This document shows positions 1 through 64,000 of a DNA stretch of 64,000 bases, in pieces. Below the pieces are notes generated by a model. It was not told the origin of the DNA. It did no database searches and was given only the letters and a program-made list of their open reading frames with translations. Origin of the DNA: Limnohabitans sp. Rim8 (GTDB taxonomy: Bacteria; Pseudomonadota; Gammaproteobacteria; Burkholderiales; Burkholderiaceae_C); NCBI GenBank assembly GCA_945901045.1, contig CAMDKK010000005.1, forward strand, positions 45,978-109,977, given 5' to 3'. The translations under genes were made by a program, and so were the position numbers. Numbering within the stretch: position 1 is the stretch's first letter; every line of letters starts with the position of its first letter.

Positions 1-672
1 AACGGCTGTGGTTAGAGCAGAGATCGCTCCGTGCATCCCCATGGCAAAGCCAGGGTAAAGCAGCGCATCCACGCCGGACAGCACAACGTTCTCGGGCTTG
101 CAGTGGAGCAGAAGATCGGAGAGAGACTTCAGGTCACCGCCGCTTTGCTTCATGCCTACAACGCCAGGTACTTCGTCCATGATGCGAAGCATCAGGTCAA
201 CGCTAAGGTAATTCCAAGGGATCACGTTGTAGATCAAAATCGGAATGCCCGTAGCGTCGGAAATAGTGCGGAAATGCTCGATAGTCGCTTCGGCATCAGG
301 TTTAAACAAGTAGTGCACTGGCGTAACTTGAAGCGCTGCGACTTTCATGCCCTTTAGCATGTTGGCCCGATCAATAGCGGCACGTGTACTCTGCACGATC
401 AGACCGGCTAAAAAGGGTACGCGATCGGCTGTAGCGTCGTAAGCCTCCTTCATGACGAGTGCAAATTCAGAATCGTTCAGGGTATGGCCCTCACCCGTAC
501 TTCCGCCTGCAACCACACCATTGGCACCGCTATCAATAATGAATTCGATCTGCTGCTTCAGGCCACCTTTGACCAGTTCTCCGGACTCATCAAATGGCAT
601 AGTTAAAGGAGGCAAAACACCGGTCAGATGCTGACGTGCGAAGGATAGATTACTTGTCAAGGAAAACTCCAT
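1..672 (-). CDS. Dihydrodipicolinate synthase (DapA) family lyase, 3' end cut by window edge
   Basis: 224 codons are visible before the frame runs off the window. The product is a DHDPS/N-acetylneuraminate-lyase type TIM barrel. I see the GGSTGEG loop near residue 50, an IYNVIP segment holding the catalytic Tyr region near 134-139, and VGMKQSGGD, whose Lys is the expected Schiff-base residue. Members of this family cleave or condense pyruvate with aldehydes; in a catabolic setting they often act on keto-deoxy sugar acids rather than in lysine synthesis. The first ATG is at 672, but GGAG lies inside that reading frame six bases before a TTG at 660, so TTG 660 is a possible true start. Palindromes at 701-725 lie just upstream. 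The substrate is unknown. Confidence 0.85.
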   Translation of the reverse strand, partial: MEFSLTSNLSFARQHLTGVLPPLTMPFDESGELVKGGLKQQIEFIIDSGANGVVAGGSTGEGHTLNDSEFALVMKEAYDATADRVPFLAGLIVQSTRAAIDRANMLKGMKVAALQVTPVHYLFKPDAEATIEHFRTISDATGIPILIYNVIPWNYLSVDLMLRIMDEVPGVVGMKQSGGDLKSLSDLLLHCKPENVVLSGVDALLYPGFAMGMHGAISALTTAV

Positions 673-700
673 TGATGAATGTTATTGGAATATTTGTCCG

Positions 701-725
701 CATTCCGGAATGACATTTCGGAATG
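701..725. promoter_or_regulatory. Tandem palindromes, candidate operator for the DHDPS-family gene
   Basis: cattccggaatg at 701-712 is a perfect 12-bp palindrome. One base later catttcggaatg at 714-725 repeats it with one change. The pair lies about 30 bp upstream of the lyase gene. An IclR-family regulator gene at 1191-1991 is the nearest candidate binder (inference). The rest of 726-1190 contains no convincing gene. Confidence 0.5.
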
Positions 726-1190
726 AGATGGAGTGTAGTGCGGCATTGGATGCTGCAAATAGAGGGTTTTCCCTTGCCCGTCGCGTTAAGGGATTAACAC
801 AGCAGCAAACTGATGGCTTTTATACGTTTGGGCGCGAGAAAGAAACAGCGGCCCTAAGCAAGAGCGAAGTGAGGCTTACGAACTTGGCGCGTGTATTAGA
901 TCGGACGGAGGGCCGACAGGCATGAACAAGAAAACCGAAGCATTGGGGGCTACCTAGCTAAACGGCCGATTAAATTGATGGCGATCATTGATTGCATACT
1001 TCACAAGCAAGTAGAGGTCCATTTAAGACTATGAATTGAACATGAAACGCCGTTGGTACACGTATCTTTTTTAAAAAAATTAGCCACACAACCCATGAAG
1101 GCAATGCGCAAAATCAACCGGTGGTAGTGGGCTCTAGAATGACCAAAAAAAAGACTATCAGCATGACCGTGTCATCTGCAGACTAGAAGT

Positions 1191-1991
1191 TCATGATCTT
1201 GTGGGTGCCACATAACCAAGGTGCCTAGAAATGGCGTCTGCCGTGTCCACAACGACACTTGCAAGCTCCTGCTGTCTATCCTTATTCATACGGTCTAAGG
1301 GTCCTGAAACGCTGATGGCTGCAAATACCTTGCCGCTTGCGTTGCGGATTGGGGCGGCAACACATCTCACAAAAAGTTGGAGTTCTTCATCATCAAAAGC
1401 GTAACCGAGCTTACGAACCTTAACGTATTCACGCTCTAATGCCGAGAGCGTTGAAAGCGTGTGGGAAGTATAAGAACGCAACCCTCGTTGTGCTATGTTC
1501 TTTACAACATCTTTCGTCAGAAAAGCCCCAACAGCTTTCCCTATTCCTGTGCAATGTATGGGTGCAATTTCAACGTGTGCAGACAATGCCTGCCTAGACT
1601 CATCGAAACGTTCCCGTTCAATGAGGACGACGCTTTCACCGTTGAAAACGCCAAGATGCACTGCTGCGCTTGCATTGCGTGCTAACGACTCAACAAATGG
1701 GGTTGCTTCGCGGTGAAGATCCATATTAGAAAGAGCCAAGCTGCCCAATTCATACAACCCGATGCCAAGCCTATACCCGCCCCCTTGAATATCCTGCTCG
1801 ATAAATCCAATATCCTTCAGGGCACTCAGAATACGATGGACAGTTGGGCGTGGAAGGCTCGTACCGTCAGATAATTGAGTAACGGTTAAATGACGCGCAA
1901 CAGGTGAAAAACAATGCAGTACATCGAACATCCTTTGATAGCTCTGGATACGGTTTTTGTCGTTGGCTGGTGACTTTGCATTTGTTGACAT
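1191..1991 (-). CDS. IclR family transcriptional regulator
   Basis: The 266-residue protein has the usual IclR layout. An N-terminal winged helix-turn-helix (about 15-80) includes LPRPTVHRILSALKDIGFIE. A C-terminal effector domain follows, with CTGIGKAVGA near 147 and the FDDEE...VRCVAAPIRN...AAISVSGP segment that forms the ligand pocket in this family. IclR proteins bind small acids and control adjacent catabolic genes. The gene is co-oriented with the DHDPS-family gene 518 bp downstream of it and with the kinase upstream of it, so either could be a target. A near-palindrome at 2012-2028, overlapping its own leader, suggests autoregulation (inference). Confidence 0.93.
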   Translation of the reverse strand: MSTNAKSPANDKNRIQSYQRMFDVLHCFSPVARHLTVTQLSDGTSLPRPTVHRILSALKDIGFIEQDIQGGGYRLGIGLYELGSLALSNMDLHREATPFVESLARNASAAVHLGVFNGESVVLIERERFDESRQALSAHVEIAPIHCTGIGKAVGAFLTKDVVKNIAQRGLRSYTSHTLSTLSALEREYVKVRKLGYAFDDEELQLFVRCVAAPIRNASGKVFAAISVSGPLDRMNKDRQQELASVVVDTADAISRHLGYVAPTRS

Positions 1992-2011
1992 GTGATTGTT
2001 ACCCTCTAGGA

Positions 2012-2028
2012 CATCAATTCAACTGATG
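2012..2028. promoter_or_regulatory. Near-palindrome upstream of the IclR gene
   Basis: catcaattcaactgatg matches its own reverse complement at 14 of 17 positions. It sits about 20 bp upstream of the iclR-type start, where an autoregulatory operator would lie. This is inference from position and symmetry only. Confidence 0.35.
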
Positions 2029-2149
2029 GCTGTGAACCAACCTATGCTGATGACTATAGAACAGGTCTGCTTGAAGATTTAATTATCTAACAGCATAACC
2101 GTTGAAGATAAACACAACAAAATCATCAAGAATTTCTGGCCAGACCGAT

Positions 2150-3589
2150 TTACGCAGATGTGACATCAAAGGTGGGCAGCAGCGCTGCTGAGCCGGCGAG
2201 GTAGCGCCGACGCGCGTCGGCATAGACCACGGCTGCATCGGGTGCTGGGGTAAAGCGTCTCTCTGTCGTCACAAAACACCTGCTGGCGCTCGCCGCGTTC
2301 GGGAAGGCTTTCAGGGCGACGCTCGCGATGACGGCCAAGCCAAGCGTGGTCAATTCGGGATCTGACAGGCGCTCAACGGGAACGCCCAACACATCGGCCT
2401 TGATTTGGGCCAACAGGTCGTTGCGGGCCAGTCCGCCCGCCAGGCGCATGTCCGTAATCTGTACGCCGCAATCGGCCATGGTCGAGGTGATGTGGGACAG
2501 TGAAAAAGCCAGACCTTCGAAGACGGCGCGCATGATGTCTGCCTGGCTGGTGTCCAGCGACAGACCCAGCAGAGCACCTCTTGCATGCGGGTTCCATAGA
2601 GGCGCCCTTTCACCCGCAAGGTAAGGCAAAAAGCTCAGGCCGCGGGCACCCGGCGCAACGCTGGCGGCGGCGGCAGTCAGCGCGGCAATATCGGTGTGCA
2701 TCAATTGGGCACGTACCCATTCGAGGGTGCTGCCGGAGGACGCCGTGGAGCCACGGACCAACCATTGATCGGCCAGAGGGACGCTGTAAATCCTTTGCAA
2801 ATGGTCGTCAGTTGGCTTGGCAGACACCACGCCAAAAGAGGTCACAGTGCCCGAAATGTCCAACGCCTGGCCGGGCATGTGGATGCCGCTGCCGATATAA
2901 GCGCATTTGCTGTCAAAGGTGGCTGCCATCACTGGCACGTCCGAAAAACCATCACGCCATGACTGCGCTGGCAGCAAGGTGCCTATGACCTGCCCTATGG
3001 ATACGGTATCGCCAAAGGGGGCCCGGTCCGCCCCCAGACGCTTGCGATGTGCCTGCGTGTAGAGCCGTGACGCGGTGTAGGCATTGAGCGTAGCTTGCCC
3101 GGTGAGGAAAAAATTCAACCAGCCAGTGGCATCCAAAAAGTGCCGCGTGCGTGCCGCCACTTCGGGCTGCTCCCTGCAAAGGCGAAACCAATGCGGCAGC
3201 GGATCAGACACCACGGGCCGCAGCGAGACTTCTCCAGCCAGGGCCTTGACGATTTGTTCGACGTCCTGTGCAGGCCGTCGATCCGAATACATGACTGCGG
3301 GCGTCAAGGCTTGGCCTTGCGCGTCCAGTGCGACAAAGCCAGCCAAAGGGCCAGCCGCAGCGATGGCATCAGGCCTGATGCCAGCACGCTGCGCCTCATT
3401 CAAGGCGTTCTCTAAAAGACCGGCCCATTGCGCAGTGAATTGTTCGAACACATCGCCGTCCACTTTGGAGTCGACCGGAGCACTCCACGACCACAACCGC
3501 TGTCCAGCAGTGTCCAGCGCGCTGACCCGCAGGCTCTGCGTCCCCAGGTCAATCGCCAGGATGGTCTGATGCGGTAAGGTGCAGATCAT
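2150..3589 (-). CDS. FGGY family carbohydrate kinase (xylulokinase-like)
   Basis: At 479 residues this is close to the usual size of FGGY kinases. The N-terminal ATPase motif TILAIDLGTQSLRVSALD is near residues 9-26. The second-domain nucleotide-binding segment reads DISGTVTSFGVVS, and the C-terminal AGGLARNDLLAQIKADVLG matches the conserved FGGY_C signature. These enzymes phosphorylate pentoses, polyols or related sugars with ATP. The start overlaps the end of the aldolase gene by four bases (3586-3589), so the two are probably translationally coupled. The pair suggests phosphorylation of a sugar or sugar acid next to a retro-aldol cleavage, but the substrate cannot be read from the sequence. 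Confidence 0.9.
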   Translation of the reverse strand: MICTLPHQTILAIDLGTQSLRVSALDTAGQRLWSWSAPVDSKVDGDVFEQFTAQWAGLLENALNEAQRAGIRPDAIAAAGPLAGFVALDAQGQALTPAVMYSDRRPAQDVEQIVKALAGEVSLRPVVSDPLPHWFRLCREQPEVAARTRHFLDATGWLNFFLTGQATLNAYTASRLYTQAHRKRLGADRAPFGDTVSIGQVIGTLLPAQSWRDGFSDVPVMAATFDSKCAYIGSGIHMPGQALDISGTVTSFGVVSAKPTDDHLQRIYSVPLADQWLVRGSTASSGSTLEWVRAQLMHTDIAALTAAAASVAPGARGLSFLPYLAGERAPLWNPHARGALLGLSLDTSQADIMRAVFEGLAFSLSHITSTMADCGVQITDMRLAGGLARNDLLAQIKADVLGVPVERLSDPELTTLGLAVIASVALKAFPNAASASRCFVTTERRFTPAPDAAVVYADARRRYLAGSAALLPTFDVTSA

Positions 3590-4356
3590 GCTGCCGTGGC
3601 CAGTGTCGAGAAGAACTCGGCGTTCGCTTTCATGCCTTGAATGACCATCCCGCGGTCGGAACCCAGGGCGATGAAGCGGTAACCCAGCGCAAGGTATTGA
3701 CGTGCCTGCTGAGGGTTGCGTACCAGCGTGCCAGCTACTTTGCCGTGTTGTTGGGCGGCTGTGGCGATGCGCACGAGCGCCTCGCGGAATTCCGGTTGTT
3801 CGGGATCACTGCTCAGGCCCAAATCGATACTCAGGTCGGTCGGGCCCACGAACAGCACGTCGATGCCGTCAACGGCGGCGATGGCTTCGACATTGTGCAA
3901 GCCAACCCGCGATTCGATCTGGGCCGCCACCAACAGGTTGTCATTGGCTTCTGCCAAGTACTGGGCGTAGTGAAAACCGTAACCGCTGTTGCGGGTTGAT
4001 GTAGCCGCACCCCGTTTTCCCAGCGGCGGGATTCGCACGCAGCTGATGAGCTGATGCGCCTGTTCGGCGGTTTCTACGTTCGGCACCATGATGCCGCTGG
4101 GACCCAGGTCCAGTACCTGCTTGAAGACCACCGCATCGATGTTCGGCACGCGGACCACGGCAGCAGTCGGATAGGCCTCGAGCGCCTGCAACTGGTGCAG
4201 CAAGTCTTTGTGGTCACCCGAGCCATGCTCCAGGTCGATCAGGACCCAGTCATACCCCGCCAGCCCTGCGATTTCCGCCGTGTCCGACGATCCCATGTTC
4301 AACCAGGAGCCGGCGAAGAGTCTTGCTTGGAGTGCACGTTGACGGGCCCATTTCAT
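3586..4356 (-). CDS. HpcH/HpaI family class II pyruvate aldolase
   Basis: The 256-residue product has the HpcH/HpaI signature. I see LIDLEHG near 41 with the metal-associated acidic residue, VVRVPN, GPSGIMVPNVETAEQA with the second acidic ligand region, AAQIESRVGLHNVEAI, and DVLFVGPTDLSIDLGL. Family members (HpaI, GarL, RhmA) cleave 2-keto-3-deoxy acids to pyruvate and an aldehyde using a divalent metal. The gene is first in the minus-strand kinase operon. Its 5' flank carries a LacI-type palindrome, and it is divergent from the shikimate-dehydrogenase-like gene at 4511. Confidence 0.93.
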   Translation of the reverse strand: MKWARQRALQARLFAGSWLNMGSSDTAEIAGLAGYDWVLIDLEHGSGDHKDLLHQLQALEAYPTAAVVRVPNIDAVVFKQVLDLGPSGIMVPNVETAEQAHQLISCVRIPPLGKRGAATSTRNSGYGFHYAQYLAEANDNLLVAAQIESRVGLHNVEAIAAVDGIDVLFVGPTDLSIDLGLSSDPEQPEFREALVRIATAAQQHGKVAGTLVRNPQQARQYLALGYRFIALGSDRGMVIQGMKANAEFFSTLATAA

Positions 4357-4433
4357 GGTGAATGTCTTTCGTTCGTTGGCTGCGTTGATAAAGTGCAGGG
4401 GCCTGAATTTTCAAATAAAAACTTTGGCTGATT

Positions 4434-4450
4434 CAAGCGCTTGCAATTGC
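4434..4450. promoter_or_regulatory. LacI-type palindrome caagcgcttg, followed by gcaattgc
   Basis: caagcgcttg at 4434-4443 is a perfect palindrome with the central AAGCGCTT typical of LacI/GalR-family operators. The palindrome gcaattgc (4443-4450) abuts it. It lies in the divergent promoter region between the HpcH aldolase and AroE-like genes. No LacI-family gene is in the window, so the regulator would be elsewhere. Confidence 0.45.
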
Positions 4451-4480
4451 TTATGTTACGGTTTTAATTTTTTTAAATGC

Positions 4481-4496
4481 CTTTGACCTGTCAAAG
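4481..4496. promoter_or_regulatory. Palindrome ctttgacctgtcaaag in divergent promoter region
   Basis: Seven-base arms CTTTGAC/GTCAAAG flank two central bases. On the minus strand the site contains TTGACA, a good -35 for the aldolase-kinase operon, so the palindrome could be an operator over that promoter. It ends 14 bp before the AroE-like start codon. Confidence 0.4.
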
Positions 4497-4510
4497 TTGC
4501 AAAAAATCCT

Positions 4511-5314
4511 ATGCATCAAGTCAACTTTATTAACGGGAAAACGCGCGTATTTGGCATCGTCGGCGATCCTATTGAACAGGTGCGATCTCCCGAAATGGTG
4601 ACATGGGAATTCCATCAACGGCAACACAACGCTGTAGTGATTCCCATCCACGTCGCGCGGGAAGATTTTGATGATGTCGTCCCAGACATCATGCGCATGC
4701 GCAATCTGGACGGCTTGATTTTCACCATCCCCTTTAAAGTCAAGGCCATTGAATTGGCCAAGACACTGGGTCCACAGGCTTCGCTTGTCGGCGCGATCAA
4801 TGCCATCAAACGTCAAAGCAATGGTGAGTGGTGCGGTGAAATATTTGACGGCTTAGGTTGCGTTGAAGCCTTCAAACGCCGTGGCATTGCGCTGAAGGAC
4901 AAACGCATTCAACTCATTGGCCTGGGAGGTGCTGGCTCAGCCATTTGCGTGGCGGTTGCGCAAGAACACCCCAGTCTCATGAGGCTGTTCGATTTGAACG
5001 AACAACGCACTCAACAAATGGTCCAGTGGGTCAGACAGATCAGCCCCAAGACCATCGTGGAAGTGGGGCTCCCGCGTTGTGATGACATCGATGTCTTGAT
5101 GAATGCTTCTCCTGTTGGCATGCTGAGCGACGCAAGGCTTCCATTGGCGGCGGAAAAGCTTGATAAGAATTTGGTGGTTTTTGATGCCATCGTGATGCCG
5201 GAGAACACCCCTTTGCTGACACTCGCACAAGACTGCGGCTGCGAGCTTGTTCGAGGGCGGGAAATGATGCTCGGGCAGATATCCAGGCTCGTGGACTATT
5301 TTATTTTGCCTTAG
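4511..5314 (+). CDS. Shikimate dehydrogenase-like (AroE/YdiB family) oxidoreductase
   Basis: This 267-residue protein has the two-domain AroE layout. The substrate-domain start is FGIVGDPIEQVRSP, then FTIPFK with the catalytic Lys near 77, GAIN near 96, GEIFDG with the conserved Asp, and a Rossmann GLGGAGSA near 137-144. AroE normally reduces 3-dehydroshikimate with NADPH. Here the usual H-S-x-S-P is V-R-S-P, so the first substrate-binding Ser is lost, and the nucleotide-binding strand ends FDLNEQ rather than NRT. A different substrate such as quinate or another polyol acid is likely. It is divergent from an aldolase/kinase operon, which also suggests a catabolic role. Confidence 0.85.
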   Translation: MHQVNFINGKTRVFGIVGDPIEQVRSPEMVTWEFHQRQHNAVVIPIHVAREDFDDVVPDIMRMRNLDGLIFTIPFKVKAIELAKTLGPQASLVGAINAIKRQSNGEWCGEIFDGLGCVEAFKRRGIALKDKRIQLIGLGGAGSAICVAVAQEHPSLMRLFDLNEQRTQQMVQWVRQISPKTIVEVGLPRCDDIDVLMNASPVGMLSDARLPLAAEKLDKNLVVFDAIVMPENTPLLTLAQDCGCELVRGREMMLGQISRLVDYFILP

Positions 5315-5585
5315 CGATTTGGCAAAAAACTTGCTTCAAAAAATGCCGAAAAGTACGCGACGCAACGGGTGTTCATGCTTGAAAAGAATGCAAGGATCCC
5401 GAGTCAGATGGGAACTCTAGTCCAAGCGGACTTCGAGTCAGTGGCCCAGAACAACCTCAAAATGTCAAAAAGCTGTCATGCGACTCTGCGTAAAGCAGTC
5501 GCTCAATAAGCGATGAATGACCTGGCAAATACGCTTTCAAGGGCTTTTGTGGAACGTGCTGCACCTTGTCCTTGAATCCGCTTTT

Positions 5586-6598
5586 TTAAGCGCCCTCTAT
5601 TTTTGCTGTTTGCATCAACTTGCGCCACACAGGAAGTTCCGATTGAATCATCGCAGCAAAAGCTTCAGGCGATTTCGGTAAAGGTGCAGGCGTATTTTGT
5701 TTTTGCTCAAATAAACCAACGGTCTCAGGCAATACCAGCCAGCGATTCAATAATGCGTTCAGCTTACCTGCGAGTTCATTGGACATTGACGATGGTCCAA
5801 ACATACCGTACCAAGACACAAACCCTATGGGGTAACCCTGCTCAGCCAAGGTGGCAACATCAGGCAATTGGGGCATACGTTTGGGTCCAAGGGCGGCTAT
5901 GGCACGGATGCGCCCCGCTTTAATGAGCTGAACCGGTGTTGCAGAATCAATCGTTGAGACCATCAATACGCCGGAGACGACATCAGGGGTAATGGATGCA
6001 ACAGTCTTGTAAGGCACATGATTGAGCGGTATGCCGGCCTGCTCTTTGAGGGTTTCCATGACCAGATGGCCGCCAGAGCCCATGCCCCACGATCCGTAAT
6101 TGAGACCACCGCTTTGCGCTTTGGCATAGGCGATGAGATCTTTGATATTTTTAATCGGCGATGCCGCATTCACAACTAAAAGATTGCCAAAATCACTGCC
6201 AATCAGCCCAATGGGTTGAGGTCCGTCATGGTGTCGTGGGAAATCTTAGCGTTCATCGCTTTGTTTCCCAAAATAGCACCCGCAAATGAGATTAAAAGGG
6301 TATGTCCATCCCCGGGTTGTCTCACAACCTGTTCGTGGGCTATCACGCCGTTCGCGCCGGGTTTGTTTTCTACAACGACGGGTTGACCGAGCTCCCTGCT
6401 GAGCCATTCAGCCAGGGGACGACCAAAAATGTCCGCCCCGCCACCCGCCCCGCTGGGTAAAACCAGTCGAATCGGTTTACTGGGCCAGCTTGTCTGGGCG
6501 TGTCCTATTTCTAGGCTGCAACTTAAAAACAAAGAGCCTGCTGTTTGAAGGATGCGCCTGCGCTCGACACTCAAAATGAAAGAAGATGGGGTGGACAT
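5586..6598 (-). pseudogene. Bug/TctC family periplasmic receptor with a frameshift
   Basis: The N-terminal part (6598 to about 6215) has a good AAGGAG site, a signal sequence and IRLVLPSGAGGGADIFGRP and GQPVVVENKPGANG, as in Bug receptors of tripartite tricarboxylate transporters. It stops in frame just after residues MTDLNPLG. The next frame continues directly with IGSDFGNLLVVNAASP and runs to 5586 with VPYKTVASITPDVVSG and the usual C-terminal half. Restoring one G in the GGG run at 6213-6215 joins both halves into one full-length receptor. So this is either a recent pseudogene or a homopolymer sequencing error. It lies downstream of and co-oriented with the GntR gene. The 271 bp at 5315-5585 hold no clear gene. 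Confidence 0.85.
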
Positions 6599-6725
6599 GA
6601 AATAACTCCTTGTAATTCAATGGTGTTTAATTTATTCAATTCGTCGGACAGAGAGTCGCATTTTTTTCAAAGAAATTAGAGCTTTCACGGTGACAATCCA
6701 CAACGCTTTCATTCGAGGCAGAGCC

Positions 6726-7469
6726 TTAGCGCTTGACCACAGCTTTGTAGCTGAAACTGTCACCCCGAAAATACATTTCCGAATAGACCATCGACTGCCC
6801 AGACACGTCGACCGGTGTGAAGTCAATGCGCAGCAGGGGCGAACCGCGCTGGACATCCAGCAATTTGGCTAGCGCTGCGCTGGCCGGTATCGCGCGGGCT
6901 TCAATGCGGTTACTTTTAAGACGGTGACCCAACCGAGTCTCCAGCAGCACCACCACGTCGTTGGTGTTGATATCCTCTTGGATAAGTGCCTTTATCAGCG
7001 CTGGCTCACCATAGGACAGCACGAACGCGAAGGGCTTACCGTTCACCAGCCGCAAGCAGCGCAATGCGATAAGAGGATGGCCAAGAGACACCTCGAGGGC
7101 ATGGGCTGCTGCTGCGGGTGCGCCAACCTGCTTCATCGAAAGAATACGTCCGACGGCCCGCTTGCCTTGTTTGCGCATATGCTCGTAAAAGCCAATCAGC
7201 GGGCCCATGTCGGGTAATTCGTTCGGCCGGGTGACATAGCTGCCTTTACCGTTGACCTTTTCAATCAGGCCTTCAGCATGCAGACTGGCCAACGCCTGCC
7301 TCACAGTGATGCGCGAGACGCCAAAGTTCTCTTCAAGCTCCGACTCCGAAGGTAACTTGTGCCCAGGCGCCATCCGGTTCGCGAGAATGTCGCTGCGCAA
7401 GCTGTCGGCCATACGAACGAACAAGGTTCGGTTGTCATCAGTCGGGTTGCGTGAAAGTTCTTTGGCCAT
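6726..7469 (-). CDS. GntR family regulator, HutC/UTRA type
   Basis: The 247-residue protein has an N-terminal GntR winged helix (GHKLPSESELEENFGVSRITVRQALASLHAEGLIEK split around residues 37-72) and a C-terminal UTRA domain ending in QRGSPLLRIDFTPVDVSGQSMVYSEMYFRGD. UTRA domains bind small ligands such as sugars or acids. I chose ATG 7469; the upstream in-frame TTG at 7514 lacks support and would run into the operator region. The gene is divergent from a Bug receptor. Two similar palindromes between them (7528-7576) are its likely operators, so it probably controls the 7.6-14.2 kb operon and itself. Confidence 0.9.
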   Translation of the reverse strand: MAKELSRNPTDDNRTLFVRMADSLRSDILANRMAPGHKLPSESELEENFGVSRITVRQALASLHAEGLIEKVNGKGSYVTRPNELPDMGPLIGFYEHMRKQGKRAVGRILSMKQVGAPAAAAHALEVSLGHPLIALRCLRLVNGKPFAFVLSYGEPALIKALIQEDINTNDVVVLLETRLGHRLKSNRIEARAIPASAALAKLLDVQRGSPLLRIDFTPVDVSGQSMVYSEMYFRGDSFSYKAVVKR

Positions 7470-7527
7470 AATTTTCAGGTTACCGATGGGATGGAGCGGC
7501 AGCCTAAACCGCAATGATCGAAATGTA

Positions 7528-7576
7528 CAACTGTTATAACAGGTTGCGGGAAAAATATTTACCTGTCATGATAGGT
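7528..7576. promoter_or_regulatory. Two GntR-type palindromes over a promoter for the Bug/acyl-CoA dehydrogenase operon
   Basis: Site 1, caactgttataacaggttg (7528-7546), has a perfect TGTTATAACA core. Site 2, acctgtcatgataggt (7561-7576), is a near-palindrome with ACCT/AGGT ends. Their centres are 32 bp apart, close to three helical turns, so dimers would bind the same face. A plausible promoter, TTGCGG (7544-7549), 17 bp, CATGAT (7567-7572), lies across both sites. Repression by the adjacent GntR protein is inferred. Confidence 0.55.
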
Positions 7577-7659
7577 CTTGCTCAGATTCGGACAGATAGA
7601 GCCCACAGCCAGCATTGAATGCTTTGTTGGCCCCACTTCAAAATCATCAGGAGACAAAC

Positions 7660-8625
7660 ATGCAACAAAAAACACTCGCCCGATTGATGACGGCGCTGTG
7701 CTTAGGCCTGTGCCTTGCCTTCACGGCGCAAGCGCAGAGCACTTACCCCTCTAAACCGATCCGCGTTATCGTGCCCTATGCCGCTGGTGGCGTGGTGGAC
7801 GTGCAAACCCGGGCGCTGACCATTGGCATGGCCAAGGAGTTGGGACAAGCTATTGTGGTGGAAGCCAAGCCGGGTGCTAACGCCAACATCGCCGCCGAGT
7901 ATGTGGCGCGGGCGCCTGCAGATGGCTACACGGTCTTGATTTCATCGCCATTCTTCATCAACAACCCGCTGTTGGAGTCGAACCTGCGTTGGGCGTCATC
8001 GGACTTTCTACCCGTCGGTCGATTTTCTATGTCACCCAGCTATTTCGTGGTGCCTATGAGTTCGCCCGCCAAGACTGTTGCGGAGTACGTCGAACTGGCC
8101 AAGAAGGCCAAGCCGGCATTGCAATATGCGGATGGCGGGCAAGGTTCTACCCAAACGATGGCCAATGAAATGTTCCGCCACGTGGCCGGCATCGCCCTGG
8201 AGTCCGTGCCTTACAAGGGCGCCCCACCCACCATTCCCGACCTTATCAACGGCATGATGTCCATGGCCATCACGCCTTCCAGTGTGGCTGTGCCCCAGAT
8301 CAAGGCGGGTAAACTGCGTGCGCTGGCAAACATCAATAGCCGCCGATCAGCGGATTTGCCTGATGTGCCGACGATTGCAGAAGCCGGCTTTCCCGAAGTG
8401 ACCGCAGTGTCATGGTACGGCATGCATGTGCCAGCGGGTACACCGCCCGATACAGTGCGCAAGCTCGAAGCTGCGATGAAAGCCGCAGCGGCCACCAACG
8501 AAGTCAAGGAGCGCTTGGTCAATGCGGGGGGTGAGGAGGCCTTTCTCGGGCAAGCCGACTTTGTGGCATTTATCAAGGCCGATTCATCGCGCTGGGAAAA
8601 AGTGGTCAAGATCATCAAGAAGTAA
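7660..8625 (+). CDS. Bug/TctC family periplasmic solute receptor
   Basis: The 321-residue protein has a cleavable signal ending in AFTAQAQS. The Bug fold motifs follow: YPSKPIRVIVPYAAGGVVD, IVVEAKPGANANIAAEYVARAPADGYT, VPYKGAPPTIPDLINGMMSMAI and LPDVPTIAEAGFPEV. Bug proteins bind carboxylates in the periplasm and deliver them to TctA/TctB permeases. No tctAB genes are in the window, so it is an orphan receptor. The ATG at 7660 has CAGGAG seven bases upstream and is preferred to the ATG at 7615. It is first in a tight operon with acyl-CoA enzymes, so its ligand is probably their substrate. Confidence 0.93.
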   Translation: MQQKTLARLMTALCLGLCLAFTAQAQSTYPSKPIRVIVPYAAGGVVDVQTRALTIGMAKELGQAIVVEAKPGANANIAAEYVARAPADGYTVLISSPFFINNPLLESNLRWASSDFLPVGRFSMSPSYFVVPMSSPAKTVAEYVELAKKAKPALQYADGGQGSTQTMANEMFRHVAGIALESVPYKGAPPTIPDLINGMMSMAITPSSVAVPQIKAGKLRALANINSRRSADLPDVPTIAEAGFPEVTAVSWYGMHVPAGTPPDTVRKLEAAMKAAAATNEVKERLVNAGGEEAFLGQADFVAFIKADSSRWEKVVKIIKK

Positions 8626-8640
8626 GTTCACTTCAACCCC

Positions 8641-9813
8641 ATGAGCACCACCAAAAGTTCAGCCGAGTTCGCCGCGCTCATCAACAAACTGAGCGCCTTT
8701 GTCGAAAACGAGGTCATCCCCACTGAAGACCTGCGCATCTCCCATGATGCCCATGCGATAGAAGAATCGATCCAAACCCTGCGCCAACGCGCAGTGGCCC
8801 AGGGCCTTGGCAACCCGCGCAGGCCGGTCAGCGAAGGTGGACTGGGTTTGTCCTGGGAAGAATGCTGCAGCTACTTGGAACAGGCCGGTCGCAGCTTTCT
8901 TGGACCGGGCGCTTTGCAGTGCGCTGCACCGGGCCAGCCAGACATTGCTGCGCTGGACAAACTGGCCAACGACAGTCAACGCAAGCGCTACCTAGAGCCC
9001 CTGATGCGGGGCGAAAAATACTCCTGCTTTGCAATGACCGAGCCCGCACCCGGTGTGGGCTCCGATCCACGCATGCTGATGACGCAAGCGAATCGAAGCG
9101 CCGACGGTTGGGTGATTGACGGCCACAAGTGGTTCATCAGCGGCGCGATGCGTGCTGACTTTGCCATCGTCGTGGCCCGTACCGAGGCCGGTGTGTCATG
9201 GTTTCTGGTGGACCGCGAGAACCCCGGTTTCGAATTGGTGCGCGACATTCCGACGATGGAGCCCTTCGAGACCGCTGGCGGTCATGGTGAGATCCGCCTG
9301 AATGCCTGCAAGGTGGGCGAAGACGCGCTGATCGGCGAAGAGGGCAAGGGCCTGGCGTATGCGCAGATCCGCCTTGAAGGTGCACGCCTGTTCCACTGCA
9401 TGCGCTTTATTGGCCTGGCTTCACGGGCGATGGCCATGGCGCAGGACTATGCCGGACGTCGCGAGTCACAAGGGGTCCGCTTGGCCGAACACCAGATGGT
9501 GCAGGCCATGGTGGCCGACGCCCACATCGACTTGTACGCGGCTCGGCTGATGACGCTGGACGTGGCGCGCAAGCTGGACGCAGGTGAGTCCATTCGCCAC
9601 CACTCGTCAATGGCCAAAGTCTTCGTCTCTGAGGCGGTCAACCGCGTCGCCGACTCGGCGGTGCAGATCTGCGGCGCGCTGGGCATCTCTGAGGATCTGC
9701 CGCTGTCGATGATCTTGCGCATGCTCAGGCCCTTTCGAATCTACGACGGTGCGTCCGAAGTGCACCGCTCTGCCATTGCCAAAAGAGCGCTCAGCAAGGG
9801 CCTTACCGCCTGA
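8641..9813 (+). CDS. Acyl-CoA dehydrogenase (first of three)
   Basis: At 390 residues this is a typical acyl-CoA dehydrogenase: FAMTEPAPGVGSDPRML in the middle domain, WVIDGHKWFISGAMRADFAIVVART, GEEGKGLAYAQIRLEGARL, and the C-terminal IYDGASEVHRSAIAKR. The usual Glu base position of medium-chain enzymes (Y-E-G) is Asp here, as in ACAD10/11-like proteins. The enzyme is expected to introduce a 2,3 double bond into an acyl-CoA with FAD. It starts 15 bp after the Bug gene. It is probably the separate homomeric enzyme of the pathway, whereas the next two genes look like a heteromeric pair. Confidence 0.93.
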   Translation: MSTTKSSAEFAALINKLSAFVENEVIPTEDLRISHDAHAIEESIQTLRQRAVAQGLGNPRRPVSEGGLGLSWEECCSYLEQAGRSFLGPGALQCAAPGQPDIAALDKLANDSQRKRYLEPLMRGEKYSCFAMTEPAPGVGSDPRMLMTQANRSADGWVIDGHKWFISGAMRADFAIVVARTEAGVSWFLVDRENPGFELVRDIPTMEPFETAGGHGEIRLNACKVGEDALIGEEGKGLAYAQIRLEGARLFHCMRFIGLASRAMAMAQDYAGRRESQGVRLAEHQMVQAMVADAHIDLYAARLMTLDVARKLDAGESIRHHSSMAKVFVSEAVNRVADSAVQICGALGISEDLPLSMILRMLRPFRIYDGASEVHRSAIAKRALSKGLTA

Positions 9814-9832
9814 CCCTTTGGTGGATTGAAAG

Positions 9833-11026
9833 ATGGACATGTTGGATACACCCGAACTCAGCGCCTTTCGCAACAGCATGCGCAGCTTCATTTCGGAGCA
9901 GCTCCCCGACGATATCCGCCAAACCGTGCGAGAGGGCCGCCAGGTCGACCGTGAGCGCATGCAGGCTTGGCACGCTATTCTGGCCAGTCACGGTCTGCTC
10001 GTTCCCCACTGGCAAGTGGAATGGGGAGGCCAGGGCTTCAGTGTGGCTCAGCAGATGGTGTTTGACGAAGAGATGGCGTTGGGCGACGCACCCGAGCTCA
10101 ACGCGATCACCTTCGACATGATCGGCCCGGTGTTGCAACGCTATGGCAATCCGGCACAGCAGCAGCGCTTTCTGCCGGACATCGCTTGCGGACAGCAATG
10201 GTGGTGTCAGGGCTACTCCGAGCCCAATGCCGGCTCCGATCTGGCATCGCTGACCACGCGAGCCGAGTTGGTGGGTGACCATTACGTCGTGACCGGCTCG
10301 AAGATCTGGACATCAGGCGCGCAGTACGCCGACTGGATGTTCTGCCTGGTGCGCACCGACCGTGAAGCGCGTGCACAGCAGGGCATCAGCTTTTTATTGA
10401 TCGACATGAAAAGTCCGGGCATCACTGTTCGGCCCATCGTTGGCATCCATGGCTGGGCGGTGTTCAATGAGGTGTTTCTGGACCAGGTTGAAGTGCCAGT
10501 CTCATTGCGTATTGGCGAAGAAAACCGGGGCTGGACCCTTGCGAAGTCACTGCTCGAATTCGAACGCTTAAAGCTTGCACGCATCGGCGAGAACAAACGC
10601 CGGCGCGCCCGGGCTCTGGCGGTAGCGCACAGTCGGCGTGAGGCGGGTCATCCGCTGGCTGAGCGACCTTGGTTTCGTGAACGCTTTGCAGAACTCGACT
10701 GCCGGCTGATGGCATTGGAGGCCAATGCAGGTCGCTTCATTGAACGCGCCCAGGCCGGCGAGCCAATTGGCGCAGAAGTTTCGATGCTCAAGCTGCGCGG
10801 CAGTCGCCTGATTCAACTTTGGGAAGAACTGATCGTGGACGCGCTCGGCCCTGAAGCCCTGCCACTGGACAACGCCTGGCTGCAATCGCAAGCAGGCGCA
10901 GAGCCGCAGGACCGGATTGCAGGCACCGCTTCTTCAAGGCGGTTTCTGTCGCGTGGTTTCACCATCGCCGGTGGCTCGAGCGAAATTCAACACAATATTT
11001 TGGCCAAACAGGTCCTTGCCTTATGA
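9833..11026 (+). CDS. Acyl-CoA dehydrogenase, pimeloyl-CoA dehydrogenase large-subunit type
   Basis: This 397-residue flavoprotein has WGGQGFS, CQGYSEPNAGSDLASL and VVTGSKIWTSGAQYADWMFCLVRTD, and it ends with FTIAGGSSEIQHNILAKQVL. The C-terminal AGGSSEIQ form and the long insert after GENRGWTLAKSLLEFERL resemble PimC-like large subunits. Its last codons overlap the next gene (ATGA, 11023-11026), a strong hint of stoichiometric synthesis of two partner chains. PimC/PimD and ChsE1/ChsE2 enzymes act on dicarboxylyl or steroid side-chain CoA esters, so a dicarboxylic or cyclic acid substrate is plausible (inference). Confidence 0.92.
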   Translation: MDMLDTPELSAFRNSMRSFISEQLPDDIRQTVREGRQVDRERMQAWHAILASHGLLVPHWQVEWGGQGFSVAQQMVFDEEMALGDAPELNAITFDMIGPVLQRYGNPAQQQRFLPDIACGQQWWCQGYSEPNAGSDLASLTTRAELVGDHYVVTGSKIWTSGAQYADWMFCLVRTDREARAQQGISFLLIDMKSPGITVRPIVGIHGWAVFNEVFLDQVEVPVSLRIGEENRGWTLAKSLLEFERLKLARIGENKRRRARALAVAHSRREAGHPLAERPWFRERFAELDCRLMALEANAGRFIERAQAGEPIGAEVSMLKLRGSRLIQLWEELIVDALGPEALPLDNAWLQSQAGAEPQDRIAGTASSRRFLSRGFTIAGGSSEIQHNILAKQVLAL

Positions 11027-12240
11027 GTGCTTACACCTTGGACGCGCAGCAGGAGATGCTGGCCGACAGTGCCCGCAATTACCTCAGTCGCCGTGCAACG
11101 CCAAAGCATGATGCGACCCAGGCCGATAGGCAAAGTAACGAAGCGGCCAGGTGGGCACAGATGGCTGATTTGGGCTGGCTTGCGCTGCCAATGTCCGAAG
11201 CCTTTGGTGGGCTGGGCGGTTCGATGGCTGACATCTGTGCGCTTGCAGAAGAGTTGGGGCGTGGGCTGGTGAATGAGCCTTACATTGCATCCGCCGTGCT
11301 TGCCGGCATGCTGCTGGCAGACGTGGCGCCCCAATCAGTTCGAAACGACTGGTTGCCTGCATTGGCCGACGGCAGCAGACGCCTGGCGCTGGCCGCCTGG
11401 GAGCCCGGTGCACGCTCCGATTGGACCGAGGTAAACACACGAGCCACACAGGACGGTGCAGACTGGCGACTTGATGGCAACAAGGTTCTTGTGCTGGGCG
11501 GCACCGGCGCGGATGGGCTCTTGGTCAGTGCCAAAATCAGCGGCAGCAGCGATTTCGCGCTTTTTTTGCTGCCAGCGGGCGGGCCAGGGCAACGATGGGT
11601 TGCACAAATCCTGTTCGACGGACAGGGCGCAGCTGAGCTGACGATGCAAGCCGCAACAGGTGCGACGCTGCTGTATCGAGGTGAACCCAGCGCGGTACTG
11701 GGTCACCTGGAGGTGGCGCTGGACCGCGCGACCTTGGCGCACTGCGCGGACACCGTGGGCGCGATGGCGCGGGCCTTTGCCCTCACACGCGAGTATCTGG
11801 GCACTCGCAGTCAGTTTGGCAAACCGATTGCCGCCAACCAAGTGGTTCAGCACCGACTGGTCGATCTGTTTGTGGAGATCGAAGAAGCACGATCCCTGAT
11901 GCGGATGACCGCCAGCCTGTATGCCGACACGGGCATCGACAAAATCGCAGCGCAGCGTCGCCATGTGGCCGCCACCAAAGCTTTTGTGGCACAAGTGGCT
12001 CGCCATGTCTGGGAAGAGTCGGTGCAGTTGCATGGCGCTATCGGTATGACACAAGAATACGATGTTGGTGCCTATGTGAAGCGTCTGGCACTGGCCGTGA
12101 ACCTGTATGGCGATGCCACATTTCACTTGGAGCGCGTAGCCTGCTCGTCGCTCGACAGCTCAGCGATACGTGCGCTGAAAGTTGAAGAAAAAGTTACCGC
12201 CAACCACCACAAGGAGACGACAAGTGCACCCTCCAGTTGA
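11023..12240 (+). CDS. Acyl-CoA dehydrogenase, pimeloyl-CoA dehydrogenase small-subunit type
   Basis: The 405-residue protein is more divergent. It keeps the N-terminal domain (MADLGWLALPMSEAFGGLGG) and the C-terminal SQFGKPIAANQVVQHRLVDL and LHGAIGMTQEYDVGAYVKRL, but ends in LYGDATFHLERVA, without the Glu/Gly-Thr-Ser-Glu motif of active subunits. The middle domain is short and weakly conserved. That pattern fits the small subunit of heteromeric dehydrogenases (PimD, ChsE2). It overlaps the upstream gene by four bases, and its last 17 bases overlap the GTG start of the crotonase gene. Confidence 0.9.
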   Translation: MSAYTLDAQQEMLADSARNYLSRRATPKHDATQADRQSNEAARWAQMADLGWLALPMSEAFGGLGGSMADICALAEELGRGLVNEPYIASAVLAGMLLADVAPQSVRNDWLPALADGSRRLALAAWEPGARSDWTEVNTRATQDGADWRLDGNKVLVLGGTGADGLLVSAKISGSSDFALFLLPAGGPGQRWVAQILFDGQGAAELTMQAATGATLLYRGEPSAVLGHLEVALDRATLAHCADTVGAMARAFALTREYLGTRSQFGKPIAANQVVQHRLVDLFVEIEEARSLMRMTASLYADTGIDKIAAQRRHVAATKAFVAQVARHVWEESVQLHGAIGMTQEYDVGAYVKRLALAVNLYGDATFHLERVACSSLDSSAIRALKVEEKVTANHHKETTSAPSS

Positions 12241-13033
12241 ATCAACCGAGACATCTTTGTCATCGGCAGTGCTCATGACCGCCGCAGACGGCGTGCTGCA
12301 AATGGTCATCAACGCGCCAGAGGCGCGCAATTCATTGTCGGCAAAGGGTGTCGTGGAAGGCCTGCTCGCTGCCCTGGATTGGCTGGAGCGCGATCCGGAT
12401 CTGCGCTGCGCCGTGCTCACTGGGGCCGGCGGGGCATTTTCTTCAGGTGGCAATCTCCATGATTTGTCGTCGCAGTCCGAAGCGCAGGTGCGTGCGCAAA
12501 TGAACGCAAACACCTGGCTTTACCGTCGCATTGCGCTGTGCGACAAACTGGTGATTGCGGCTGTGGACGGCCCCGCCTACGGTGCGGGCTTAGGTCTGGC
12601 CACCTGCTGTGACTGGATCGTGGCGGGCGAGTCGGCCGCATTCTGTAGCGCCTTTGTCCGTGTTGGCGCCATGCCCGATGCCGGTCTGTTTTGGTCTCTG
12701 CCATCACGCCTTGGCGCGGCTGGCGCACGTCGCATGATGCTGCTGGGCAAAGAAGTCCGCGGCGCCGAAGCGCTGCACACAGGCCTTGCCGATGACTTTG
12801 TCAGTGATGGCCCCGCCTTGCCTGCGGCAATGAGCTTGGCTGGGCGCTTTGCGCAAGGGCCAACTCGCGCCTATGGACGCATCAAGGCCGGGCTGCGGCA
12901 AGCCCCCATGTCACTGGAGCAAGCGCTGCAGTATCAGCTGGACAATGGCCCTGGTCTTTTCGCCAGCGAGGACTTCAGTGAAGGTGCCAAGGCCTTTCTG
13001 GAAAAGCGCAAACCAGTCTTCAAAGGACGCTGA
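12224..13033 (+). CDS. Enoyl-CoA hydratase/isomerase (crotonase) family protein
   Basis: The crotonase fold is clear from APEARNSLS, AVLTGAGGAFSSGGNLHDL (oxyanion-hole Gly-Gly) and AAVDGPAYGAGLGLATCCDW. The two acidic residues of true hydratases (equivalents of Glu144 and Glu164) are absent: the first motif is AGLGLATCCD and the second FVRVGAMPDAG. An isomerase, thioesterase or C-C hydrolase activity is therefore as likely as hydration. I chose GTG 12224 because AAGGAG stands seven bases upstream; the ATG at 12182 lies inside the previous gene and lacks a ribosome site. The protein would be 269 residues. It sits between the dehydrogenases and the CoA-transferase. Confidence 0.88.
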   Translation: MHPPVESTETSLSSAVLMTAADGVLQMVINAPEARNSLSAKGVVEGLLAALDWLERDPDLRCAVLTGAGGAFSSGGNLHDLSSQSEAQVRAQMNANTWLYRRIALCDKLVIAAVDGPAYGAGLGLATCCDWIVAGESAAFCSAFVRVGAMPDAGLFWSLPSRLGAAGARRMMLLGKEVRGAEALHTGLADDFVSDGPALPAAMSLAGRFAQGPTRAYGRIKAGLRQAPMSLEQALQYQLDNGPGLFASEDFSEGAKAFLEKRKPVFKGR

Positions 13034-13070
13034 AGCGCCTCACTAACCACCCTTCCACACAGCACAAAGT

Positions 13071-14231
13071 ATGACAACACAAGACTCATCAGAGATACCG
13101 CCCTTGCAGGGCCTCAGGGTGGTCGAGTTTGGCCAGTACATTGCCGCACCGGCCGCAGCGCAGACGCTGGGCGATCTGGGCGCCGACGTGATCAAGATCG
13201 AGTCGATTGCCGGGGACGCCGCCCGCTATGTGGGTTGGGCTGATGACGCCTATGGTCCGATGTTCAGCGCCTACAACCGTGGCAAACGCTCGGTGGTGTT
13301 AGACCTGCGCAGCGAGGCCGGCCGACAGCAGGCGCTGGCGCTGGCCTGTAGCGCTGACGTGGTGCTGCAAAACGCACGCCCAGGCACCCTGGAGCGACAG
13401 GGCCTGGGCGCTGCGCGCTTGATGGCAATCGCACCCCGTCTGGTTTATGGCCAAGTCAGTGGCTTCGGCCAGCAAGGCCCGGCCAGCGTACGCCCTGGCT
13501 TTGACATTGCGGCCCAAGCCGAGAGCGGCATGATGAGCCTCAACGGCGATGCCGACCGCGATCCCACTCGCGTTGGCTTCACTGTGGTGGATGTGATGGC
13601 TTCCCAGGTGCTGAGCAACGGCGTGCTGGCTGCATTGGTGCGACGTGGCGTCACCGGGCGCGGCGGACTGGTCGATGTGTCGCTGATCGATGTAGCAGTA
13701 TCGGCCATGGCCAATGCCTGGACCGAGTACCACTTGACTGGGCGCATGCCGCTGCGACGGGGCAATATTCAGCCCAACACCGCGCCAGCGGCCGATGTGG
13801 TCCGCACCGCAGACGGCATGATTGTGGTCTCGGCCTACACACAGGATCACTTTGCCAAGCTGTGCGCCGCGATCGGCGCACCAGAGCTGGCCCTGGACCC
13901 GCGCTTTCGCGAGAATGCAGGACGCGTGGCGAACCGGCCCGCGCTGATGGACGTTTTGGGCGATGCCATGTCGCACATGACATCCGACCAAGTATGCGAC
14001 TTGCTCGCCTCGGCGGGTGTGGTGGCCGGGGTCATTCGCACCATGGCCGATGTCAAAGCAGGTCAAGCCGGTGTGTCATCAGACCTTTTTGTGGAAGTCA
14101 CTGCACCGGACCGCGGGCCTATACGCGTGCCAAGCCTGCCCATGAGCCTGAGTGGCGTTGAACGCCGGGCAGGTCGTTTGCCGGCACTCGGAGAACACAC
14201 GCAAGAAGTGCTTTCCACCCTCAACTTTTGA
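13071..14231 (+). CDS. Family III CoA-transferase (CaiB/BaiF)
   Basis: The 386-residue protein starts with GLRVVEFGQYIAAPAAAQTLGDLGADVIKIE and has NRGKRSVVLDL, GQVSGFGQQGP, GFDIAAQAESGMMSLNGD and the catalytic region VDVSLIDVAVSAM. Family III enzymes move CoA between acids, often from succinyl-CoA. As last gene of the 7.66-14.2 kb operon it probably activates the acid brought in by the Bug receptor. Its final 11 bases overlap the 3' end of the convergent nitronate-monooxygenase-like gene, leaving no room for a terminator between them. Confidence 0.93.
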   Translation: MTTQDSSEIPPLQGLRVVEFGQYIAAPAAAQTLGDLGADVIKIESIAGDAARYVGWADDAYGPMFSAYNRGKRSVVLDLRSEAGRQQALALACSADVVLQNARPGTLERQGLGAARLMAIAPRLVYGQVSGFGQQGPASVRPGFDIAAQAESGMMSLNGDADRDPTRVGFTVVDVMASQVLSNGVLAALVRRGVTGRGGLVDVSLIDVAVSAMANAWTEYHLTGRMPLRRGNIQPNTAPAADVVRTADGMIVVSAYTQDHFAKLCAAIGAPELALDPRFRENAGRVANRPALMDVLGDAMSHMTSDQVCDLLASAGVVAGVIRTMADVKAGQAGVSSDLFVEVTAPDRGPIRVPSLPMSLSGVERRAGRLPALGEHTQEVLSTLNF

Positions 14232-15324
14232 AGTGATCGCCCAGAAGTTCCAAACTGCTGCAGGCGTCGTCTACGATGTCCTTCATCACTTCAGCCACGC
14301 TGCGCACTTGATTGAAATACGCAATGCTTTGGCCTGCCGGGTGGTGCATCAGCGGTTTGACTTCGTGTTCGTCTATGGCGCCGAGCAGGTCGCCTACCAG
14401 GATGTCTTGCAGCGGCATCTTCAGCGGCGATGGTGCCCCTGGGGCTGCCCATTCCTCGGACCATGCGGTGCGGATCTGGCGCAGCGTCTTGCCGCTGTCG
14501 GCACGCGAAATGACAGTGTCGTCGCTGCCGGCTGCCAACAGCTTTTGCCGCAACGCGTCTTGCATGTGATGTTCTGAGGTGGTTAACCAGGCCGTACCCA
14601 TCCACACACCCTGCGCGCCCATGGCCAGTGCCGCCACCAGATGGCGCCCGGTGGCTACACCGCCTGCGGCCAGCACAGGCACATCCCCGGCCATGTCCAC
14701 AATCTGTGGCACCAGGGAATATGTGCCAATGACACCCGTGTGCGCACCGGCGTCGTAACCTTGAGCCACCAAAATATCAATAGGTTTTGCCAAAGCAGCG
14801 CGCGCATGCTTGGGTGAACCCACCAAGGCCAGCACAAGTTTTCCGCAAGCCTTGGCACGCTCGATCACATCCATGGGCGAGCCAATACCACAAGCCAGCA
14901 TGTTCACGTCCGAGCGCATGATGACCTCCAGTTGCTGTTGAGCAACCTCTTCGGATCGCACAAACCGGGAGCGCATGCCCGCCTGAGTTGCAGCTGGAAC
15001 GCCGTATTTCTCCTGAATGCTGCGTACAAAACTCTTGTGTGCTTCCGGCAGCTGGGCTTCGATGGCCTCGCGATCGTTGGTTTCGGGCATGCCCGTGGGC
15101 AAGACGAGATTGACACCAAAGGGTCTGTCTCCCACTTGCTGCCTTATCCATGCAAGTTCGTGCTCAATTTCCTCCGGCGTGTGTCTTGTAGCACCCAGAA
15201 CGCCGTAGCCACCGGAACAACAGATGGCCGCAACCACTGCCGCGTCATGCGCAAAGCCAAATATGGGCTGGGCAATGCCAAGGCGTTTGCTTAAGCGAGT
15301 TTGTAGATTTGCATGGTTGGACAC
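14221..15324 (-). CDS. Nitronate monooxygenase-like FMN oxidoreductase (2-nitropropane dioxygenase family)
   Basis: The 367-residue protein is an FMN-binding TIM barrel: IFGFAHDAAVVAAICCSGGYGVLGA at the N-terminus, RPFGVNLVLP, DILVAQGYDAGAHTG, and the phosphate-binding VPVLAAGGVATGRHLVAAL followed by GAQGVWMGTAWL. The family includes nitronate monooxygenases, enoyl reductases and NAD(P)H:quinone reductases, so the reaction cannot be fixed from sequence. It is divergent from an IclR regulator, with strong inverted repeats in the 123-bp gap, and likely regulated by it. Confidence 0.88.
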   Translation of the reverse strand: MSNHANLQTRLSKRLGIAQPIFGFAHDAAVVAAICCSGGYGVLGATRHTPEEIEHELAWIRQQVGDRPFGVNLVLPTGMPETNDREAIEAQLPEAHKSFVRSIQEKYGVPAATQAGMRSRFVRSEEVAQQQLEVIMRSDVNMLACGIGSPMDVIERAKACGKLVLALVGSPKHARAALAKPIDILVAQGYDAGAHTGVIGTYSLVPQIVDMAGDVPVLAAGGVATGRHLVAALAMGAQGVWMGTAWLTTSEHHMQDALRQKLLAAGSDDTVISRADSGKTLRQIRTAWSEEWAAPGAPSPLKMPLQDILVGDLLGAIDEHEVKPLMHHPAGQSIAYFNQVRSVAEVMKDIVDDACSSLELLGDHFKS

Positions 15325-15362
15325 AGGCTATTTCTCCAGCGCTTTCAAAATCACAAGTTGGC

Positions 15363-15425
15363 ATAATTGACTGAATATTCGTCAGATAAGTCAATTATTT
15401 ATAAATATGGTTGACTGTAAGTCAA
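15363..15425. promoter_or_regulatory. Paired inverted repeats with TTGACT half-sites, candidate IclR operators
   Basis: ATAATTGACT (15363-15372) and AGTCAATTAT (15389-15398) form a perfect 10-bp inverted repeat. A second palindrome, ttgactgtaagtcaa, lies at 15411-15425. All four arms share TTGACT. On the minus strand TTGACT within the second site is followed 16 bp later by TATAAA, a plausible promoter for the nitronate-monooxygenase-like gene. The adjacent IclR gene (15448) is the obvious regulator (inference). Confidence 0.6.
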
Positions 15426-15447
15426 GCTGATTGCAAAATCAAGCCCT

Positions 15448-16263
15448 ATGCTGCACCCATCCACCCCTGCTGTTAGTCAGGCAATGCCCGAGGTAGAAGA
15501 CGCCAAGGACCCCCAGTTCGCCTACACACTGGCCAAAGGATTGGAGGTGCTGCGAGCATTTGACGCGGCCTCTCCATCACTTGGTAACCGAGAAATCTCG
15601 CAGCGTACGGGTATAGGGCGGCCTACAGTCGTTCGCCTCACCCGCACGCTAGCGCTGCTGGGCTATTTGAAGTATCACGAACAGACAGCGCGCTACCGTT
15701 TGGCAGCAGAGGTACTGTCCTTTGGCTATCCCTTGTTGTGTCAGTTGGGCGTGCGCCAACTCGCGCGCCCGCACATGCAAGAGCTGGCTGATTTCGCACG
15801 CGGCGCAGTTTCCCTGGCTATGCGCGGTGGCGACCATATGGTGCTGATCGAAAGCTGTGTTGACAAAAATGCACCCTCTGGCCGGCCAGACGTGGGGGCA
15901 ATCCGACAATTTGGCAATACATCCTTGGGCCATGCCTACTACTGCGCCACCAGCGACAAGGAACGCAAAGAGATTGAAGATTTTTTGAAGTTAAGTGATT
16001 CTCAAACTTGGCCAGCATTGCGCAAGCAACTCGCCGCATCGCGTAAAACATTTCAAGCCAATGGCTTTTGCATTGTGCCTTCACCGGGTGCGGGCATGGT
16101 CGCTATCTCGGTACCTTTGGGCTTCATGGCCGATGCTGAACTGCTCGTCATGAACTGTGCAGTAGCTCAGTTCTATCTGGAACCCGACACGCTTGAAAAG
16201 CAGGTTGGACCACGACTGCTCAACTTGGTGCGGATGCTGCAGACCAGTCTGGGCCGGCGTTGA
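15448..16263 (+). CDS. IclR family transcriptional regulator
   Basis: The 271-residue protein has the winged helix with NREISQRTGIGRPTVVRLTRTLALLGYLKY (split around residues 49-78) and an effector domain with GAVSLAMRGGDHMVLIESC. The usual GIGKA-like segment is replaced by FGNTSLGHAYYCA, and the end of the domain reads GAGMVAISVPLGFM. The pocket is therefore somewhat unusual for the family. It is divergent from the FMN oxidoreductase and 62 bp upstream of a Bug/CoA-transferase pair, both likely targets. Confidence 0.92.
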   Translation: MLHPSTPAVSQAMPEVEDAKDPQFAYTLAKGLEVLRAFDAASPSLGNREISQRTGIGRPTVVRLTRTLALLGYLKYHEQTARYRLAAEVLSFGYPLLCQLGVRQLARPHMQELADFARGAVSLAMRGGDHMVLIESCVDKNAPSGRPDVGAIRQFGNTSLGHAYYCATSDKERKEIEDFLKLSDSQTWPALRKQLAASRKTFQANGFCIVPSPGAGMVAISVPLGFMADAELLVMNCAVAQFYLEPDTLEKQVGPRLLNLVRMLQTSLGRR

Positions 16264-16325
16264 CAGAGGATTCACTTGATTGACTGATTTCACCCCTCGC
16301 AATTTCACTTTTGGAGACAAGTACC

Positions 16326-17312
16326 ATGACACTCGTTTATTTGCGCCCGCTCTTATGGATTGCCACTTTGGCTTTTGGCTTTGTCGGATCAACTTTTGCG
16401 CAAAGCGGAGTAGACAACTTTCCAGTTAAAACTATCCGCCTTATTGTTCCGTATGCAGCGGGGGGTGGTACCGATTTGGTCATGCGCGCCATCGCCCCCG
16501 GAATGAGTGAGGCGCTGGGGCAGCCGATCGTGATCGAAAACCGCGCTGGGGCTGGCACCATCACAGCCACCGACGCTGTGGTGCGTGCTGAACCTGATGG
16601 TCATGTGCTTCTGGCTGTCGGTGCGCCAATCTATCTCAACACAGCACTGGGCATCAAAACCCCTTACGACCCCTTGAAAGACCTGGCACCCGTTTCTCTG
16701 TTGGTCAATAACCCAGGCTTGTTGCTCGTGGGGCCATCGGTGAATGCAAAAAACGTCAAGGAACTTGTGGCGCTGAGCAAACAGCAAAAAGGGGGTCTGA
16801 GTTACGCGAGTGCGGGCACGGGAAGCTTCGCCCATCTTGCCGGCGAGTTGCTGAAGGTGCGTATTGGCATCGAGATGGAGCACATTCCTTACAAAGGCAG
16901 TGCACCAGCATTGGCCGACTTAATGGGCGGTCAAGTGCCCATGGCGATTGATGCCATGATTCCCTCCGGCGCCCAAGTCAAAGCAGGCAAGGTGCGCGCC
17001 TTGGCGATCCTGTCTAACGAGCGATTGCCGCTTCTGCCTGATGTGCCCACGCTGGCCGAGGCCGGATTTCCTGGCATAGAAGCAGCAGCCACCTTTGGAC
17101 TGATGTTGCCCGCCAAGACGCCGCCAATTGTGATTGCCAAGATACACGCGGCCATGAAAAAGGCAATCACCAACCCGGCCACACGTAAACAGCTCGATGA
17201 CATGGGCTACCAAGTGGTTGCGAACACGCCCGAACAATTTGGTGTCTACTTGCGAGAACAAATCACGACTTGGACCAAGATCGTCAAAGACAACAAGATC
17301 AAAGCCGATTAA
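16326..17312 (+). CDS. Bug/TctC family periplasmic solute receptor
   Basis: The 328-residue protein has a signal sequence ending GSTFAQSG, then VKTIRLIVPYAAGGGTDLVM, GQPIVIENRAGAGTITATDAVV, IPYKGSAPALADLMGGQVP and LLPDVPTLAEAGFPGI. It is a standard Bug receptor for an organic acid. ATG 16326 is preferred, with GGAG nine bases upstream; the in-frame TTG at 16311 precedes that site. A CoA-transferase follows after 8 bp, so import and CoA activation of the same acid are likely linked. Confidence 0.92.
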   Translation: MTLVYLRPLLWIATLAFGFVGSTFAQSGVDNFPVKTIRLIVPYAAGGGTDLVMRAIAPGMSEALGQPIVIENRAGAGTITATDAVVRAEPDGHVLLAVGAPIYLNTALGIKTPYDPLKDLAPVSLLVNNPGLLLVGPSVNAKNVKELVALSKQQKGGLSYASAGTGSFAHLAGELLKVRIGIEMEHIPYKGSAPALADLMGGQVPMAIDAMIPSGAQVKAGKVRALAILSNERLPLLPDVPTLAEAGFPGIEAAATFGLMLPAKTPPIVIAKIHAAMKKAITNPATRKQLDDMGYQVVANTPEQFGVYLREQITTWTKIVKDNKIKAD

Positions 17313-17320
17313 ACCCAGAC

Positions 17321-18541
17321 ATGACCGCCACACCATCGTCCACCAGCGGCCCGCTGCAGGGCATACGCATCCTCGACATGGCCACCGTGGTGGCCGCACC
17401 TTTCGCCGCCACATTGTGCGGTGACATGGGCGCAGAAGTGACAAAGCTTGAACTACCTGACGGTAGCGACACCCTTCGCCATATGTTGCCCGTGATGGGT
17501 CAACATTCCCTTTTCTGGAAAGTGACCAACCGCGGTAAACGCGGTATCACCTTGGACGTGCGCAAGCCCGAGGGACGTTCGCTGCTGCTGAAAATGCTGC
17601 CACGTTATGACGTGTTGGTCGAAAACTTTCGTACGGGCACGCTGGACCGATGGGGTCTTGACCTGCAAACGCTTCATGCACACAACCCAGACCTGATCGT
17701 CCTTCGTCTGACAGGTTTTGGTCAGACAGGCCCCTATGCACGCCGTCCCGGCTTTGCGCGAATCTTCGAAGCCATGAGTGGCTTCGCACACCTCACAGGT
17801 GAAAGCGGGCGGTCCCCACAACACATGAACTATCCTCTGGGTGACGTGATATCAGGGCTGTTTGGCGCGTTTGCAATTGCCACGGCACTGGCAGCTCGTG
17901 CTCGCAGCACCTCTCAAGCACCTCGCGGATGCGAGATCGATCTTGCCGCAACCGAAGCGTTGATGCGCATGCTGGATCCACTTCCAGCAGAGTACCAACA
18001 CCAACAAATCGTTCGAGAGCGCACGGGCGCCCGCGCCACATATTCTGCTTTGTCCAATATCTTTGCCACGAAAGATGGTCAATGGTTGACGATCGTAGGT
18101 ACCAGCGGCACTGCGTATCGACGTATCTTTGACGCCATAGGCCGCGCTGATTTACTGGACGGTGACAGGCTGGCATCATCGGCCTCTCGTCTTCAACACA
18201 GCAACGAGGTTGATGGCATCGTCGCCGACTGGTGCCTGAGCCTGCCGCTTGCTGAGATCCAAGACATCCTTACCCGCCATGAAGTGCCGCACAGCAAGGT
18301 CTACTCCATTGAAGATGTGGTGGCCGACCCGCATGTGCAGGCTCGAAATGCCTTGATCCAATTGCCTGATCCGGACTTGGGCTATTTGGCCGCGCCTTGC
18401 GTGGTCCCGCGTTTTTCAAATCACACTCCCGTCACACCACGCAGTGGGCCTGGTGTGGGTGAACATAATGAGGAGGTATTTGGTGAGTTCGGTGTCGGGG
18501 CGGAAGAACTGGCGAGACTCAAGTCGTTAGGCGTGGTTTGA
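17321..18541 (+). CDS. Family III CoA-transferase (CaiB/BaiF)
   Basis: The 406-residue protein begins GIRILDMATVVAAPFAATLCGDMGAEVTKLE and has NRGKRGITLDV, LRLTGFGQTGPYARRPGF and the catalytic-region motif EIDLAATEALMRML, with Asp and Glu where other members have VDVSLxD. ATG 17321 is chosen; the in-frame TTG at 17270 lies inside the Bug gene. It closes a small operon with the Bug receptor. Compared with the enzyme at 13071 it has a longer linker and differs widely, so it probably uses a different acid. Confidence 0.9.
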   Translation: MTATPSSTSGPLQGIRILDMATVVAAPFAATLCGDMGAEVTKLELPDGSDTLRHMLPVMGQHSLFWKVTNRGKRGITLDVRKPEGRSLLLKMLPRYDVLVENFRTGTLDRWGLDLQTLHAHNPDLIVLRLTGFGQTGPYARRPGFARIFEAMSGFAHLTGESGRSPQHMNYPLGDVISGLFGAFAIATALAARARSTSQAPRGCEIDLAATEALMRMLDPLPAEYQHQQIVRERTGARATYSALSNIFATKDGQWLTIVGTSGTAYRRIFDAIGRADLLDGDRLASSASRLQHSNEVDGIVADWCLSLPLAEIQDILTRHEVPHSKVYSIEDVVADPHVQARNALIQLPDPDLGYLAAPCVVPRFSNHTPVTPRSGPGVGEHNEEVFGEFGVGAEELARLKSLGVV

Positions 18542-18910
18542 AAAACACCCACTGGCCAATTTGCGTTCATTTACCTATGTTACTGACTCTAAAGCCAGTG
18601 TAGAAAGTGAGAAGCCGATTTAACTATGGCTCCGGCACTGTGAAATTTAAACGGCATATCTAACCCGGCGGTCCTGGAACTAGCCAATAACCCGCTCAGG
18701 ATTTTTCTCCCACATAGTCCTATGTTTGTTTGCAGCTGCAAGAACTTTCATTTTGACTTGATAAACCAATTGCTGGGCAAAAAATTCGGGGTAATGATGA
18801 ACCCCACTGCGCCACCAATCAGTGCTTTCACAGCGTCTGTCCTCCCCTTGCGCGGTACTGCAACAGCCTCAAACCCATCAGTTTTGGGCAGTTTGGGTAT
18901 TCTGGGAGAC

Positions 18911-19019
18911 CGTGACCGGTGATTCTGGTGGATCGTGACCGAGGATTCTGATTCACCGTGACCGACCGTTCTGGTCGAACGTGACCATTTTGGGTATCTG
19001 ACCAGAATCACCGGTCACG
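18911..19019. repeat. Four 23-bp tandem repeats plus inverted copy, IS21-like terminal remnant
   Basis: CGTGACC recurs at 18911, 18934, 18957 and 18980, an exact 23-bp period; the units continue with a variable NNNTTCTGGT-like tail. The 19 bases at 18911-18929 recur perfectly inverted at 19001-19019. Multiple spaced repeats of this kind are known at the ends of IS21-family elements, where they bind the transposase. No istA/istB gene remains nearby. The surrounding 18542-18910 and 19020-19320 have no convincing gene. Confidence 0.55.
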
Positions 19020-19320
19020 ATGCCAGAACGATCAATCATCAAGCCATGTTGCACTTTGCCCTTGAATCCGCCGGATCATATTCCCATTGAATCAAGGCCT
19101 TAGCCCTTACGCTTTGTTCAGCAATGTGCAGATGATGCGTGCGTGCCGAAGTTCAGCGACATCGGCGCGGCGAAGTGCAAGTCGCTGCGTGTTGTTTCAC
19201 CACCCTGAACAAGAACATTTCTGGATTGATCGGCTAAATTTACATTTAGTTACATATTTCTCTGCCTATTTTTTCACCAGACAAAGATCTTAAGTGTCCG
19301 CCAAACTGCTGCCGATTCTG

Positions 19321-19440
19321 TAGAAATAGCCCTGTTGAAAATGTTTATAATTTTTAATTACTATAATTATATAGTTACTATATATAAATAATGGGTAATT
19401 TGTAATTATTTATTTAAATTTAAATTGATGTAAATGGGAA
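19321..19440. other. AT-rich stretch upstream of the ABC importer
   Basis: Most of these 120 bases are A or T, with runs such as ttataatttttaattac and atatagttactatatata, in sharp contrast to the GC-rich genes around them. It could hold promoter or UP-element DNA for the importer, a silencing protein site, or residue of transferred DNA. No specific promoter can be assigned. Confidence 0.4.
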
Positions 19441-19662
19441 TGTGAAATGGAGTCCTGTCAGCGGGTTTCGCTCACGCGACGCGCCCTCAGCCTCCAAGGG
19501 AAATCGTTGTTGACAAGCCAGAGGTGCGCATTTAACTTTAAATTGTCGCATGTCAGGGTCTGGTTTTAAAGCAAGTAAGGCTCCAACACGATTCCCGTGG
19601 GTCAGTTCAAGATGCCGGCCGATTTTGTAGTTGACTCGCACCATCCAACGAGGAGAAATTCA

Positions 19663-20997
19663 ATGTCTCATCAGTCACGTCGCAAGTTCATCAAGTCTGC
19701 CGCTAAGGTTTCGGCGGCGGTCATCTCGGCGCCCTTTGTTCACACCTCACACGCAGCGGGCTCGCTGTCGGTCGGCCTGTGGGACCATTGGGTTCCGGGT
19801 GCCAATCAGGCAACCACCGATCTGATCAATCAATGGGCGGCCAAGGAAAAGGTCGATGTCAAGATCGACTACATCACCTCGCAAGGCAACAAGCTGTTGT
19901 TGACGACTGCGGCCGAAGCACAAGCCAAATCGGGGCATGACATCCTGGCCTTGTCCACTTGGCTGCCGGCCGACCACGGCAAATTGCTGGAACCGGTCGA
20001 CGACATCATGGGTGACCTGATCAAAGAGCACGGCGCTGTCAACAACACCGTCCAATACCTAGGCAAGGTCGATGGCAAGTGGGTGGCGATTCCAGCGACC
20101 GTGGGCTCGCAGATCAAGGGGCCCTGCTCGAGGATGGACCTGCTCAAGCAACATGCCGGCATCGACATCAGGGCGATGTACCCAGCCGGCGCTGCACCCA
20201 AGGCTGACGCCTGGACCACGGACGCCTTCTTGAAGGCCGCTGAGGCATGCCACAAGGGGGGGGTTCCGTTTGGCATCGGCTTCGGAACGACGACAGACTC
20301 GGTCGACACCGCGGGGAGCTTCTTCCACGCCTTTGGCGCCAACTTGGTTGATGCCAAGGGCAATATTGTTGTCAAGTCTGACGAAACCAAACAGGTGCTC
20401 GAATACCTGAAAAAACTGATTTCCTTCCTGCCGCCAGATGTGCCGGCTTGGGACGATGCTTCGAACAACAAGTGGTTGGTCTCGGGCAAGGGCGCGATGA
20501 TCATGAACCCGCCCAGCGCCTGGGCAGTGGCCAAGCGCGACGCACCGCAGATTGCCGAGCAGCTTTGGACGCACGGCTTTCCGGTAGGACCCAAGGGTCG
20601 CTATGCGCCTTTCCTGCCCTTCTACTGGGGCATCTGGAACTTCGGCAAGAACAAGTCAGCCGCCAAGAACCTGCTGCGTCACCTGTCAACCCGCCAGGCC
20701 GTCGCGAAGATGGTCGAAGCCAGCGGCGGCTACGATCTGCCCTCTTTCGCCAACCTGACGACCCTGCCAACCTGGGCCGAGGTCGGGCCACCCAAGGGCA
20801 CGCTCTACCACTACCCTAATCCGCACAATCACCAGATTCTGTCGATTGGGGCCGCGCCAGCGCCTCCGCGTATCGCCAACCAGATCTACAACAGTGGTCT
20901 GATGACAAAGATGGCCGTGCGTCACGCCCAGGGTGAAACGGTCGACAAGACCATCGCCTGGGCGGCCAAGGAGCTCGAAGGCTTCATGCGGGTCTAG
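19663..20997 (+). CDS. ABC transporter solute-binding protein (family 1, sugar type), Tat-like signal
   Basis: The 444-residue protein begins with SRRKFIKSAAKVSAAVIS, a twin-arginine-like signal with an uncharged stretch ending near SHAAG, so export folded through Tat is plausible. The mature part (LWDHWVPGANQATTDLINQWA, GHDILALSTWLPADHGKLLEPVDDI, GFGTTTDSVDTAGSFFHAFGA, KGAMIMNPPSAWAVAKRD) fits extracellular solute-binding protein family 1, as in MalE/UgpB types. ATG 19663 follows GAGGAG. It is the first gene of a complete importer operon (19663-24073). The ligand is unknown. Confidence 0.92.
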   Translation: MSHQSRRKFIKSAAKVSAAVISAPFVHTSHAAGSLSVGLWDHWVPGANQATTDLINQWAAKEKVDVKIDYITSQGNKLLLTTAAEAQAKSGHDILALSTWLPADHGKLLEPVDDIMGDLIKEHGAVNNTVQYLGKVDGKWVAIPATVGSQIKGPCSRMDLLKQHAGIDIRAMYPAGAAPKADAWTTDAFLKAAEACHKGGVPFGIGFGTTTDSVDTAGSFFHAFGANLVDAKGNIVVKSDETKQVLEYLKKLISFLPPDVPAWDDASNNKWLVSGKGAMIMNPPSAWAVAKRDAPQIAEQLWTHGFPVGPKGRYAPFLPFYWGIWNFGKNKSAAKNLLRHLSTRQAVAKMVEASGGYDLPSFANLTTLPTWAEVGPPKGTLYHYPNPHNHQILSIGAAPAPPRIANQIYNSGLMTKMAVRHAQGETVDKTIAWAAKELEGFMRV

Positions 20998-21063
20998 TCG
21001 CCAAGCCGCCCCCGTCGGACTTGCAAATGGGTGAGCTCTGGCCTGCAATCACAGGAGATGGAT

Positions 21064-21996
21064 TTGAGTGAATTAGTTGGATCGGTCAGGCAGACGCCTC
21101 CCAAAAAGCGTCGGCCCAAGGCCCTTGAACGCCTCTTTCAGCGCAAATCGACCATCGCCTTTCTGATGGCGATGCCCTTGATCCTGGTGATATTTGGCTT
21201 GGTTGCTTACCCGGCGGCTTATGCGGTCTACCTGTCCATGCTCAACAAGGGCATGGACCAATTTGTCGGCTTTGACAATTTCGTGTTCCTGTTCGGGCGC
21301 GATACTTTCTGGATGGTGGTCAGACAATCGGTGGTGTTTGCGGTCACCGCGGTGATCTTCAAATCCATCATCGGTTTCGTCGTGGCCCACCTTGTACACA
21401 ACATTCCCGCCAAAGGACAGCGCAAATGGCGCGGCATGCTGCTGATACCCTGGGTCATACCGCCGGCGATGAGCACCTTGGCTTGGCTGTGGCTGTTCGA
21501 CCCTTCTTACAGCGCCTTCAACTGGATTCTTGCCGAGTTCGGCGTGGCCCCAGTCCCTTGGACCGGCAACACCGACTGGGCACGCTTCTCGGTCATCTTG
21601 GTCAACATCTGGGTTGGCGCGCCGTTCTTCATGATCATGTACCTGGCGGCACTCAAATCGGTGCCAGAACAACTCTTCGAGGCGGCTTCGATTGACGGTG
21701 CCAACTGGTGGCAGCGGATCTGGTACATCACCTTGCCGATGATGCGCAACATCATCTCAATCACCGTCCTGTTCTCGTTGATTGTCACCTTCGCAAACTT
21801 CGATATCGTGCGCGTGCTGACCTCGGGGGGGCCGCTCGACGGCACCCATGTCTTCGCGACCTGGGCCTTTGAGCGTGGCATCATCAGTGGCGATATCCCG
21901 CTGGGGGCAACCATTTCATTGTTCATGGTACCTATCTTGGGCATCGCGGCGATCTTCATTCTTCGCGACATCAACAAACGTGGAAACGAGGCCTGA
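21064..21996 (+). CDS. ABC sugar-type importer permease (MalF/UgpA-like)
   Basis: After a charged N-terminus, six hydrophobic segments are visible, from TIAFLMAMPLILVIFGLVAY to the last near GATISLFMVPILGIAAIFIL. The EAA loop reads EAASIDGANWWQRIWYITLPM, where the permease contacts the ATPase. AGGAG at 21053-21057 directly abuts ATG 21058 but is six bases from TTG 21064, so TTG is my preferred start; ATG 21058 is an alternative. It forms the membrane channel with the next gene. Confidence 0.9.
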   Translation: MSELVGSVRQTPPKKRRPKALERLFQRKSTIAFLMAMPLILVIFGLVAYPAAYAVYLSMLNKGMDQFVGFDNFVFLFGRDTFWMVVRQSVVFAVTAVIFKSIIGFVVAHLVHNIPAKGQRKWRGMLLIPWVIPPAMSTLAWLWLFDPSYSAFNWILAEFGVAPVPWTGNTDWARFSVILVNIWVGAPFFMIMYLAALKSVPEQLFEAASIDGANWWQRIWYITLPMMRNIISITVLFSLIVTFANFDIVRVLTSGGPLDGTHVFATWAFERGIISGDIPLGATISLFMVPILGIAAIFILRDINKRGNEA

Positions 21997-21997
21997 C

Positions 21998-22906
21998 ATG
22001 GCTAAACCCCACACCCTGCCAGCGGCGCCTCGGCTGTTCAACTATGGCAGCATGTCGCGCGACCGCCGCCGCGCGCTGTTCTGGTCTTACTTTTTCCTGT
22101 TGGTCTTCGCCATTTTTTTTCTGACCCCACCGATCTACATGCTGATCACGTCGCTGAAGACCAGCGCCGAAATTTCGGCTGGCGTCAGTCCATGGATCGT
22201 CCAATCACCCACCCTTGCCAACTTTGCTGGACTGCTTGCCGATCCAAAGTTCATCCGGTTTTTCTGGAATTCGTCGATCGTCTCGATCTTGGTCGTCAGC
22301 ATCACCATGGTGGTCAGTGTGTTGGCCGCATTCTCCTTGGCAAGAATGAAGTTCTGGGGCTCCGCGTCGCTGGCGACCGGTGTCTTCCTGACCTACTTGG
22401 TACCTGACACGCTGCTGTTCATTCCGCTGTTCAAGATGTTTGCGTGGGTCAACGAAACCATGGGCATTCAACTGATCAACCAGTGGTGGGTCCTGGTCAT
22501 TCTCTACCCAACGCTCACCGTGCCTTTTTGCACCTGGATCATGATCGGTTACTTCGCCAGCATCCCGAAAGAACTCGACGAGGCGGCACTGATCGATGGC
22601 GCAACCTGGTTCCAGACCTTGTTCCAGATCTTCATTCCTGTGGCCGTGCCCGGCATCATCGCGGCGACCATCTTCGCCTTCACCGTGTCATGGGCCCAGT
22701 TTCTGTATCCACTGGCTTTCACCACCTCGGCCGATCAGCTGGTGCTGCCCGTGGGCATCATCACCACCCTGATCAAAGGTGACGTTTTCAATTGGGGCCA
22801 GATCATGGCCGGTGCACTGCTGGGGGCTGCGCCGCCGCTCATTATTTATGCCTTTCTGATGGACTACTACATCGCGGGTCTGACTGCGGGGTCGACCAAG
22901 GGCTGA
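21998..22906 (+). CDS. ABC sugar-type importer permease (MalG/UgpE-like)
   Basis: The 302-residue protein has six predicted membrane helices, the first near FFLLVFAIFFLTPPIYMLIT. The EAA loop is DEAALIDGATWFQTLFQIFI. The start at 21998 lies one base after the stop of the first permease, so the two are surely co-translated. Proteins of this type (binding-protein-dependent transport inner membrane component, group 1) pair with a MalF-like partner. The long periplasmic loop after helix 1 (SLKTSAEISAGVSPW) is as in MalG. Confidence 0.92.
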   Translation: MAKPHTLPAAPRLFNYGSMSRDRRRALFWSYFFLLVFAIFFLTPPIYMLITSLKTSAEISAGVSPWIVQSPTLANFAGLLADPKFIRFFWNSSIVSILVVSITMVVSVLAAFSLARMKFWGSASLATGVFLTYLVPDTLLFIPLFKMFAWVNETMGIQLINQWWVLVILYPTLTVPFCTWIMIGYFASIPKELDEAALIDGATWFQTLFQIFIPVAVPGIIAATIFAFTVSWAQFLYPLAFTTSADQLVLPVGIITTLIKGDVFNWGQIMAGALLGAAPPLIIYAFLMDYYIAGLTAGSTKG

Positions 22907-22972
22907 CGCCGTTCGACACGGATTGCCAAGACGAAAGCACTTTTGCTGAGCAGAGAACTGGAGACAGATGAC

Positions 22973-24073
22973 ATGGCCGTTGTAACACTTAAGAAGGTGG
23001 TCAAGTACTACGATGAAACCTTGGCCGTTCGGGGCATCGACTTGGAAATTGCCGACGAGGAATTTCTGGTGCTGGTCGGCCCTTCGGGTTGCGGTAAGAC
23101 CACCACCTTGCGGATGATCGCTGGCTTAGAAGAGATTTCTGATGGCGAGATCCTGATCGGCGACGAGGTGGTCAATGACGTGCCGCCGAAGGATCGCAAT
23201 ATCGCGATGGTGTTTCAGAACTATGCGCTCTACCCACACATGTCGGTCTTCGAGAACATGTCCTTCGGACTGAAACTGAAGAAAGTCGAAAAGTCCGAAA
23301 TCAACCGCAGAGTGCTGGAGGCGGCGCACATCTTGGACATCGTGCCGCTGCTCGAGCGCAAACCCAAGCAACTCTCAGGTGGGCAGCGCCAACGCGTCGC
23401 GATGGGCCGCGCCATTGTCCGCGATCCAGCGGTGTTCCTCTTCGACGAACCGCTGTCCAACCTTGACGCCAAGCTGCGGGTACAGATGCGCACCGAGATC
23501 AAAAAAGTGCACCAAAAGGTCCGCACCACAACGGTCTATGTGACACATGACCAGGTCGAGGCGATGACACTGGCCGACCGTGTGGTGGTGATGAACCATG
23601 GCGACATCGAGCAAGTGGGCACGCCACAGGAGCTCTACCACCATCCACGGACCAAGTTTGTGGCCGGCTTTATCGGCTCGCCAGCGATGAACATGGTACC
23701 GGTCGCCTTGCAAGAGGACGCTGAAGGGCTGCACCTCGACCTCGGTGCCGGCGTGAACCTGCTCGTGCCTCCCGCCCGTGCTCAGCACTACCGTCAGTTT
23801 GTCGGCAAGACAAAGCTGCTGCTCGGACTGCGGCCGGAACATCTGACCGACACGATGGCGCCGGGACAGTCGGGCGGGCAGACTTTTTCTGTGCCCGTCG
23901 AGGTCAGCGAACCCATGGGCATGGAGACCCTGATCTATTTCCAGCTGCAAGGTATGAGCGTTTGCGGCAAAACGAGCCCCGATGTCAGTTTGTCGCCAGG
24001 GCAGGTCATTCAGCTGACGGCCAAACTGCAAGACATGCACCTGATCGACGACGAAAGCGGGTTGGTTCTTTAG
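22973..24073 (+). CDS. ABC importer ATPase (MalK/UgpC-like)
   Basis: The 366-residue protein has Walker A GPSGCGKTTT near 37, the Q-loop MVFQNYALYPHM, the signature LSGGQRQRVAMGRAI, Walker B VFLFDEPLSNLDAK and the switch His in YVTHDQVEAMTLADR. The C-terminal OB-fold regulatory domain (about 240-366, including LLGLRPEHL) is of the MalK/UgpC type and could take part in regulation. ATG 22973 has GGAG nine bases upstream. It powers the two permeases encoded just before it and completes the operon. Confidence 0.94.
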   Translation: MAVVTLKKVVKYYDETLAVRGIDLEIADEEFLVLVGPSGCGKTTTLRMIAGLEEISDGEILIGDEVVNDVPPKDRNIAMVFQNYALYPHMSVFENMSFGLKLKKVEKSEINRRVLEAAHILDIVPLLERKPKQLSGGQRQRVAMGRAIVRDPAVFLFDEPLSNLDAKLRVQMRTEIKKVHQKVRTTTVYVTHDQVEAMTLADRVVVMNHGDIEQVGTPQELYHHPRTKFVAGFIGSPAMNMVPVALQEDAEGLHLDLGAGVNLLVPPARAQHYRQFVGKTKLLLGLRPEHLTDTMAPGQSGGQTFSVPVEVSEPMGMETLIYFQLQGMSVCGKTSPDVSLSPGQVIQLTAKLQDMHLIDDESGLVL

Positions 24074-24485
24074 CCAGAGCGAGGCCGAAGCGTTCCCGAT
24101 CGTTCCCCATTGTTCCCAATCGTGCGACGCGACTGCGTCATGCCCCTGAGGCCGATCGAAATCGACAGCCGCCTGTATGCGGTGTGTTGAAGTTGCCACC
24201 GAGACATATGCTGCAACTCAGGTTCAACCCCCTTCAACAGACACCAAGCTTGCCGAACTGGAATCATCGCGAATACCCTTGAGACCTTGGTAGACGGGGC
24301 CGGTATAAAAGCGCTCCCAGTTGACCAAACGATCCCAGCTTTTGAGTGTTCTCATTTGCGCTGTTGTTAACGGTGGCTCATGGATGGTGAAGCGCCTGCA
24401 CGGGTCGATACCGAACAAGGCCAAACAAAGCAGTCACTCATTTTGATGACATCGTATTCGTCAAAGCCTTGTTTGTAGCGCTGAA

Positions 24486-24739
24486 TCAGGGCAAATTCTT
24501 CTCAACGCTTAGAAATGAATAAGTCCTCTTATTTTTATGAGGCGCGGCGTATTTTTCTGCCTTTGTACTTGCACTCTTCATGACCGCAGCCATCGTTTCA
24601 GTTGAAATAACTTCTTCCGCAGCAAATTCCCGCAAGGCACCGCTGGCCATCACAATCATCGTGATCTCCGCTACCTGCTCGGCTGCGCCCTCAAACAAGG
24701 CGATGATTGAGCCCGTTGACACTGAGATCAATATTTCAT
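24486..24739 (-). pseudogene. Unidentified small protein, reading frame disrupted
   Basis: A coherent coding stretch covers 24486 to about 24730: LISVSTGSIIALFEGAAEQ, then VAEITMIVMASGALREFAAE and a Lys-rich tail. It resembles a small alpha/beta protein but I do not recognise the family. The natural start appears to be ATG 24739 (MKY), which is out of frame with the rest; adding one base near 24730 would give MKYLISVSTGS. No ribosome site precedes it. It could be a decayed gene or an assembly error. The neighbouring 24074-24485 holds no gene I can support. Confidence 0.4.
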
Positions 24740-24860
24740 GCGTCTGGATTCCAACGGAATCAAATACCCCTCTGCACGTTCGCCGGTGAAATGGACGCCA
24801 CTTGCTTGGGTGCGCATTCAAAAGCGCATGGTTCCTCCAGAATTTGATTGAACTTTTCCT

Positions 24861-25166
24861 TCAGTCTGCAGCGCTTAGATGAAGAAATCTGGGCGCAGCG
24901 CTTAGATGAAGAAATCTGGGCGCAGCGCTGAGAAATGGACCGATGACATCCAACATGCCCGTCTCTGCGCGCCAAGCCATTTAGGCTTCTTGGTTGCTGC
25001 GCTGTGCCCATTTTTCCCACAACAGGATCAAGTCAGGCTTGTCTTGGTCAACATACGTCTCAACCAACTGACAACCCGCAAATGCGCGGGTATCGGCGAG
25101 CGCGGTGAGAAGGAGAGAAAGGAATTCTGCGCCCTTACCAGGCGCACATGGAAATTCGGCTATCAC
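24861..25166 (-). pseudogene. Antibiotic-biosynthesis-monooxygenase (ABM) domain protein, nonsense mutation
   Basis: Translation from GTG 25166 gives VIAEFPCAPGKGAEFLSLLL, then DTRAFAGCQLVETYVDQDKP and LLWEKWAQRSNQEA. An in-frame TAA at 24981-24983 follows, and the frame then continues MAWRAETGMLDVIGPFLSAA, which is the expected C-terminal half of an ABM quinol-monooxygenase-type protein (usually about 95 residues). One codon, probably Tyr, has become a stop. The C-terminus is also altered by an in-frame 27-bp duplication. No convincing start codon precedes the first strand. It is most likely a decaying gene. Confidence 0.65.
24868..24929. repeat. 27-bp tandem duplication within the ABM pseudogene
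   Basis: The unit starting gcagcgcttagatgaagaaa occurs at 24868 and 24895, with a partial third copy from 24922, an exact 27-bp period. It adds nine codons in frame to the minus-strand ABM reading frame, repeating the peptide SAAPRFLHL. Confidence 0.8.
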
Positions 25167-25321
25167 TGTATAGGACGTTATTTTTCCTTGGAGTAAGTCA
25201 TGAAAGCAAAAAAATTTAATTTTGTTTTGCTTGATTTTTTGATGCAACTGGACGGCGCTGCCCCGATTCGCTACTTGGTTTTATTTCAATTGCTGAAACC
25301 ACTTTCGGCTGATCGAAACAA

Positions 25322-25957
25322 TCAAGCAATCTTGACGAGTTGGCGTTGCATGACACTGCCTGCCAAAGCATATTTGGTGCACTCCAGAAATTTGGGCATT
25401 GCGACGGCACTTGCCATCAACTTTGCCGAACGCTCGTCAGCTGCTGCAGCATTTGGTAAGCCGGTCAGCATGGTCAGTTCGCCCAGCTTGCCGTAACAGG
25501 TCGAAAGTACATGGGTCTCAATGTCAGTTATCTTTTTGCAAAGCTCAGCATATTCATGAGCCCAATTGACAAACACAATCCAGTCGGCACCTTGTGCTAA
25601 CTGAAATTGGTTTTGAGTGACTACAGTTCCCAGCGGAATACCTGCACCCATGGTTCCACCTTGTGTGTACCGATAGAGGGTGTCGGGTTCTACGCTGTTT
25701 GCCAGCGCGCGTAAATTTCTACCCGCCGCCCACCACGCTTTGCTGGCAGCCAGTTTGGCTGTCACTTCAGCGCGTGCAGCCAGCGACTCATAAGCCACTG
25801 AGAAGCCAATGGTTCCTGTCACAAAGCCATTGCCTCCAGCCCAGACGTGAAAGGGAATACCCGCTTCATGTTTCATAACGGCCGCAACTTCTTGGACCAC
25901 GGGCATGACAGCCTCCATATCGCCATGGGTAACGACCATTCGATTGAGTAAATACAT
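25322..25957 (-). CDS. Uncharacterised protein, possible tandem dimeric alpha/beta-barrel fold
   Basis: The 211-residue product (start ATG 25957; GGAG ten bases upstream) has two similar halves. The first begins MYLLNRMVVTHGDMEAVMPV and contains GIPFHVWAGGNGFVTGTIGF. The second begins GTVVTQNQFQLAQGADWIVF. Each resembles the strand-helix pattern of NIPSNAP or ABM-type ferredoxin-like domains, but I cannot name a family. No signal peptide or membrane segment is seen. It lies upstream of the ABM pseudogene and far downstream (510 bp) of the ligase gene, with the same orientation. It may be an accessory part of that pathway. Confidence 0.7.
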   Translation of the reverse strand: MYLLNRMVVTHGDMEAVMPVVQEVAAVMKHEAGIPFHVWAGGNGFVTGTIGFSVAYESLAARAEVTAKLAASKAWWAAGRNLRALANSVEPDTLYRYTQGGTMGAGIPLGTVVTQNQFQLAQGADWIVFVNWAHEYAELCKKITDIETHVLSTCYGKLGELTMLTGLPNAAAADERSAKLMASAVAMPKFLECTKYALAGSVMQRQLVKIA

Positions 25958-26467
25958 AGACTTCACACTCCAAATCAAAAATGGTGAGCGATGACCGAAA
26001 AGGTACCGTGTAAGTGCACGCTGAAAGAACAACAACGTGATTCATGCTAAGTTACTTTTCTTAAAAAGGCTATCGTAAATTGTGGAAATTAAAAAAATGC
26101 CCATAAACACGTATGACAAGACAATCTTTTGTTGACCTCGATTGCAGTGTGGCCCTCACGGCCGAGCATCTGGGGATAAGTGGGTCATGGCCCACTCTTG
26201 GTTTTTTGGGGTCAATGGAGTGATCGTGGTGGCCGCTTTCAGAGGGCCCAAGCATGGAGGTGCAGACCCAGCCACAGGTCTACCCATTCAACCCATCGTG
26301 GTGCGCAGCGCACGTGGTCGCACCATTGGCCCCAAAGAAACCAGGTCAAGTCAAGGAAAGGGTGGCCGCAAAATTTTGCAAGACATGGAAGCCATCCCGG
26401 CTAAGCACAGTGCAAAAAATGAAGGTGGACCTCGAGAATCCCGACTCAACAGGCCATGGCGACATCT

Positions 26468-28045
26468 TCAGTGAGGTTCAGCATCCGTTTCTGAAACAGG
26501 CTGCAATGCGGGGTAAGGTCCGTCGCTTAAAAGATAACGCTTCAATACAGCTTGCGCCACCTGGCGGCGGCTGACCTTGCCTTGTGCATTGCGCGGCAAA
26601 CTGGGCAAGGCCACATACAAACGGGGTTGCTTGTATTTGGACAAGCCGGCCACGCGATCGCGTGCCTCGGCTTCCCATCCCGCCTGAACATCCTGCGCCA
26701 CAGTGATGATCACTTCACCCCAGTAATCCGATGGCAATGATGTAACGCACAGTGCGCTACACAAGACCCCACCGCTTTGCGCTTCCTCGATTTCATCCGG
26801 ATTGATCCGGTACCCGCCGGTCTTGATCACATCGGCCACACGGCCGGTCAGTACCAGGCGCCCGACTTCATCCATGAATCCCAAATCACCCGTGGCGTGC
26901 CATCCTTGTGCATCATGGCCCACGATACCCTCAGGGTAAATCAAACCGGCACATTGCTGTGGCGCCCGCAAATAAACTTCGCCTTGTGCCTGACTTTGTA
27001 GATCTTCATTCGCGTCCTCTTGCGCCTGCGAAGCAGCTTGAATGCGCAACTCCACGCCCGGAACGGGCCAGCCGACGCAGGCACCCGCAGGTCGGGTGGC
27101 TTGCGCAAAATACGCATCTGTTTGCGCTGGCGTCATCACCGTGATGGGGTTGATGCACTCGGACTTGCCATAGGTGATACGCACGACCGGACCAAACATA
27201 CCGCAACCGGCTTTGTACAAAGGTGCAGTCATCGCCTGCGTTCCGGTAAAGATGCAACGAATGCCCTCGAAACGACGACCGGCAAATGAATGTGTGATTT
27301 TCGCCAAGACAGTGGGCGGTGCAAAAATGGCTTGGAGTTCACCGCCTGCCAACAAGGGCTCTATTTGCGCTGTGTGAACACCATCGTGCAGCAACACATG
27401 ACCGCCTAAATCAGACCACGCAAAAGTCAGCAGCGAGGCCCCATGCACAAACGGTGTCATCAGCAACAACTTGGCTCCGGGGTCGGGCACAAAGGGCATG
27501 GTCGCTTTGAGCATTTGTTCTCCGATCCACCGCGCCGCATGGGTGTAGATCACGCCTTTGGGCTTACCAGTGGTGCCTGATGTGAAGAGGACTCGCCCTG
27601 TATCCGATGCACAAACAGCGGGCAAAGCCTCCGGCTGCGCAGCGGCATCGGTCGGCAAGAGGTCTTCTATCAGCAAAGGCTGCAAGCCCCAAGCACGCAC
27701 CTGATCCATGCGTTCAGCGCGCGTGATGACCCACTTGACTTGTGCCAAGCCACAGCACCACTGAAACTCTTGCGGGGAGAGTGACCAGGACAAAGGCGTT
27801 TCGGCCGCCCCCATCAAACGGATCCCATAAGCACAGAGCACTGCATCCAGTGAATTGGGCAGCCACACGCCCACCGATTGGCCCGATGAAATCCCCTGCT
27901 TCAAAAGACTGTGTGCCAATTGATGCGACTGGCGACTCAGTTGCGCAAAGCTCAGCGTCTGCCCCTGACCATCGGTCACGGCCACGGCATGGCCAAGTCG
28001 GGCCGCTAAAACCAAGAGTTGATCGGACCAAGCAATAGACGCCAT
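26468..28045 (-). CDS. AMP-forming acyl-CoA synthetase (ligase)
   Basis: The 525-residue protein has the adenylation P-loop VLFTSGTTGKPKGVIYTH near 166, RITYGKSECINP (A5 region), WHATGDLGFMDEVGRLVLTGR (A7), VIKTGGYRINPDEIE (A8) and the C-terminal catalytic Lys region PRNAQGKVSRRQ (A10). It activates a carboxylate with ATP and CoA. ATG 28045 is preferred to the in-frame TTG at 28060. It is the last strongly coding gene of the minus-strand CoA operon that begins at 33669. The 510 bp at 25958-26467 downstream hold no gene I can support. Confidence 0.92.
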   Translation of the reverse strand: MASIAWSDQLLVLAARLGHAVAVTDGQGQTLSFAQLSRQSHQLAHSLLKQGISSGQSVGVWLPNSLDAVLCAYGIRLMGAAETPLSWSLSPQEFQWCCGLAQVKWVITRAERMDQVRAWGLQPLLIEDLLPTDAAAQPEALPAVCASDTGRVLFTSGTTGKPKGVIYTHAARWIGEQMLKATMPFVPDPGAKLLLMTPFVHGASLLTFAWSDLGGHVLLHDGVHTAQIEPLLAGGELQAIFAPPTVLAKITHSFAGRRFEGIRCIFTGTQAMTAPLYKAGCGMFGPVVRITYGKSECINPITVMTPAQTDAYFAQATRPAGACVGWPVPGVELRIQAASQAQEDANEDLQSQAQGEVYLRAPQQCAGLIYPEGIVGHDAQGWHATGDLGFMDEVGRLVLTGRVADVIKTGGYRINPDEIEEAQSGGVLCSALCVTSLPSDYWGEVIITVAQDVQAGWEAEARDRVAGLSKYKQPRLYVALPSLPRNAQGKVSRRQVAQAVLKRYLLSDGPYPALQPVSETDAEPH

Positions 28046-28142
28046 CGGTTTCAATGCCAATTCATTCTCAATCTAGCTGACTTTTGCAAAGCCGCATTCA
28101 ATTGCGCATTCATTTCCGCATTCATTTTGGTGATGATAGGTT

Positions 28143-29486
28143 TCATTCAAAACGCACATGCGGTTGCGCCGTTAAGCTTGACAGCTTCGAAAACAAAGCG
28201 GCACCGTCCAAGTTCGCAGTATGGACGCAGTCAAGAAACTTGGCCTGCAAATCAGCGTCGCGCAAGGGCAGCATGGCGTTGCCTCGTGCAAAGCGAATGT
28301 CGCCAGAGTCCAGCATGGCGCCACTGTGCAATTGAATTTGCACACGGTCATGCATTGAAAACACGGGCTCGATCGCGCACTGTGTGTCCACGGTACTTAT
28401 TTTCACTTTGGCCATGGCATCCTTGACCGCATGCTCTTGCACAAAAACATCGCTCAACTCAGCCAAACCGACTTTGCCACGGACCAAGGAAGCGGCCACA
28501 GCAAACTCCAAGCTGAACTTGGCTTCCAATCCGGTTTGTGGTTGGTGGTTACGCAGCATGGAGGCCTGCGCTACACCGATGTGCGTATGCACTTGAGCGA
28601 CGTCCTGCAAACCAACGCCATGACTGGCGCACAAATCCAAAACACCATCAATCACCCGGTGCGTGGCATAGCAGGTGGGGTATTTTTTGATTGACAAGCC
28701 TGATTCAAGAATCCGAAAACGGCGGCCCAAATCGCCCACGGCCGATGTGCGGTCCACCGCGCCATGCGGGGATAAGGCGGACAAAAAACCTGCGGCATGC
28801 TCAAGTGCGTCAGGCGCAGCCGTGAGTCCTTTTTGTACCCAACGCACGGCCTCAATGGCACACGACGCGGCACGGCCCGCATGCAAGGGCTTGGTCATGG
28901 TGCCGAAATTGGCCACCAGACCACTGGCCATGCTGGCGGCCAAAGCGATCACATGCTGGCATTGCGCTGCACTCAGTCCATACAAATGCGCCACAGCTGC
29001 ACTGGTGCCAACAGTCCCCAACACAGCAGTCGGGTGCCAGCCTTTGAGGTGGTAAGCGTCTTTTTCGCGGACAAACAATTCTGCCCACACTTCGTAGCCG
29101 ACGAGGTAGGCCCTGAGAACCTGATCGCCAGTGGCATTGACGTGCTGACCTGCGGCCAGCACCGCTGGGACCAAAACTGTACTGGGGTGCCCGCCCAAAG
29201 CCACATCGTCAAAATCCAGCGCATGGCCAGCGGTGGCATTGATCAAAGCCGCATCACTGACACTGGCCATGGACTGTCCCATCAACAGATGGGCTTCTTG
29301 AACGGTGGATTGTTTATCAGACACAAAGGACTTTGCCATCTGAACCACAGGCTCATCGCGACCGGCGAGCATGGTACCGATGGTGTCAATGAAACCTGAT
29401 TGAACAATTTCCACCACCCGGTCAGGCAAGGGCGCGAAGTTCGGCGCACTGGCAAATCGGGCCAAATCAGCTGTTAAGCCTGTCAT
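28143..29486 (-). CDS. MmgE/PrpD family protein (2-methylcitrate dehydratase/isomerase-like)
   Basis: The 447-residue protein has the typical GFIDTIGTMLAGRDEPVV near 30, ATAGHALDFDDVALGGHPS near 84 and YPTCYATHRVIDGVLDL near 280. The family includes 2-methylcitrate dehydratase PrpD, cis-aconitate decarboxylase and iminodisuccinate epimerase, so it acts on tri- or dicarboxylic acids. No prpBC genes are near, so a methylcitrate role is unlikely. Embedded among CoA-ester genes, it may hydrate, dehydrate or isomerise the free acid. It starts 18 bp after the acyl-CoA dehydrogenase. Confidence 0.9.
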   Translation of the reverse strand: MTGLTADLARFASAPNFAPLPDRVVEIVQSGFIDTIGTMLAGRDEPVVQMAKSFVSDKQSTVQEAHLLMGQSMASVSDAALINATAGHALDFDDVALGGHPSTVLVPAVLAAGQHVNATGDQVLRAYLVGYEVWAELFVREKDAYHLKGWHPTAVLGTVGTSAAVAHLYGLSAAQCQHVIALAASMASGLVANFGTMTKPLHAGRAASCAIEAVRWVQKGLTAAPDALEHAAGFLSALSPHGAVDRTSAVGDLGRRFRILESGLSIKKYPTCYATHRVIDGVLDLCASHGVGLQDVAQVHTHIGVAQASMLRNHQPQTGLEAKFSLEFAVAASLVRGKVGLAELSDVFVQEHAVKDAMAKVKISTVDTQCAIEPVFSMHDRVQIQLHSGAMLDSGDIRFARGNAMLPLRDADLQAKFLDCVHTANLDGAALFSKLSSLTAQPHVRFE

Positions 29487-29504
29487 ATAAAGTCCTTTGA
29501 AGGT

Positions 29505-30695
29505 TCAGAAAGAACGGGGTAAACCCAACACATGTTCGGCCACATAAGACAGCACCAGGTTGGTGGAAATCGGTGCGATTTGCATCAAACGGGTTTCACG
29601 CCATTTGCGCTCCACATCGTATTCGCGGGCATAGCCAAAACCACCATGCGTCTGCAAACAGGCTTCGGCCGCATGCCATGACGCTTCAGAGGCCAGCAGC
29701 TTGGCCATATTGACTTCAGGCGCACAGGCTTGCCCGGCGGCAAACAAAGCGCTGGCTTTGCGCAAGAGCAAATCGGCGGCTTCGGTCTCTGCATGGGCAC
29801 GTGCAATCGGAAACGCAATCGCTTGGTTCTGGCCAATCGGGCGGTCAAACACCACCCTCTCTTTGGCGTAGTTGACCGCAGTTTTGACAAACCAGCGGGC
29901 ATCGCCAATTGATTCAGACGAAACCAAAATGCGCTCGGCGTTCATCCCATCCAGGATGTACTTGAAGCCTTTGCCTTCTTCGCCAATCAGGTTTTCTGCA
30001 GGCACCTTCATGCCATCAAAAAACACTTCGGTGGCGTGGTGGTTGATCATGGCCTTGATGGGCTTGATCTCTAATCCATGGCCCAAGGCTTCACGGATAT
30101 CTACCAGAAAAACCGACAAGCCTTCGGTTTTTTTGCTCACTTGGTCCAAGGGTGTGGTGCGCGCCAACAACAGCATCAAGTCCGAATGCAAGGCGCGAGA
30201 TGTCCACACTTTCTGACCATGCACGACATAGTGATCGCCATTTTTGACGGCCCGGGTTTTGAGTTTGGTGGTGTCTGTGCCGGAGGTAGGTTCTGTCACG
30301 CCAAAGGCCTGCAAGCGCAGCTCTCCGCTGGCAATGCGCGGCAGGTAGTGGGCCTTTTGAGCAAGAGAGCCATGCCGCAGCAAAGTGCCCATGATGTACA
30401 TCTGCGCATGACAAGCACCGGCATTGCAGCCCGATGCGTGGATTTCCTCCAGAATCACGGACGCTGCCCGCAATGGCAGTCCCGCTCCGCCGTATTCTTC
30501 AGGAATCAAGGCCGCCAGATAACCCGCTTCAGTGAGTGTCTGCACAAACTCGGTTGGGTAGGCGATACGCTCTTCCAGATCACGCCAATAGGCGCCGGGA
30601 TAAACTGCGCAAATTTTGCGAATGCTTTCGCGAATTTCCGGGTAGTCCTGCCCCAAGGCAATATGGACTTCGGCTGCGGGAGAAGGTTCGGACAT
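29505..30695 (-). CDS. Acyl-CoA dehydrogenase
   Basis: A full-length 396-residue enzyme: EEYGGAGLPLRAASVILEEI, AFGVTEPTSGTDTTKLKTRA, HYVVHGQKVWTSRALHSDLM, GEEGKGFKYILDGMNAERIL, QTHGGFGYAREYDVERKWRE and an IAPISTNLVLSYVAEHVLG end. In many relatives the final motif is PISTNLIL, as here, in short/branched-chain or glutaryl-type dehydrogenases. It would oxidise the acyl-CoA before hydration by the crotonase at 31700 and cleavage by the lyase at 30717. Gene spacings of 18-26 bp on either side indicate one operon. Confidence 0.93.
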   Translation of the reverse strand: MSEPSPAAEVHIALGQDYPEIRESIRKICAVYPGAYWRDLEERIAYPTEFVQTLTEAGYLAALIPEEYGGAGLPLRAASVILEEIHASGCNAGACHAQMYIMGTLLRHGSLAQKAHYLPRIASGELRLQAFGVTEPTSGTDTTKLKTRAVKNGDHYVVHGQKVWTSRALHSDLMLLLARTTPLDQVSKKTEGLSVFLVDIREALGHGLEIKPIKAMINHHATEVFFDGMKVPAENLIGEEGKGFKYILDGMNAERILVSSESIGDARWFVKTAVNYAKERVVFDRPIGQNQAIAFPIARAHAETEAADLLLRKASALFAAGQACAPEVNMAKLLASEASWHAAEACLQTHGGFGYAREYDVERKWRETRLMQIAPISTNLVLSYVAEHVLGLPRSF

Positions 30696-30716
30696 GGTTT
30701 CTACCTGTTGATTTGG

Positions 30717-31673
30717 TTACACCAACTCGGATACGAGTTGCCGGCGACCTGGCTTGTCAAAGTGTTTGGGGAAACCGGCGCGGGCCAAGGCGCCATGCAT
30801 TTCAATATCGGGCAACGAGGCGCGCACCATCTCGCGAATAGCCAGAAGTTGTGCCAGATCGACGCCGGTTTTCAAGCCCATGGATTCAAGCATGAAACAC
30901 AAATCGTCCATGACGATGTTGCCCGTGGCACCGGGTGCAAAAGGACAACCCCCCATGCCTGCCAACGAGGCATCAAATCGGCGCACGCCACAATCCAGTG
31001 CGGCCGTGACGTTGGCCAGTCCAATGCCGCGTGTGTCGTGAAAATGGGCGGCCACAGGAATGGAGCCCACCGCATCGATGACGGCTTTGAACACGGTGCG
31101 CACTTGTTGCGGATCGGCGTAACCGACGGTATCAGGCACCACGATTTCTTGCGCCCCAGCCTCTGCAAAAGCCACTGCGTACTTGACGACATCGGCAACC
31201 GGCACACGCCCCTCATAGGAGCACCCAAAGGCGGTAGCCAAGCCGCCGACAAGGACGGGGCGAGTCTGAGCGGGTTGCGAGCGCACCAGTTCAACAATAC
31301 GGACAAAATCCGCCAACGACTCTTCACGCTCTCGGCGCACATTTTTGAGGTTGTGCGTCTTGCTGACTGACATCACAAAGTTCAGTTTGTGGGCGCCCAA
31401 CTCGATCCCTCTTTCAGCACCACGGTAATTGGGAATCAAAGCAGACACCGTCAAGCCTTTGATCTTCAAAGCCTCTACGGTCACGGTTTCGGCGTCCACA
31501 AATTGGGGCACAACCCGGGCAGGTACATACGACGTGACTTCTATTTCAGACACCCCCGCAGCAGCCTCTGCCTGGATCCAAGCCAACTTGGTCTCGGTTG
31601 GCATGAAAACCGGGTGGATTTGAAGACCATCACGCAGCCCCACTTCGCGCACATAAACATCGACTTTTTGCAT
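30717..31673 (-). CDS. Hydroxymethylglutaryl-CoA lyase family protein
   Basis: The 318-residue TIM barrel starts VYVREVGLRDGLQIHP, with the Arg-Asp pair that binds substrate and metal. It contains EIEVTSYVP, VPDTVGYADPQQV, the metal ligands VAAHFHDTRGIGLAN (HxH) and the active-site loop AGMGGCPFAPGATGNI with the catalytic Cys. HMG-CoA lyases cleave 3-hydroxy-3-methylglutaryl-CoA; homologues in catabolic clusters act on related 3-hydroxy-3-alkyl dicarboxylyl-CoA esters. It fits as the carbon-carbon cleavage step after oxidation and hydration. Confidence 0.92.
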   Translation of the reverse strand: MQKVDVYVREVGLRDGLQIHPVFMPTETKLAWIQAEAAAGVSEIEVTSYVPARVVPQFVDAETVTVEALKIKGLTVSALIPNYRGAERGIELGAHKLNFVMSVSKTHNLKNVRREREESLADFVRIVELVRSQPAQTRPVLVGGLATAFGCSYEGRVPVADVVKYAVAFAEAGAQEIVVPDTVGYADPQQVRTVFKAVIDAVGSIPVAAHFHDTRGIGLANVTAALDCGVRRFDASLAGMGGCPFAPGATGNIVMDDLCFMLESMGLKTGVDLAQLLAIREMVRASLPDIEMHGALARAGFPKHFDKPGRRQLVSELV

Positions 31674-31699
31674 GAAATACTCCTTAATGAATGACGCGC

Positions 31700-32497
31700 T
31701 CAGCGCCCTTTGAACACAGCTTTGCGTTTTTCGTTGAAAGCCAGTACACCTTCGTACCGATCTTCAGTTTCGACCAAATGGTTGTAGGCTTCCACCTCAA
31801 AACGGAATGCGGTCCGCAATTCCATTTGGTGACCATAGCGCACTGATTTTTTGATTTGCCGCACTGACAGCGGTGCGTTGCTGGCAATAGTTTGGGCTGT
31901 TTTGATGGCCATTGGAACAACTTCCGAGGGTTCGGCAATGGCGTTGAAAATCCCCCAGTCCAAGGCCTTTTGGGCATTGATGGGCTGCCCCGTCATAAGC
32001 ATTTCTTTGGCTTTGCGCTCGCCAATGGCACGCGGCAAATTTTGTGTGCCACCGGCACCCGGCATGATGCCCAGCGTGACCTCGGTCAAGGCAAATCTTG
32101 CCGTGTTGGAGGCATAGGCAAAATCGCAAGACAACACGGTTTCGAATCCGCCTGCATACGCGTGCCCATTGACCGCAGCAATCACAGGAATCGGCAGGTC
32201 CGTCAGCGCCCAGTACATCCGCTCAAATAACTGGTGTTGCTTGATCCATTGGGCCTTGGTCATCCCGTTGCGCTCTTTCAGATCGCCACCTGCACAGAAA
32301 ATCTTATCGCCGGCCCCTTTCAAAACGATGCAGCGCACGTCCCCTGCATCTTCGGTCAAACGGGTCCACAAATCCAAAAAATCAGCCCCCATTTGGGTGT
32401 TCAAGGCATTGCCGACATGGGGACGATTGAGGGTCACCAACAACACATGGGCGTCCACCATGTCGCTCAGCAAGGTTTCGTACGCAGGCAAGTTCAT
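31700..32497 (-). CDS. Enoyl-CoA hydratase (crotonase family), catalytic Glu pair present
   Basis: The 265-residue protein has KGAGDKIFCAGGDLKE (oxyanion hole), NGHAYAGGFETVLSCDFAYA and FALTEVTLGIMPGAGGTQNL. Both catalytic glutamates are in place (GFE and LTE), unlike the crotonases at 12224 and 36687. Hydration of the enoyl-CoA formed by the dehydrogenase at 29505 is the likely role. Its start codon overlaps the stop of the upstream CoA-transferase by four bases (32494-32497). Confidence 0.93.
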   Translation of the reverse strand: MNLPAYETLLSDMVDAHVLLVTLNRPHVGNALNTQMGADFLDLWTRLTEDAGDVRCIVLKGAGDKIFCAGGDLKERNGMTKAQWIKQHQLFERMYWALTDLPIPVIAAVNGHAYAGGFETVLSCDFAYASNTARFALTEVTLGIMPGAGGTQNLPRAIGERKAKEMLMTGQPINAQKALDWGIFNAIAEPSEVVPMAIKTAQTIASNAPLSVRQIKKSVRYGHQMELRTAFRFEVEAYNHLVETEDRYEGVLAFNEKRKAVFKGR

Positions 32498-33669
32498 ACC
32501 TTGGTTTCTCCGGTTTTGAAAATCATGTGCTGGTGCTCGCCCAGCTTAGGGGGCGCGCTGCGGGACGCAGGCCTTTGCCCATCCAGTCGCAAAGGCAATC
32601 CAAAAAATCTCATGTCAGTGCCTGGTACATCCTGGATCAGTTTCAAGGCTTGTGTTTGAGGGTGGGCCACCATCTGCCCGATGTTCTGTACCGCCGAACA
32701 AGGAATGCCTGCGTCCTCGAAGCAAGTCACCCAGGTCTGCGTATCACGCGTCAACAAGATCGCATCAAGCAATCCGTACAAGGCCAACTGATGCTGTACG
32801 CGGGTCGGGTTGTCGACAAAACGTGGGTCGTCAAGCCACTCTGGATGATTGACCGCATGCGCCAATCGCTTGAACAGGCCATCACTGCCCGCCGCAACGA
32901 CAATTTCTCCATCGCAGGTGGCGTAGGCCTTGTAAGGGGCAATACCGGCTGCACCAGAGCCTTGTTTTTGAGGCAATTGTCCGCTGGCCAGGTACTGAGA
33001 CGCGATCAAGGAGACCCAAGAGGTGGCCGTTTCAAACAAGGACACATCCACCACACGACCGAGACCCGTTTTCTGGCGCTCGTACAAGGCCGTCAAAATA
33101 CCAATCATGGCCCACAGGCCTGTGCCCATGTCCACAATGGAGGCACCCACACGCACAGCGGGTCGGCCTTCTTCGCCCGTAGTGCTCATGATGCCGCCAA
33201 AGGCCTGCATCAAGGGGTCATAACCGGGCCGGTCTTTGAGCGGTCCCTCACTGCCAAAAGCACCCAGATTGCAGTAAATCAAACCCCGTTTTGCAGCGCA
33301 CAACGTGGGGCCGTCAATGCCGATTTTTTCGACCTGCCCGGGTCTGAGGTTTTGCAAGACCACATCGGCCTCGGCCTGGATGTAAGACTTGACAGCTTCA
33401 ACATGTGCCGGGTCGTGAAAGTCGCACACCACCGAAGCTTTGTTCCGGTTCAAGGCCTGAAACAAAGCAGAAGCGCCTTCCCAAAATGGGGGCCCCCATT
33501 TGCGTGCGTCGTCACCGTCTTTCTTTTCAATTTTGACGACTTTGGCGCCCAGCTCACTCAAAATATGGGCAGCAAATGGCGCTGCCACACTGTGCCCGAG
33601 TTCGACCACGACCAAGCCTGCGAAGGGTTGAACAGGCGTTGCAGGGTTCGTCGGAAGTTGCGTGGACAT
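32494..33669 (-). CDS. Family III CoA-transferase (CaiB/BaiF)
   Basis: The 391-residue protein has GLVVVELGHSVAAPFAAHIL near its start, NRNKASVVCDF, GYDPLMQAFGGIMSTTGEEG and the active-site region VVDVSLFETATSWVSL. It is the first gene of the minus-strand operon 33669 to about 24.9 kb. ATG 33669 is preferred over the in-frame TTG at 33684. Directly upstream is a clear promoter/operator shared in design with that at 35.4 kb. Having both this transferase and an ATP-dependent ligase suggests two CoA-activation steps or two substrates. Confidence 0.93.
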   Translation of the reverse strand: MSTQLPTNPATPVQPFAGLVVVELGHSVAAPFAAHILSELGAKVVKIEKKDGDDARKWGPPFWEGASALFQALNRNKASVVCDFHDPAHVEAVKSYIQAEADVVLQNLRPGQVEKIGIDGPTLCAAKRGLIYCNLGAFGSEGPLKDRPGYDPLMQAFGGIMSTTGEEGRPAVRVGASIVDMGTGLWAMIGILTALYERQKTGLGRVVDVSLFETATSWVSLIASQYLASGQLPQKQGSGAAGIAPYKAYATCDGEIVVAAGSDGLFKRLAHAVNHPEWLDDPRFVDNPTRVQHQLALYGLLDAILLTRDTQTWVTCFEDAGIPCSAVQNIGQMVAHPQTQALKLIQDVPGTDMRFFGLPLRLDGQRPASRSAPPKLGEHQHMIFKTGETKV

Positions 33670-33695
33670 GGCAGAGAAACTCAATTCAAAAGAAA

Positions 33696-33733
33696 TGTAC
33701 GGACATTATTATCGGACACGTCCACCCTGTCAA
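33696..33733 (-). promoter_or_regulatory. Promoter and GntR-type operator for the minus-strand CoA operon
   Basis: On the minus strand TTGACA (33733-33728) is separated by 17 bp from AATAAT (33710-33705). The operator TGTCCGTACA, read on that strand, begins at the last base of the -10 box and covers 33705-33696. A further GGACGTGTCC lies between the two boxes. The same operator design occurs at 35404-35440. The divergent GntR gene starts at 33756. Confidence 0.6.
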
Positions 33734-33755
33734 CCAAAGCCAGTAAACTGATGAC

Positions 33756-34523
33756 ATGTCGAAAATTTCAGACTCCAAACCCCGCTATTTGATTTTGCGT
33801 GAGCGCTTGGAAAACGACATTGCCAAAGGGATTTACCCCGTGGGCAGCCTCTTTCCCACTGAAGAGCAATTGGGTCAGACCTACCAGGTCAGCCGGCATA
33901 CCGTGCGCGAAGCCACCCGCACCCTGGCCGAACGGGGTCTGATTGCCAAGCGAGCAGGGTTCGGCACCGTGGTCTGCGCCAAGCAAGCGACTGCGCCTTA
34001 TGTCGCAGCCTTGGGCACTGTGCAAGAGTTGTTCAAATACACCGAGGCCACTCGGTTGGAAGTGTTAGAAAAACACAACGTGACGGCCGACATGGCTTTG
34101 GCCCAAACCCTGGACTGTGAACGAGATTCGCAATGGATTATGTTGAACTCGCAACGCCTCACAATGGACAAGGCCACTGCGATTTCATTCACGCAAATTT
34201 ACCTGCGACCTGAATTTGCGTCGATTGCGGATCAGTTGCATGGACGGCATAAAAGCATTTTCAAAATGCTTGAAGAGGATCACCAACAACCCATTGTGCA
34301 AGTCAAACAGGACATAGAAGCCACGCTGATGCCTTTGAAAGCCGCCAAGCTGTTGGATGTAGCCAAAAACAGCCCCGCCCTGCACATGCGCCGGTCTTAT
34401 CTGGATGCGAGGGGCCGGCTGCTGGCGGTGTCGTCCAATCTGTATGCCGCCAGCCGATTCAGGCTGACCACCTCGTGGGCCTTGCAAGCCACAAGCGGCA
34501 GCAAAAAATCAAGCCAGAATTGA
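33756..34523 (+). CDS. GntR family regulator, HutC/UTRA type
   Basis: The 255-residue protein has the winged helix GSLFPTEEQLGQTYQVSRHT followed by VREATRTLAERGLIAKRAGFGT, and a UTRA ligand domain (about 85-245) with SFTQIYLRPEF and LHMRRSYLDARGRLLAVSSN. It is divergent from the CoA operon at 33669. The operator TGT(A/C)CGGACA occurs in both this intergenic region and the one at 35.4 kb, so it probably represses three transcripts and perhaps itself. Its 3' end overlaps the convergent SDR gene by 15 bp. Confidence 0.92.
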   Translation: MSKISDSKPRYLILRERLENDIAKGIYPVGSLFPTEEQLGQTYQVSRHTVREATRTLAERGLIAKRAGFGTVVCAKQATAPYVAALGTVQELFKYTEATRLEVLEKHNVTADMALAQTLDCERDSQWIMLNSQRLTMDKATAISFTQIYLRPEFASIADQLHGRHKSIFKMLEEDHQQPIVQVKQDIEATLMPLKAAKLLDVAKNSPALHMRRSYLDARGRLLAVSSNLYAASRFRLTTSWALQATSGSKKSSQN

Positions 34524-35297
34524 TGCTTTGAGCATGTCGCGCTTGCCGACAATATTGACCACAGGTTCGCTGCCAAACTCTGGGTGGTGCAAATACGCCA
34601 GCACCTGACGCGCCGCCTCACTTGGAGACGTGAGCGCACCCGTTGCTTGCAATTGGATGTAGCGCTCTCTGTCGGGAAAAAGCACCGAGTTGCCATTGCG
34701 CAATTCACGTTGCATATCGGTATCGATCACGCCCGGCGCCAAGGACACTATGCGTGCGCCTGCAGAGCGCCTTGCCTCGTCCAAGGCCACGCAACGGCTC
34801 AACTGATCCATACCCGCTTTGGCCGCACCATACAAAGCCGCGCCCGCCATGGCACGCTGGCTCATGCCGGACGAAATATTCAAGACATTGACCCCACTCT
34901 GCCACGCGCTGGTCGCATGCAAAAATGAGGCCATCAACTGCAAAGGAGCAATGAGGTCCACGGTGATGGCTTGTGTGATGGTGTCAGGCGCAATGGTCGG
35001 CAAGGGCGCCATCGCACCCAGTGTGCCGGCATTGTTGATCAAGGTGACTGAAGCCACCTGCGCAGGCTCCATGGCCGTGAGCCAAGCGGCCAAACTCTGC
35101 GCCACAGGCGCGGGATCGGCCAGGTTGGCAGACCATTGCTCAAGTGCCACGCCCGCACGCTCAGCCTCATCGGCCAAAGGCTGCGAAGTTGTTCTGGAGA
35201 TGCAGAGCAAACGGTTCGAAGCTTTCAACAATTGACGGGCCATTTCCAGCCCCATACCTTTGGAAGCACCTGTAAGGATATAAATATGTTGAACCAT
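34509..35297 (-). CDS. SDR family oxidoreductase
   Basis: The 262-residue classical SDR has the cofactor motif TGASKGMGLE near 9, LINNAGTLGAM (NNAG) near 87 and the catalytic Ser plus YGAAK in SSGMSQRAMAGAALYGAAKA near 142-160. The end of the first strand-helix-strand unit reads LLCISRT, where the Arg suggests NADP(H). It may act on a hydroxyacyl or ketoacyl intermediate. It is transcribed away from the CoA-transferase at 35488, and the operator between them could control both. Confidence 0.92.
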   Translation of the reverse strand: MVQHIYILTGASKGMGLEMARQLLKASNRLLCISRTTSQPLADEAERAGVALEQWSANLADPAPVAQSLAAWLTAMEPAQVASVTLINNAGTLGAMAPLPTIAPDTITQAITVDLIAPLQLMASFLHATSAWQSGVNVLNISSGMSQRAMAGAALYGAAKAGMDQLSRCVALDEARRSAGARIVSLAPGVIDTDMQRELRNGNSVLFPDRERYIQLQATGALTSPSEAARQVLAYLHHPEFGSEPVVNIVGKRDMLKASILA

Positions 35298-35403
35298 GGC
35301 GTGTGTATCTCCTGGCTAATTTAGCCCTTGTGCAAAACAAAGTGCAAACCAATGCGCAAGCCTTTTGCTTGTGCAGACTTACCCTGATGTGAGCCAAAGT
35401 CGA

Positions 35404-35440
35404 TTGACTTTCAAGCCAATCCCATTATATTGTCCGGACA
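35404..35440 (+). promoter_or_regulatory. Promoter and GntR-type operator for the plus-strand CoA operon
   Basis: TTGACT (35404-35409), 18 bp, then TATTGT (35428-35433), with the perfect palindrome tgtccggaca at 35431-35440 starting inside the -10 box. It matches tgtacggaca at 33696-33705 in nine of ten bases, with almost the same position relative to the -10 box. Regulation by the GntR protein at 33756 is inferred. Confidence 0.6.
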
Positions 35441-35487
35441 TATTGTGCGCCCATCTGATGGGCATATTTTCCCAAGGACGATACACC

Positions 35488-36684
35488 ATGAACCCCAGAA
35501 GCTCCGACTCCTCCGCCTTGAAACGCTTCAAAGTATTGGACCTGACCCGTGCCCGATCTGGCCCGACCTGCGTGCGCACTTTGGCCGATTTTGGTGCAGA
35601 GGTTATTCGCATTGAATCGCCCGCAGGCTTGGACCCCAACGAAGGCGCTATGGGCGATCGAGAAACCTTTGACATGCTGAATTTGCATCGGAATAAACGT
35701 TCGATCACCCTGAATCTCAAAGAGCCCGAAGCCCGAGAGATTTTTTACAAACTGGCCGCACAAGCCGATGTGGTGGTCGAGAATTACCGACCGGATGTGA
35801 AGTTCCGTTTAGGCATCGACTACGACACCTTGGCCGCCATCAATCCACGTATTGTCTTGGCCAGCATTTCAGGTTTTGGCGAAGATGGACCCTACCGCAA
35901 ACGACCCGGCTTTGACCAGATCGCGCAAGGCATGGGGGGGATGATGTCTGTCACCGGACTGCCCGGTCAGGGGCCGGTTCGTGCAGGCATTGCGATTTCT
36001 GATTCGGGTACTGGCATGTATGCCGCTATAGGTATTTTGATTGCGCTGCTGGAACGCGAAACCTCTGGCCGCGGACAATGGGTGCAGGCGAACCTTTTGC
36101 AATCCATGATCAGTCTGTGCGACTTTCAAGCGGCCCGGTATTTGATCGATGGCGACATTCCAGCGGCAACCGGCAACGACCACCCTTTCTCCACGCCCAT
36201 GGGCACCTTCCAGTCCAGCAATGGCCATTTCAACATTGGCGCTTCGGGCACCAAACAATACAGGTCGTTGTGTGAAGTGCTGAACCGACTGGATTTGCGT
36301 GACGAACCGCGTTATCAACAAAATCCGGGTCGACTCCAAGACCGTGCATTTTTGAACGCCGAGCTGAACCAAGGCTTTGCCACCAACACCACCGAACACT
36401 GGGTGCAACTCCTGAACGATGCGGGAGTGCCCTGCGGTCCCATCTACAACATGCAACAAGTCTTTGATGACCCCCAGGTGCAACACCTGCATGCAGCAGT
36501 GGATTTGCAACACCCGCGCCGAGGCGACATTCGCGTGGTGGCACAGCCCTTTAAACTGTCCCGCACGCCAAGTTCTGTCAAATTTACACAGCGGGATTTG
36601 GGTGAAGACAACGACGATATTCTGGGTGAATTGGGTTACTCCTCTGACACCATTGCGCAATTCAAATTAAAGAAAGTGATCTGA
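35488..36684 (+). CDS. Family III CoA-transferase (CaiB/BaiF)
   Basis: The 398-residue protein has FKVLDLTRARSGPTCVRTLA, NRPDVKF-like VENYRPDVKFRLGIDY, ISGFGEDGPYRKRPGFDQIA and GMGGMMSVTG. The segment that usually reads VDVSLxD or VDVSLFE is WVQANLLQSMISLCDFQAAR, so the nearest acidic residue is the Asp of CDFQAAR; this fits a distinct subfamily. ATG 35488 follows AAGGAC and lies downstream of the operator; the longer frame from 35365 would span the promoter. It is first in the 35.5-40.5 kb operon. Confidence 0.92.
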   Translation: MNPRSSDSSALKRFKVLDLTRARSGPTCVRTLADFGAEVIRIESPAGLDPNEGAMGDRETFDMLNLHRNKRSITLNLKEPEAREIFYKLAAQADVVVENYRPDVKFRLGIDYDTLAAINPRIVLASISGFGEDGPYRKRPGFDQIAQGMGGMMSVTGLPGQGPVRAGIAISDSGTGMYAAIGILIALLERETSGRGQWVQANLLQSMISLCDFQAARYLIDGDIPAATGNDHPFSTPMGTFQSSNGHFNIGASGTKQYRSLCEVLNRLDLRDEPRYQQNPGRLQDRAFLNAELNQGFATNTTEHWVQLLNDAGVPCGPIYNMQQVFDDPQVQHLHAAVDLQHPRRGDIRVVAQPFKLSRTPSSVKFTQRDLGEDNDDILGELGYSSDTIAQFKLKKVI

Positions 36685-36686
36685 TC

Positions 36687-37487
36687 ATGAGCGAAGCACC
36701 TCAAACCCCAGGCCAACTGGACCACCACGTTGAAGGTCACGTCGGCTATGTGACCTTCAACAATCCCGCTAAATTCAATGCGGTGAACTATGACATGTGG
36801 TGTGCACTGCCCATCGCCATGCGGGCCCTGGCGGACAACCCGCAAGTGCGTTTGATCGTTTTGCAAGGTGCCGGCGAAAAGGCCTTTGTGTCTGGTGCCG
36901 ATATTTCGCAATTCAACACGCACCGCAATGGCGATGCCAGCACCCATTACAACGAAGCCACACAAGCAGGCTACGCGGCCGTGCTCGATTGCACCAAACC
37001 CACTTTGGCCAAAATCCGTGGCATTTGCATGGGAGGCGGCTTGGGACTGGCCATCAATTGCGATATGCGCATGGCCTCGGCGGACAGCAAGTTCCGCATG
37101 CCAGCAGGTCGATTGGGCCTAGGCTACGCTTTTGAAGGCATCAAACGCTTCACCGAAGTGGTGGGCACCGCCAACACCGCTGACTTGTTTTTCAGTGCAC
37201 GCATTTTTGGTGCAGATGAAGCCCTGCGCATCGGCTTGCTCAAACAAATGGCACCCGCCGAGGCATTTGAAGAGATCGTGAACGCCTATGTGCAAATGGT
37301 CTGCGAAAACGCACCTTTGACCTTGGCGGCCGCCAAACGAACCTTGCTTGAAATTCGCAAGAACCCGCACGAGCAGGATCTGGCTGGCGTTCAAGCCATG
37401 GTCGATGCCTGCTTCACCAGTGAAGATTACAAAGAAGGCCGCAAAGCCTTCGCTGAAAAACGTACCCCTCAATTCCAAGGTAAGTAG
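36687..37487 (+). CDS. Crotonase family protein lacking the hydratase Glu pair
   Basis: The 266-residue protein has VTFNNPAKFNAVNYDMWCAL, LQGAGEKAFVSGADISQF and IRGICMGGGLGLAINCDMRM. The positions of the two hydratase glutamates read GGLGLA and RMPAGRLGLG, so neither acid is present. Simple syn-hydration is therefore unlikely; isomerase, thioesterase or decarboxylase-type chemistry is possible. It begins two bases after the CoA-transferase stop. This differs from the competent-looking hydratase at 31700, so the two are not simple duplicates. Confidence 0.9.
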   Translation: MSEAPQTPGQLDHHVEGHVGYVTFNNPAKFNAVNYDMWCALPIAMRALADNPQVRLIVLQGAGEKAFVSGADISQFNTHRNGDASTHYNEATQAGYAAVLDCTKPTLAKIRGICMGGGLGLAINCDMRMASADSKFRMPAGRLGLGYAFEGIKRFTEVVGTANTADLFFSARIFGADEALRIGLLKQMAPAEAFEEIVNAYVQMVCENAPLTLAAAKRTLLEIRKNPHEQDLAGVQAMVDACFTSEDYKEGRKAFAEKRTPQFQGK

Positions 37488-37497
37488 GAGACTTCCA

Positions 37498-38460
37498 ATG
37501 CAATCACGTTCTTGGTGGTGGTTGGCTGCGGGACTTTTGACGGTCTGTGCTGCAATGGCGCAGCCTTTTCCGACCAAACCCATCAAATTTGTCGTTGGCT
37601 ACCCGCCCGGCGGTTCGGGTGACTTTGTGACCCGAACCCTTGGGGAAGCCATTGCCACCGAGCTGGGGCAAACGGCTGTGATCGACAATCGGCCGGGAGC
37701 CGCAGGCAACCTGGCCAGTGAGTTGGTCCATAAATCAGCGCCTGATGGTTACACCTTGTTGGTGGGCAGTAACCCCTACATCAACAAAGCACTCTATAAA
37801 AAACTGCCCTACGACATTGAGAAGGATTTTCAGCCCATCACCTTGCTCGGTAATGGGCCGATGGTCATTGCCGTCAACAGCAGCCTGCCCGTCAACAACA
37901 TCAAGGAGTTGATTGCCTATGCCAAAAAGAACCCCGACAAATTGAATTTTGGCTCCAGTGGCAATGGCTCTGCACCTCACTTGGCGGGCATTTTGTTCAA
38001 CAGTGTGACGGAGACAGACATGGTGCACATCCCCTTCAAAGGCGGCGCGCCTGCGGTGCAGTCCTTGATTGCCGGAGACACACAGGTGATTTTCGGAACA
38101 TCGCCGGTGGTGCTGCCGCAAGTGCGTGGCGGGCGCATTCGGGCCTTGGCCATCACGACACAAGAGCGTTCTGCGGCAATTCCCAACATCATGGGCATGA
38201 AAGAAGCAGGCTTGCCCGACTACAACATCAGTTTTTCATTCGGTCTTTACGCCCCCATGAAAACGCCACCCGAAGATGTGAAAAAGATTTTCGATGCTGC
38301 CGTGAAAGTACTTAAACGCCAGGACATCCGAGAAAAACTGGCCACACAGGGCATGGACCCTTTACCGAACAATTCGCCCAACGAATTTCGACTGCAAAAC
38401 CAACGTGATGCACCCCTGTGGAGTAAGCTGATTGAAGCTTCTGGCGCCAAGGTGGACTGA
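37498..38460 (+). CDS. Bug/TctC family periplasmic solute receptor
   Basis: The 320-residue protein has a short signal (WWWLAAGLLTVCAAMAQ) and Bug motifs IKFVVGYPPGGSGDFVTRTL, TAVIDNRPGAAGNLASELV, IPFKGGAPAVQSLIAGDTQV and a divergent IPNIMGMKEAGLPDY. ATG 37498 follows AGGAG and is preferred to the long upstream extension, which would overlap the crotonase gene. It stands between enzymes of the operon and probably captures the pathway's substrate. No TctA/TctB partner is encoded here. Confidence 0.92.
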   Translation: MQSRSWWWLAAGLLTVCAAMAQPFPTKPIKFVVGYPPGGSGDFVTRTLGEAIATELGQTAVIDNRPGAAGNLASELVHKSAPDGYTLLVGSNPYINKALYKKLPYDIEKDFQPITLLGNGPMVIAVNSSLPVNNIKELIAYAKKNPDKLNFGSSGNGSAPHLAGILFNSVTETDMVHIPFKGGAPAVQSLIAGDTQVIFGTSPVVLPQVRGGRIRALAITTQERSAAIPNIMGMKEAGLPDYNISFSFGLYAPMKTPPEDVKKIFDAAVKVLKRQDIREKLATQGMDPLPNNSPNEFRLQNQRDAPLWSKLIEASGAKVD

Positions 38461-38461
38461 C

Positions 38462-39439
38462 ATGCAAGCCTACACCATCAAAACAGTGCAAGACCAATCG
38501 GTGGTCGAACTTGTTGAACGCGACGAGCCCGCACTGGGGCCGACTCAGATGCGCATTCAGATGCACGCGGCCAGTTTGAACCGGGGTGAATTCATCGTCG
38601 GACATGGTTTGCACGGCAAGTCCGAAGTCCCCCAGCCTGTGGGCTTGGAGGGTGCCGGCAGGGTGCTTGAAATCGGCGCCGAAGTCAAACACTTTGTTGT
38701 AGGCCAGCGCGTCATGGGCCGATGCCCTGGCGCTTTCGCAGTCCGCACCGTCATGGATGAGCGCGAGGCCATGCCGATTCCTGAGATCCTCGATTGGAAC
38801 GAGGCCGCAGCCGTGCCTTTGACTTACCTCACTGCCTACGACGCCGTGCATGAGCAAGGCCAATTGAAGCAGGGTGAATGGCTTCTCATCAATGGTGTGA
38901 CCTCGGGCGTGGGGGTGGCGGCCTTGCAAATGGCCAAGGCCATCGGTGCCCATGTGATTGGCACCTCCGGGTCGACCGACAAACTGGCCAAACTCCAAGG
39001 CCAAGGCTTGAGCTTGTCACTGCACACACGGCAAGCTGACTTTCACGATGCCGTGATGCACGCCACCCAAGGCCAAGGTGTCCATCTGGCGGTCAATACC
39101 GTCGGCGGGTCGGTGTTTGCAGAAGATATCCGCTGTTTGGCATTTGAAGGTCGGCTGGCCATGGTGGGCTATGTGGATGGCGAGCTAAATACCCCCCTCG
39201 ACTTGCATGCCCTGCATGCCAAACGCTTGCGCTTGTTTGGTGTCTCCAACAAGTTGCGCAACGCTTCGCAAAAAGCCGCCTCCATTCCGGCCTTCATGAA
39301 AGACATTTGGCCTGCATTGAACCGCGGCGAAATCCGACCCTTCATTGATCAGGTCTTTCCTTTTTCACAATTAACCCAAGCCAAAGACAGCATGCAGGCT
39401 AACAACCATGTCGGCAAAGTTGTTTTGTCTATGCCGTGA
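38462..39439 (+). CDS. Zinc-independent MDR oxidoreductase (quinone reductase-like)
   Basis: The 325-residue medium-chain dehydrogenase/reductase has AASLNRGEFIVGHGLHG, GLEGAGRVLEIGAEVKHF, the cofactor motif LINGVTSGVGVAALQMAKAI and QVFPFSQLTQAKDSMQANNHVGKVV split at the C-terminus. It lacks the Cys/His zinc ligands, so it belongs with NADPH:quinone or enoyl reductases of the QOR type. ATG 38462 lies one base after the Bug stop. A role in reducing an enoyl or quinone intermediate is possible but not shown. Confidence 0.9.
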   Translation: MQAYTIKTVQDQSVVELVERDEPALGPTQMRIQMHAASLNRGEFIVGHGLHGKSEVPQPVGLEGAGRVLEIGAEVKHFVVGQRVMGRCPGAFAVRTVMDEREAMPIPEILDWNEAAAVPLTYLTAYDAVHEQGQLKQGEWLLINGVTSGVGVAALQMAKAIGAHVIGTSGSTDKLAKLQGQGLSLSLHTRQADFHDAVMHATQGQGVHLAVNTVGGSVFAEDIRCLAFEGRLAMVGYVDGELNTPLDLHALHAKRLRLFGVSNKLRNASQKAASIPAFMKDIWPALNRGEIRPFIDQVFPFSQLTQAKDSMQANNHVGKVVLSMP

Positions 39440-39468
39440 TAGTCAAGCCCTCACCTGAGTCGTGCACC

Positions 39469-40455
39469 ATGCCACACCGTCGATCCTGTATTCAATCTCT
39501 GGGTTGGGGCCTGACCGGCCTGTTTTTTTTCGGCCCCAATACAGGGGCTCAAACTGCAAGTCCCATCAAAATATTAGTGGGTTTCCCGCCCGGCGGGTCG
39601 GTGGACATCATTGCCCGCAGGCTGTCCCAAGACCTGCCTGTTCAAGGCCTTAAACCGCTGGTGGACAACAAACCCGGTGCGGGTGGTCGCATCGCACTCG
39701 AAGCACTGAAAAACAGCGCGGCCGATGGAAAGTCGTGGGCAGTCACGCCAGGCTCCCTGTTGGTGCTCTACCCCCATGTCTTCAAGGACATGGGCATGGA
39801 CGCTTTGAATGATTTTTTGCCTGTTGCTGCCGTGGGTTCTTCGGTCTATGCGCTTGCGGTAGGCCCTTTGGTGCCCTCATCGGTTAAAACCGTCTCCGAG
39901 TTCACGGCTTGGTGCAAAGCCAATCCGCAACAGGCCTCCTATGCTTCGTCGGGCAACGGTTCCAAATCCCATTTGGCAGGTGTGCAATTAGCCCGACATG
40001 CAGGTTTTCAATGGACACACATCGCCTACAAAGGTGGGGCGCCGGCCGTGGCCGATTTGATCGGTGGCCAAATTGCAGCCAACATCACCATTTTGTCGAA
40101 TGTCTTGCCGCACATTCAAAGTGGCAAACTCCGTGCTTTGGCCACCACCGGCGGCAAGCGTTCGGTTTACCTTCCGCAAGTGCCTACCTTCAAAGAGTCT
40201 GGGGTCCAAGACATAGAAGCTGTTGAGGTATTTGTGGTCCTTGTGCCTGGTAAAACTTCTGCGGCGATCATTTCCAAAATTGCCCAAGAGATCCAAGCTG
40301 CATTGGTCAGCACCGAATACAAAGAAGGCCTGAGTAAATCATTTCTTGAGCCCGCTGAGCTTGTGACGCCCGCGCTGCTGCAGCAGCAAATTCGCAGCGA
40401 ATTTGAGACCTGGCGAAAAATCATTGAAAGCACAGGATTCAAAGCCGACAGCTGA
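39469..40455 (+). CDS. Bug/TctC family periplasmic solute receptor
   Basis: The 328-residue receptor has a signal sequence with RRSCIQSLGWGLTGLFFFGP, then IKILVGFPPGGSVDIIARRL, PLVDNKPGAGGRIALEALKN, IAYKGGAPAVADLIGGQIAA and LPQVPTFKESGVQDI. ATG 39469 is chosen; a GTG at 39436 overlaps the upstream gene's end and would add 11 residues. It is the second Bug gene of this operon, which suggests either two substrates or receptors of different affinity. It is the last gene of the plus-strand GntR-linked operon. Confidence 0.9.
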   Translation: MPHRRSCIQSLGWGLTGLFFFGPNTGAQTASPIKILVGFPPGGSVDIIARRLSQDLPVQGLKPLVDNKPGAGGRIALEALKNSAADGKSWAVTPGSLLVLYPHVFKDMGMDALNDFLPVAAVGSSVYALAVGPLVPSSVKTVSEFTAWCKANPQQASYASSGNGSKSHLAGVQLARHAGFQWTHIAYKGGAPAVADLIGGQIAANITILSNVLPHIQSGKLRALATTGGKRSVYLPQVPTFKESGVQDIEAVEVFVVLVPGKTSAAIISKIAQEIQAALVSTEYKEGLSKSFLEPAELVTPALLQQQIRSEFETWRKIIESTGFKADS

Positions 40456-40476
40456 AGCCGTCTGAAAACGACATGC

Positions 40477-40797
40477 TCAAGGCTGCGTCGGCCGGTCGGG
40501 CAACAAACACACTTCTGCCACCTGCAGTTTGTTGTCTTTGGCGAAATTCATCACAAAATCCCAGGCCATGGGCTCATGGTCACGCAAATCACGGTTCACT
40601 ACCACACATTTAGTCCCGCCCATGGTGGTCGGAATACACCAAGGTGAATAACTCAAATGGCTGCCGGGGTGTGCGCCACCAGGGCGAAAGGGGCTCATCA
40701 CACCTGCCAATCTTTCAGCCCAGTCACTGGGACGAAAAGTCTTGCCGTCCAGGGTAATGCCCTGAATGAAGACTTCTTTGGAGGAGATGGGGACCAT
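40477..40797 (-). CDS. DUF3579 domain protein
   Basis: The 106-residue protein matches the DUF3579 pattern found beside argD in betaproteobacteria: MVPISSKEVFIQGITLDGKT, FRPSDWAERLAGVMSPFRPG and a C-terminal DHEPMAWDFVMNFAKDN. The function is unknown. It is divergent from argD across a 229-bp gap containing the palindrome tcttatataaga. The stable linkage to arginine synthesis hints at a related role, but that is inference. Confidence 0.9.
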   Translation of the reverse strand: MVPISSKEVFIQGITLDGKTFRPSDWAERLAGVMSPFRPGGAHPGSHLSYSPWCIPTTMGGTKCVVVNRDLRDHEPMAWDFVMNFAKDNKLQVAEVCLLPDRPTQP

Positions 40798-40868
40798 CGG
40801 GTAGAGGGGCTTTCAAAACAAAATACAGGCTCAGGGATCGCCTGATGCTGCATTGCACAATAATTGTA

Positions 40869-40880
40869 TCTTATATAAGA
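40869..40880. promoter_or_regulatory. Perfect palindrome tcttatataaga between DUF3579 and argD
   Basis: A 12-bp perfect palindrome with a TATATA core lies in the shared upstream region, 72 bp from the DUF3579 start and 147 bp from argD. It could be an operator or a pair of facing -10 boxes. No specific regulator can be named. Confidence 0.4.
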
Positions 40881-40987
40881 CTTCAAACCGGGTTGTCTGC
40901 CCGAATGAGACGGCGCGGTGTCCAAAAGGCTTGTGTCAAATCAATGTCCGCACGGCGCCCAATTGCCTCTAGAATCTCACTTCAGCA

Positions 40988-41011
40988 GCCCCGTTGGGGC
41001 CTATTTTTTTT
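40988..41011 (+). terminator. GC hairpin and T-run in the argD leader, possible attenuator
   Basis: gccccgttggggc (40988-41000) can form a five-pair GC stem with a three-base loop, followed by cta and eight T residues. This looks like an intrinsic terminator, but it lies immediately before the argD ribosome site GAGGAG (41012-41017) in the same direction. It may terminate a leader transcript or act as an attenuator. The stem is short, so its efficiency is uncertain. Confidence 0.45.
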
Positions 41012-41026
41012 GAGGAGTCCATTCGC

Positions 41027-42226
41027 ATGTCCCCTTTCATTGAAGCCGCCTCACCCCACACCATGAACACCTACGGGCGTCTGCCCATTGCGTTAAGTCA
41101 CGGTCAGGGTTGCCGAGTCTGGGACATCAATGGCAAAGAATACCTGGATGCCCTGGCTGGCATTGCAGTCAACACCTTGGGGCACAATCACCCCGAGTTT
41201 GCGTCTGCGCTGCAAGAGCAGATTGGCAAAATGATCCACAGCTGCAATTACTTCCACGTGCCGAACCAGGAAATTCTGGCCGCCAAGCTGGTCGAATTGT
41301 CGGGCATGACCAATGTGTTCTTTTGCAACTCGGGTCTGGAAGCCAACGAAGCGGCCATCAAACTGGCCCGTAAATTCGGCCACGACAAGGGCATCACCAA
41401 CCCGAAGATCGTGGTCTACGAAAAAGCCTTCCATGGCCGCAGTATCGCCACCCTCAGCGCTACCGCCAACGTGAAACTGCAGCAAGGCTTTGGCCCCATG
41501 CTCGAAGGCTTTTTGCGCGTACCGCTCAACGACATCGAAGCCTTGAAAAATGCCGCAGCCAACGACCCCGATGTCGTGGCCGTGTTCTTTGAGACCATCC
41601 AAGGCGAAGGCGGGATCAACCCCACGCGCGCCGACTATTTGCGCGACGTGCGTGCGCTGTGCGACCAACAAGACTGGCTGTTGATGATCGACGAAGTGCA
41701 ATGCGGGATTGGACGCACCGGCAAATGGTTTGCTCATCAGTGGGCCGGCATCCTGCCCGACGTCATGCCGCTGGCCAAAGGCCTGGGTTCTGGCGTGCCC
41801 ATTGGCGCGGTGGTGGCGGGCCCCAAAGCAGCCCACATCTTCCAGCCCGGCAACCACGGCACCACCTTTGGCGGCAACCCCTTGGCCATGCGGGCGGGCG
41901 TTGAAACCATCCGCATCATGGAAAAAGACGGTCTACTCGACAACGCTGCCCTGGTGGGCGCGCATTTTCATCTCAAACTGACCGAAGCTTTGAACGGTCT
42001 CGAAGGTATCAAGGAAATCCGTGGTCAAGGCCTGATGATTGGCATCGAATTCGACAAGCCCTGTGGCGTCTTGCTCAAACAGGCCGCCGAGGCGGGCCTC
42101 ATCATCAATGTGACCGCTGACACCGTGGTGCGCCTCTTGCCCCCACTGATCATGACCACCGCCGAGGCGGACGAGGTTCTGGGGATCCTGTTGCCACTGA
42201 TCAAGACTTTTTTAACAGCCTCATGA
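41027..42226 (+). CDS. argD: Acetylornithine aminotransferase
   Basis: The 399-residue class III aminotransferase has YLDALAGIAVNTLGHNHPEF, FFCNSGLEANEAAIKLARK, HGRSIATLSATAN, FETIQGEGGINP, LMIDEVQCGIGRTGKWFAHQ and the PLP-Lys segment PLAKGLGSGVPIGAVVAG. It makes N-acetylornithine from the semialdehyde with glutamate, in cytosolic arginine synthesis, and may also serve lysine synthesis. The start at 41027 has GAGGAG nine bases upstream. The stop overlaps the argF start (ATGA), so the two are co-translated. Confidence 0.96.
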   Translation: MSPFIEAASPHTMNTYGRLPIALSHGQGCRVWDINGKEYLDALAGIAVNTLGHNHPEFASALQEQIGKMIHSCNYFHVPNQEILAAKLVELSGMTNVFFCNSGLEANEAAIKLARKFGHDKGITNPKIVVYEKAFHGRSIATLSATANVKLQQGFGPMLEGFLRVPLNDIEALKNAAANDPDVVAVFFETIQGEGGINPTRADYLRDVRALCDQQDWLLMIDEVQCGIGRTGKWFAHQWAGILPDVMPLAKGLGSGVPIGAVVAGPKAAHIFQPGNHGTTFGGNPLAMRAGVETIRIMEKDGLLDNAALVGAHFHLKLTEALNGLEGIKEIRGQGLMIGIEFDKPCGVLLKQAAEAGLIINVTADTVVRLLPPLIMTTAEADEVLGILLPLIKTFLTAS

Positions 42227-43194
42227 TGAGCTCATTTCCCCCTGCGCCCGTGCGGCATTACCTGCAGTTTTCTGACCTGAGTGCTGATGAATACGCTCAC
42301 CTGTTTACGCGTGCGGCAGAGATCAAGCGCAAATTCAAGGCCTACGAAAAATACCACCCGCTGGCCGATCGCACCTTGGCCATGATTTTCGAAAAAGCCA
42401 GCACCCGCACTCGGGTGAGCTTTGAAGCGGGCATGTACCAGCTCGGTGGCTCGGTGGTGCATCTGACGACGGGTGACAGCCAGTTGGGCCGCGCCGAGCC
42501 CATTGAGGACAGCGCCCGGGTGATCAGTCGCATGACCGACTTGGTGATGATCCGCACCTATGGTCACGACAAAATCGAAAGCTTCGCATCGCACTCTCGC
42601 GTGCCTGTCATCAATGGCCTGACCAACGAGTTCCACCCCTGTCAAATCTTGGCCGACATCTTCACCTACATCGAGCACCGGGGTTCACCCGGCGCCGAAG
42701 GCAACGCCTTGGACTGTCTCAAGGGCAAAGTGGTGGCGTGGGTAGGCGACGGCAACAACATGGCCAATACCTGGTTGCAAGCAGCCGAGTTACTTGGCTT
42801 CACCTTGCATTTGAGCACGCCCAGTGGCTACGAAGTGGATCAATCCGTGGCCGGACTGCGCAGCAGTGCCAGCTACAAAATTTTCAAAGATCCACACGAG
42901 GCTTGCCGTGGCGCGAGCCTGGTCACCACCGACGTGTGGACCAGCATGGGCTACGAGGCCGAAAACGAAGCCCGCATGAAAGCCTTTGCGGACTGGTGTG
43001 TTGACGAAGACATGATGCGTGTGGCCCAGCCAGACGCTTTGTTCATGCACTGCCTGCCCGCCCACCGAGGCGAAGAGGTCAGCGCAGAGGTCATCGACGG
43101 CCCCCAATCGGTTGTCTGGGACGAGGCCGAGAACCGGATGCATGTGCAAAAAGCATTGATGGAGTTCTTGCTGCTGGGCCGAGTCCACGCCTGA
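42223..43194 (+). CDS. argF: Ornithine carbamoyltransferase
   Basis: The 323-residue enzyme has the carbamoyl-phosphate motif STRTRVSFEAGMYQLGG, the DSARVISRM segment, NEFHPCQILADI, WVGDGNNMANTW (ornithine domain start) and HCLPAHRGEEVS with the catalytic Cys. It forms citrulline in arginine synthesis. Length is normal for the family. ATG 42223 overlaps the argD stop; a second ATG is at 42226. The following 91 bp to ykgJ show no clear terminator. Confidence 0.97.
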   Translation: MMSSFPPAPVRHYLQFSDLSADEYAHLFTRAAEIKRKFKAYEKYHPLADRTLAMIFEKASTRTRVSFEAGMYQLGGSVVHLTTGDSQLGRAEPIEDSARVISRMTDLVMIRTYGHDKIESFASHSRVPVINGLTNEFHPCQILADIFTYIEHRGSPGAEGNALDCLKGKVVAWVGDGNNMANTWLQAAELLGFTLHLSTPSGYEVDQSVAGLRSSASYKIFKDPHEACRGASLVTTDVWTSMGYEAENEARMKAFADWCVDEDMMRVAQPDALFMHCLPAHRGEEVSAEVIDGPQSVVWDEAENRMHVQKALMEFLLLGRVHA

Positions 43195-43285
43195 ACTGTC
43201 TACCCCGACACACCAGCCTGAGCACCTAGCCAAATCCCCATTTCTCCCCGCACGGGATCCGGGGTCCATCTTTCACAACCACAGC

Positions 43286-43594
43286 ATGTCATCTTGTACC
43301 TCCTGCGGCGCTTGCTGCGCGAGCTTTCGGGTGGACTTCTCTGTCTTCGAATACGAAGAAGGCGGCGGAGCCGTCCCTGCGGGCTTGGCCTCGCCCCTCA
43401 CCGAGCACACCTGCCGGATGCGTGGCACTGACCACAACCCGCCTCGATGCGCAGCCCTGTCAGGGCGAATCGGCGAAAAAGCCACTTGCGGCATTTATGA
43501 GTGGCGTCCATCACCCTGTCGTGAATTTGAAGAAGGCAGTCTGGCCTGTGAGCGGGCACGGCGACGGCACGGCCTGCCTGCACTGAACGCCTGA
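43286..43594 (+). CDS. YkgJ family cysteine-cluster protein
   Basis: The 102-residue protein starts with the metal-binding signature SCTSCGACC (CxxCxxCC) and has further cysteines in HTCRMRG, PRCAALSG, ATCGIYEWRPSPCREFE, the usual YkgJ pattern. Such proteins probably bind zinc or an iron-sulfur cluster; the function is unclear. From residue 9 on, its gene sequence is repeated at 46766-47027 in a copy that lacks the N-terminal cysteine cluster. It lies between argF and the kyn operon. Confidence 0.93.
   Translation: MSSCTSCGACCASFRVDFSVFEYEEGGGAVPAGLASPLTEHTCRMRGTDHNPPRCAALSGRIGEKATCGIYEWRPSPCREFEEGSLACERARRRHGLPALNA
43310..43571 (+). repeat. 262-bp direct repeat, copy 1 (inside ykgJ)
   Basis: These 262 bases match 46766-47027 without gaps and with about ten mismatches counted by eye. 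Copy 1 is the body of the intact ykgJ gene. The two copies bracket kynB, kynU, kynA and an IS110 fragment. Confidence 0.9.
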
Positions 43595-43603
43595 ATTTCA
43601 CGG

Positions 43604-43623
43604 GTGTTGGAAATAACCGACAC
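43604..43623. promoter_or_regulatory. Inverted repeat upstream of kynB, candidate operator
   Basis: gtgttggaaataaccgacac has seven-base arms matching in six positions around a six-base centre. It ends 34 bp before kynB, where a kyn regulator would bind. In other bacteria kyn genes are controlled by the Lrp-type KynR, but no kynR gene is in the window, so the binder is unknown. Confidence 0.4.
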
Positions 43624-43657
43624 CACAGTTTTTTGGGCGGTGCTACCTTTGCACATC

Positions 43658-44284
43658 ATGAAAAAACTTTGGGACATATCCCCGACTGTTGACTCGCACA
43701 GCCCGGTGTTTCCGGGCGACACGCCTTACACCCAGCAATGGGCAGCCACGCTGTCGGACACCTGCCCGGTCAATGTCAGCGCCATCACCTTGTCGCCCCA
43801 TGTGGGCGCACACGCCGATGCGCCGCTGCACTACGACCCGCAAGGCGCACCGGTCGGCATGCTCGACTTGGCTCCGTTTCTGGGCCGCTGCCGCGTCATC
43901 CATGCGCTGGACGCCAGCCCGCTCATTACCCTCGCGCACTTGCAGCACGCGCTGGCCGATTTGCCCCCACGGGTGCTGGTACGCACTTACCGGCAGTTTC
44001 CGCTCATGCAGTTCGACACCCAGCTCACCGGCTTTGACCCAGCCACGGTGCAACACCTGGCCGACCTGGGTGTGCGCCTGATAGGCATCGACAGCGCCAG
44101 CATTGACCCAGCCGTCAGCAAGCAACTGCCCAGCCACCGGGTGATACGCCAGCGCGGCTTGCGCGTGCTGGAAAACCTGCTGCTCGATGAGGTGCCAGAA
44201 GGCGATTACGAGCTGATCGCCCTGCCCCTCAAACTCATGACCGCCGACGCCAGCCCGGTACGTGCGGTCTTGCGCGAACTTTGA
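43658..44284 (+). CDS. kynB: Kynurenine formamidase (arylformamidase)
   Basis: The 208-residue cyclase-family enzyme has LWDISPTVDSHSPVFPGDTP, the metal site SPHVGAHADAPLHYDPQG (HxxxHxD), RVLVRTYRQ and the HRVIRQRGLRVLENLLLDEV segment. It hydrolyses N-formylkynurenine to kynurenine and formate. ATG 43658 matches the family N-terminus. It is first of kynB-kynU-kynA, spaced 22 and 10 bp, which take tryptophan to anthranilate and alanine. Confidence 0.95.
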   Translation: MKKLWDISPTVDSHSPVFPGDTPYTQQWAATLSDTCPVNVSAITLSPHVGAHADAPLHYDPQGAPVGMLDLAPFLGRCRVIHALDASPLITLAHLQHALADLPPRVLVRTYRQFPLMQFDTQLTGFDPATVQHLADLGVRLIGIDSASIDPAVSKQLPSHRVIRQRGLRVLENLLLDEVPEGDYELIALPLKLMTADASPVRAVLREL

Positions 44285-44306
44285 ACACCGCTTGAAAGAC
44301 TCACCC

Positions 44307-45593
44307 ATGATGAACCTCACCCCTACCTGGCAAGACTGCGAACTGCTGGATGCGCAGGACCCGCTGCGCGCCCTGCGTGATCAATTCGACTTGCCACTCG
44401 GCGTGATTTATCTCGACGGCAATTCGCTGGGCGTGCTGCCCAAAACCGTCCCGGCCCGCGTAGCCAAGGCTGTAACCCACGAATGGGGGCAAGACCTCAT
44501 CAAAAGCTGGAACAGCGCAGGTTGGTTCACCCTGCCCCAGCGCGTGGGCGACAAAATTGCCCGCGTGATTGGGGCTCAGCCGGGAGAAGTGATCGCCGCT
44601 GACAGCACCTCGATCAACCTGTTCAAAGTGTTGGCCGCCGCGCTGCACATCGCCGCCGCCGACCACCCACACAAAACCAAAATCATCAGCGAACGCAGCA
44701 ACTTCCCTACGGACCTTTACATCGCAGAAGCCCTGTGCAAAGAGCGCGGCTACAACCTGCAACTGGTCGAGGCCGACGAGATCGCGGCGGCATTGCAAGC
44801 CGATGTGGCGGTGCTCATGCTCACGCATGTGAACTACCGCACCGGTGCCATGCACAACATGCAAGCCGTCACCGCGCAGGCCCACGCGCAGGGCATCCTG
44901 ACGGTGTGGGACCTGGCGCACAGCGCGGGGGCCGTGCCCGTTGACCTGAACGGCTCGGGGGTCGACTTTGCCGTGGGCTGCGGCTACAAATACCTCAACG
45001 GCGGCCCCGGCGCACCGGCCTTTGTGTGGGTGCACCCGCAACACACCGACCGATTCTGGCAGCCGTTGGCCGGTTGGTGGGGCCATGCAGCGCCCTTTGC
45101 CTTCACCCCCGATTACCAACCCGCGAAGGGCATCACCCGCTACCAATGCGGCACGCAACCCATCTTGAGCCTCACGGCGCTGGACTGCGGCCTGGATGCT
45201 TTTTTGAGCGCCGAGGCGCTGGGCGGCATGGCCGCGCTGCGCCAAAAATCATTGGCGCTGACGGGCCTCTTTATGCAACTGGTACGCACACGCTTGCACG
45301 GCCACGGCTTTGGCATCGTCACACCGGCTGAGGAAGCCCTGCGCGGCTCACAAGTGAGCCTGACCCGCGCCGAAGGCGCTTACGCCATCGTGCAGGCCCT
45401 GATCGCACGCGGTGTGATCGGTGACTTCCGGGCGGGCGACGGCGGCCAGCACCCCGACATCCTGCGCTTTGGCTTCACGCCGCTGTACATCGGCTACGCC
45501 GAGGTCTGGCAGGCCGCAGAGCACCTGTGCCAGGTCATGCAAAGTGGCGAGTGGCAGGGTGCCCGCTTTGTGCACAAGAACGCCGTGACCTGA
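44307..45593 (+). CDS. kynU: Kynureninase
   Basis: The 428-residue PLP enzyme has [74 protein letters not shown] and the PLP-Lys segment [20 protein letters not shown]. It cleaves kynurenine to anthranilate and alanine. ATG 44307 and ATG 44310 are adjacent possible starts. The coding region is GC-rich and tightly coupled to its neighbours. No anthranilate-degrading genes are in the window. Confidence 0.96.
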
Positions 45594-45603
45594 AAGCCCC
45601 ACC

Positions 45604-46497
45604 ATGAGTGCCTGCCCTTTCTCCGGCGCCCCCAACGCGGCCAGTACCAGCACCAGCACAGCGCCAGGTGAGCGCATCGTGCACGATGAAAAAGCCCAAC
45701 TCGATTTTGATGGCCGCATGAGTTATGGCGACTACCTGCAGCTCGACGCCATCCTGAACGCACAACAACCGCTCTCGCCTGACCACAACGAGATGCTGTT
45801 CATCGTGCAGCACCAGACCAGCGAGTTGTGGATGAAGCTGATGCTGCATGAGCTTAAAGCCGCCATGGCGGGCATTGCGCAAGACCAATTGCCAGACGCC
45901 TTCAAAAAGCTCGCCCGCGTCAGCCGCATCATGGAGCAGCTGGTTCATTCTTGGGACGTGCTGGCCACCATGACGCCACCCGAGTACAGCGCCATTCGCC
46001 CCTACCTGGCGCAGTCGAGCGGTTTCCAAAGCTGGCAATACCGTTGCATCGAATTTGCGATGGGCAACAAAAACGCCGCCATGCTGCAGCCCCACGCGCA
46101 CCGGCCCGACCTGTCGGCCATCGTGCAAACCGCCTACCAAGCACCTTCGCTGTACGACGAGTGCTTGCGCCTCTTAAAGCGACGTGGCCTTGGCGTACCC
46201 GACAGCCACACCGAGCGCGACTGGCGTCAGCCCTATCCGGCCAGCGAGGCGGTGGAAAACGCCTGGCTGGTGGTCTACCGCAACCCGCAGCAGCACTGGG
46301 ACTTGTACCAACTGGGTGAAGAACTGACCGATCTGGAAGACGCTTTTCGCTTGTGGCGCTTTCGGCATGTGACCACGGTGGAACGCGTGATCGGCTTCAA
46401 ACGCGGCACCGGCGGCACCGGCGGTGTGAGCTACTTGCGCAAGATGCTGGACACCGTGCTCTTCCCCGAAATCTGGACACTGCGCACGCAGCTGTGA
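45604..46497 (+). CDS. kynA: Tryptophan 2,3-dioxygenase
   Basis: The 297-residue haem enzyme has [20 protein letters not shown], the signature [40 protein letters not shown] with the substrate-binding Arg, and the C-terminal [20 protein letters not shown] with the haem His and substrate-binding Gly-Thr-Gly. It opens the indole ring of tryptophan to N-formylkynurenine, the first step of the pathway. It is the last gene of the kyn operon. Confidence 0.97.
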
Positions 46498-46522
46498 ACG
46501 CCAGAACCAGCTTGTTGACTTG

Positions 46523-46657
46523 TCATCCCGGACTTTTGGGCTTGTTGGCAAAGTGCTCGAGCACCTTGCCTCGCTTGATCTGCACGCTGATAACCTCACC
46601 GGTGCCCATGTCCACGGTGTGCATTTGAAACACGTTCTTGGCCATATCGAGCCCCAT
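46523..46657 (-). pseudogene. IS110-family transposase, N-terminal fragment
   Basis: The minus strand encodes MGLDMAKNVFQMHTVDMGTG, then EVISVQIKRGKVLEHFANK, and stops at 46523-46525. This matches the N-terminal RuvC-like (DEDD) domain start of IS110/IS1111 transposases, which are normally about 340 residues; only 44 remain. It is a remnant of an element that once lay between kynA and the truncated ykgJ copy. The rest of 46498-46765 shows nothing else recognisable. Confidence 0.75.
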
Positions 46658-46765
46658 GACCTGTTGACCTGTTGACCGTTCATCGTTCCGATGATTTGTC
46701 CTGCGATCATTCCTGTATTGCGATTCATGGCGGATCCGCTGTGGTGATAGTGAGGACTTTTTTTA

Positions 46766-47027
46766 GCTTGCTGCGCGAGCTTTCGGGTGGACTTCTCTCT
46801 CTTCGAATACGAAGAAGGCGGCGGAGCCGTCTCTGTGGGCTTGGCCTCGCCCCTCACCGAGCACACCTGCCGGATGCGTGGCACTGACCACAACCCGCCC
46901 CATTGCGCAGCCCTGTCAGGGCGCATCGGCGAAAAAGCCACTTGCGGCATTTATGAGTGGCGTCCATCACCCTGTCGTGAATTTGAAGAAGGCAGTCTGG
47001 CTTGTGAACAGGCACGGCGACGGCACG
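46766..47027 (+). repeat. 262-bp direct repeat, copy 2 (5'-truncated ykgJ)
   Basis: This copy matches ykgJ codons 9 to about 95 (VEYEEGGG-like FEYEEGGGAVSVGLASP through ACEQARRRH). The N-terminal CxxC is missing and the frame is closed by a stop a few codons upstream. A residual open frame from 46787 to 47041 would begin inside the conserved region without the cysteine cluster. It is most probably non-functional. Several of its differences from copy 1 are silent or conservative. Confidence 0.85.
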
Positions 47028-47085
47028 CTGTAGCTGCATGAAGTTGGCGCACCAACACACGCCTTGCCGTTAAAGGCCTGAGCAC

Positions 47086-48261
47086 TCAAGGTCCGCCATA
47101 AAGCCAAGGCACATCGAGTAAACCCTCGCCCATTAAGCGTATCGATGTGTCACGACCCCATCGCAGCAGGCCTTTGGCATGAAATATCTGTCCATTGCGG
47201 ATCGCCCTTTGTTGCACGCGGGCGTTGCGCTGCCAGCGCAGTTGCGCAAAGTGCGCCAGCTTGGCGGGCATATCGGCGCCCGGCAGCGCCAGGCATCGAC
47301 CCAAGGTATCGGCATCCTCAATCGCCATGCCGGCGCCCTGTGCCATGTAGGGGCGCATCGGATGCGCTGCATCGCCCAACAAGGCCACAGCGCCTTGCGC
47401 CTGTTGATGCGCTCCACGCAGGGGCACGCGGTCACACAAGGGCCACAAGCGCCATTCAGGTGCCGCCTCGATCAATGCTTTCAAATCAGCGCAAATATCT
47501 CCCAATGCGTGCGCCAAGCCCGCCGCATTGGCCGCGTGGTCCCATGGGGTCATATCAGACGGGGCTGGCCCGTGAACGATGGCCACCAGATTCAACAGCT
47601 CTCCCCTGCGAACGGGGTACTGCACCACATGCAGGCGAGGACCCATCCACACCGTCACATTCTGGGTGCGCAAAGCCGCTGGCAGTTCGGATTGCAAGAG
47701 CATGGCGCGGTAAGCCAGGTGGCCGGTGAAACGCGGCTCACCATCGCCCAACAACTCCGCCCTGACCTTGCTCCACAAGCCATCGGCGCCGACCAAGGCT
47801 TTGGCCATCATGGGCTCGCCATTCGCCAATTGCACCGACACACCGTCGGTTTGCTGCGCATAACCTGTGACGTCTTGGTTCAAGATCAACTGCGCCCTTG
47901 CCTGCTCGTGTACCGCTTGCAAAAGCAAATCATGCAGATCAGCGCGGTGAATGGTGGCATAGGGCGCACCATAGCGAGCCACAGCCGAAAGGCCCAGGCG
48001 CAACTGTCCGGTCTGGGCCCCAGAGTGCGCTTGGCGAACCCGTAAAAAATCAGGAAAAGCCGCGACAGATTGAACCGCACTGTCCAGCCCCCAAGCCTTC
48101 AAAATACGGGTCACGTTGGGTCCGATTTGGATGCCTGCGCCGACTTCGCTGAAAGCCTTTGCGCGCTCGAATAACTGCACCGCAACGTCAGACGAAGCGC
48201 AGCGCAGCGCAGCCGCCAAGCCCCCTATGCCGCCGCCCGCAATCACGATGGGTTTACTCAT
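47086..48261 (-). CDS. FAD-dependent aromatic monooxygenase (salicylate/3-hydroxybenzoate hydroxylase-like)
   Basis: The 391-residue flavoprotein has the FAD motif VIAGGGIGGLAAALRCA, EVGAGIQIGPNVTRILKAWG, the middle ALVGADGLWSKVRAELLGDG (DG motif) and the GD motif ALLGDAAHPMRPYMAQGAGM. This is the class A flavin monooxygenase pattern of salicylate hydroxylase and 3-hydroxybenzoate 6-hydroxylase. It would hydroxylate a small aromatic acid with NAD(P)H and O2. It stands alone, divergent from the RraA-like gene. Kynurenine 3-monooxygenase is less likely because that family has a membrane-binding tail. Confidence 0.88.
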   Translation of the reverse strand: MSKPIVIAGGGIGGLAAALRCASSDVAVQLFERAKAFSEVGAGIQIGPNVTRILKAWGLDSAVQSVAAFPDFLRVRQAHSGAQTGQLRLGLSAVARYGAPYATIHRADLHDLLLQAVHEQARAQLILNQDVTGYAQQTDGVSVQLANGEPMMAKALVGADGLWSKVRAELLGDGEPRFTGHLAYRAMLLQSELPAALRTQNVTVWMGPRLHVVQYPVRRGELLNLVAIVHGPAPSDMTPWDHAANAAGLAHALGDICADLKALIEAAPEWRLWPLCDRVPLRGAHQQAQGAVALLGDAAHPMRPYMAQGAGMAIEDADTLGRCLALPGADMPAKLAHFAQLRWQRNARVQQRAIRNGQIFHAKGLLRWGRDTSIRLMGEGLLDVPWLYGGP

Positions 48262-48422
48262 CTCTCCATTGTGCCGTTGTTACTGCGGAAATATTCAATC
48301 AGAGCCAGATTCCATGCGGGCCATCCACTCTTTTGAGAAACTCTTTTGAAGTTTGACAAGACTTGGCTTTGACTGTCCAATGGCCGGTCACGATCCTTTT
48401 GAAAACTGCAGAAAGAGTTGCC

Positions 48423-49076
48423 ATGATTGAAGAAGTTCCGAATCTCCAAATTCAGGCCCTGCATCGTCCTGATGCCACGCTGGTGGCGCAACTGCGTGGG
48501 ACGCCCACTGGATTTTTAGTAGACGCGATGGGGGGCACCGGCGCATTAGATTACCGCATCCACCCGGCCATCGCCGAACAGTATGCATTTTGTGGTGTGG
48601 CCTTGACATGCCATGCGGGCCCGGCAGACAACCTGGCCTTGGTGCATGCCTTGCAGCATGTTGAGGCTGGGGATGTGTTGATCGTCGGCACCGATGGTTT
48701 TACGGGCTGCGCCGTCACGGGCGATTTGGTGCTGGGTATGGCCAAAAACTCGGGTGCAGTTGGTTTTGTCACCGATGGATGCGTGCGTGATTTGGTCGGT
48801 TTAAAGTCTGTCGGGCTGCCGGCTTGGTCGATGGGGGTGACGCCGAATTCGCCGCACCGCAATGGACCCGGCACGATCGGCATGCCTGTCAACATTGCCG
48901 GTCATGTTGTGTGCAGTGGCGACATTGTGGTCGCTGATCTCGATGGTGTGGTCATCATTCCGAAAGAAATGCTGGCATCAGTGCTTGCCAAACTCCCCGG
49001 TATTCGTGCTGCCGAGGCCGCCGCCGATGAGTCAGTGCGCCAGGGTGCGCGCTTGCCTGGTTTTTTGAAAACCTGA
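48423..49076 (+). CDS. RraA family protein (4-hydroxy-4-methyl-2-oxoglutarate aldolase-like)
   Basis: The 217-residue protein has GFLVDAMGGTGALDYRIHPA, VLIVGTDGFTGCAVTGDLVL, and the conserved GCVRDLVGLKSVGLPAWSMG, whose Arg and Asp form the substrate/metal site of HMG/CHA aldolases; the GDIVVADLDGVVIIP end is typical. Such aldolases cleave 4-hydroxy-4-methyl- or 4-carboxy-4-hydroxy-2-oxo acids to pyruvate at the end of aromatic 4,5-cleavage pathways. Other RraA members only bind RNase E, but those are shorter. It is first in a plus-strand pair with the FMN oxidase. Confidence 0.88.
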   Translation: MIEEVPNLQIQALHRPDATLVAQLRGTPTGFLVDAMGGTGALDYRIHPAIAEQYAFCGVALTCHAGPADNLALVHALQHVEAGDVLIVGTDGFTGCAVTGDLVLGMAKNSGAVGFVTDGCVRDLVGLKSVGLPAWSMGVTPNSPHRNGPGTIGMPVNIAGHVVCSGDIVVADLDGVVIIPKEMLASVLAKLPGIRAAEAAADESVRQGARLPGFLKT

Positions 49077-49093
49077 AACGGCTCACCTGCACC

Positions 49094-50260
49094 ATGGATT
49101 CTATGAACCCCGCATTAAAACGCGATGGCTACAGCGTTGCTGCGCTGCGCCGCATGGCGCAAAAACGCTTACCGCGTCCTATTTTTGACTTCATTGATGG
49201 TGGCGCTGAAGACGAAGACACTGTGCGACAAAACGAGTCGGCTTTTCAGGGATGGGATATTTTGCCCCAGCCATTGAACGGCGCAGCGCAGCGTGACCTC
49301 TCTGCGACTTTATTTGGCCAAGCATTGCGCAGTCCCTTGCTGATTGGCCCCACCGGGCTGGCAGGCTTATTTTGGCCCCAAGGCGAAATTGCGAGCGCAA
49401 AGGCAGCAGCAGCGCAGGGCACTGTGTACTGCCTGAGTCATGGCTCTGTGTGCACCATGGAGCAATTGGCCCAGTCACACACAGGCTTGAAATGGATGCA
49501 GGTCTTTATTTACAAGGACAGGGCTTTCACCCGCGAATTGGCCACTCGCGCGCACGACAGTGGCTACGATGCCTTGGTATTGACCATTGACAATCAAATG
49601 ATTGGCAAGCGCGAACGCGACCTGGTCAACGGATTCACCATTCCACCGCGTTTTGATTTGCCACAGATGCTGGCGTTTGCCCAAAAGCCTGGCTGGTGGT
49701 GGTCTATGCGCCACGAGTTGGCGAAGATCACTTTTGGCAATTATGTGCAATCGAATACACCTGAATCTGTTGCCGCCCTGGCGGCCCGCATGGGCGCGCT
49801 GTTGGACCCCGGCATGTCTTGGCAAGATGTGGACATGCTGCGCGCCCACTGGAAAGGCCGCTTGATCTTGAAGGGCGTTCTTCATCCACACGAAGCCTCT
49901 GAAGCGCTCCAACACGGGATCGATGCCATCATCGTCTCCAACCATGGCGGACGACAACTCAACGGCGCCATGGCCAGTGTGCGCGCCCTGCCCGCCATTG
50001 TTCAAGCCGTCAATGGGGCCGTGCCGGTGTTACTCGATGGCGGCGTTCGCCGGGGTAGCGATGTCTTCAAAGCATTGGCCTTGGGTGCCACGGCGGTGTT
50101 GTTGGGCCGCCCCCATTTGTGGGGCTTATCGGTCGCGGGGCAAGAGGGTGTGGAATGGGTTTTGGACCTGTTGAACGTCGAACTCGATCGCGTCATGGGC
50201 TTGGCAGGCGCGAAAAACATTCAAGCCATTCGAGATGGCGATTATTTAAGGCCAAAATAA
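49094..50260 (+). CDS. FMN-dependent alpha-hydroxy-acid oxidase/dehydrogenase
   Basis: The 388-residue protein has LPRPIFDFIDGGAEDEDTVR, LLIGPTGLAGLFWPQGEIAS, LVLTIDNQMIGKRERDLVNG, and the active-site segment AIIVSNHGGRQLNGAMASVR with the catalytic His and Arg. The usual Asp after GGRQL is Asn here. The family oxidises L-lactate, L-mandelate or glycolate-type acids. Placed beside an RraA-like aldolase, it may convert a 2-hydroxy acid product to a 2-oxo acid. Downstream genes are convergent. Confidence 0.92.
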   Translation: MDSMNPALKRDGYSVAALRRMAQKRLPRPIFDFIDGGAEDEDTVRQNESAFQGWDILPQPLNGAAQRDLSATLFGQALRSPLLIGPTGLAGLFWPQGEIASAKAAAAQGTVYCLSHGSVCTMEQLAQSHTGLKWMQVFIYKDRAFTRELATRAHDSGYDALVLTIDNQMIGKRERDLVNGFTIPPRFDLPQMLAFAQKPGWWWSMRHELAKITFGNYVQSNTPESVAALAARMGALLDPGMSWQDVDMLRAHWKGRLILKGVLHPHEASEALQHGIDAIIVSNHGGRQLNGAMASVRALPAIVQAVNGAVPVLLDGGVRRGSDVFKALALGATAVLLGRPHLWGLSVAGQEGVEWVLDLLNVELDRVMGLAGAKNIQAIRDGDYLRPK

Positions 50261-50307
50261 TATTCAAAGCCGCATGCGAGCCCCTGAAAATCAGGTTCGA
50301 TGCGGGA

Positions 50308-51279
50308 TCAGGCTGAAGTTTTAATGCGTTTTTTACTGGAGCGCTTGCGCAGAGTGGGCGCAGCAGGAATTCCTGCCATGGCCGCCAAGACCTCTGCGGC
50401 AGAGGCCGTGTCCTCCAAGGCCTTGCCCATGGCCATGGCACTGTTGAAAATCGGCGCACAGCTTGCAAAAAGTGGAATCGGACAATCCACTTGCGAGGCC
50501 ATCTGGGCAATCACGGCCATGTCTTTTTGCCAAACGTCCACTTTCATGGTCGCCGGCAAATACTTACGCGCCACCATCATGGGCATGCGCAGGCGCATCA
50601 AGCCCGTGCCCAACACCGGACTGTTGCCAAACAATTGGAGCACTTCCTCCGGATCGAGCCCCATTTTTCGGGCAAATGTGATTGACTCGGCATAGGCCAC
50701 GTTGTACACGGCCACCAGATGGTTGGCCACAAACTTCATCTTCATGCCATTGCCAAATGGCCCGACATAAGCCACGTTGTCCGTGAATGCATTCAAAACG
50801 GGCAAGACCGTTCGATAAGCTTTTTGCGGACCGCTGACAAAAAATGTCCAATCCCGCGCCCTGATCCGCACCGCCGTGCCGCTGACGGGTGAATCCAGTG
50901 TGGTGATGCCCAATTTGCGCAGGCTGTTGGCAAACGCCTCTTTGTCTGCCAATGGCAAAGTGCTGGCCTCAATGACAATCGGCGGCTGCGTCCATGCAGG
51001 CCGAGGCATGGCGAGCAGGGCCTCGGTGATTTGTGCCAAAGCCTTGGAAGATGGCAGAGACACAATCAGCACATCCGATTGGCAAGCCACATCGGCCACG
51101 CTGGTCAGGGCTTGACCGCCGGCTTTCTTCAGGCGCGCACGCGCTTTGGCATCGATGTCGAAACCCGTGACCGTAAAGCCGTGGGCCAGCAAGGTCTCGG
51201 CCATGGCACCGCCCATGATGCCCATGCCCAAAACACCCACGCGCGCCTTCAGTCCCATGGTTTTTTGTGTTGTCTTCAT
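50308..51279 (-). CDS. 3-hydroxyisobutyrate dehydrogenase family NAD(P) oxidoreductase
   Basis: The 323-residue beta-hydroxyacid dehydrogenase has the Rossmann start VGVLGMGIMGGAMAETLLAH, the substrate motif TLDSPVSGTAVRIRARDWTF, and the catalytic Lys in GPFGNGMKMKFVANHLVAVY. It has an unusually basic C-terminus (RKRSSKKRIKTSA). Members reduce or oxidise tartronate semialdehyde, hydroxyisobutyrate or related acids. It heads the minus-strand pair with the GlcG-like gene (4 bp gap). Confidence 0.92.
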   Translation of the reverse strand: MKTTQKTMGLKARVGVLGMGIMGGAMAETLLAHGFTVTGFDIDAKARARLKKAGGQALTSVADVACQSDVLIVSLPSSKALAQITEALLAMPRPAWTQPPIVIEASTLPLADKEAFANSLRKLGITTLDSPVSGTAVRIRARDWTFFVSGPQKAYRTVLPVLNAFTDNVAYVGPFGNGMKMKFVANHLVAVYNVAYAESITFARKMGLDPEEVLQLFGNSPVLGTGLMRLRMPMMVARKYLPATMKVDVWQKDMAVIAQMASQVDCPIPLFASCAPIFNSAMAMGKALEDTASAAEVLAAMAGIPAAPTLRKRSSKKRIKTSA

Positions 51280-51283
51280 GGTT

Positions 51284-51709
51284 TTAACCTGCCACCAGTC
51301 CGGCAGCTTGAATCCCTGCCATGCAAATCAACTCGTCTTCATCGCCTGTACCCCCACTGGCACCGGCTGAGCCCAAAATATGACCGCTGGCGTCCTTGAT
51401 CAAAACGGCACCCGGTTGCGGTAAAAATTTGCCTTCTGCTGTGGCCGACAAAGCCACAAAGAAATTGGGATTGTCTTTGGCTCGCTCTGCCAGCGTGCGA
51501 CTGGAGGCACCCATGCCAACGGCGCCCCAAGCCTTGCCTCGGGCGATATCGAAACGGAACATGCTGGCACCATCTTCACGCACAAAAGACACCAACTGGC
51601 CAGAGGCATCCAGCACCACAATGCCCATGGGTTTGTAGTTCGCCGCTCGGGCGGCTTTCATAGCGCCTTGCAGGATTTGCGTGGCTTGATCCAAAGTCAG
51701 ATTTTTCAT
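51284..51709 (-). CDS. GlcG/HbpS family haem- or cobalamin-binding-like protein
   Basis: The 141-residue protein has KPMGIVVLDASGQLVSFVRE, DIARGKAWGAVGMGASSRTL and the C-terminal GAVLIKDASGHILGSAGASG, as in GlcG/HbpS (DUF336) proteins. These small cytosolic proteins often accompany glycolate or aromatic-acid genes; some bind haem, most are of unknown function. ATG 51709 is preferred; the GTG at 51724 adds five residues. It lies immediately upstream of the dehydrogenase at 50308 and likely works with it. The 206-bp gap upstream to 51916 has no gene. Confidence 0.88.
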   Translation of the reverse strand: MKNLTLDQATQILQGAMKAARAANYKPMGIVVLDASGQLVSFVREDGASMFRFDIARGKAWGAVGMGASSRTLAERAKDNPNFFVALSATAEGKFLPQPGAVLIKDASGHILGSAGASGGTGDEDELICMAGIQAAGLVAG

Positions 51710-51915
51710 GAATTTTCCAATCACTTATAGAAGTTTGCACCAGATTAGCAGATTCAGCTGCCTGACGTGTCCGATCCAAGAACGGACAAGCGATTCCACC
51801 GATTTAGCACAACGTTTTATGGCTTTTAGCTTTGCTTGGGGTTTAGCGCTGTGTGCGGCAATGAGAGTCTAGGAGTTTGAATTCTCTCATCCCAAAAAGA
51901 CTGCGAGGCATCGCT

Positions 51916-52695
51916 CTAAACGATGTGCAAGCCACCATCCACCACCAAAGTGCTGCCGGTGATGAACGACCCCTCCGAAGAAGCCATCCACAAAATGGGC
52001 CAGGCAATTTCTTCAGGCGCAGCCCACCGGCCCAGCAAGGAAGTGTCCTTGCGTTCGGTCTTGAGTTGCTCCACGCTCTTGCCGAGCTTGTGTGCCCGGC
52101 CCAGATGGAAATCCGTCAGCGTCGAGCCGGGGCACACCGCGTTGACGCGAACGCCGTGCACCGCCTCTTCACAGGCCAGGGACCGGGTCAAGGCCAATTG
52201 AGCGGCCTTGGTGGCGTCGTACAAGGCCATGCCTTTGCGCCCCTTGACGGCATAACAAGAAGACACGTTTACGATGCTGCCATGGCCAGTGCTGCGCAAG
52301 TGCGGCAAGGCGGCATGGCAGTAATTCGTGATGCCCACCAGGTTGACGCCGACGATGGCATGCCATTCGGCCGCAGTCGCTTGGGCTGCCGCCGAATAAT
52401 TGCGCATGGCCGCGTTGTTGACCAGGATGTCCAGGCCTGCGAGCTCTCTGACGCAGCGCGCCACGGCTTGCAGTGCCAGCGTGGGGTCGCTCACATCGGC
52501 TTGGGCGCACAGCACATGAGACTCGGGCGCAGTCTGCAGAATGGCCTGACGCGTGCGTTCCAGGCCCTGTGCATCCGCATCCACCAAAAAGACCGAAGCG
52601 CCTTCCTGGCAAAAAACATACGCCGTCGCAGCACCAATGCCCGAGCCCGCGCCGGTGATCAGCGCCACTTGGCCTTGCAAACGTGGCTTGCCCAT
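51916..52695 (-). CDS. SDR family oxidoreductase
   Basis: The 259-residue classical SDR has VALITGAGSGIGAATAYVFC, the Asp in VFLVDADAQG indicating NAD preference, ILVNNAAMRNYSAA and the catalytic YDATKAAQLALTRSLACEEA. The end reads GSFITGSTLVVDGGLHIV, typical of the family. ATG 52695 lies five bases after the Bug stop, so they are in one operon. It may be a cis-dihydrodiol dehydrogenase for the product of the Rieske oxygenase, which is encoded in the same operon, but this is inference. Confidence 0.9.
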   Translation of the reverse strand: MGKPRLQGQVALITGAGSGIGAATAYVFCQEGASVFLVDADAQGLERTRQAILQTAPESHVLCAQADVSDPTLALQAVARCVRELAGLDILVNNAAMRNYSAAAQATAAEWHAIVGVNLVGITNYCHAALPHLRSTGHGSIVNVSSCYAVKGRKGMALYDATKAAQLALTRSLACEEAVHGVRVNAVCPGSTLTDFHLGRAHKLGKSVEQLKTERKDTSLLGRWAAPEEIAWPILWMASSEGSFITGSTLVVDGGLHIV

Positions 52696-52700
52696 GCCGC

Positions 52701-53684
52701 TCACTCCGCCTTGGTGCCGGTGTCTTTGATCACTTTGCCCCAACGCTTGATTTCCGAGCCAATCCAGTCACGGAACTGGTTGGGAGTGGTGGCCACAATT
52801 TCAAACTCCATGTCCAGCAAACGCTTGGTGATTTCGGGCGAACGCACGATCTTCACGATCTCACGGTGGTAACGCTCGATGATGGGTGCGGGTGTGCCCC
52901 CGGTGGTGAGAAAGCCAATCCACGAAGTGGCTTCAAAGTCAGAATAGCCCGATTCACTGAGGGTGGGAATGTCGGGCGTGCTGGCAAAGCGCTTGAGGCC
53001 CGAGGTGGCCACCAATTTCAAACGTCCTTCCTTAGCAAACTGCTGCACATTACCCGGCACGAAAAACCCAGCCTGGATGTTGCCGCCAATCAAATCGCTG
53101 ACCGCGGGTCCGGCACCACGGTAAGGGATATGGGTGATGTGAAACCCGGCCGCCGACTTGAACATTTCCATGGTCAGGTGCGAAGCACTGCCCAGGGCAA
53201 CAGAGCCATAGGAATACGTGGTCGGGTTGGCTTTGGTTTTCTCCACAAAATCCTTCACGCTGTTGATGCCCGATGCCGGATTGACCACCAGGTATTGCGG
53301 TGCCTTGACCATCAAGGTAATGGGGGCCAGATCCTTGACCGGGTCATAGGGCATTTTGTCGAACAAACTGACATTGATGGCCAATGGGCCGTTGTAGCCG
53401 ATCAGCAAGGTGTGGCCGTCGGGTGCGGCCTTGGCCACCATGTCGGCGCCGATGTTACCGCCCGCACCAGGTTTGTTTTCCACCACAAAGGGCTGCCCGA
53501 AAACTTCTTGCAGTTTGGGGGCGATCAAGCGCGCCAAAACATCGTTGGTGCTGCCGGTGATGGGCACGATGATGCGCACCGGTTTGGTGGGTGCCCATTC
53601 CTGTGCGCTCACGGTCATGGCCACACTCAGACCCAGACTGGCAAGGACCCATGCGGTCAGTTGCCTGCGATTGAAATTTGTCAT
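52701..53684 (-). CDS. Bug/TctC family periplasmic solute receptor
   Basis: The 327-residue receptor has a signal ending AMTVSAQE, then VRIIVPITGSTNDVLARLIA in which the usual PPGG is replaced by TGSTN, FVVENKPGAGGNIGADMVAK, IPYRGAGPAVSDLIGGNIQA and STPDIPTLSESGYSDF. The changed N-terminal loop may alter ligand specificity. It lies between the Rieske oxygenase and the SDR, pointing to an aromatic carboxylate ligand. No TctA/B genes are near. Confidence 0.92.
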   Translation of the reverse strand: MTNFNRRQLTAWVLASLGLSVAMTVSAQEWAPTKPVRIIVPITGSTNDVLARLIAPKLQEVFGQPFVVENKPGAGGNIGADMVAKAAPDGHTLLIGYNGPLAINVSLFDKMPYDPVKDLAPITLMVKAPQYLVVNPASGINSVKDFVEKTKANPTTYSYGSVALGSASHLTMEMFKSAAGFHITHIPYRGAGPAVSDLIGGNIQAGFFVPGNVQQFAKEGRLKLVATSGLKRFASTPDIPTLSESGYSDFEATSWIGFLTTGGTPAPIIERYHREIVKIVRSPEITKRLLDMEFEIVATTPNQFRDWIGSEIKRWGKVIKDTGTKAE

Positions 53685-53720
53685 TTTGTCTCCTGTTGAT
53701 TGCTTTGCAATGCAAGACCG

Positions 53721-54995
53721 TCAGATTGAAAAGACGGGTTCGTCCAGGCCATTGGCCAAGTGCGTTTTGGCCCAAGCGAGGGGATCATCGCCTCTTGGTA
53801 GCAAAACACCTGCCGGGCGAACGCGCTGCTCTTTGGCGTCCAGTGCGGGCGGCTCGACGCCTTGCTCCAGCGCCACTGCCGCATCATGCAACATGCGACG
53901 CGCCATGACAATGGCACGGTCGGTCGGCAAGAGTTTCTCAGCCGCATGGTCCTGTATGGGGCCCATGCTTTCCTGCAAGGAATAGTCCTGCGCCGAAAAA
54001 CCAAACACCCCGCTGAAGGCACGCTTTTCCTGCTGTGCCTTGCGATCCATCATGTAATCGTTTTCACGGTTGGACTTGGGCACAAAACTGCCTGGGGCTT
54101 CGTACTCAACATGGATGCCTTGGCCAGCAGCCATCGCTTCATTTTCCTCTGTCGACAGGGGCTGCTTGGGCTGCCAGTTGATGCTCCAGGCCCAGCATTC
54201 ATGGTCATTGATTGGCACCCAAGCATGACCACCCAGGGCATGGTGACCAAACGGTGGAATCATCGTGAACCAAGGGAACAGCCACTGTGTGATGCGCCAG
54301 TAAAAACTGTCTGGCTCGCCCATGCGGCGACCAAACAAAGTCATACCGAACGAGGTTTTTTCAATCTCAAAAACCACGTTGCCATCGGCCTTGATGTAGT
54401 CGAGTGCTTTCACGCCTTTGTGCATCGGGTCGGTGTCCACCTCGTAGCGGTGCACAAACGACACATGGCTGGTGTCGATGCCGCCTTCCATGGCCTGCAG
54501 GTAGTTGGAGTATTGCAAGCGCTTGGACACGAAGACATGGCTTGAAGGCAAGGTGCACCACTCCAGTTCGGGTGGCGCAGGCATCTTGTCCGCAGGCCCC
54601 ATGTAGGTCCAGACAATGCCGCCGCGCTCCACACAGGGGTAGCCCTTGATGTGCATATGCGCGCAGGCTTTGGGGTTGGAGGGGACATCCACACACTGAC
54701 CATCGCCGTCAAATTTGACGCCATGGTAGGCACAACGGATGCCGTTTTCTTCGTTGCGGCCAAAGTAAAGCGACACCCCCCGGTGTGAGCAAAATTCGCT
54801 GATGACGCAGGCCTTCCCGTCAGTGTTGCGAAAAGCCAGCAGCTTTTCGCCCAACAGCTCGACACGGACCTGGGGCCCATCGGCTTGTTCAATTTCACTT
54901 GTCATCAAGGCGGGCACCCAATAACGCCGCATCAGATTGCCCATGCGGCTGCCAGGCCCTGTTCGTATCAGTGTTTCAGACATGTCCTTGTTCAT
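53721..54995 (-). CDS. Rieske non-haem iron ring-hydroxylating oxygenase (phthalate 4,5-dioxygenase-like)
   Basis: The 424-residue protein has the Rieske ligands EFCSHRGVSLYFGR (CxH) and IRCAYHGVKFDGDG (CxxH) near 68-100, and the mononuclear iron site EGGIDTSHVSFVHRYEVDTD (DxxHxxxxH) near 180. The layout matches the phthalate dioxygenase group, which hydroxylates aromatic acids or demethylates O-aryl ethers using a separate reductase. No reductase gene is in the window. ATG 54995 follows AAGGAG. It is first in a minus-strand operon and divergent from an IclR gene. Confidence 0.92.
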   Translation of the reverse strand: MNKDMSETLIRTGPGSRMGNLMRRYWVPALMTSEIEQADGPQVRVELLGEKLLAFRNTDGKACVISEFCSHRGVSLYFGRNEENGIRCAYHGVKFDGDGQCVDVPSNPKACAHMHIKGYPCVERGGIVWTYMGPADKMPAPPELEWCTLPSSHVFVSKRLQYSNYLQAMEGGIDTSHVSFVHRYEVDTDPMHKGVKALDYIKADGNVVFEIEKTSFGMTLFGRRMGEPDSFYWRITQWLFPWFTMIPPFGHHALGGHAWVPINDHECWAWSINWQPKQPLSTEENEAMAAGQGIHVEYEAPGSFVPKSNRENDYMMDRKAQQEKRAFSGVFGFSAQDYSLQESMGPIQDHAAEKLLPTDRAIVMARRMLHDAAVALEQGVEPPALDAKEQRVRPAGVLLPRGDDPLAWAKTHLANGLDEPVFSI

Positions 54996-55084
54996 GAAAA
55001 ACGTCTCCTTTATTCCCGTGGTTTTCAAGCATCCCTTGATGAAGGCAAGATTTGCGTCAGTAAAATGATAGAGGTGTCCGCCTG

Positions 55085-55948
55085 ATGGACAGTGACCCAC
55101 ACCCGGCAGACCCCGGCAAACTCCGAGTTTTGGGCAAACTCACTGCGCGCAGCAGCCCCATGCCGGCACCTCCATCCCTTCGAAGGAACAGCTTGAACTT
55201 GAAATCGACCTCTGGCGATGGGGTCCGCGCCGTTGAACGGGCGCTGGACATTATGAAAGCCTTTTCCGTGAACGACCACGAGCTCAGCGCTGCGCAGTTG
55301 TTGCAGCGCGTCAATCTGAGTCGGCCCACTTTGTACCGCTTGCTGCAAACGCTGGTGCAATCGGGCTTTGTGGTGTCGGTTGGGGAGCCTCAGAAATTCA
55401 GGCTTGGACCTGCCGTGGGCCAGTTGACGCATGTCTGGTCATCGGGCCTGAATGTCTCCGCGGTGGGTCAACCGATCATGCAACGCGTGTGGGAATCCAC
55501 TCAGGAAACCGTGGCCCTTTTTGTGCCGCAAGGGAACATGCGCCTGTGCATTGCCGAATTGCCCAGCCCCCAGGCACTGAGTTTCAAACGGGGCGTTGGT
55601 TATCAGGACCGGATTGTTCTGGGCGCCAGCGGTCAAGTCATCCTGGCACATGCCAACACCTCCATTGAGGCGATTGAACGCTACGCTGAAGGCCTGAGCC
55701 TGGACCCGATCCGCTTTGCGCAAGAACTGAGACACATACGCAAACGCGGCTACGCCACCAGCAAAAACGCCTTGATAGAAGGCGCGGTGGCGATTGCGGC
55801 CCCGTTTTTCAACAGCCATGGGCAGGTGGCTGGCTCGATCGCGGTGTTCGGGCCTGGTGCAAGGCTCAAAGAGGTCAAGATGCGCCAGTTCGGCGCCATC
55901 CTGGTCAAAGAGGCGGCCGCGCTTTCGCAGGCATTGGGCCAGGCTTGA
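55085..55948 (+). CDS. IclR family transcriptional regulator
   Basis: The 287-residue protein has a basic N-terminal tail, a winged helix (VERALDIMKAFSVNDHELSA and NLSRPTLYRLLQTLVQSGFV) and an effector domain with VALFVPQGNMRLCIAELPSP, RIVLGASGQVILAHANTSIE and the final GAVAIAAPFFNSHGQVAGSI. It is divergent from the Rieske oxygenase operon, 89 bp away, and most likely controls it. ATG 55085 is used; ATG 55160 is an alternative that would drop 25 residues. A weak inverted repeat tcaagcatcccttga lies at 55025-55039. Confidence 0.9.
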   Translation: MDSDPHPADPGKLRVLGKLTARSSPMPAPPSLRRNSLNLKSTSGDGVRAVERALDIMKAFSVNDHELSAAQLLQRVNLSRPTLYRLLQTLVQSGFVVSVGEPQKFRLGPAVGQLTHVWSSGLNVSAVGQPIMQRVWESTQETVALFVPQGNMRLCIAELPSPQALSFKRGVGYQDRIVLGASGQVILAHANTSIEAIERYAEGLSLDPIRFAQELRHIRKRGYATSKNALIEGAVAIAAPFFNSHGQVAGSIAVFGPGARLKEVKMRQFGAILVKEAAALSQALGQA

Positions 55949-56066
55949 GCCCTCCTCACAGTCGGAATGCGATCAGGGACGCTATTCAGACACCTCAACG
56001 TTATAAAAAACACTGTAGTTCTAATTTATAGACCGAAATTTCGAATCTCAAATCATGCTTAAAAAA

Positions 56067-57782
56067 TCAATTCACCGGGTCCGGGCCGCTGTGGGTCACC
56101 GCCCCCAGTCGGGCTGCCGACACCAGCTTGGCATATTTTTCAAGCACGCCCGACAGACGTGGTCTTGGCCGTACCGCAGCAGCCTGTGCACGCACAGCCA
56201 AAACCTCCGGACTCAAGAGCACATCGAGTGTGCCCGCACTGGCATCGAGCCGAATGCGATCCCCGTCTTCAAGCCAGGCAATCGGACCGTTGTCCGCCGC
56301 TTCTGGCCCGATGTAGCCGACCATCATGCCCCGGGTCGCGCCGGAAAAACGGCCATCGGTCAAAAGGGCAACTTTTTCGCCCATGCCTTGCCCGTAGACC
56401 AGCGCCGTCACGCCCAGCATCTCCCGCATGCCCGGGCCACCTTTGGGGCCTTCGTTGCGAATCACCAGCACGTCTCCCGCCGCATAAGTTTGTTGCGTGA
56501 CCGCCTCGAAGCATTCCTCTTCGTTCTCAAAGACGCGCGCCGGGCCTTCAAACACCAAAGACTTCAAGCCCGCCACTTTGATCAAAGCGCCTTCGGGTGC
56601 CAAATTGCCTTTGAGCACCACCACACCGCCCGTGGGGCTGATGGCCTGCGCCACCTGCCGAACCACTTGCCCGTCCGGCAATGGGACATCGGCCAAATCC
56701 TCGGTCAAAGTGCGACCGGACAGGGTCAGGGCATCGCCATGTAAGTGTCCGCCTTCCAGCAAAGACTTCAATACCGAGCGGACCCCACCCACGCGGTGTA
56801 AATCGACGGCCAAAAACCGCCCCCCGGGTTGCAGATCGGCAATCAAGGGGGTTCGGGCAAACACGGCCGCCACATCGTCCAAAGTGAAAGAGATACCGAC
56901 TTCGTGTGCGATGGCCGGCAAATGAAGGCCCGCATTGGTCGACCCCCCCGTAGCGGCCACAGCAGCGCAAGCGTTTTCAAGGGACTTGCGGGTGATCAGG
57001 TCGCGCGGCAAGGGGCCGCCTTCCCGAATGATCTCGGTGATGCGCCGCCCTGCAGCACGCGCCAGAGCCAGTCGCTCGCTGTACACCGCAGGCATCATGG
57101 CCGAACCAGGCAACGCCAGACCCAGGGTTTCGGCCACCATGGCCATGGTGTTGGCCGTGAACTGGCCAGGACATGAACCCACCGTAGGCGAGCAAGCGCG
57201 CTCGAGCTCGTGCAGGTCTTGCTCACTCATCTGACCCGCCAGCACCGAGCCCACCCCTTCATAGGCGGTGAGAATGGTCACATCTTTGCCGCGCCATTGC
57301 CCGGGCAACATGGCCCCGCCGTAGACAAACACGCTTGGGCAGTTGAGTCTGGCCATGGCCATCATCACCCCCGGCAAGGTTTTGTCGCAGCCGGCAAAAC
57401 CCACTAGGCCGTCATAGGCGTGGGCCGTGATCACGGCCTCAATGGAGTCGGCAATGATTTCCCGTGACACCAGGCTCATGCGCATGCCTGCGTGGTTCAT
57501 GGACACACCGTCCGAAACGGAAATGGTGGTGAACGGCACTGAAATGCCCTGCCCTGCCGCCACGCCCAGGCGTGCCGCATCGGCCTGCGGCCCCAAGGAC
57601 ATTGAGCAGGGGGTGTTTTCGCCATGCTGGCTGACAATGCCCACCATGGGCTTGCCAAAGTCTTCATCCGACATGCCTACCGCCCGCAAAAAGGCCCGAT
57701 GGGGCGTGCGGTCCATCCCCTCAACGATGCGCGCGGAGGTGAGTTTTTCAGGGGGTGTGAAAAGGCGTTTGGGTGTGGTCAT
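56067..57782 (-). CDS. Dihydroxy-acid dehydratase family (IlvD/Edd)
   Basis: The 571-residue protein has [60 protein letters not shown], the cluster segment [35 protein letters not shown] and [20 protein letters not shown]. Three cluster cysteines are evident, as in [2Fe-2S] IlvD enzymes. IlvD makes branched-chain keto acids; close relatives dehydrate sugar acids such as arabinonate, xylonate or gluconate. The surrounding DenD-like, aldolase and TRAP genes favour a sugar-acid role, but a housekeeping IlvD cannot be excluded. Confidence 0.9.
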
Positions 57783-57812
57783 GGCAATTTTTCTAGACAG
57801 GGTGGTGGGTGC

Positions 57813-58835
57813 TCAAGGGATCAAGATGGACTGCGCCAACTGGCGCATAAAGGCACTCAAATCATGCTTGAAAGTCTGGCGTTCGTCCGTCAGCGCGAGC
57901 TGCTGGGCCAGCGCAAAAGAAACGTCCTGCGGCCATGCGCCAAACTGGGCCTGCAGGTCGGGCTGGGGAGCAAACTGAACACGTTGCGGTGCTTGCGAAT
58001 CAATCTGCGCCATGGCCTGCAACACCTCGTGCACGGTCACGGGCCAGGCCGGCGCATTCAGGGCACAGGTTCCGGCCGGGCCCATGACCCGGAACCATGT
58101 GGCATGGTCCAAGCCCAACAAGCGCGTGAGGTGCGCCAGCGCTGAAGGCAAACTCAAAAGCCAAAGTCGGGCATCGGGCGAGACAGGGCAGACATAGTCT
58201 CGCCCCGACAAGGGCTCGCGAATCAGGTCGCTGTTAAATCCTGACAAGGCCCCATTGGGCAAGACGGGGCGCAGCACCACGCCGGACAAACGCACGGCTC
58301 GGCCATCCAAGTCACCACGGCGGTTCATGTCGTCGAGCATCAACTCCAGCATGCGCTTGTGGGTGCCATAACTGAGGCTGGGCCGCTGTGGGGTGTGGTC
58401 GTCGATCCGAGGCGGCAGGGGCGTGCCGTAGACCGCAATCGAGCTGGTCATGAGCCAGCGCACCAAAGGGCCGCCTTGACTGTGCTGGGCTCGGCAGCGG
58501 GCCAGCAAATCCAGGCAAGCATGCAAGTTGATGCGCTCCCCCAGCGCCACGTCTTGCTCAGTGCGCCCACTCATCAAACCAGCCAGATGCACCACCGCAT
58601 GAACAGGTTGCTGAAACAGCGCATCACACACCCGTGGATCTGACAAATCACCGGCGACCCACCGCGTGTTGGCTTCGGATCTTGCCCCCTCAGCAGATTG
58701 GGTATCGGTCAACACCCATTGCCAAGACGTTGGGGCGCTCAATACCAAGGCCTTGACCAAGGCTTGTCCAACATAACCGGCAGCGCCCGTCATCAAAACA
58801 CGGGCGTTTGGTGGCAGATCGAATGAAGGGCGCAT
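57813..58835 (-). CDS. Extended SDR, D-erythronate dehydrogenase (DenD)-like
   Basis: The 340-residue protein has VLMTGAAGYVGQALVKALVL, VVHLAGLMSGRTEQDVALGE, SSIAVYGTPLPPRIDDHTPQ, catalytic SYGTHKRMLELMLDDMNRRG and SDLIREPLSGRDYVCPVSPD. This matches DenD-type nucleoside-diphosphate-sugar-epimerase homologues, which oxidise D-erythronate at C2. ATG 58835 fits the fold; the track upstream to 58916 is not needed. It is 30 bp from the IlvD/Edd gene and divergent from the TRAP transporter. The substrate assignment is by family resemblance. Confidence 0.85.
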   Translation of the reverse strand: MRPSFDLPPNARVLMTGAAGYVGQALVKALVLSAPTSWQWVLTDTQSAEGARSEANTRWVAGDLSDPRVCDALFQQPVHAVVHLAGLMSGRTEQDVALGERINLHACLDLLARCRAQHSQGGPLVRWLMTSSIAVYGTPLPPRIDDHTPQRPSLSYGTHKRMLELMLDDMNRRGDLDGRAVRLSGVVLRPVLPNGALSGFNSDLIREPLSGRDYVCPVSPDARLWLLSLPSALAHLTRLLGLDHATWFRVMGPAGTCALNAPAWPVTVHEVLQAMAQIDSQAPQRVQFAPQPDLQAQFGAWPQDVSFALAQQLALTDERQTFKHDLSAFMRQLAQSILIP

Positions 58836-58981
58836 GCTTTCAAGAATATTTAGGTGAATGTTCGTCCCCAGACACGGGTAAACCATGACTAATTTGACGG
58901 CTTTGACAACATTCAATCAATATACTTTGCTTTCCTACAACCGCCTGATTTCAGGTCCTGCTATTTTGACGGAGACAATCC

Positions 58982-60013
58982 ATGAGAAAAGTTTTCAAAC
59001 ACCTCGCTTTGACAGGTGCCATGGCACTGGTCATGGGTTTCAACACGGCCAGCGCCCAAACCGTGCTGACCATGTCCAGCTGGGTGGGCCCCACCCACCC
59101 CCTGACGCGTGATGTGTTGGGTGGTTGGGCCGCAGCCGTGGAAAAAGCCACCAATGGCCGCGTCAAAATGCAAATGTTGGCCAAGCACCCCGTGGCGGCG
59201 CAAGGCACTTTTGACGGCGTACGCGATGGTGTGATGGACGTGTCCTATGTGACCGCCAGCTACACGCCCGCCCGCCACCCTCTGCCTCTGTTGGCCGAAC
59301 TCCCTGGCTCGGGTGGCACCGCCGAAATCAACTCGGTGGCCTTCAGCCGCATCCATTGGAAACACCTGCACAAAGCGGGTGAATACAAAGGTGTTAAATT
59401 GCTGGGCGTCTTCACCCACGGCCCTGGTCAAATGTTTTTGGTCAAAAAGCCAGTCAACTCAGTCGCTGACATCGCTGGCATGAAAATCCGCAGCGGCGGC
59501 GGCATCTCCGAGGCTTCTGCCAAAGCCCTGGGCGCCTCTCCTCTGGTCAAACCCGCCCCTGAATCTTATGAAATTCTGGCCTCGGGCGTGGCCGATGGCA
59601 CATTTTTCCCGGCCGAATCCATCAAGTCCTTCAACCTGGACAAAGTGGTCAAACACGCCACCATTTTCCCCGGCGGTTTTTACTCTTCGGCCTTTGGCTT
59701 TTTCATGAACGAAGAGAAGTGGGACAAGCTGTCCAAGCAAGACCAGGACGCCATCATGTCCGTATCGGGTGAAGCCTTGGCCCGCTTGGCGGGTCAAGCC
59801 TGGGACGCTGCAGACAAAGGCGGCATGGAAGCCTTGCGCGCTGCGGGTGTGAACATCCAACAAGCCAGCCCTGCCTTCATTGCCGAAGTTCGCACCCGCA
59901 CAGAGCCCCTGGCCAACACCTGGATCCAAGCTGCCAATGCCAAAGGGCTGGAAGGTGCCAAGGTCTTGGCCGAGTTCCGTGAAGAACTCAAGCGCGTGGC
60001 CGACGGCAAATAA
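58982..60013 (+). CDS. TRAP transporter solute-binding protein (DctP family)
   Basis: The 343-residue protein has a signal ending NTASAQTV, then MSSWVGPTHPLTRDVLGGWA, FTHGPGQMFLVKKPVNSVAD, GMKIRSGGGISEASAKALGA with the conserved carboxylate-binding Arg, and FPAESIKSFNLDK. It captures an organic acid in the periplasm and passes it to the DctQM permease encoded at 60739-62528. GGAG lies seven bases before the ATG. Confidence 0.93.
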   Translation: MRKVFKHLALTGAMALVMGFNTASAQTVLTMSSWVGPTHPLTRDVLGGWAAAVEKATNGRVKMQMLAKHPVAAQGTFDGVRDGVMDVSYVTASYTPARHPLPLLAELPGSGGTAEINSVAFSRIHWKHLHKAGEYKGVKLLGVFTHGPGQMFLVKKPVNSVADIAGMKIRSGGGISEASAKALGASPLVKPAPESYEILASGVADGTFFPAESIKSFNLDKVVKHATIFPGGFYSSAFGFFMNEEKWDKLSKQDQDAIMSVSGEALARLAGQAWDAADKGGMEALRAAGVNIQQASPAFIAEVRTRTEPLANTWIQAANAKGLEGAKVLAEFREELKRVADGK

Positions 60014-60025
60014 TTTCGGCATCGG

Positions 60026-60742
60026 ATGACTGACCCCCGTCAAGTTCTGACCCAATGCGCCCTGATTCTTGCGGACGAAAAGCATGAATCAGGCTTAGCA
60101 GGGCAAATCACCGCCCGGGGACCTGTCCCCAACACCTATTGGACGCTGCCTCTGGGTTTGTCATTTGATGAAGCCACACCTGCATCTTGGCTTTTGATTG
60201 ACGACCAAATGCGCTTGCTCGAAGGGGAAGGTGCTCACGGCATACGCGAGCCCAACCCTGCCACACGCTTTCATTTGTGGGTCTACAAAAGCCGCCCGGA
60301 CGTGAACGCCATTGTCCACACCCATCCCCCCGCGGCCTCGGCACTGGCTGCGGCCGAATGCCCCCTGGTTGTGGCCCACATGGACGCTACTCCTTTGTTT
60401 GAAGACATGGTCTACTTACCCGAGTGGCCAGGCTTGCCCACGGCCGACAAAGAGGGGGAGATCATCGCCACCGCACTGGGCCCGCACCATGCGATGCTGC
60501 TGGCCCACCATGGCCTGCTGACGGCCGGGCGAAGCATCCAAGAAGCCGCTTTTCTGGCGGTCTTTATGGAGCGCATGGCCCAGTTGCAAATCAATGCATC
60601 AACGCTCGGGGGTGTTCGCCCTATCGATCCAGCAGAAGCGCGTCGCGCCAGAGATTTCTTGCGCACAGACCGCATCATGAACATCACATTCGACGCCTGG
60701 ACACGTCGCGCCAACCGCCTGAGACAAGGACACAAGGGATGA
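60026..60742 (+). CDS. Class II aldolase/adducin family protein
   Basis: The 238-residue protein has GHGIREPNPATRFHLWVYKS-like residues before the zinc site IVHTHPPAASALAAAECPLV (HxH) and a third His in AMLLAHHGLLTAGRSIQEAA. Family members are L-fuculose- or ribulose-phosphate aldolases/epimerases and the OtnC decarboxylase of four-carbon acid catabolism. It is inserted between the genes for the TRAP receptor and its permeases, which ties it to the imported acid. Its stop overlaps the dctQ start (ATGA). Confidence 0.9.
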   Translation: MTDPRQVLTQCALILADEKHESGLAGQITARGPVPNTYWTLPLGLSFDEATPASWLLIDDQMRLLEGEGAHGIREPNPATRFHLWVYKSRPDVNAIVHTHPPAASALAAAECPLVVAHMDATPLFEDMVYLPEWPGLPTADKEGEIIATALGPHHAMLLAHHGLLTAGRSIQEAAFLAVFMERMAQLQINASTLGGVRPIDPAEARRARDFLRTDRIMNITFDAWTRRANRLRQGHKG

Positions 60743-61236
60743 GATTGGCTCAACTTTTACAAAGGACTCTGGGCTACTTTGCCGCAGCCGTGCTTTTTTT
60801 GATGATGATCGTCACAGCGGTAGATGTGGTGGGCCGTTATTTTTTCAACAAGCCGCTGGCAGGCGGCTTTGAAATCACGGAAATAGGACTGGCCCTGCTC
60901 ATTTATTGCGCTTTGCCCTTGGTCAGTGCCCGGCGTGAGCACATCGTCATCGACACCTTTGATGTCTTCATGAGCCCAGGGGTCAAAACCTTTCTCAATC
61001 GACTGGCCGATGTCGTCTGTTTTATCGCCTTATCGGGCGTGGGCTACATCCTCTTCAAGCGGGCCGTGCGCGTTGCAGAATACGGCGACACAACCAACGT
61101 CCTGCTGCTGCCACTGGCCCCTGTGGTTTACACCATGAGCGGCATGATCGTGATTGCTGGCCTGATGCACCTGGTGCTCATTTTCATACCGCACGCCGAG
61201 CAGGCTGCCCTTGATGCCAAAGAAGTGACACCATGA
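60739..61236 (+). CDS. TRAP transporter small permease (DctQ family)
   Basis: The 165-residue membrane protein has four hydrophobic helices: FAAAVLFLMMIVTAVDVVGR, IGLALLIYCALPLVSARREH, VVCFIALSGVGYILF and VVYTMSGMIVIAGLMHLVLI. The ARREHIVIDTF loop after helix 2 is typical for DctQ. The start overlaps the aldolase stop, and its own stop overlaps dctM by four bases (61233-61236). Confidence 0.92.
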   Translation: MRLAQLLQRTLGYFAAAVLFLMMIVTAVDVVGRYFFNKPLAGGFEITEIGLALLIYCALPLVSARREHIVIDTFDVFMSPGVKTFLNRLADVVCFIALSGVGYILFKRAVRVAEYGDTTNVLLLPLAPVVYTMSGMIVIAGLMHLVLIFIPHAEQAALDAKEVTP

Positions 61237-62528
61237 CAGAAGCAAGTATTGGCCTGTTGGCCATGTTGATCCTGGCCTTTGCCCGGGTTCCGTTGGCGAT
61301 TGCCATGGGCCTGGTGGGCTTTGCTGGCCTGTGGTGGATGAGGGGACTCAATCCCGCCTTGGCTTCCGTCACCTCCACGGTTTATGAAGCAGGTTTTGAG
61401 TACACGCTTTCGGTCGTTCCCTTGTTCATCTTGATGGGCAACTTCGTGACACGCGCTGGCATGTCCCGAGAGCTTTACCGGGCGGCCTACACACTTGTCG
61501 GACATTTTCGGGGAGGACTTGGCATGGCCACGGTGATGGCCTGCGCTGGATTTGGCAGCGTTTGCGGTTCATCCATTGCGACAGCTGCCACCATGACCAA
61601 AGTGGCCTACCCGTCCATGAAAGACCATGGCTACTCGGGTCAGCTGGCGGCTGGCGCCATTGCGGCCGGGGGCACCTTGGGTATTTTGATTCCACCTTCC
61701 ACCATCTTGGTTATCTATGGCCTGGTCACAGAAACCAGCATCGGCAAACTGTTTGCGGCGGGCATGCTCCCCGGCTTGTTGGCGGTCTTCATGATGTGCC
61801 TGACGATCGCCTTCATCACTTGGCGTGACCCGTCATCAGGCCCTGCAGCCAAACGCTCGAGCTGGGCCGAACGCTTCGATGCCATGAAAGATGTGTGGGC
61901 TGTGGCTGTTTTGTTTGTGATTGTGATGGGGGGCATTTACGGCGGCGTCTTTACCACCACAGAAGGCGCGGGCATTGGTGCTTTTGGGGCCTTCATCATT
62001 GCCCTGTTGCGCAGATCGCTGAACGTTTCCGTCACCTTGGACATCTTGATCGAAAGTGCGCGCACAACCGGCATGCTGTTCATGATTTTGGTGGGCGCAC
62101 TGGTGTTTGCCAATTTCGTGAACTTCACCACACTGCCATCCGATCTGAAAAGTCTGGTCTCCACACACAACATCAGCCCCGTAGCGGTGATGATCGCCAT
62201 TTGTGCCATCTATGTCATTTTGGGGGCCGCCATGGAAGAGTTGTCTATGGTGCTGCTGACGCTGCCGGTGTTTTTCCCCTTGGTGGTCAGTTTGGGCTTT
62301 GACCCTGTGTGGTTTGGTATCGTCATTGTTTTGGTGGTGATGATCGGCCTGATCAGCCCGCCCGTGGGCATGAACATGTTCGTGGTGCGCAACATGCTGC
62401 CCGAGTTGAGCACAGCCACGATCTTCAAAGGCGTCATGCCCTTTGTCTACACCTTGGTCGTGGTGCTCGCTTTGCTGGTGGCCTTCCCGCAAATTGCCCT
62501 GTTCCTGCCGCAAGCGCTCAAGCTCTGA
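61233..62528 (+). CDS. TRAP transporter large permease (DctM family)
   Basis: The 431-residue membrane protein has around a dozen hydrophobic segments and the DctM landmarks FILMGNFVTRAGMSRELYRA, GFGSVCGSSIATAATMTKVA, GTLGILIPPSTILVIYGLVT and GLISPPVGMNMFVVRNML. It forms the sodium-dependent transport unit with DctQ. Position and overlaps show one operon with dctP, the aldolase and dctQ. Confidence 0.94.
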   Translation: MTEASIGLLAMLILAFARVPLAIAMGLVGFAGLWWMRGLNPALASVTSTVYEAGFEYTLSVVPLFILMGNFVTRAGMSRELYRAAYTLVGHFRGGLGMATVMACAGFGSVCGSSIATAATMTKVAYPSMKDHGYSGQLAAGAIAAGGTLGILIPPSTILVIYGLVTETSIGKLFAAGMLPGLLAVFMMCLTIAFITWRDPSSGPAAKRSSWAERFDAMKDVWAVAVLFVIVMGGIYGGVFTTTEGAGIGAFGAFIIALLRRSLNVSVTLDILIESARTTGMLFMILVGALVFANFVNFTTLPSDLKSLVSTHNISPVAVMIAICAIYVILGAAMEELSMVLLTLPVFFPLVVSLGFDPVWFGIVIVLVVMIGLISPPVGMNMFVVRNMLPELSTATIFKGVMPFVYTLVVVLALLVAFPQIALFLPQALKL

Positions 62529-62558
62529 TGCCCAGGCTGCTGTGATGAAAGCTCAGCC

Positions 62559-63437
62559 GTGAAACTGGCTTTTTGCGGACTGGGTTTGATGGGAGAGCCC
62601 ATGGCCCTGCGCCTCTTGTCGGCAGGGCACACGGTCAATGTCTGGAACCGCACCCCTGCCAAAGCCCAAGCCTTGATCGCATTGGGTGCGCACTGGTGCG
62701 ACACCCCAGCCCAAGCGGCCAGCGATGTGGATGGCGTTTTCATGTGCCTGTTGAACACATCCGCCGTCGAACAAGTGGTGTTCGGGCCCGAAGGCATCGT
62801 CCATGCCCGCCATTTGCGATGGCTGGTGGACCACTCCAGCGTCCCCCCAGAGCAGACCCGTGCCTGGAGCCAACGCCTGCACCTGGCGTGCCAAGCGGAC
62901 TGGCTCGATGCGCCCGTGTCCGGCGGCGTGATGGGTGTGCAAACGGCCACACTGGCCGTGATGGTGGGCGGCCACATCAGCTCCTTGGAGAGCGCCAGCC
63001 AAGCCATGTCCGCTTATGCCAGCAACATCACCCACATGGGCGACAGCGGTGCGGGCCAAGCCACCAAGCTTTGCAACCAGACCATTGTGGCAAGCACGGT
63101 GGCCGCCATTGCAGAAGCCGTGGGTCTGGCGCACCGCAATGGCATTGACTTGAATCAACTGGCCAAAGCCCTGCAAGGCGGTTGGGCCGACTCCAAACCA
63201 CTGCAAGTTTTTGTGCCCCGCATGGTCACGCCCAGCCAAGCATCGATTGGGGCTTTGTCGACCATGCTCAAAGATGTGGACACCGTGATGCAGGTGGCGC
63301 AAAGCAGTGGGGCCCCCATGCCGGTCATGGCCACCGTGCAGCAACAACTGCGCGCAGCCCAGGCTGCGGGCTTGGGCGAAGCAGAACTGTCTGCCTTGAT
63401 ATGCCTGGTCTGGCCAGAACAACGCTCGGCCTTTTGA
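62559..63437 (+). CDS. 3-hydroxyisobutyrate dehydrogenase family protein, LtnD/GarR-like
   Basis: The 292-residue protein starts with GTG and FCGLGLMGEPMALRLLSAGH, followed by NVWNRTPAKAQAL whose Asn-Arg suggests NADP(H), the substrate motif LDAPVSGGVMGVQTATLAVM, and the catalytic Lys segment GDSGAGQATKLCNQTIVAST. It is close in form to tartronate semialdehyde reductase or L-threonate dehydrogenase (LtnD). It follows dctM after 30 bp, so it probably acts on the imported sugar acid or its product. Confidence 0.9.
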   Translation: MKLAFCGLGLMGEPMALRLLSAGHTVNVWNRTPAKAQALIALGAHWCDTPAQAASDVDGVFMCLLNTSAVEQVVFGPEGIVHARHLRWLVDHSSVPPEQTRAWSQRLHLACQADWLDAPVSGGVMGVQTATLAVMVGGHISSLESASQAMSAYASNITHMGDSGAGQATKLCNQTIVASTVAAIAEAVGLAHRNGIDLNQLAKALQGGWADSKPLQVFVPRMVTPSQASIGALSTMLKDVDTVMQVAQSSGAPMPVMATVQQQLRAAQAAGLGEAELSALICLVWPEQRSAF

Positions 63438-63530
63438 CCCCCAGCGGCGTGGCCGCCTTCATGTCGACAAAAAGCTGAGCCGCCGCATTTGCCGGCATAT
63501 TGCATGTGCAGCAGTGACAGGACTTAGAGG

Positions 63531-63570
63531 CCGTAGTGGCCGTAGTGGCCGTAGTGGCCGTAGTGGCCGG
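63531..63570 (+). repeat. 9-bp tandem repeat (GCCGTAGTG x4)
   Basis: Four perfect copies of gccgtagtg run from 63531 to 63566, followed by the first four bases of a fifth. It lies between the LtnD-like gene and the last gene and is not in a supported coding frame. The rest of 63438-63816 shows no gene or regulatory site I can support. Confidence 0.85.
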
Positions 63571-63816
63571 ACCATCAAGCACATCGGCGAGGCAACCCGC
63601 GTCAGTCGCTACAAGCAACTTATCATCAAAAAATGCTGATGTGTCCCGGGATTCATCTCATTACGGGGAAATACCGCAACCCTCCAGAAATCTATTGAGC
63701 CTGCGCCCTGCGCCGCCAGACGGTGCAACATCGGGCCGCGCCACCTTCTGTGCCGCAAGTACAGCGCAAGGGCGCTGCAGGCGGTACTATGTCGCTTTTT
63801 GAGCGCTGCCACTTCC

Positions 63817-64000
63817 ATGCTGACAATTGAACTGCTGAACTCCTGCGCACAATTTGCCGCCTTTGACCAAGCGGAGCGATGCACGCTACGCGCGCCGGCC
63901 CTCTATGCTTTGGCCCGCATGCAGGCCAAAGCCGAGGACTTGAATGCCTTTGTGCGAAGCTATGACGCGCAATTGCAAGCCAGCCCCGCCTGGGAGGCTT
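63817..64000 (+). CDS. Unidentified protein, 3' end cut by window edge
   Basis: An open frame from ATG 63817 continues past the window end: MLTIELLNSCAQFAAFDQAE, then RCTLRAPALYALARMQAKAE and ending in SPAWEA. Composition is helical and ordinary for this genome. I do not recognise the family. No strong ribosome site is seen, so the start is tentative. Confidence 0.45.
   Translation, partial: MLTIELLNSCAQFAAFDQAERCTLRAPALYALARMQAKAEDLNAFVRSYDAQLQASPAWEA

Follow-up and report, generated by a model that had tools for sequence, protein, structure and literature searches.

The question raised by this locus is whether two operons for the metabolism of CoA esters, located on opposite strands in a Limnohabitans genome, respond to the GntR-type regulator that is encoded between them, and which acid they serve to degrade. 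In the window, by which we mean the whole stretch of 64 kb that was analysed, two closely similar 10-mers flank the regulator gene. Very probably, the GntR/UTRA protein uses this one promoter-overlapping motif to switch three acid-degrading gene groups together.

Gene content of the locus

The genes are listed below, with assignments from Pfam unless another basis is given.

26468..28060, minus strand: AMP-forming acyl-CoA ligase, which closes the minus operon
28143..29486, minus strand: MmgE/PrpD protein; the best solved match is IDS-epimerase
29505..30695, minus strand: acyl-CoA dehydrogenase (ACAD)
30717..31673, minus strand: HMG-CoA-lyase-like enzyme (HMGL), with RDG, HxHDT and GGCPxAPG stretches retained
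31700..32497, minus strand: ECH1, crotonase-family hydratase
32494..33669, minus strand: CaiB1, family III CoA-transferase (CoA_transf_3)
33756..34523, plus strand: GntR/UTRA (HutC-type) regulator, probable repressor (GntR PF00392, 4.6e-15; UTRA PF07702, 2.5e-20)
34509..35297, minus strand: SDR dehydrogenase, its 3' end overlapping the GntR 3' end (34509-34523)
35488..36684, plus strand: CaiB2, family III CoA-transferase
36687..37487, plus strand: ECH2, crotonase family (PRK06127 subfamily)
37498..38460, plus strand: Bug1, TctC-type solute receptor
38447..39439, plus strand: quinone-oxidoreductase-like protein (QOR), zinc-type dehydrogenase, PIG3-like but under that model's cut-off
39463..40455, plus strand: Bug2, TctC-type solute receptor

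Pfam bears out the gene assignments of the original prediction in both operons. For the regulator, NagR/YvoA and DasR are among the best solved-structure matches, and it matches 23 NCBIfam models, in each case below the cut-off.

Two sites that overlap promoters

The candidate operators and predicted promoters in the window are as follows.

33696..33705, minus strand: candidate operator 1, TGTACGGACA, read as TGTCCGTACA in the direction of the CaiB1 operon; between the divergent CaiB1 and GntR genes
33705..33733, minus strand: predicted promoter of the minus operon, TTGACA (33733-33728), 17-bp spacer, AATAAT (33710-33705)
35379..35393, plus strand: conserved block TTACCCTGATGTGAG upstream of promoter 2, from genome comparison
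35404..35433, plus strand: predicted promoter of the plus operon, TTGACT (35404-35409), 18-bp spacer, TATTGT (35428-35433)
35431..35440, plus strand: candidate operator 2, TGTCCGGACA, in the SDR/CaiB2 divergent region

Both 10-mers are found where the original prediction had placed them, at 33696-33705 and 35431-35440, and each overlaps a sigma-70-like -10 box in a promoter with the predicted spacer (17 and 18 bp) and a -35 box close to consensus. The overlap comprises one base by operator 1 and three bases by operator 2. That the pair differs at one base, as had been pointed out, follows from the operator being a slightly asymmetric palindrome. It had further been stated that GntR and a convergent SDR gene lie between the sites. 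The convergence on GntR stands, with the clarification that the SDR gene diverges from CaiB2, which places site 2 between two divergent genes. The GntR start codon follows about 50 bp downstream of site 1. In the block upstream of promoter 2, TTACCCT is present in 9/9 of the genomes compared, and the GTGAG part in 8/9 (not L039).

Conservation among close orthologues

A scan of genome contigs yielded nine loci. Eight encode close GntR orthologues (74-91% identity), and one with a 31% fragment (L046) was left out. A check for the motif near the same genes in genomes with orthologues of the regulator, as had been proposed, located it at both places in 8/8 loci. In these eight genomes the flanks have diverged while the motif has been retained. 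When the window's genome is added, 25 sites can be aligned, nine each of sites 1 and 2 and seven of a third site described below. Invariant columns make up 8/10 of the core and 7/95 of the ungapped flank for site 1 (9/9 genomes), 9/10 and 13/110 for site 2 (9/9 genomes), and 10/10 and 14/110 for site 3 (7 genomes). In the direction of transcription, the operator reads (A/T)TGTCCGKACA(T/A), represented 20 times by TGTCCGTACA, four times by TGTCCGGACA and once by TGTACGGACA, with T, G, T, C, G, A, C and A as the operator bases that are invariant in all 25 sites. In 24/25 sites the operator is preceded by a TTGACA or TTGACT box whose end is 20-22 bp away, the exception being site 1 of locus L045. 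At site 1 the box is TTGACA, 22 bp before the operator, in the other 8/9 genomes, and at site 2 it is TTGACW, 20-21 bp before the operator, in 9/9.

The L045 locus is informative in another respect. The CaiB1 operon and the SDR gene were not found at this GntR locus, and site 1 is nevertheless retained, where it starts 45 bp ahead of the GntR coding sequence. This suggests that site 1 also serves the GntR promoter, and thus autoregulation. The L045 genome, which is 84% complete, has the plus operon together with GntR and the two sites, the minus operon is not beside them, and a close HMGL was not found. The minus and plus operons are thus separable modules.

Co-occurrence of site and regulator in the genus

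The promoter-operator 15-mer TATTGTCCGKACAWW and the GntR protein were searched for in 90 genomes of the genus Limnohabitans. The 15-mer is present in 9/90 genomes, which are exactly those with a close GntR orthologue (74-100%, E <= 3.3e-121), namely the window's genome and the eight orthologue genomes. It is absent from the 81 non-carrier genomes of the genus (0/81), and the reversed control gave 0. All 16 places at which it occurs are sites 2 or 3. Fisher's test of co-occurrence gives 1.4e-12, a value that does not allow for shared ancestry and overstates independence, since the nine carriers form one clade and do not represent nine independent events. Ten further genomes of the genus encode weaker GntR relatives only (30-42%), and these genomes have no 15-mer. 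The prediction of an operator shared by two promoters and tied to the GntR gene is thereby supported, as both promoters carry the site and the 15-mer accompanies the orthologue (9/9 carriers, 0/81 others). The regulon as first predicted proved incomplete, because a third unit lies outside the window. CG-centred sites also occur at other GntR/UTRA genes of the family.

A third unit of the regulon

The third unit emerged from a search of the window's genome and the eight orthologue genomes with the 12-mer ATGTMCGKACAW, which gave 34 strand-matches vs 5 for the reversed control. They represent 25 distinct sites, of which 22 are at regulon promoters, two lie beside a paralogous GntR gene on contig C29, and one lies elsewhere. 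In the window's genome, site 3 is found at C5:35365, 10.6 kb before the window start and 44 kb from site 1. It is located upstream of a Bug3-ACAD2 unit, divergent from a second SDR gene (SDR2), which is followed by indolepyruvate-ferredoxin-oxidoreductase-like genes. Site 3 is present in 7/9 genomes, each time with a TTGACA-N17/18-TATTGT promoter facing Bug3 (spacer of 17 bp in 2/7 and of 18 bp in 5/7), and was not found in G405 and G406 (2/9), which are incomplete drafts. It adjoins the end of the minus operon in five relatives and is on another contig in G399.

Motif counts

In the 64-kb window, TGTMCGGACA occurs at the two sites only (3 strand-matches), compared with a mean of 0.19 and a maximum of 2 in shuffled sequence, and 0/100 shuffles had at least 3 strand-matches. 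Looser or wider searches show no such excess. With N and one mismatch allowed, the window has 14 matches vs 16 expected. The bare 10-mer TGTNCGGACA has 22 strand-matches in the whole genome vs 21 forward and 19 reverse for the reversed control, and TTGTMCGKACAWW has 77 strand-matches in 52 of 399 family genomes vs about 142 for the reversed control. Since the looser forms and the bare 10-mer are not enriched, the signal consists in position and conservation, not in raw number. Over-representation was dropped as an argument, because the one-mismatch and genome-wide counts show no enrichment and the family-wide count is below its reversed control. Further exact TGTMCGKACA matches, left out of the count of regulon sites, are found on contigs C25, C31 and C54 of the same genome and twice on C50 of G402. 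The C31 match and one of the C50 pair are inside long open frames, and the C54 match lies over a start codon. Those on C25 and at C50:7209 fall close to the start of a stop-to-stop frame, possibly in intergenic DNA.

Regulatory model and alternatives

The sites, their placement, their conservation and, within the genus, their exact co-occurrence with the regulator gene can be read directly from the genomes. From these data we infer binding by GntR, repression in preference to activation, autoregulation, and the kind of effector and substrate. With high confidence, we consider the GntR/UTRA protein (33756-34523) to be a ligand-responsive repressor of three units that acts via a shared near-palindromic operator. 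A GntR dimer would bind the 10-bp near-palindrome TGTCCG(T/G)ACA, and as the bound operator overlaps the -10 element of three promoters, RNA polymerase would be blocked. The predicted targets are the CaiB1-ECH1-HMGL-ACAD-MmgE-ligase operon, the CaiB2-ECH2-Bug-QOR-Bug operon and the Bug3-ACAD2 unit, and site 1, being upstream of the GntR start, would allow autoregulation. An acid of the pathway or its CoA ester would bind to the UTRA domain and cause release of the DNA. With the promoters free, Bug receptors would take up a dicarboxylate, to which CaiB would attach CoA. ACAD would then dehydrogenate the ester, ECH would hydrate it, and the HMG-lyase-type enzyme would cleave off acetyl-CoA.

Other readings of the sites deserve consideration. 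That palindromic promoter sequence gave rise to the two 10-mers by chance is hardly credible. Chance-level numbers of one-mismatch matches and the lack of enrichment of the bare 10-mer in the genome would be in keeping with it, but conservation at both places in 8/8 loci, the existence of a third site and the exact co-occurrence with the regulator speak against it. The sites could also be recognised by the paralogous GntR/UTRA protein of contig C29 (30% identity), so that the regulon would be shared with this protein or mainly belong to it. The paralogue has the same SRHTVRE helix, and upstream of its neighbour genes there is TGTACGTACA, one base from the site-1 form. In view of this near-identical sequence in the same genome, cross-talk or misassignment is conceivable. 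However, the 15-mer follows the close GntR orthologue in 9/9 genus genomes, and five non-carriers with a 30-32% GntR relative (G537, G446, G423, G419, G439) have no match to the 15-mer. We regard recognition of the sites by the paralogue as improbable.

Finally, the motif may be the operator of a protein that acts as an activator or dual regulator. Further regulation is suggested by the block TTACCCTNANGTGAG, which is conserved ahead of promoter 2. However, 24/25 operators coincide in part with the -10 region of a promoter whose -35 box is TTGACA or TTGACT. A dimer bound at this position would stand in the way of the polymerase, which makes an activating or dual role very improbable. A repressor role of GntR accounts best for this placement.

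Comparison with known regulators and a wider class of CG-centred operators

GntR proteins are assigned to subfamilies by their C-terminal domain (PMC4494728). With its GntR helix-turn-helix and UTRA domain, the present protein resembles the HutC subfamily (NagR/YvoA, DasR, PhnF, HutC). In this subfamily, the GT and AC of the operator are 4 nt apart, the regulator gene is divergent, with a single site between, and the consensus is NyGTMTAKACNy, with a TA centre (PMC4494728). The same GT to AC distance is seen in 25/25 of the candidate sites to which GntR is predicted to bind, and here, too, the regulator gene is divergent with a single site between. Unlike the HutC consensus, in which the TA centre is typical but not defining, 25/25 sites have a CG centre (GTMCGKAC). 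A CG-centred operator, At(T/A)tGTaCGTAcaa(A/T)T, is described for Bacillus subtilis AraR (PMC4218819), in whose DNA-binding domain residue 39 is His (PMC4494728, Table 1). The present regulator shares with AraR the CG-centred operator and His39, and the AraR DNA-binding domain is among its solved matches. The effector domain of AraR is of the LacI type. Whereas AraR responds to arabinose, the effector domain here is UTRA. Among the papers retrieved by searching the literature for the 10-mers and 12-mers, one (PMC2248561) reportedly deals with bacterial footprints in general. Among the titles and abstracts listed, this search returned no paper on a GntR operator; the supplementary motif tables of PMC4494728, which lie outside its range, may list a CG-centred HutC motif.

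Sites of the CG-centred type are not confined to close orthologues. There are 33 other GntR matches in the 399 family genomes, and 29 loci were taken (27-40% identity). Within 250 bp upstream of these 29 regulators, TGTN-XX-NACA has a CG centre in 11/29 cases, an AT centre in one, and any other centre in none (shuffles: mean 0.1, at most 2/29); the TA-centred form TGTN-TA-NACA within 250 bp accordingly amounts to 0/29. In 8/51 other genomes, TTGTMCGKACAWW and a GntR gene are no more than about 6 kb apart. Exact TGTNCGNACA is present in 9/10 fetched regions (those eight, G097 and G329), a partly circular figure as the eight were preselected for it, and anywhere in 1/35 UTRA-gene loci (L145 and L150 being the same gene). 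As the counts are not above the reversed control, the wider operator class rests on position near regulator genes. It also follows that the motif class by itself does not define the regulon, because further GntR/UTRA genes in the family likewise have CG-centred sites before them. A correlation between residue 39 and the central operator bases has been described (PMC4494728). A rule linking His39 to the CG centre was rejected, since a His39 UTRA regulator of the same genome (L151, NRHTIRRA helix) has the TA-centred TTGTCTATACAA. CG-centred sites are also found with Phe39 and Tyr39.

Sister clusters

In seven sister clusters, five of the genus (L112-L116) and two from outside it (L093, L094), Bug3, CaiB1, ECH1, HMGL, ACAD2 and MmgE are arranged as a single run of genes next to GntR (36-42%; 7/7). 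GntR (37-42%) is divergent from the run in 6/7, and in L094 (36%) it comes after the run on the same strand. SDR2 precedes GntR in 5/5 sister clusters of the genus. Because their genes form one operon in these clusters, the CaiB1 operon and the Bug3-ACAD2 unit probably serve one pathway. The exact 10-mer is retained in 1/7 sister clusters, as TGTCCGGACA before Bug3 in L094. The other 6/7 have other CG-rich palindromes instead: between Bug3 and the regulator side there is GTCCGGACGTCCG in 4/7 (L093, L114-L116), and the related forms CATACGGACGTCCGAATG and TGTACGGTCGTCCGTATG in L112 and L113. Three order-level genomes (HMGL 51-53%) have only parts of the neighbourhood in the regions fetched: CaiB2-like (31%) and MmgE-like (30%) genes with one TGTGCGCACA in L117, an ECH1-like gene (50%) on a 3.8-kb contig in L118, and two Bug genes in L119. 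TGTMCGKACA was not found in these fetched regions. In a plasmid search with MmgE, all matches were below 60% identity, the best among the matches listed being 45%.

Substrate of the pathway

The enzyme set fits activation, dehydrogenation, hydration and HMG-type cleavage. In a literature search on this gene set, the work on itaconate and methylsuccinate is nearest. The cluster of Cupriavidus necator and Pseudomonas aeruginosa likewise combines, by family, CoA-transferase, acyl-CoA dehydrogenase and MmgE/PrpD with hydratase and lyase genes, and in C. necator a Bug-type receptor gene is nearby (PMC12290011). The lyase is HMGL-like here and an (S)-citramalyl-CoA lyase there (PMC12290011). The crotonase-type hydratase, the GntR/UTRA regulator and the three transcription units also set the present system apart. 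The (S)-citramalyl-CoA lyase of the itaconate/methylsuccinate cluster is of the CitE type. By analogy with that pathway, the substrate class is most likely a branched or 2-substituted dicarboxylate.

The original prediction had suggested a 3-alkyl-branched dicarboxylic acid. A route of this kind could start from 3-methylglutarate, 3-methylglutaconate or HMG, with CaiB1 forming the ester, ACAD and ECH leading to HMG-CoA, and HMGL producing acetyl-CoA and acetoacetate. It would agree with the HMGL protein, for which 6/6 solved-structure matches are named HMG-CoA lyases and the motifs are retained, and with CaiB1, which resembles succinate--hydroxymethylglutarate CoA-transferase (ranks 3 and 4 among solved relatives) and the succinate--glutarate model (below that model's cut-off). 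Three other HMGL-like genes (46, 36 and 33%) are found in the source genome, so that the HMGL of the minus operon need not serve leucine breakdown. However, it is not obvious what an MmgE/PrpD isomerase would do with achiral 3-methylglutarate, and the known substrates of such enzymes have a four-carbon dicarboxylate unit in common (PMC12290011). For the MmgE/PrpD gene, a 2-substituted succinate is at least as good a fit as a 3-alkyl dicarboxylate. The HMG route, which concerns the substrate and is compatible with GntR as a repressor, is thus a possibility that we rate as rather unlikely, and as the isomerase would have no obvious use on an achiral acid, a 2-substituted succinate appears slightly more likely than an acid of the 3-methylglutarate type.

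More speculatively, a large clade of GntR/UTRA regulators within the family may use one CG-centred operator class (TGTNCGNACA) for many CoA-transferase/Bug gene sets, the present member governing an undescribed pathway. A 2-substituted succinate would then be isomerised by MmgE/PrpD, activated, dehydrogenated, hydrated and cleaved in the manner of HMG lyase to acetyl-CoA and a 2-oxo acid, which in some genomes might be passed to the neighbouring indolepyruvate-ferredoxin-oxidoreductase-like enzyme. We put this forward tentatively.

Implications

Judged from genome comparison, the operator and the regulon appear to be real and larger than the window showed. They are of a familiar kind, and the pathway that they would control has no name yet. 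The family is rich in CaiB, Bug and GntR genes without assigned substrates, and the operator ties a regulator to gene sets from sequence. It adds a third unit and joins genes that form one operon in relatives. The CG centre in UTRA-type regulators provides data for a recognition rule beyond the TA-centred HutC consensus. Finally, the operator gives a direct route to the substrate, which would be the acid that releases GntR from TGTCCGKACA.

Variation in the gene content of the regulon

Seven relatives (loci L038-L044) have an additional gene for a Bug receptor (TctC-type solute receptor) after MmgE in the minus operon. This gene is missing from the minus operon of the window, where Bug2 ends the plus operon instead. 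In one relative (L074) the third unit, Bug3-ACAD2, additionally contains a CoA-transferase gene flanked by Bug3 and ACAD2.

L074:7493-8590, CoA-transferase (59% to CaiB1), between Bug3 and ACAD2
L074:10511-12999, L068:16267-19999 and L078:9737-13440, indolepyruvate-ferredoxin-oxidoreductase-like genes

The indolepyruvate-ferredoxin-oxidoreductase-like genes adjoin SDR2, the SDR gene divergent from the third unit, in two of these three genomes, and lie about 4.7 kb from the ligase gene in the third.

Other regulators and their sites

Upstream of promoter 2, which drives the plus operon, a short block is conserved in the nine genomes that carry the window's GntR gene or a close orthologue; their comparison shows that its GTGAG part differs in L039. 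The block could be a binding place for a second regulator.

Window 35379-35393, block TTACCCTNANGTGAG, 10 bases ahead of the promoter 2 -35 element
Window 6753-7169, minus strand, another UTRA regulator (L154)
G000 contig C29:448-1188, paralogous GntR/UTRA gene

The TA-centred palindrome CTGTTATAACAG is found about 100 bp upstream of the UTRA regulator L154, and TGTTCGAACA-like sites occur in pairs, 24-27 bp apart, upstream of some GntR/UTRA genes of the family (L018, L021, L024, L025, L029, L032 and L036). The C29 paralogue, encoded in the same genome as the window, is accompanied by two TGTACGTACA sites (at 2838 and 4563 of L079). One precedes a gene for a ThDP enzyme, itself divergent from an aldehyde-dehydrogenase-like gene, and the other precedes Bug-like genes. 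As TGTACGTACA is almost identical to the operator of the window's regulon, cross-talk between the C29 paralogue and this regulon is possible.
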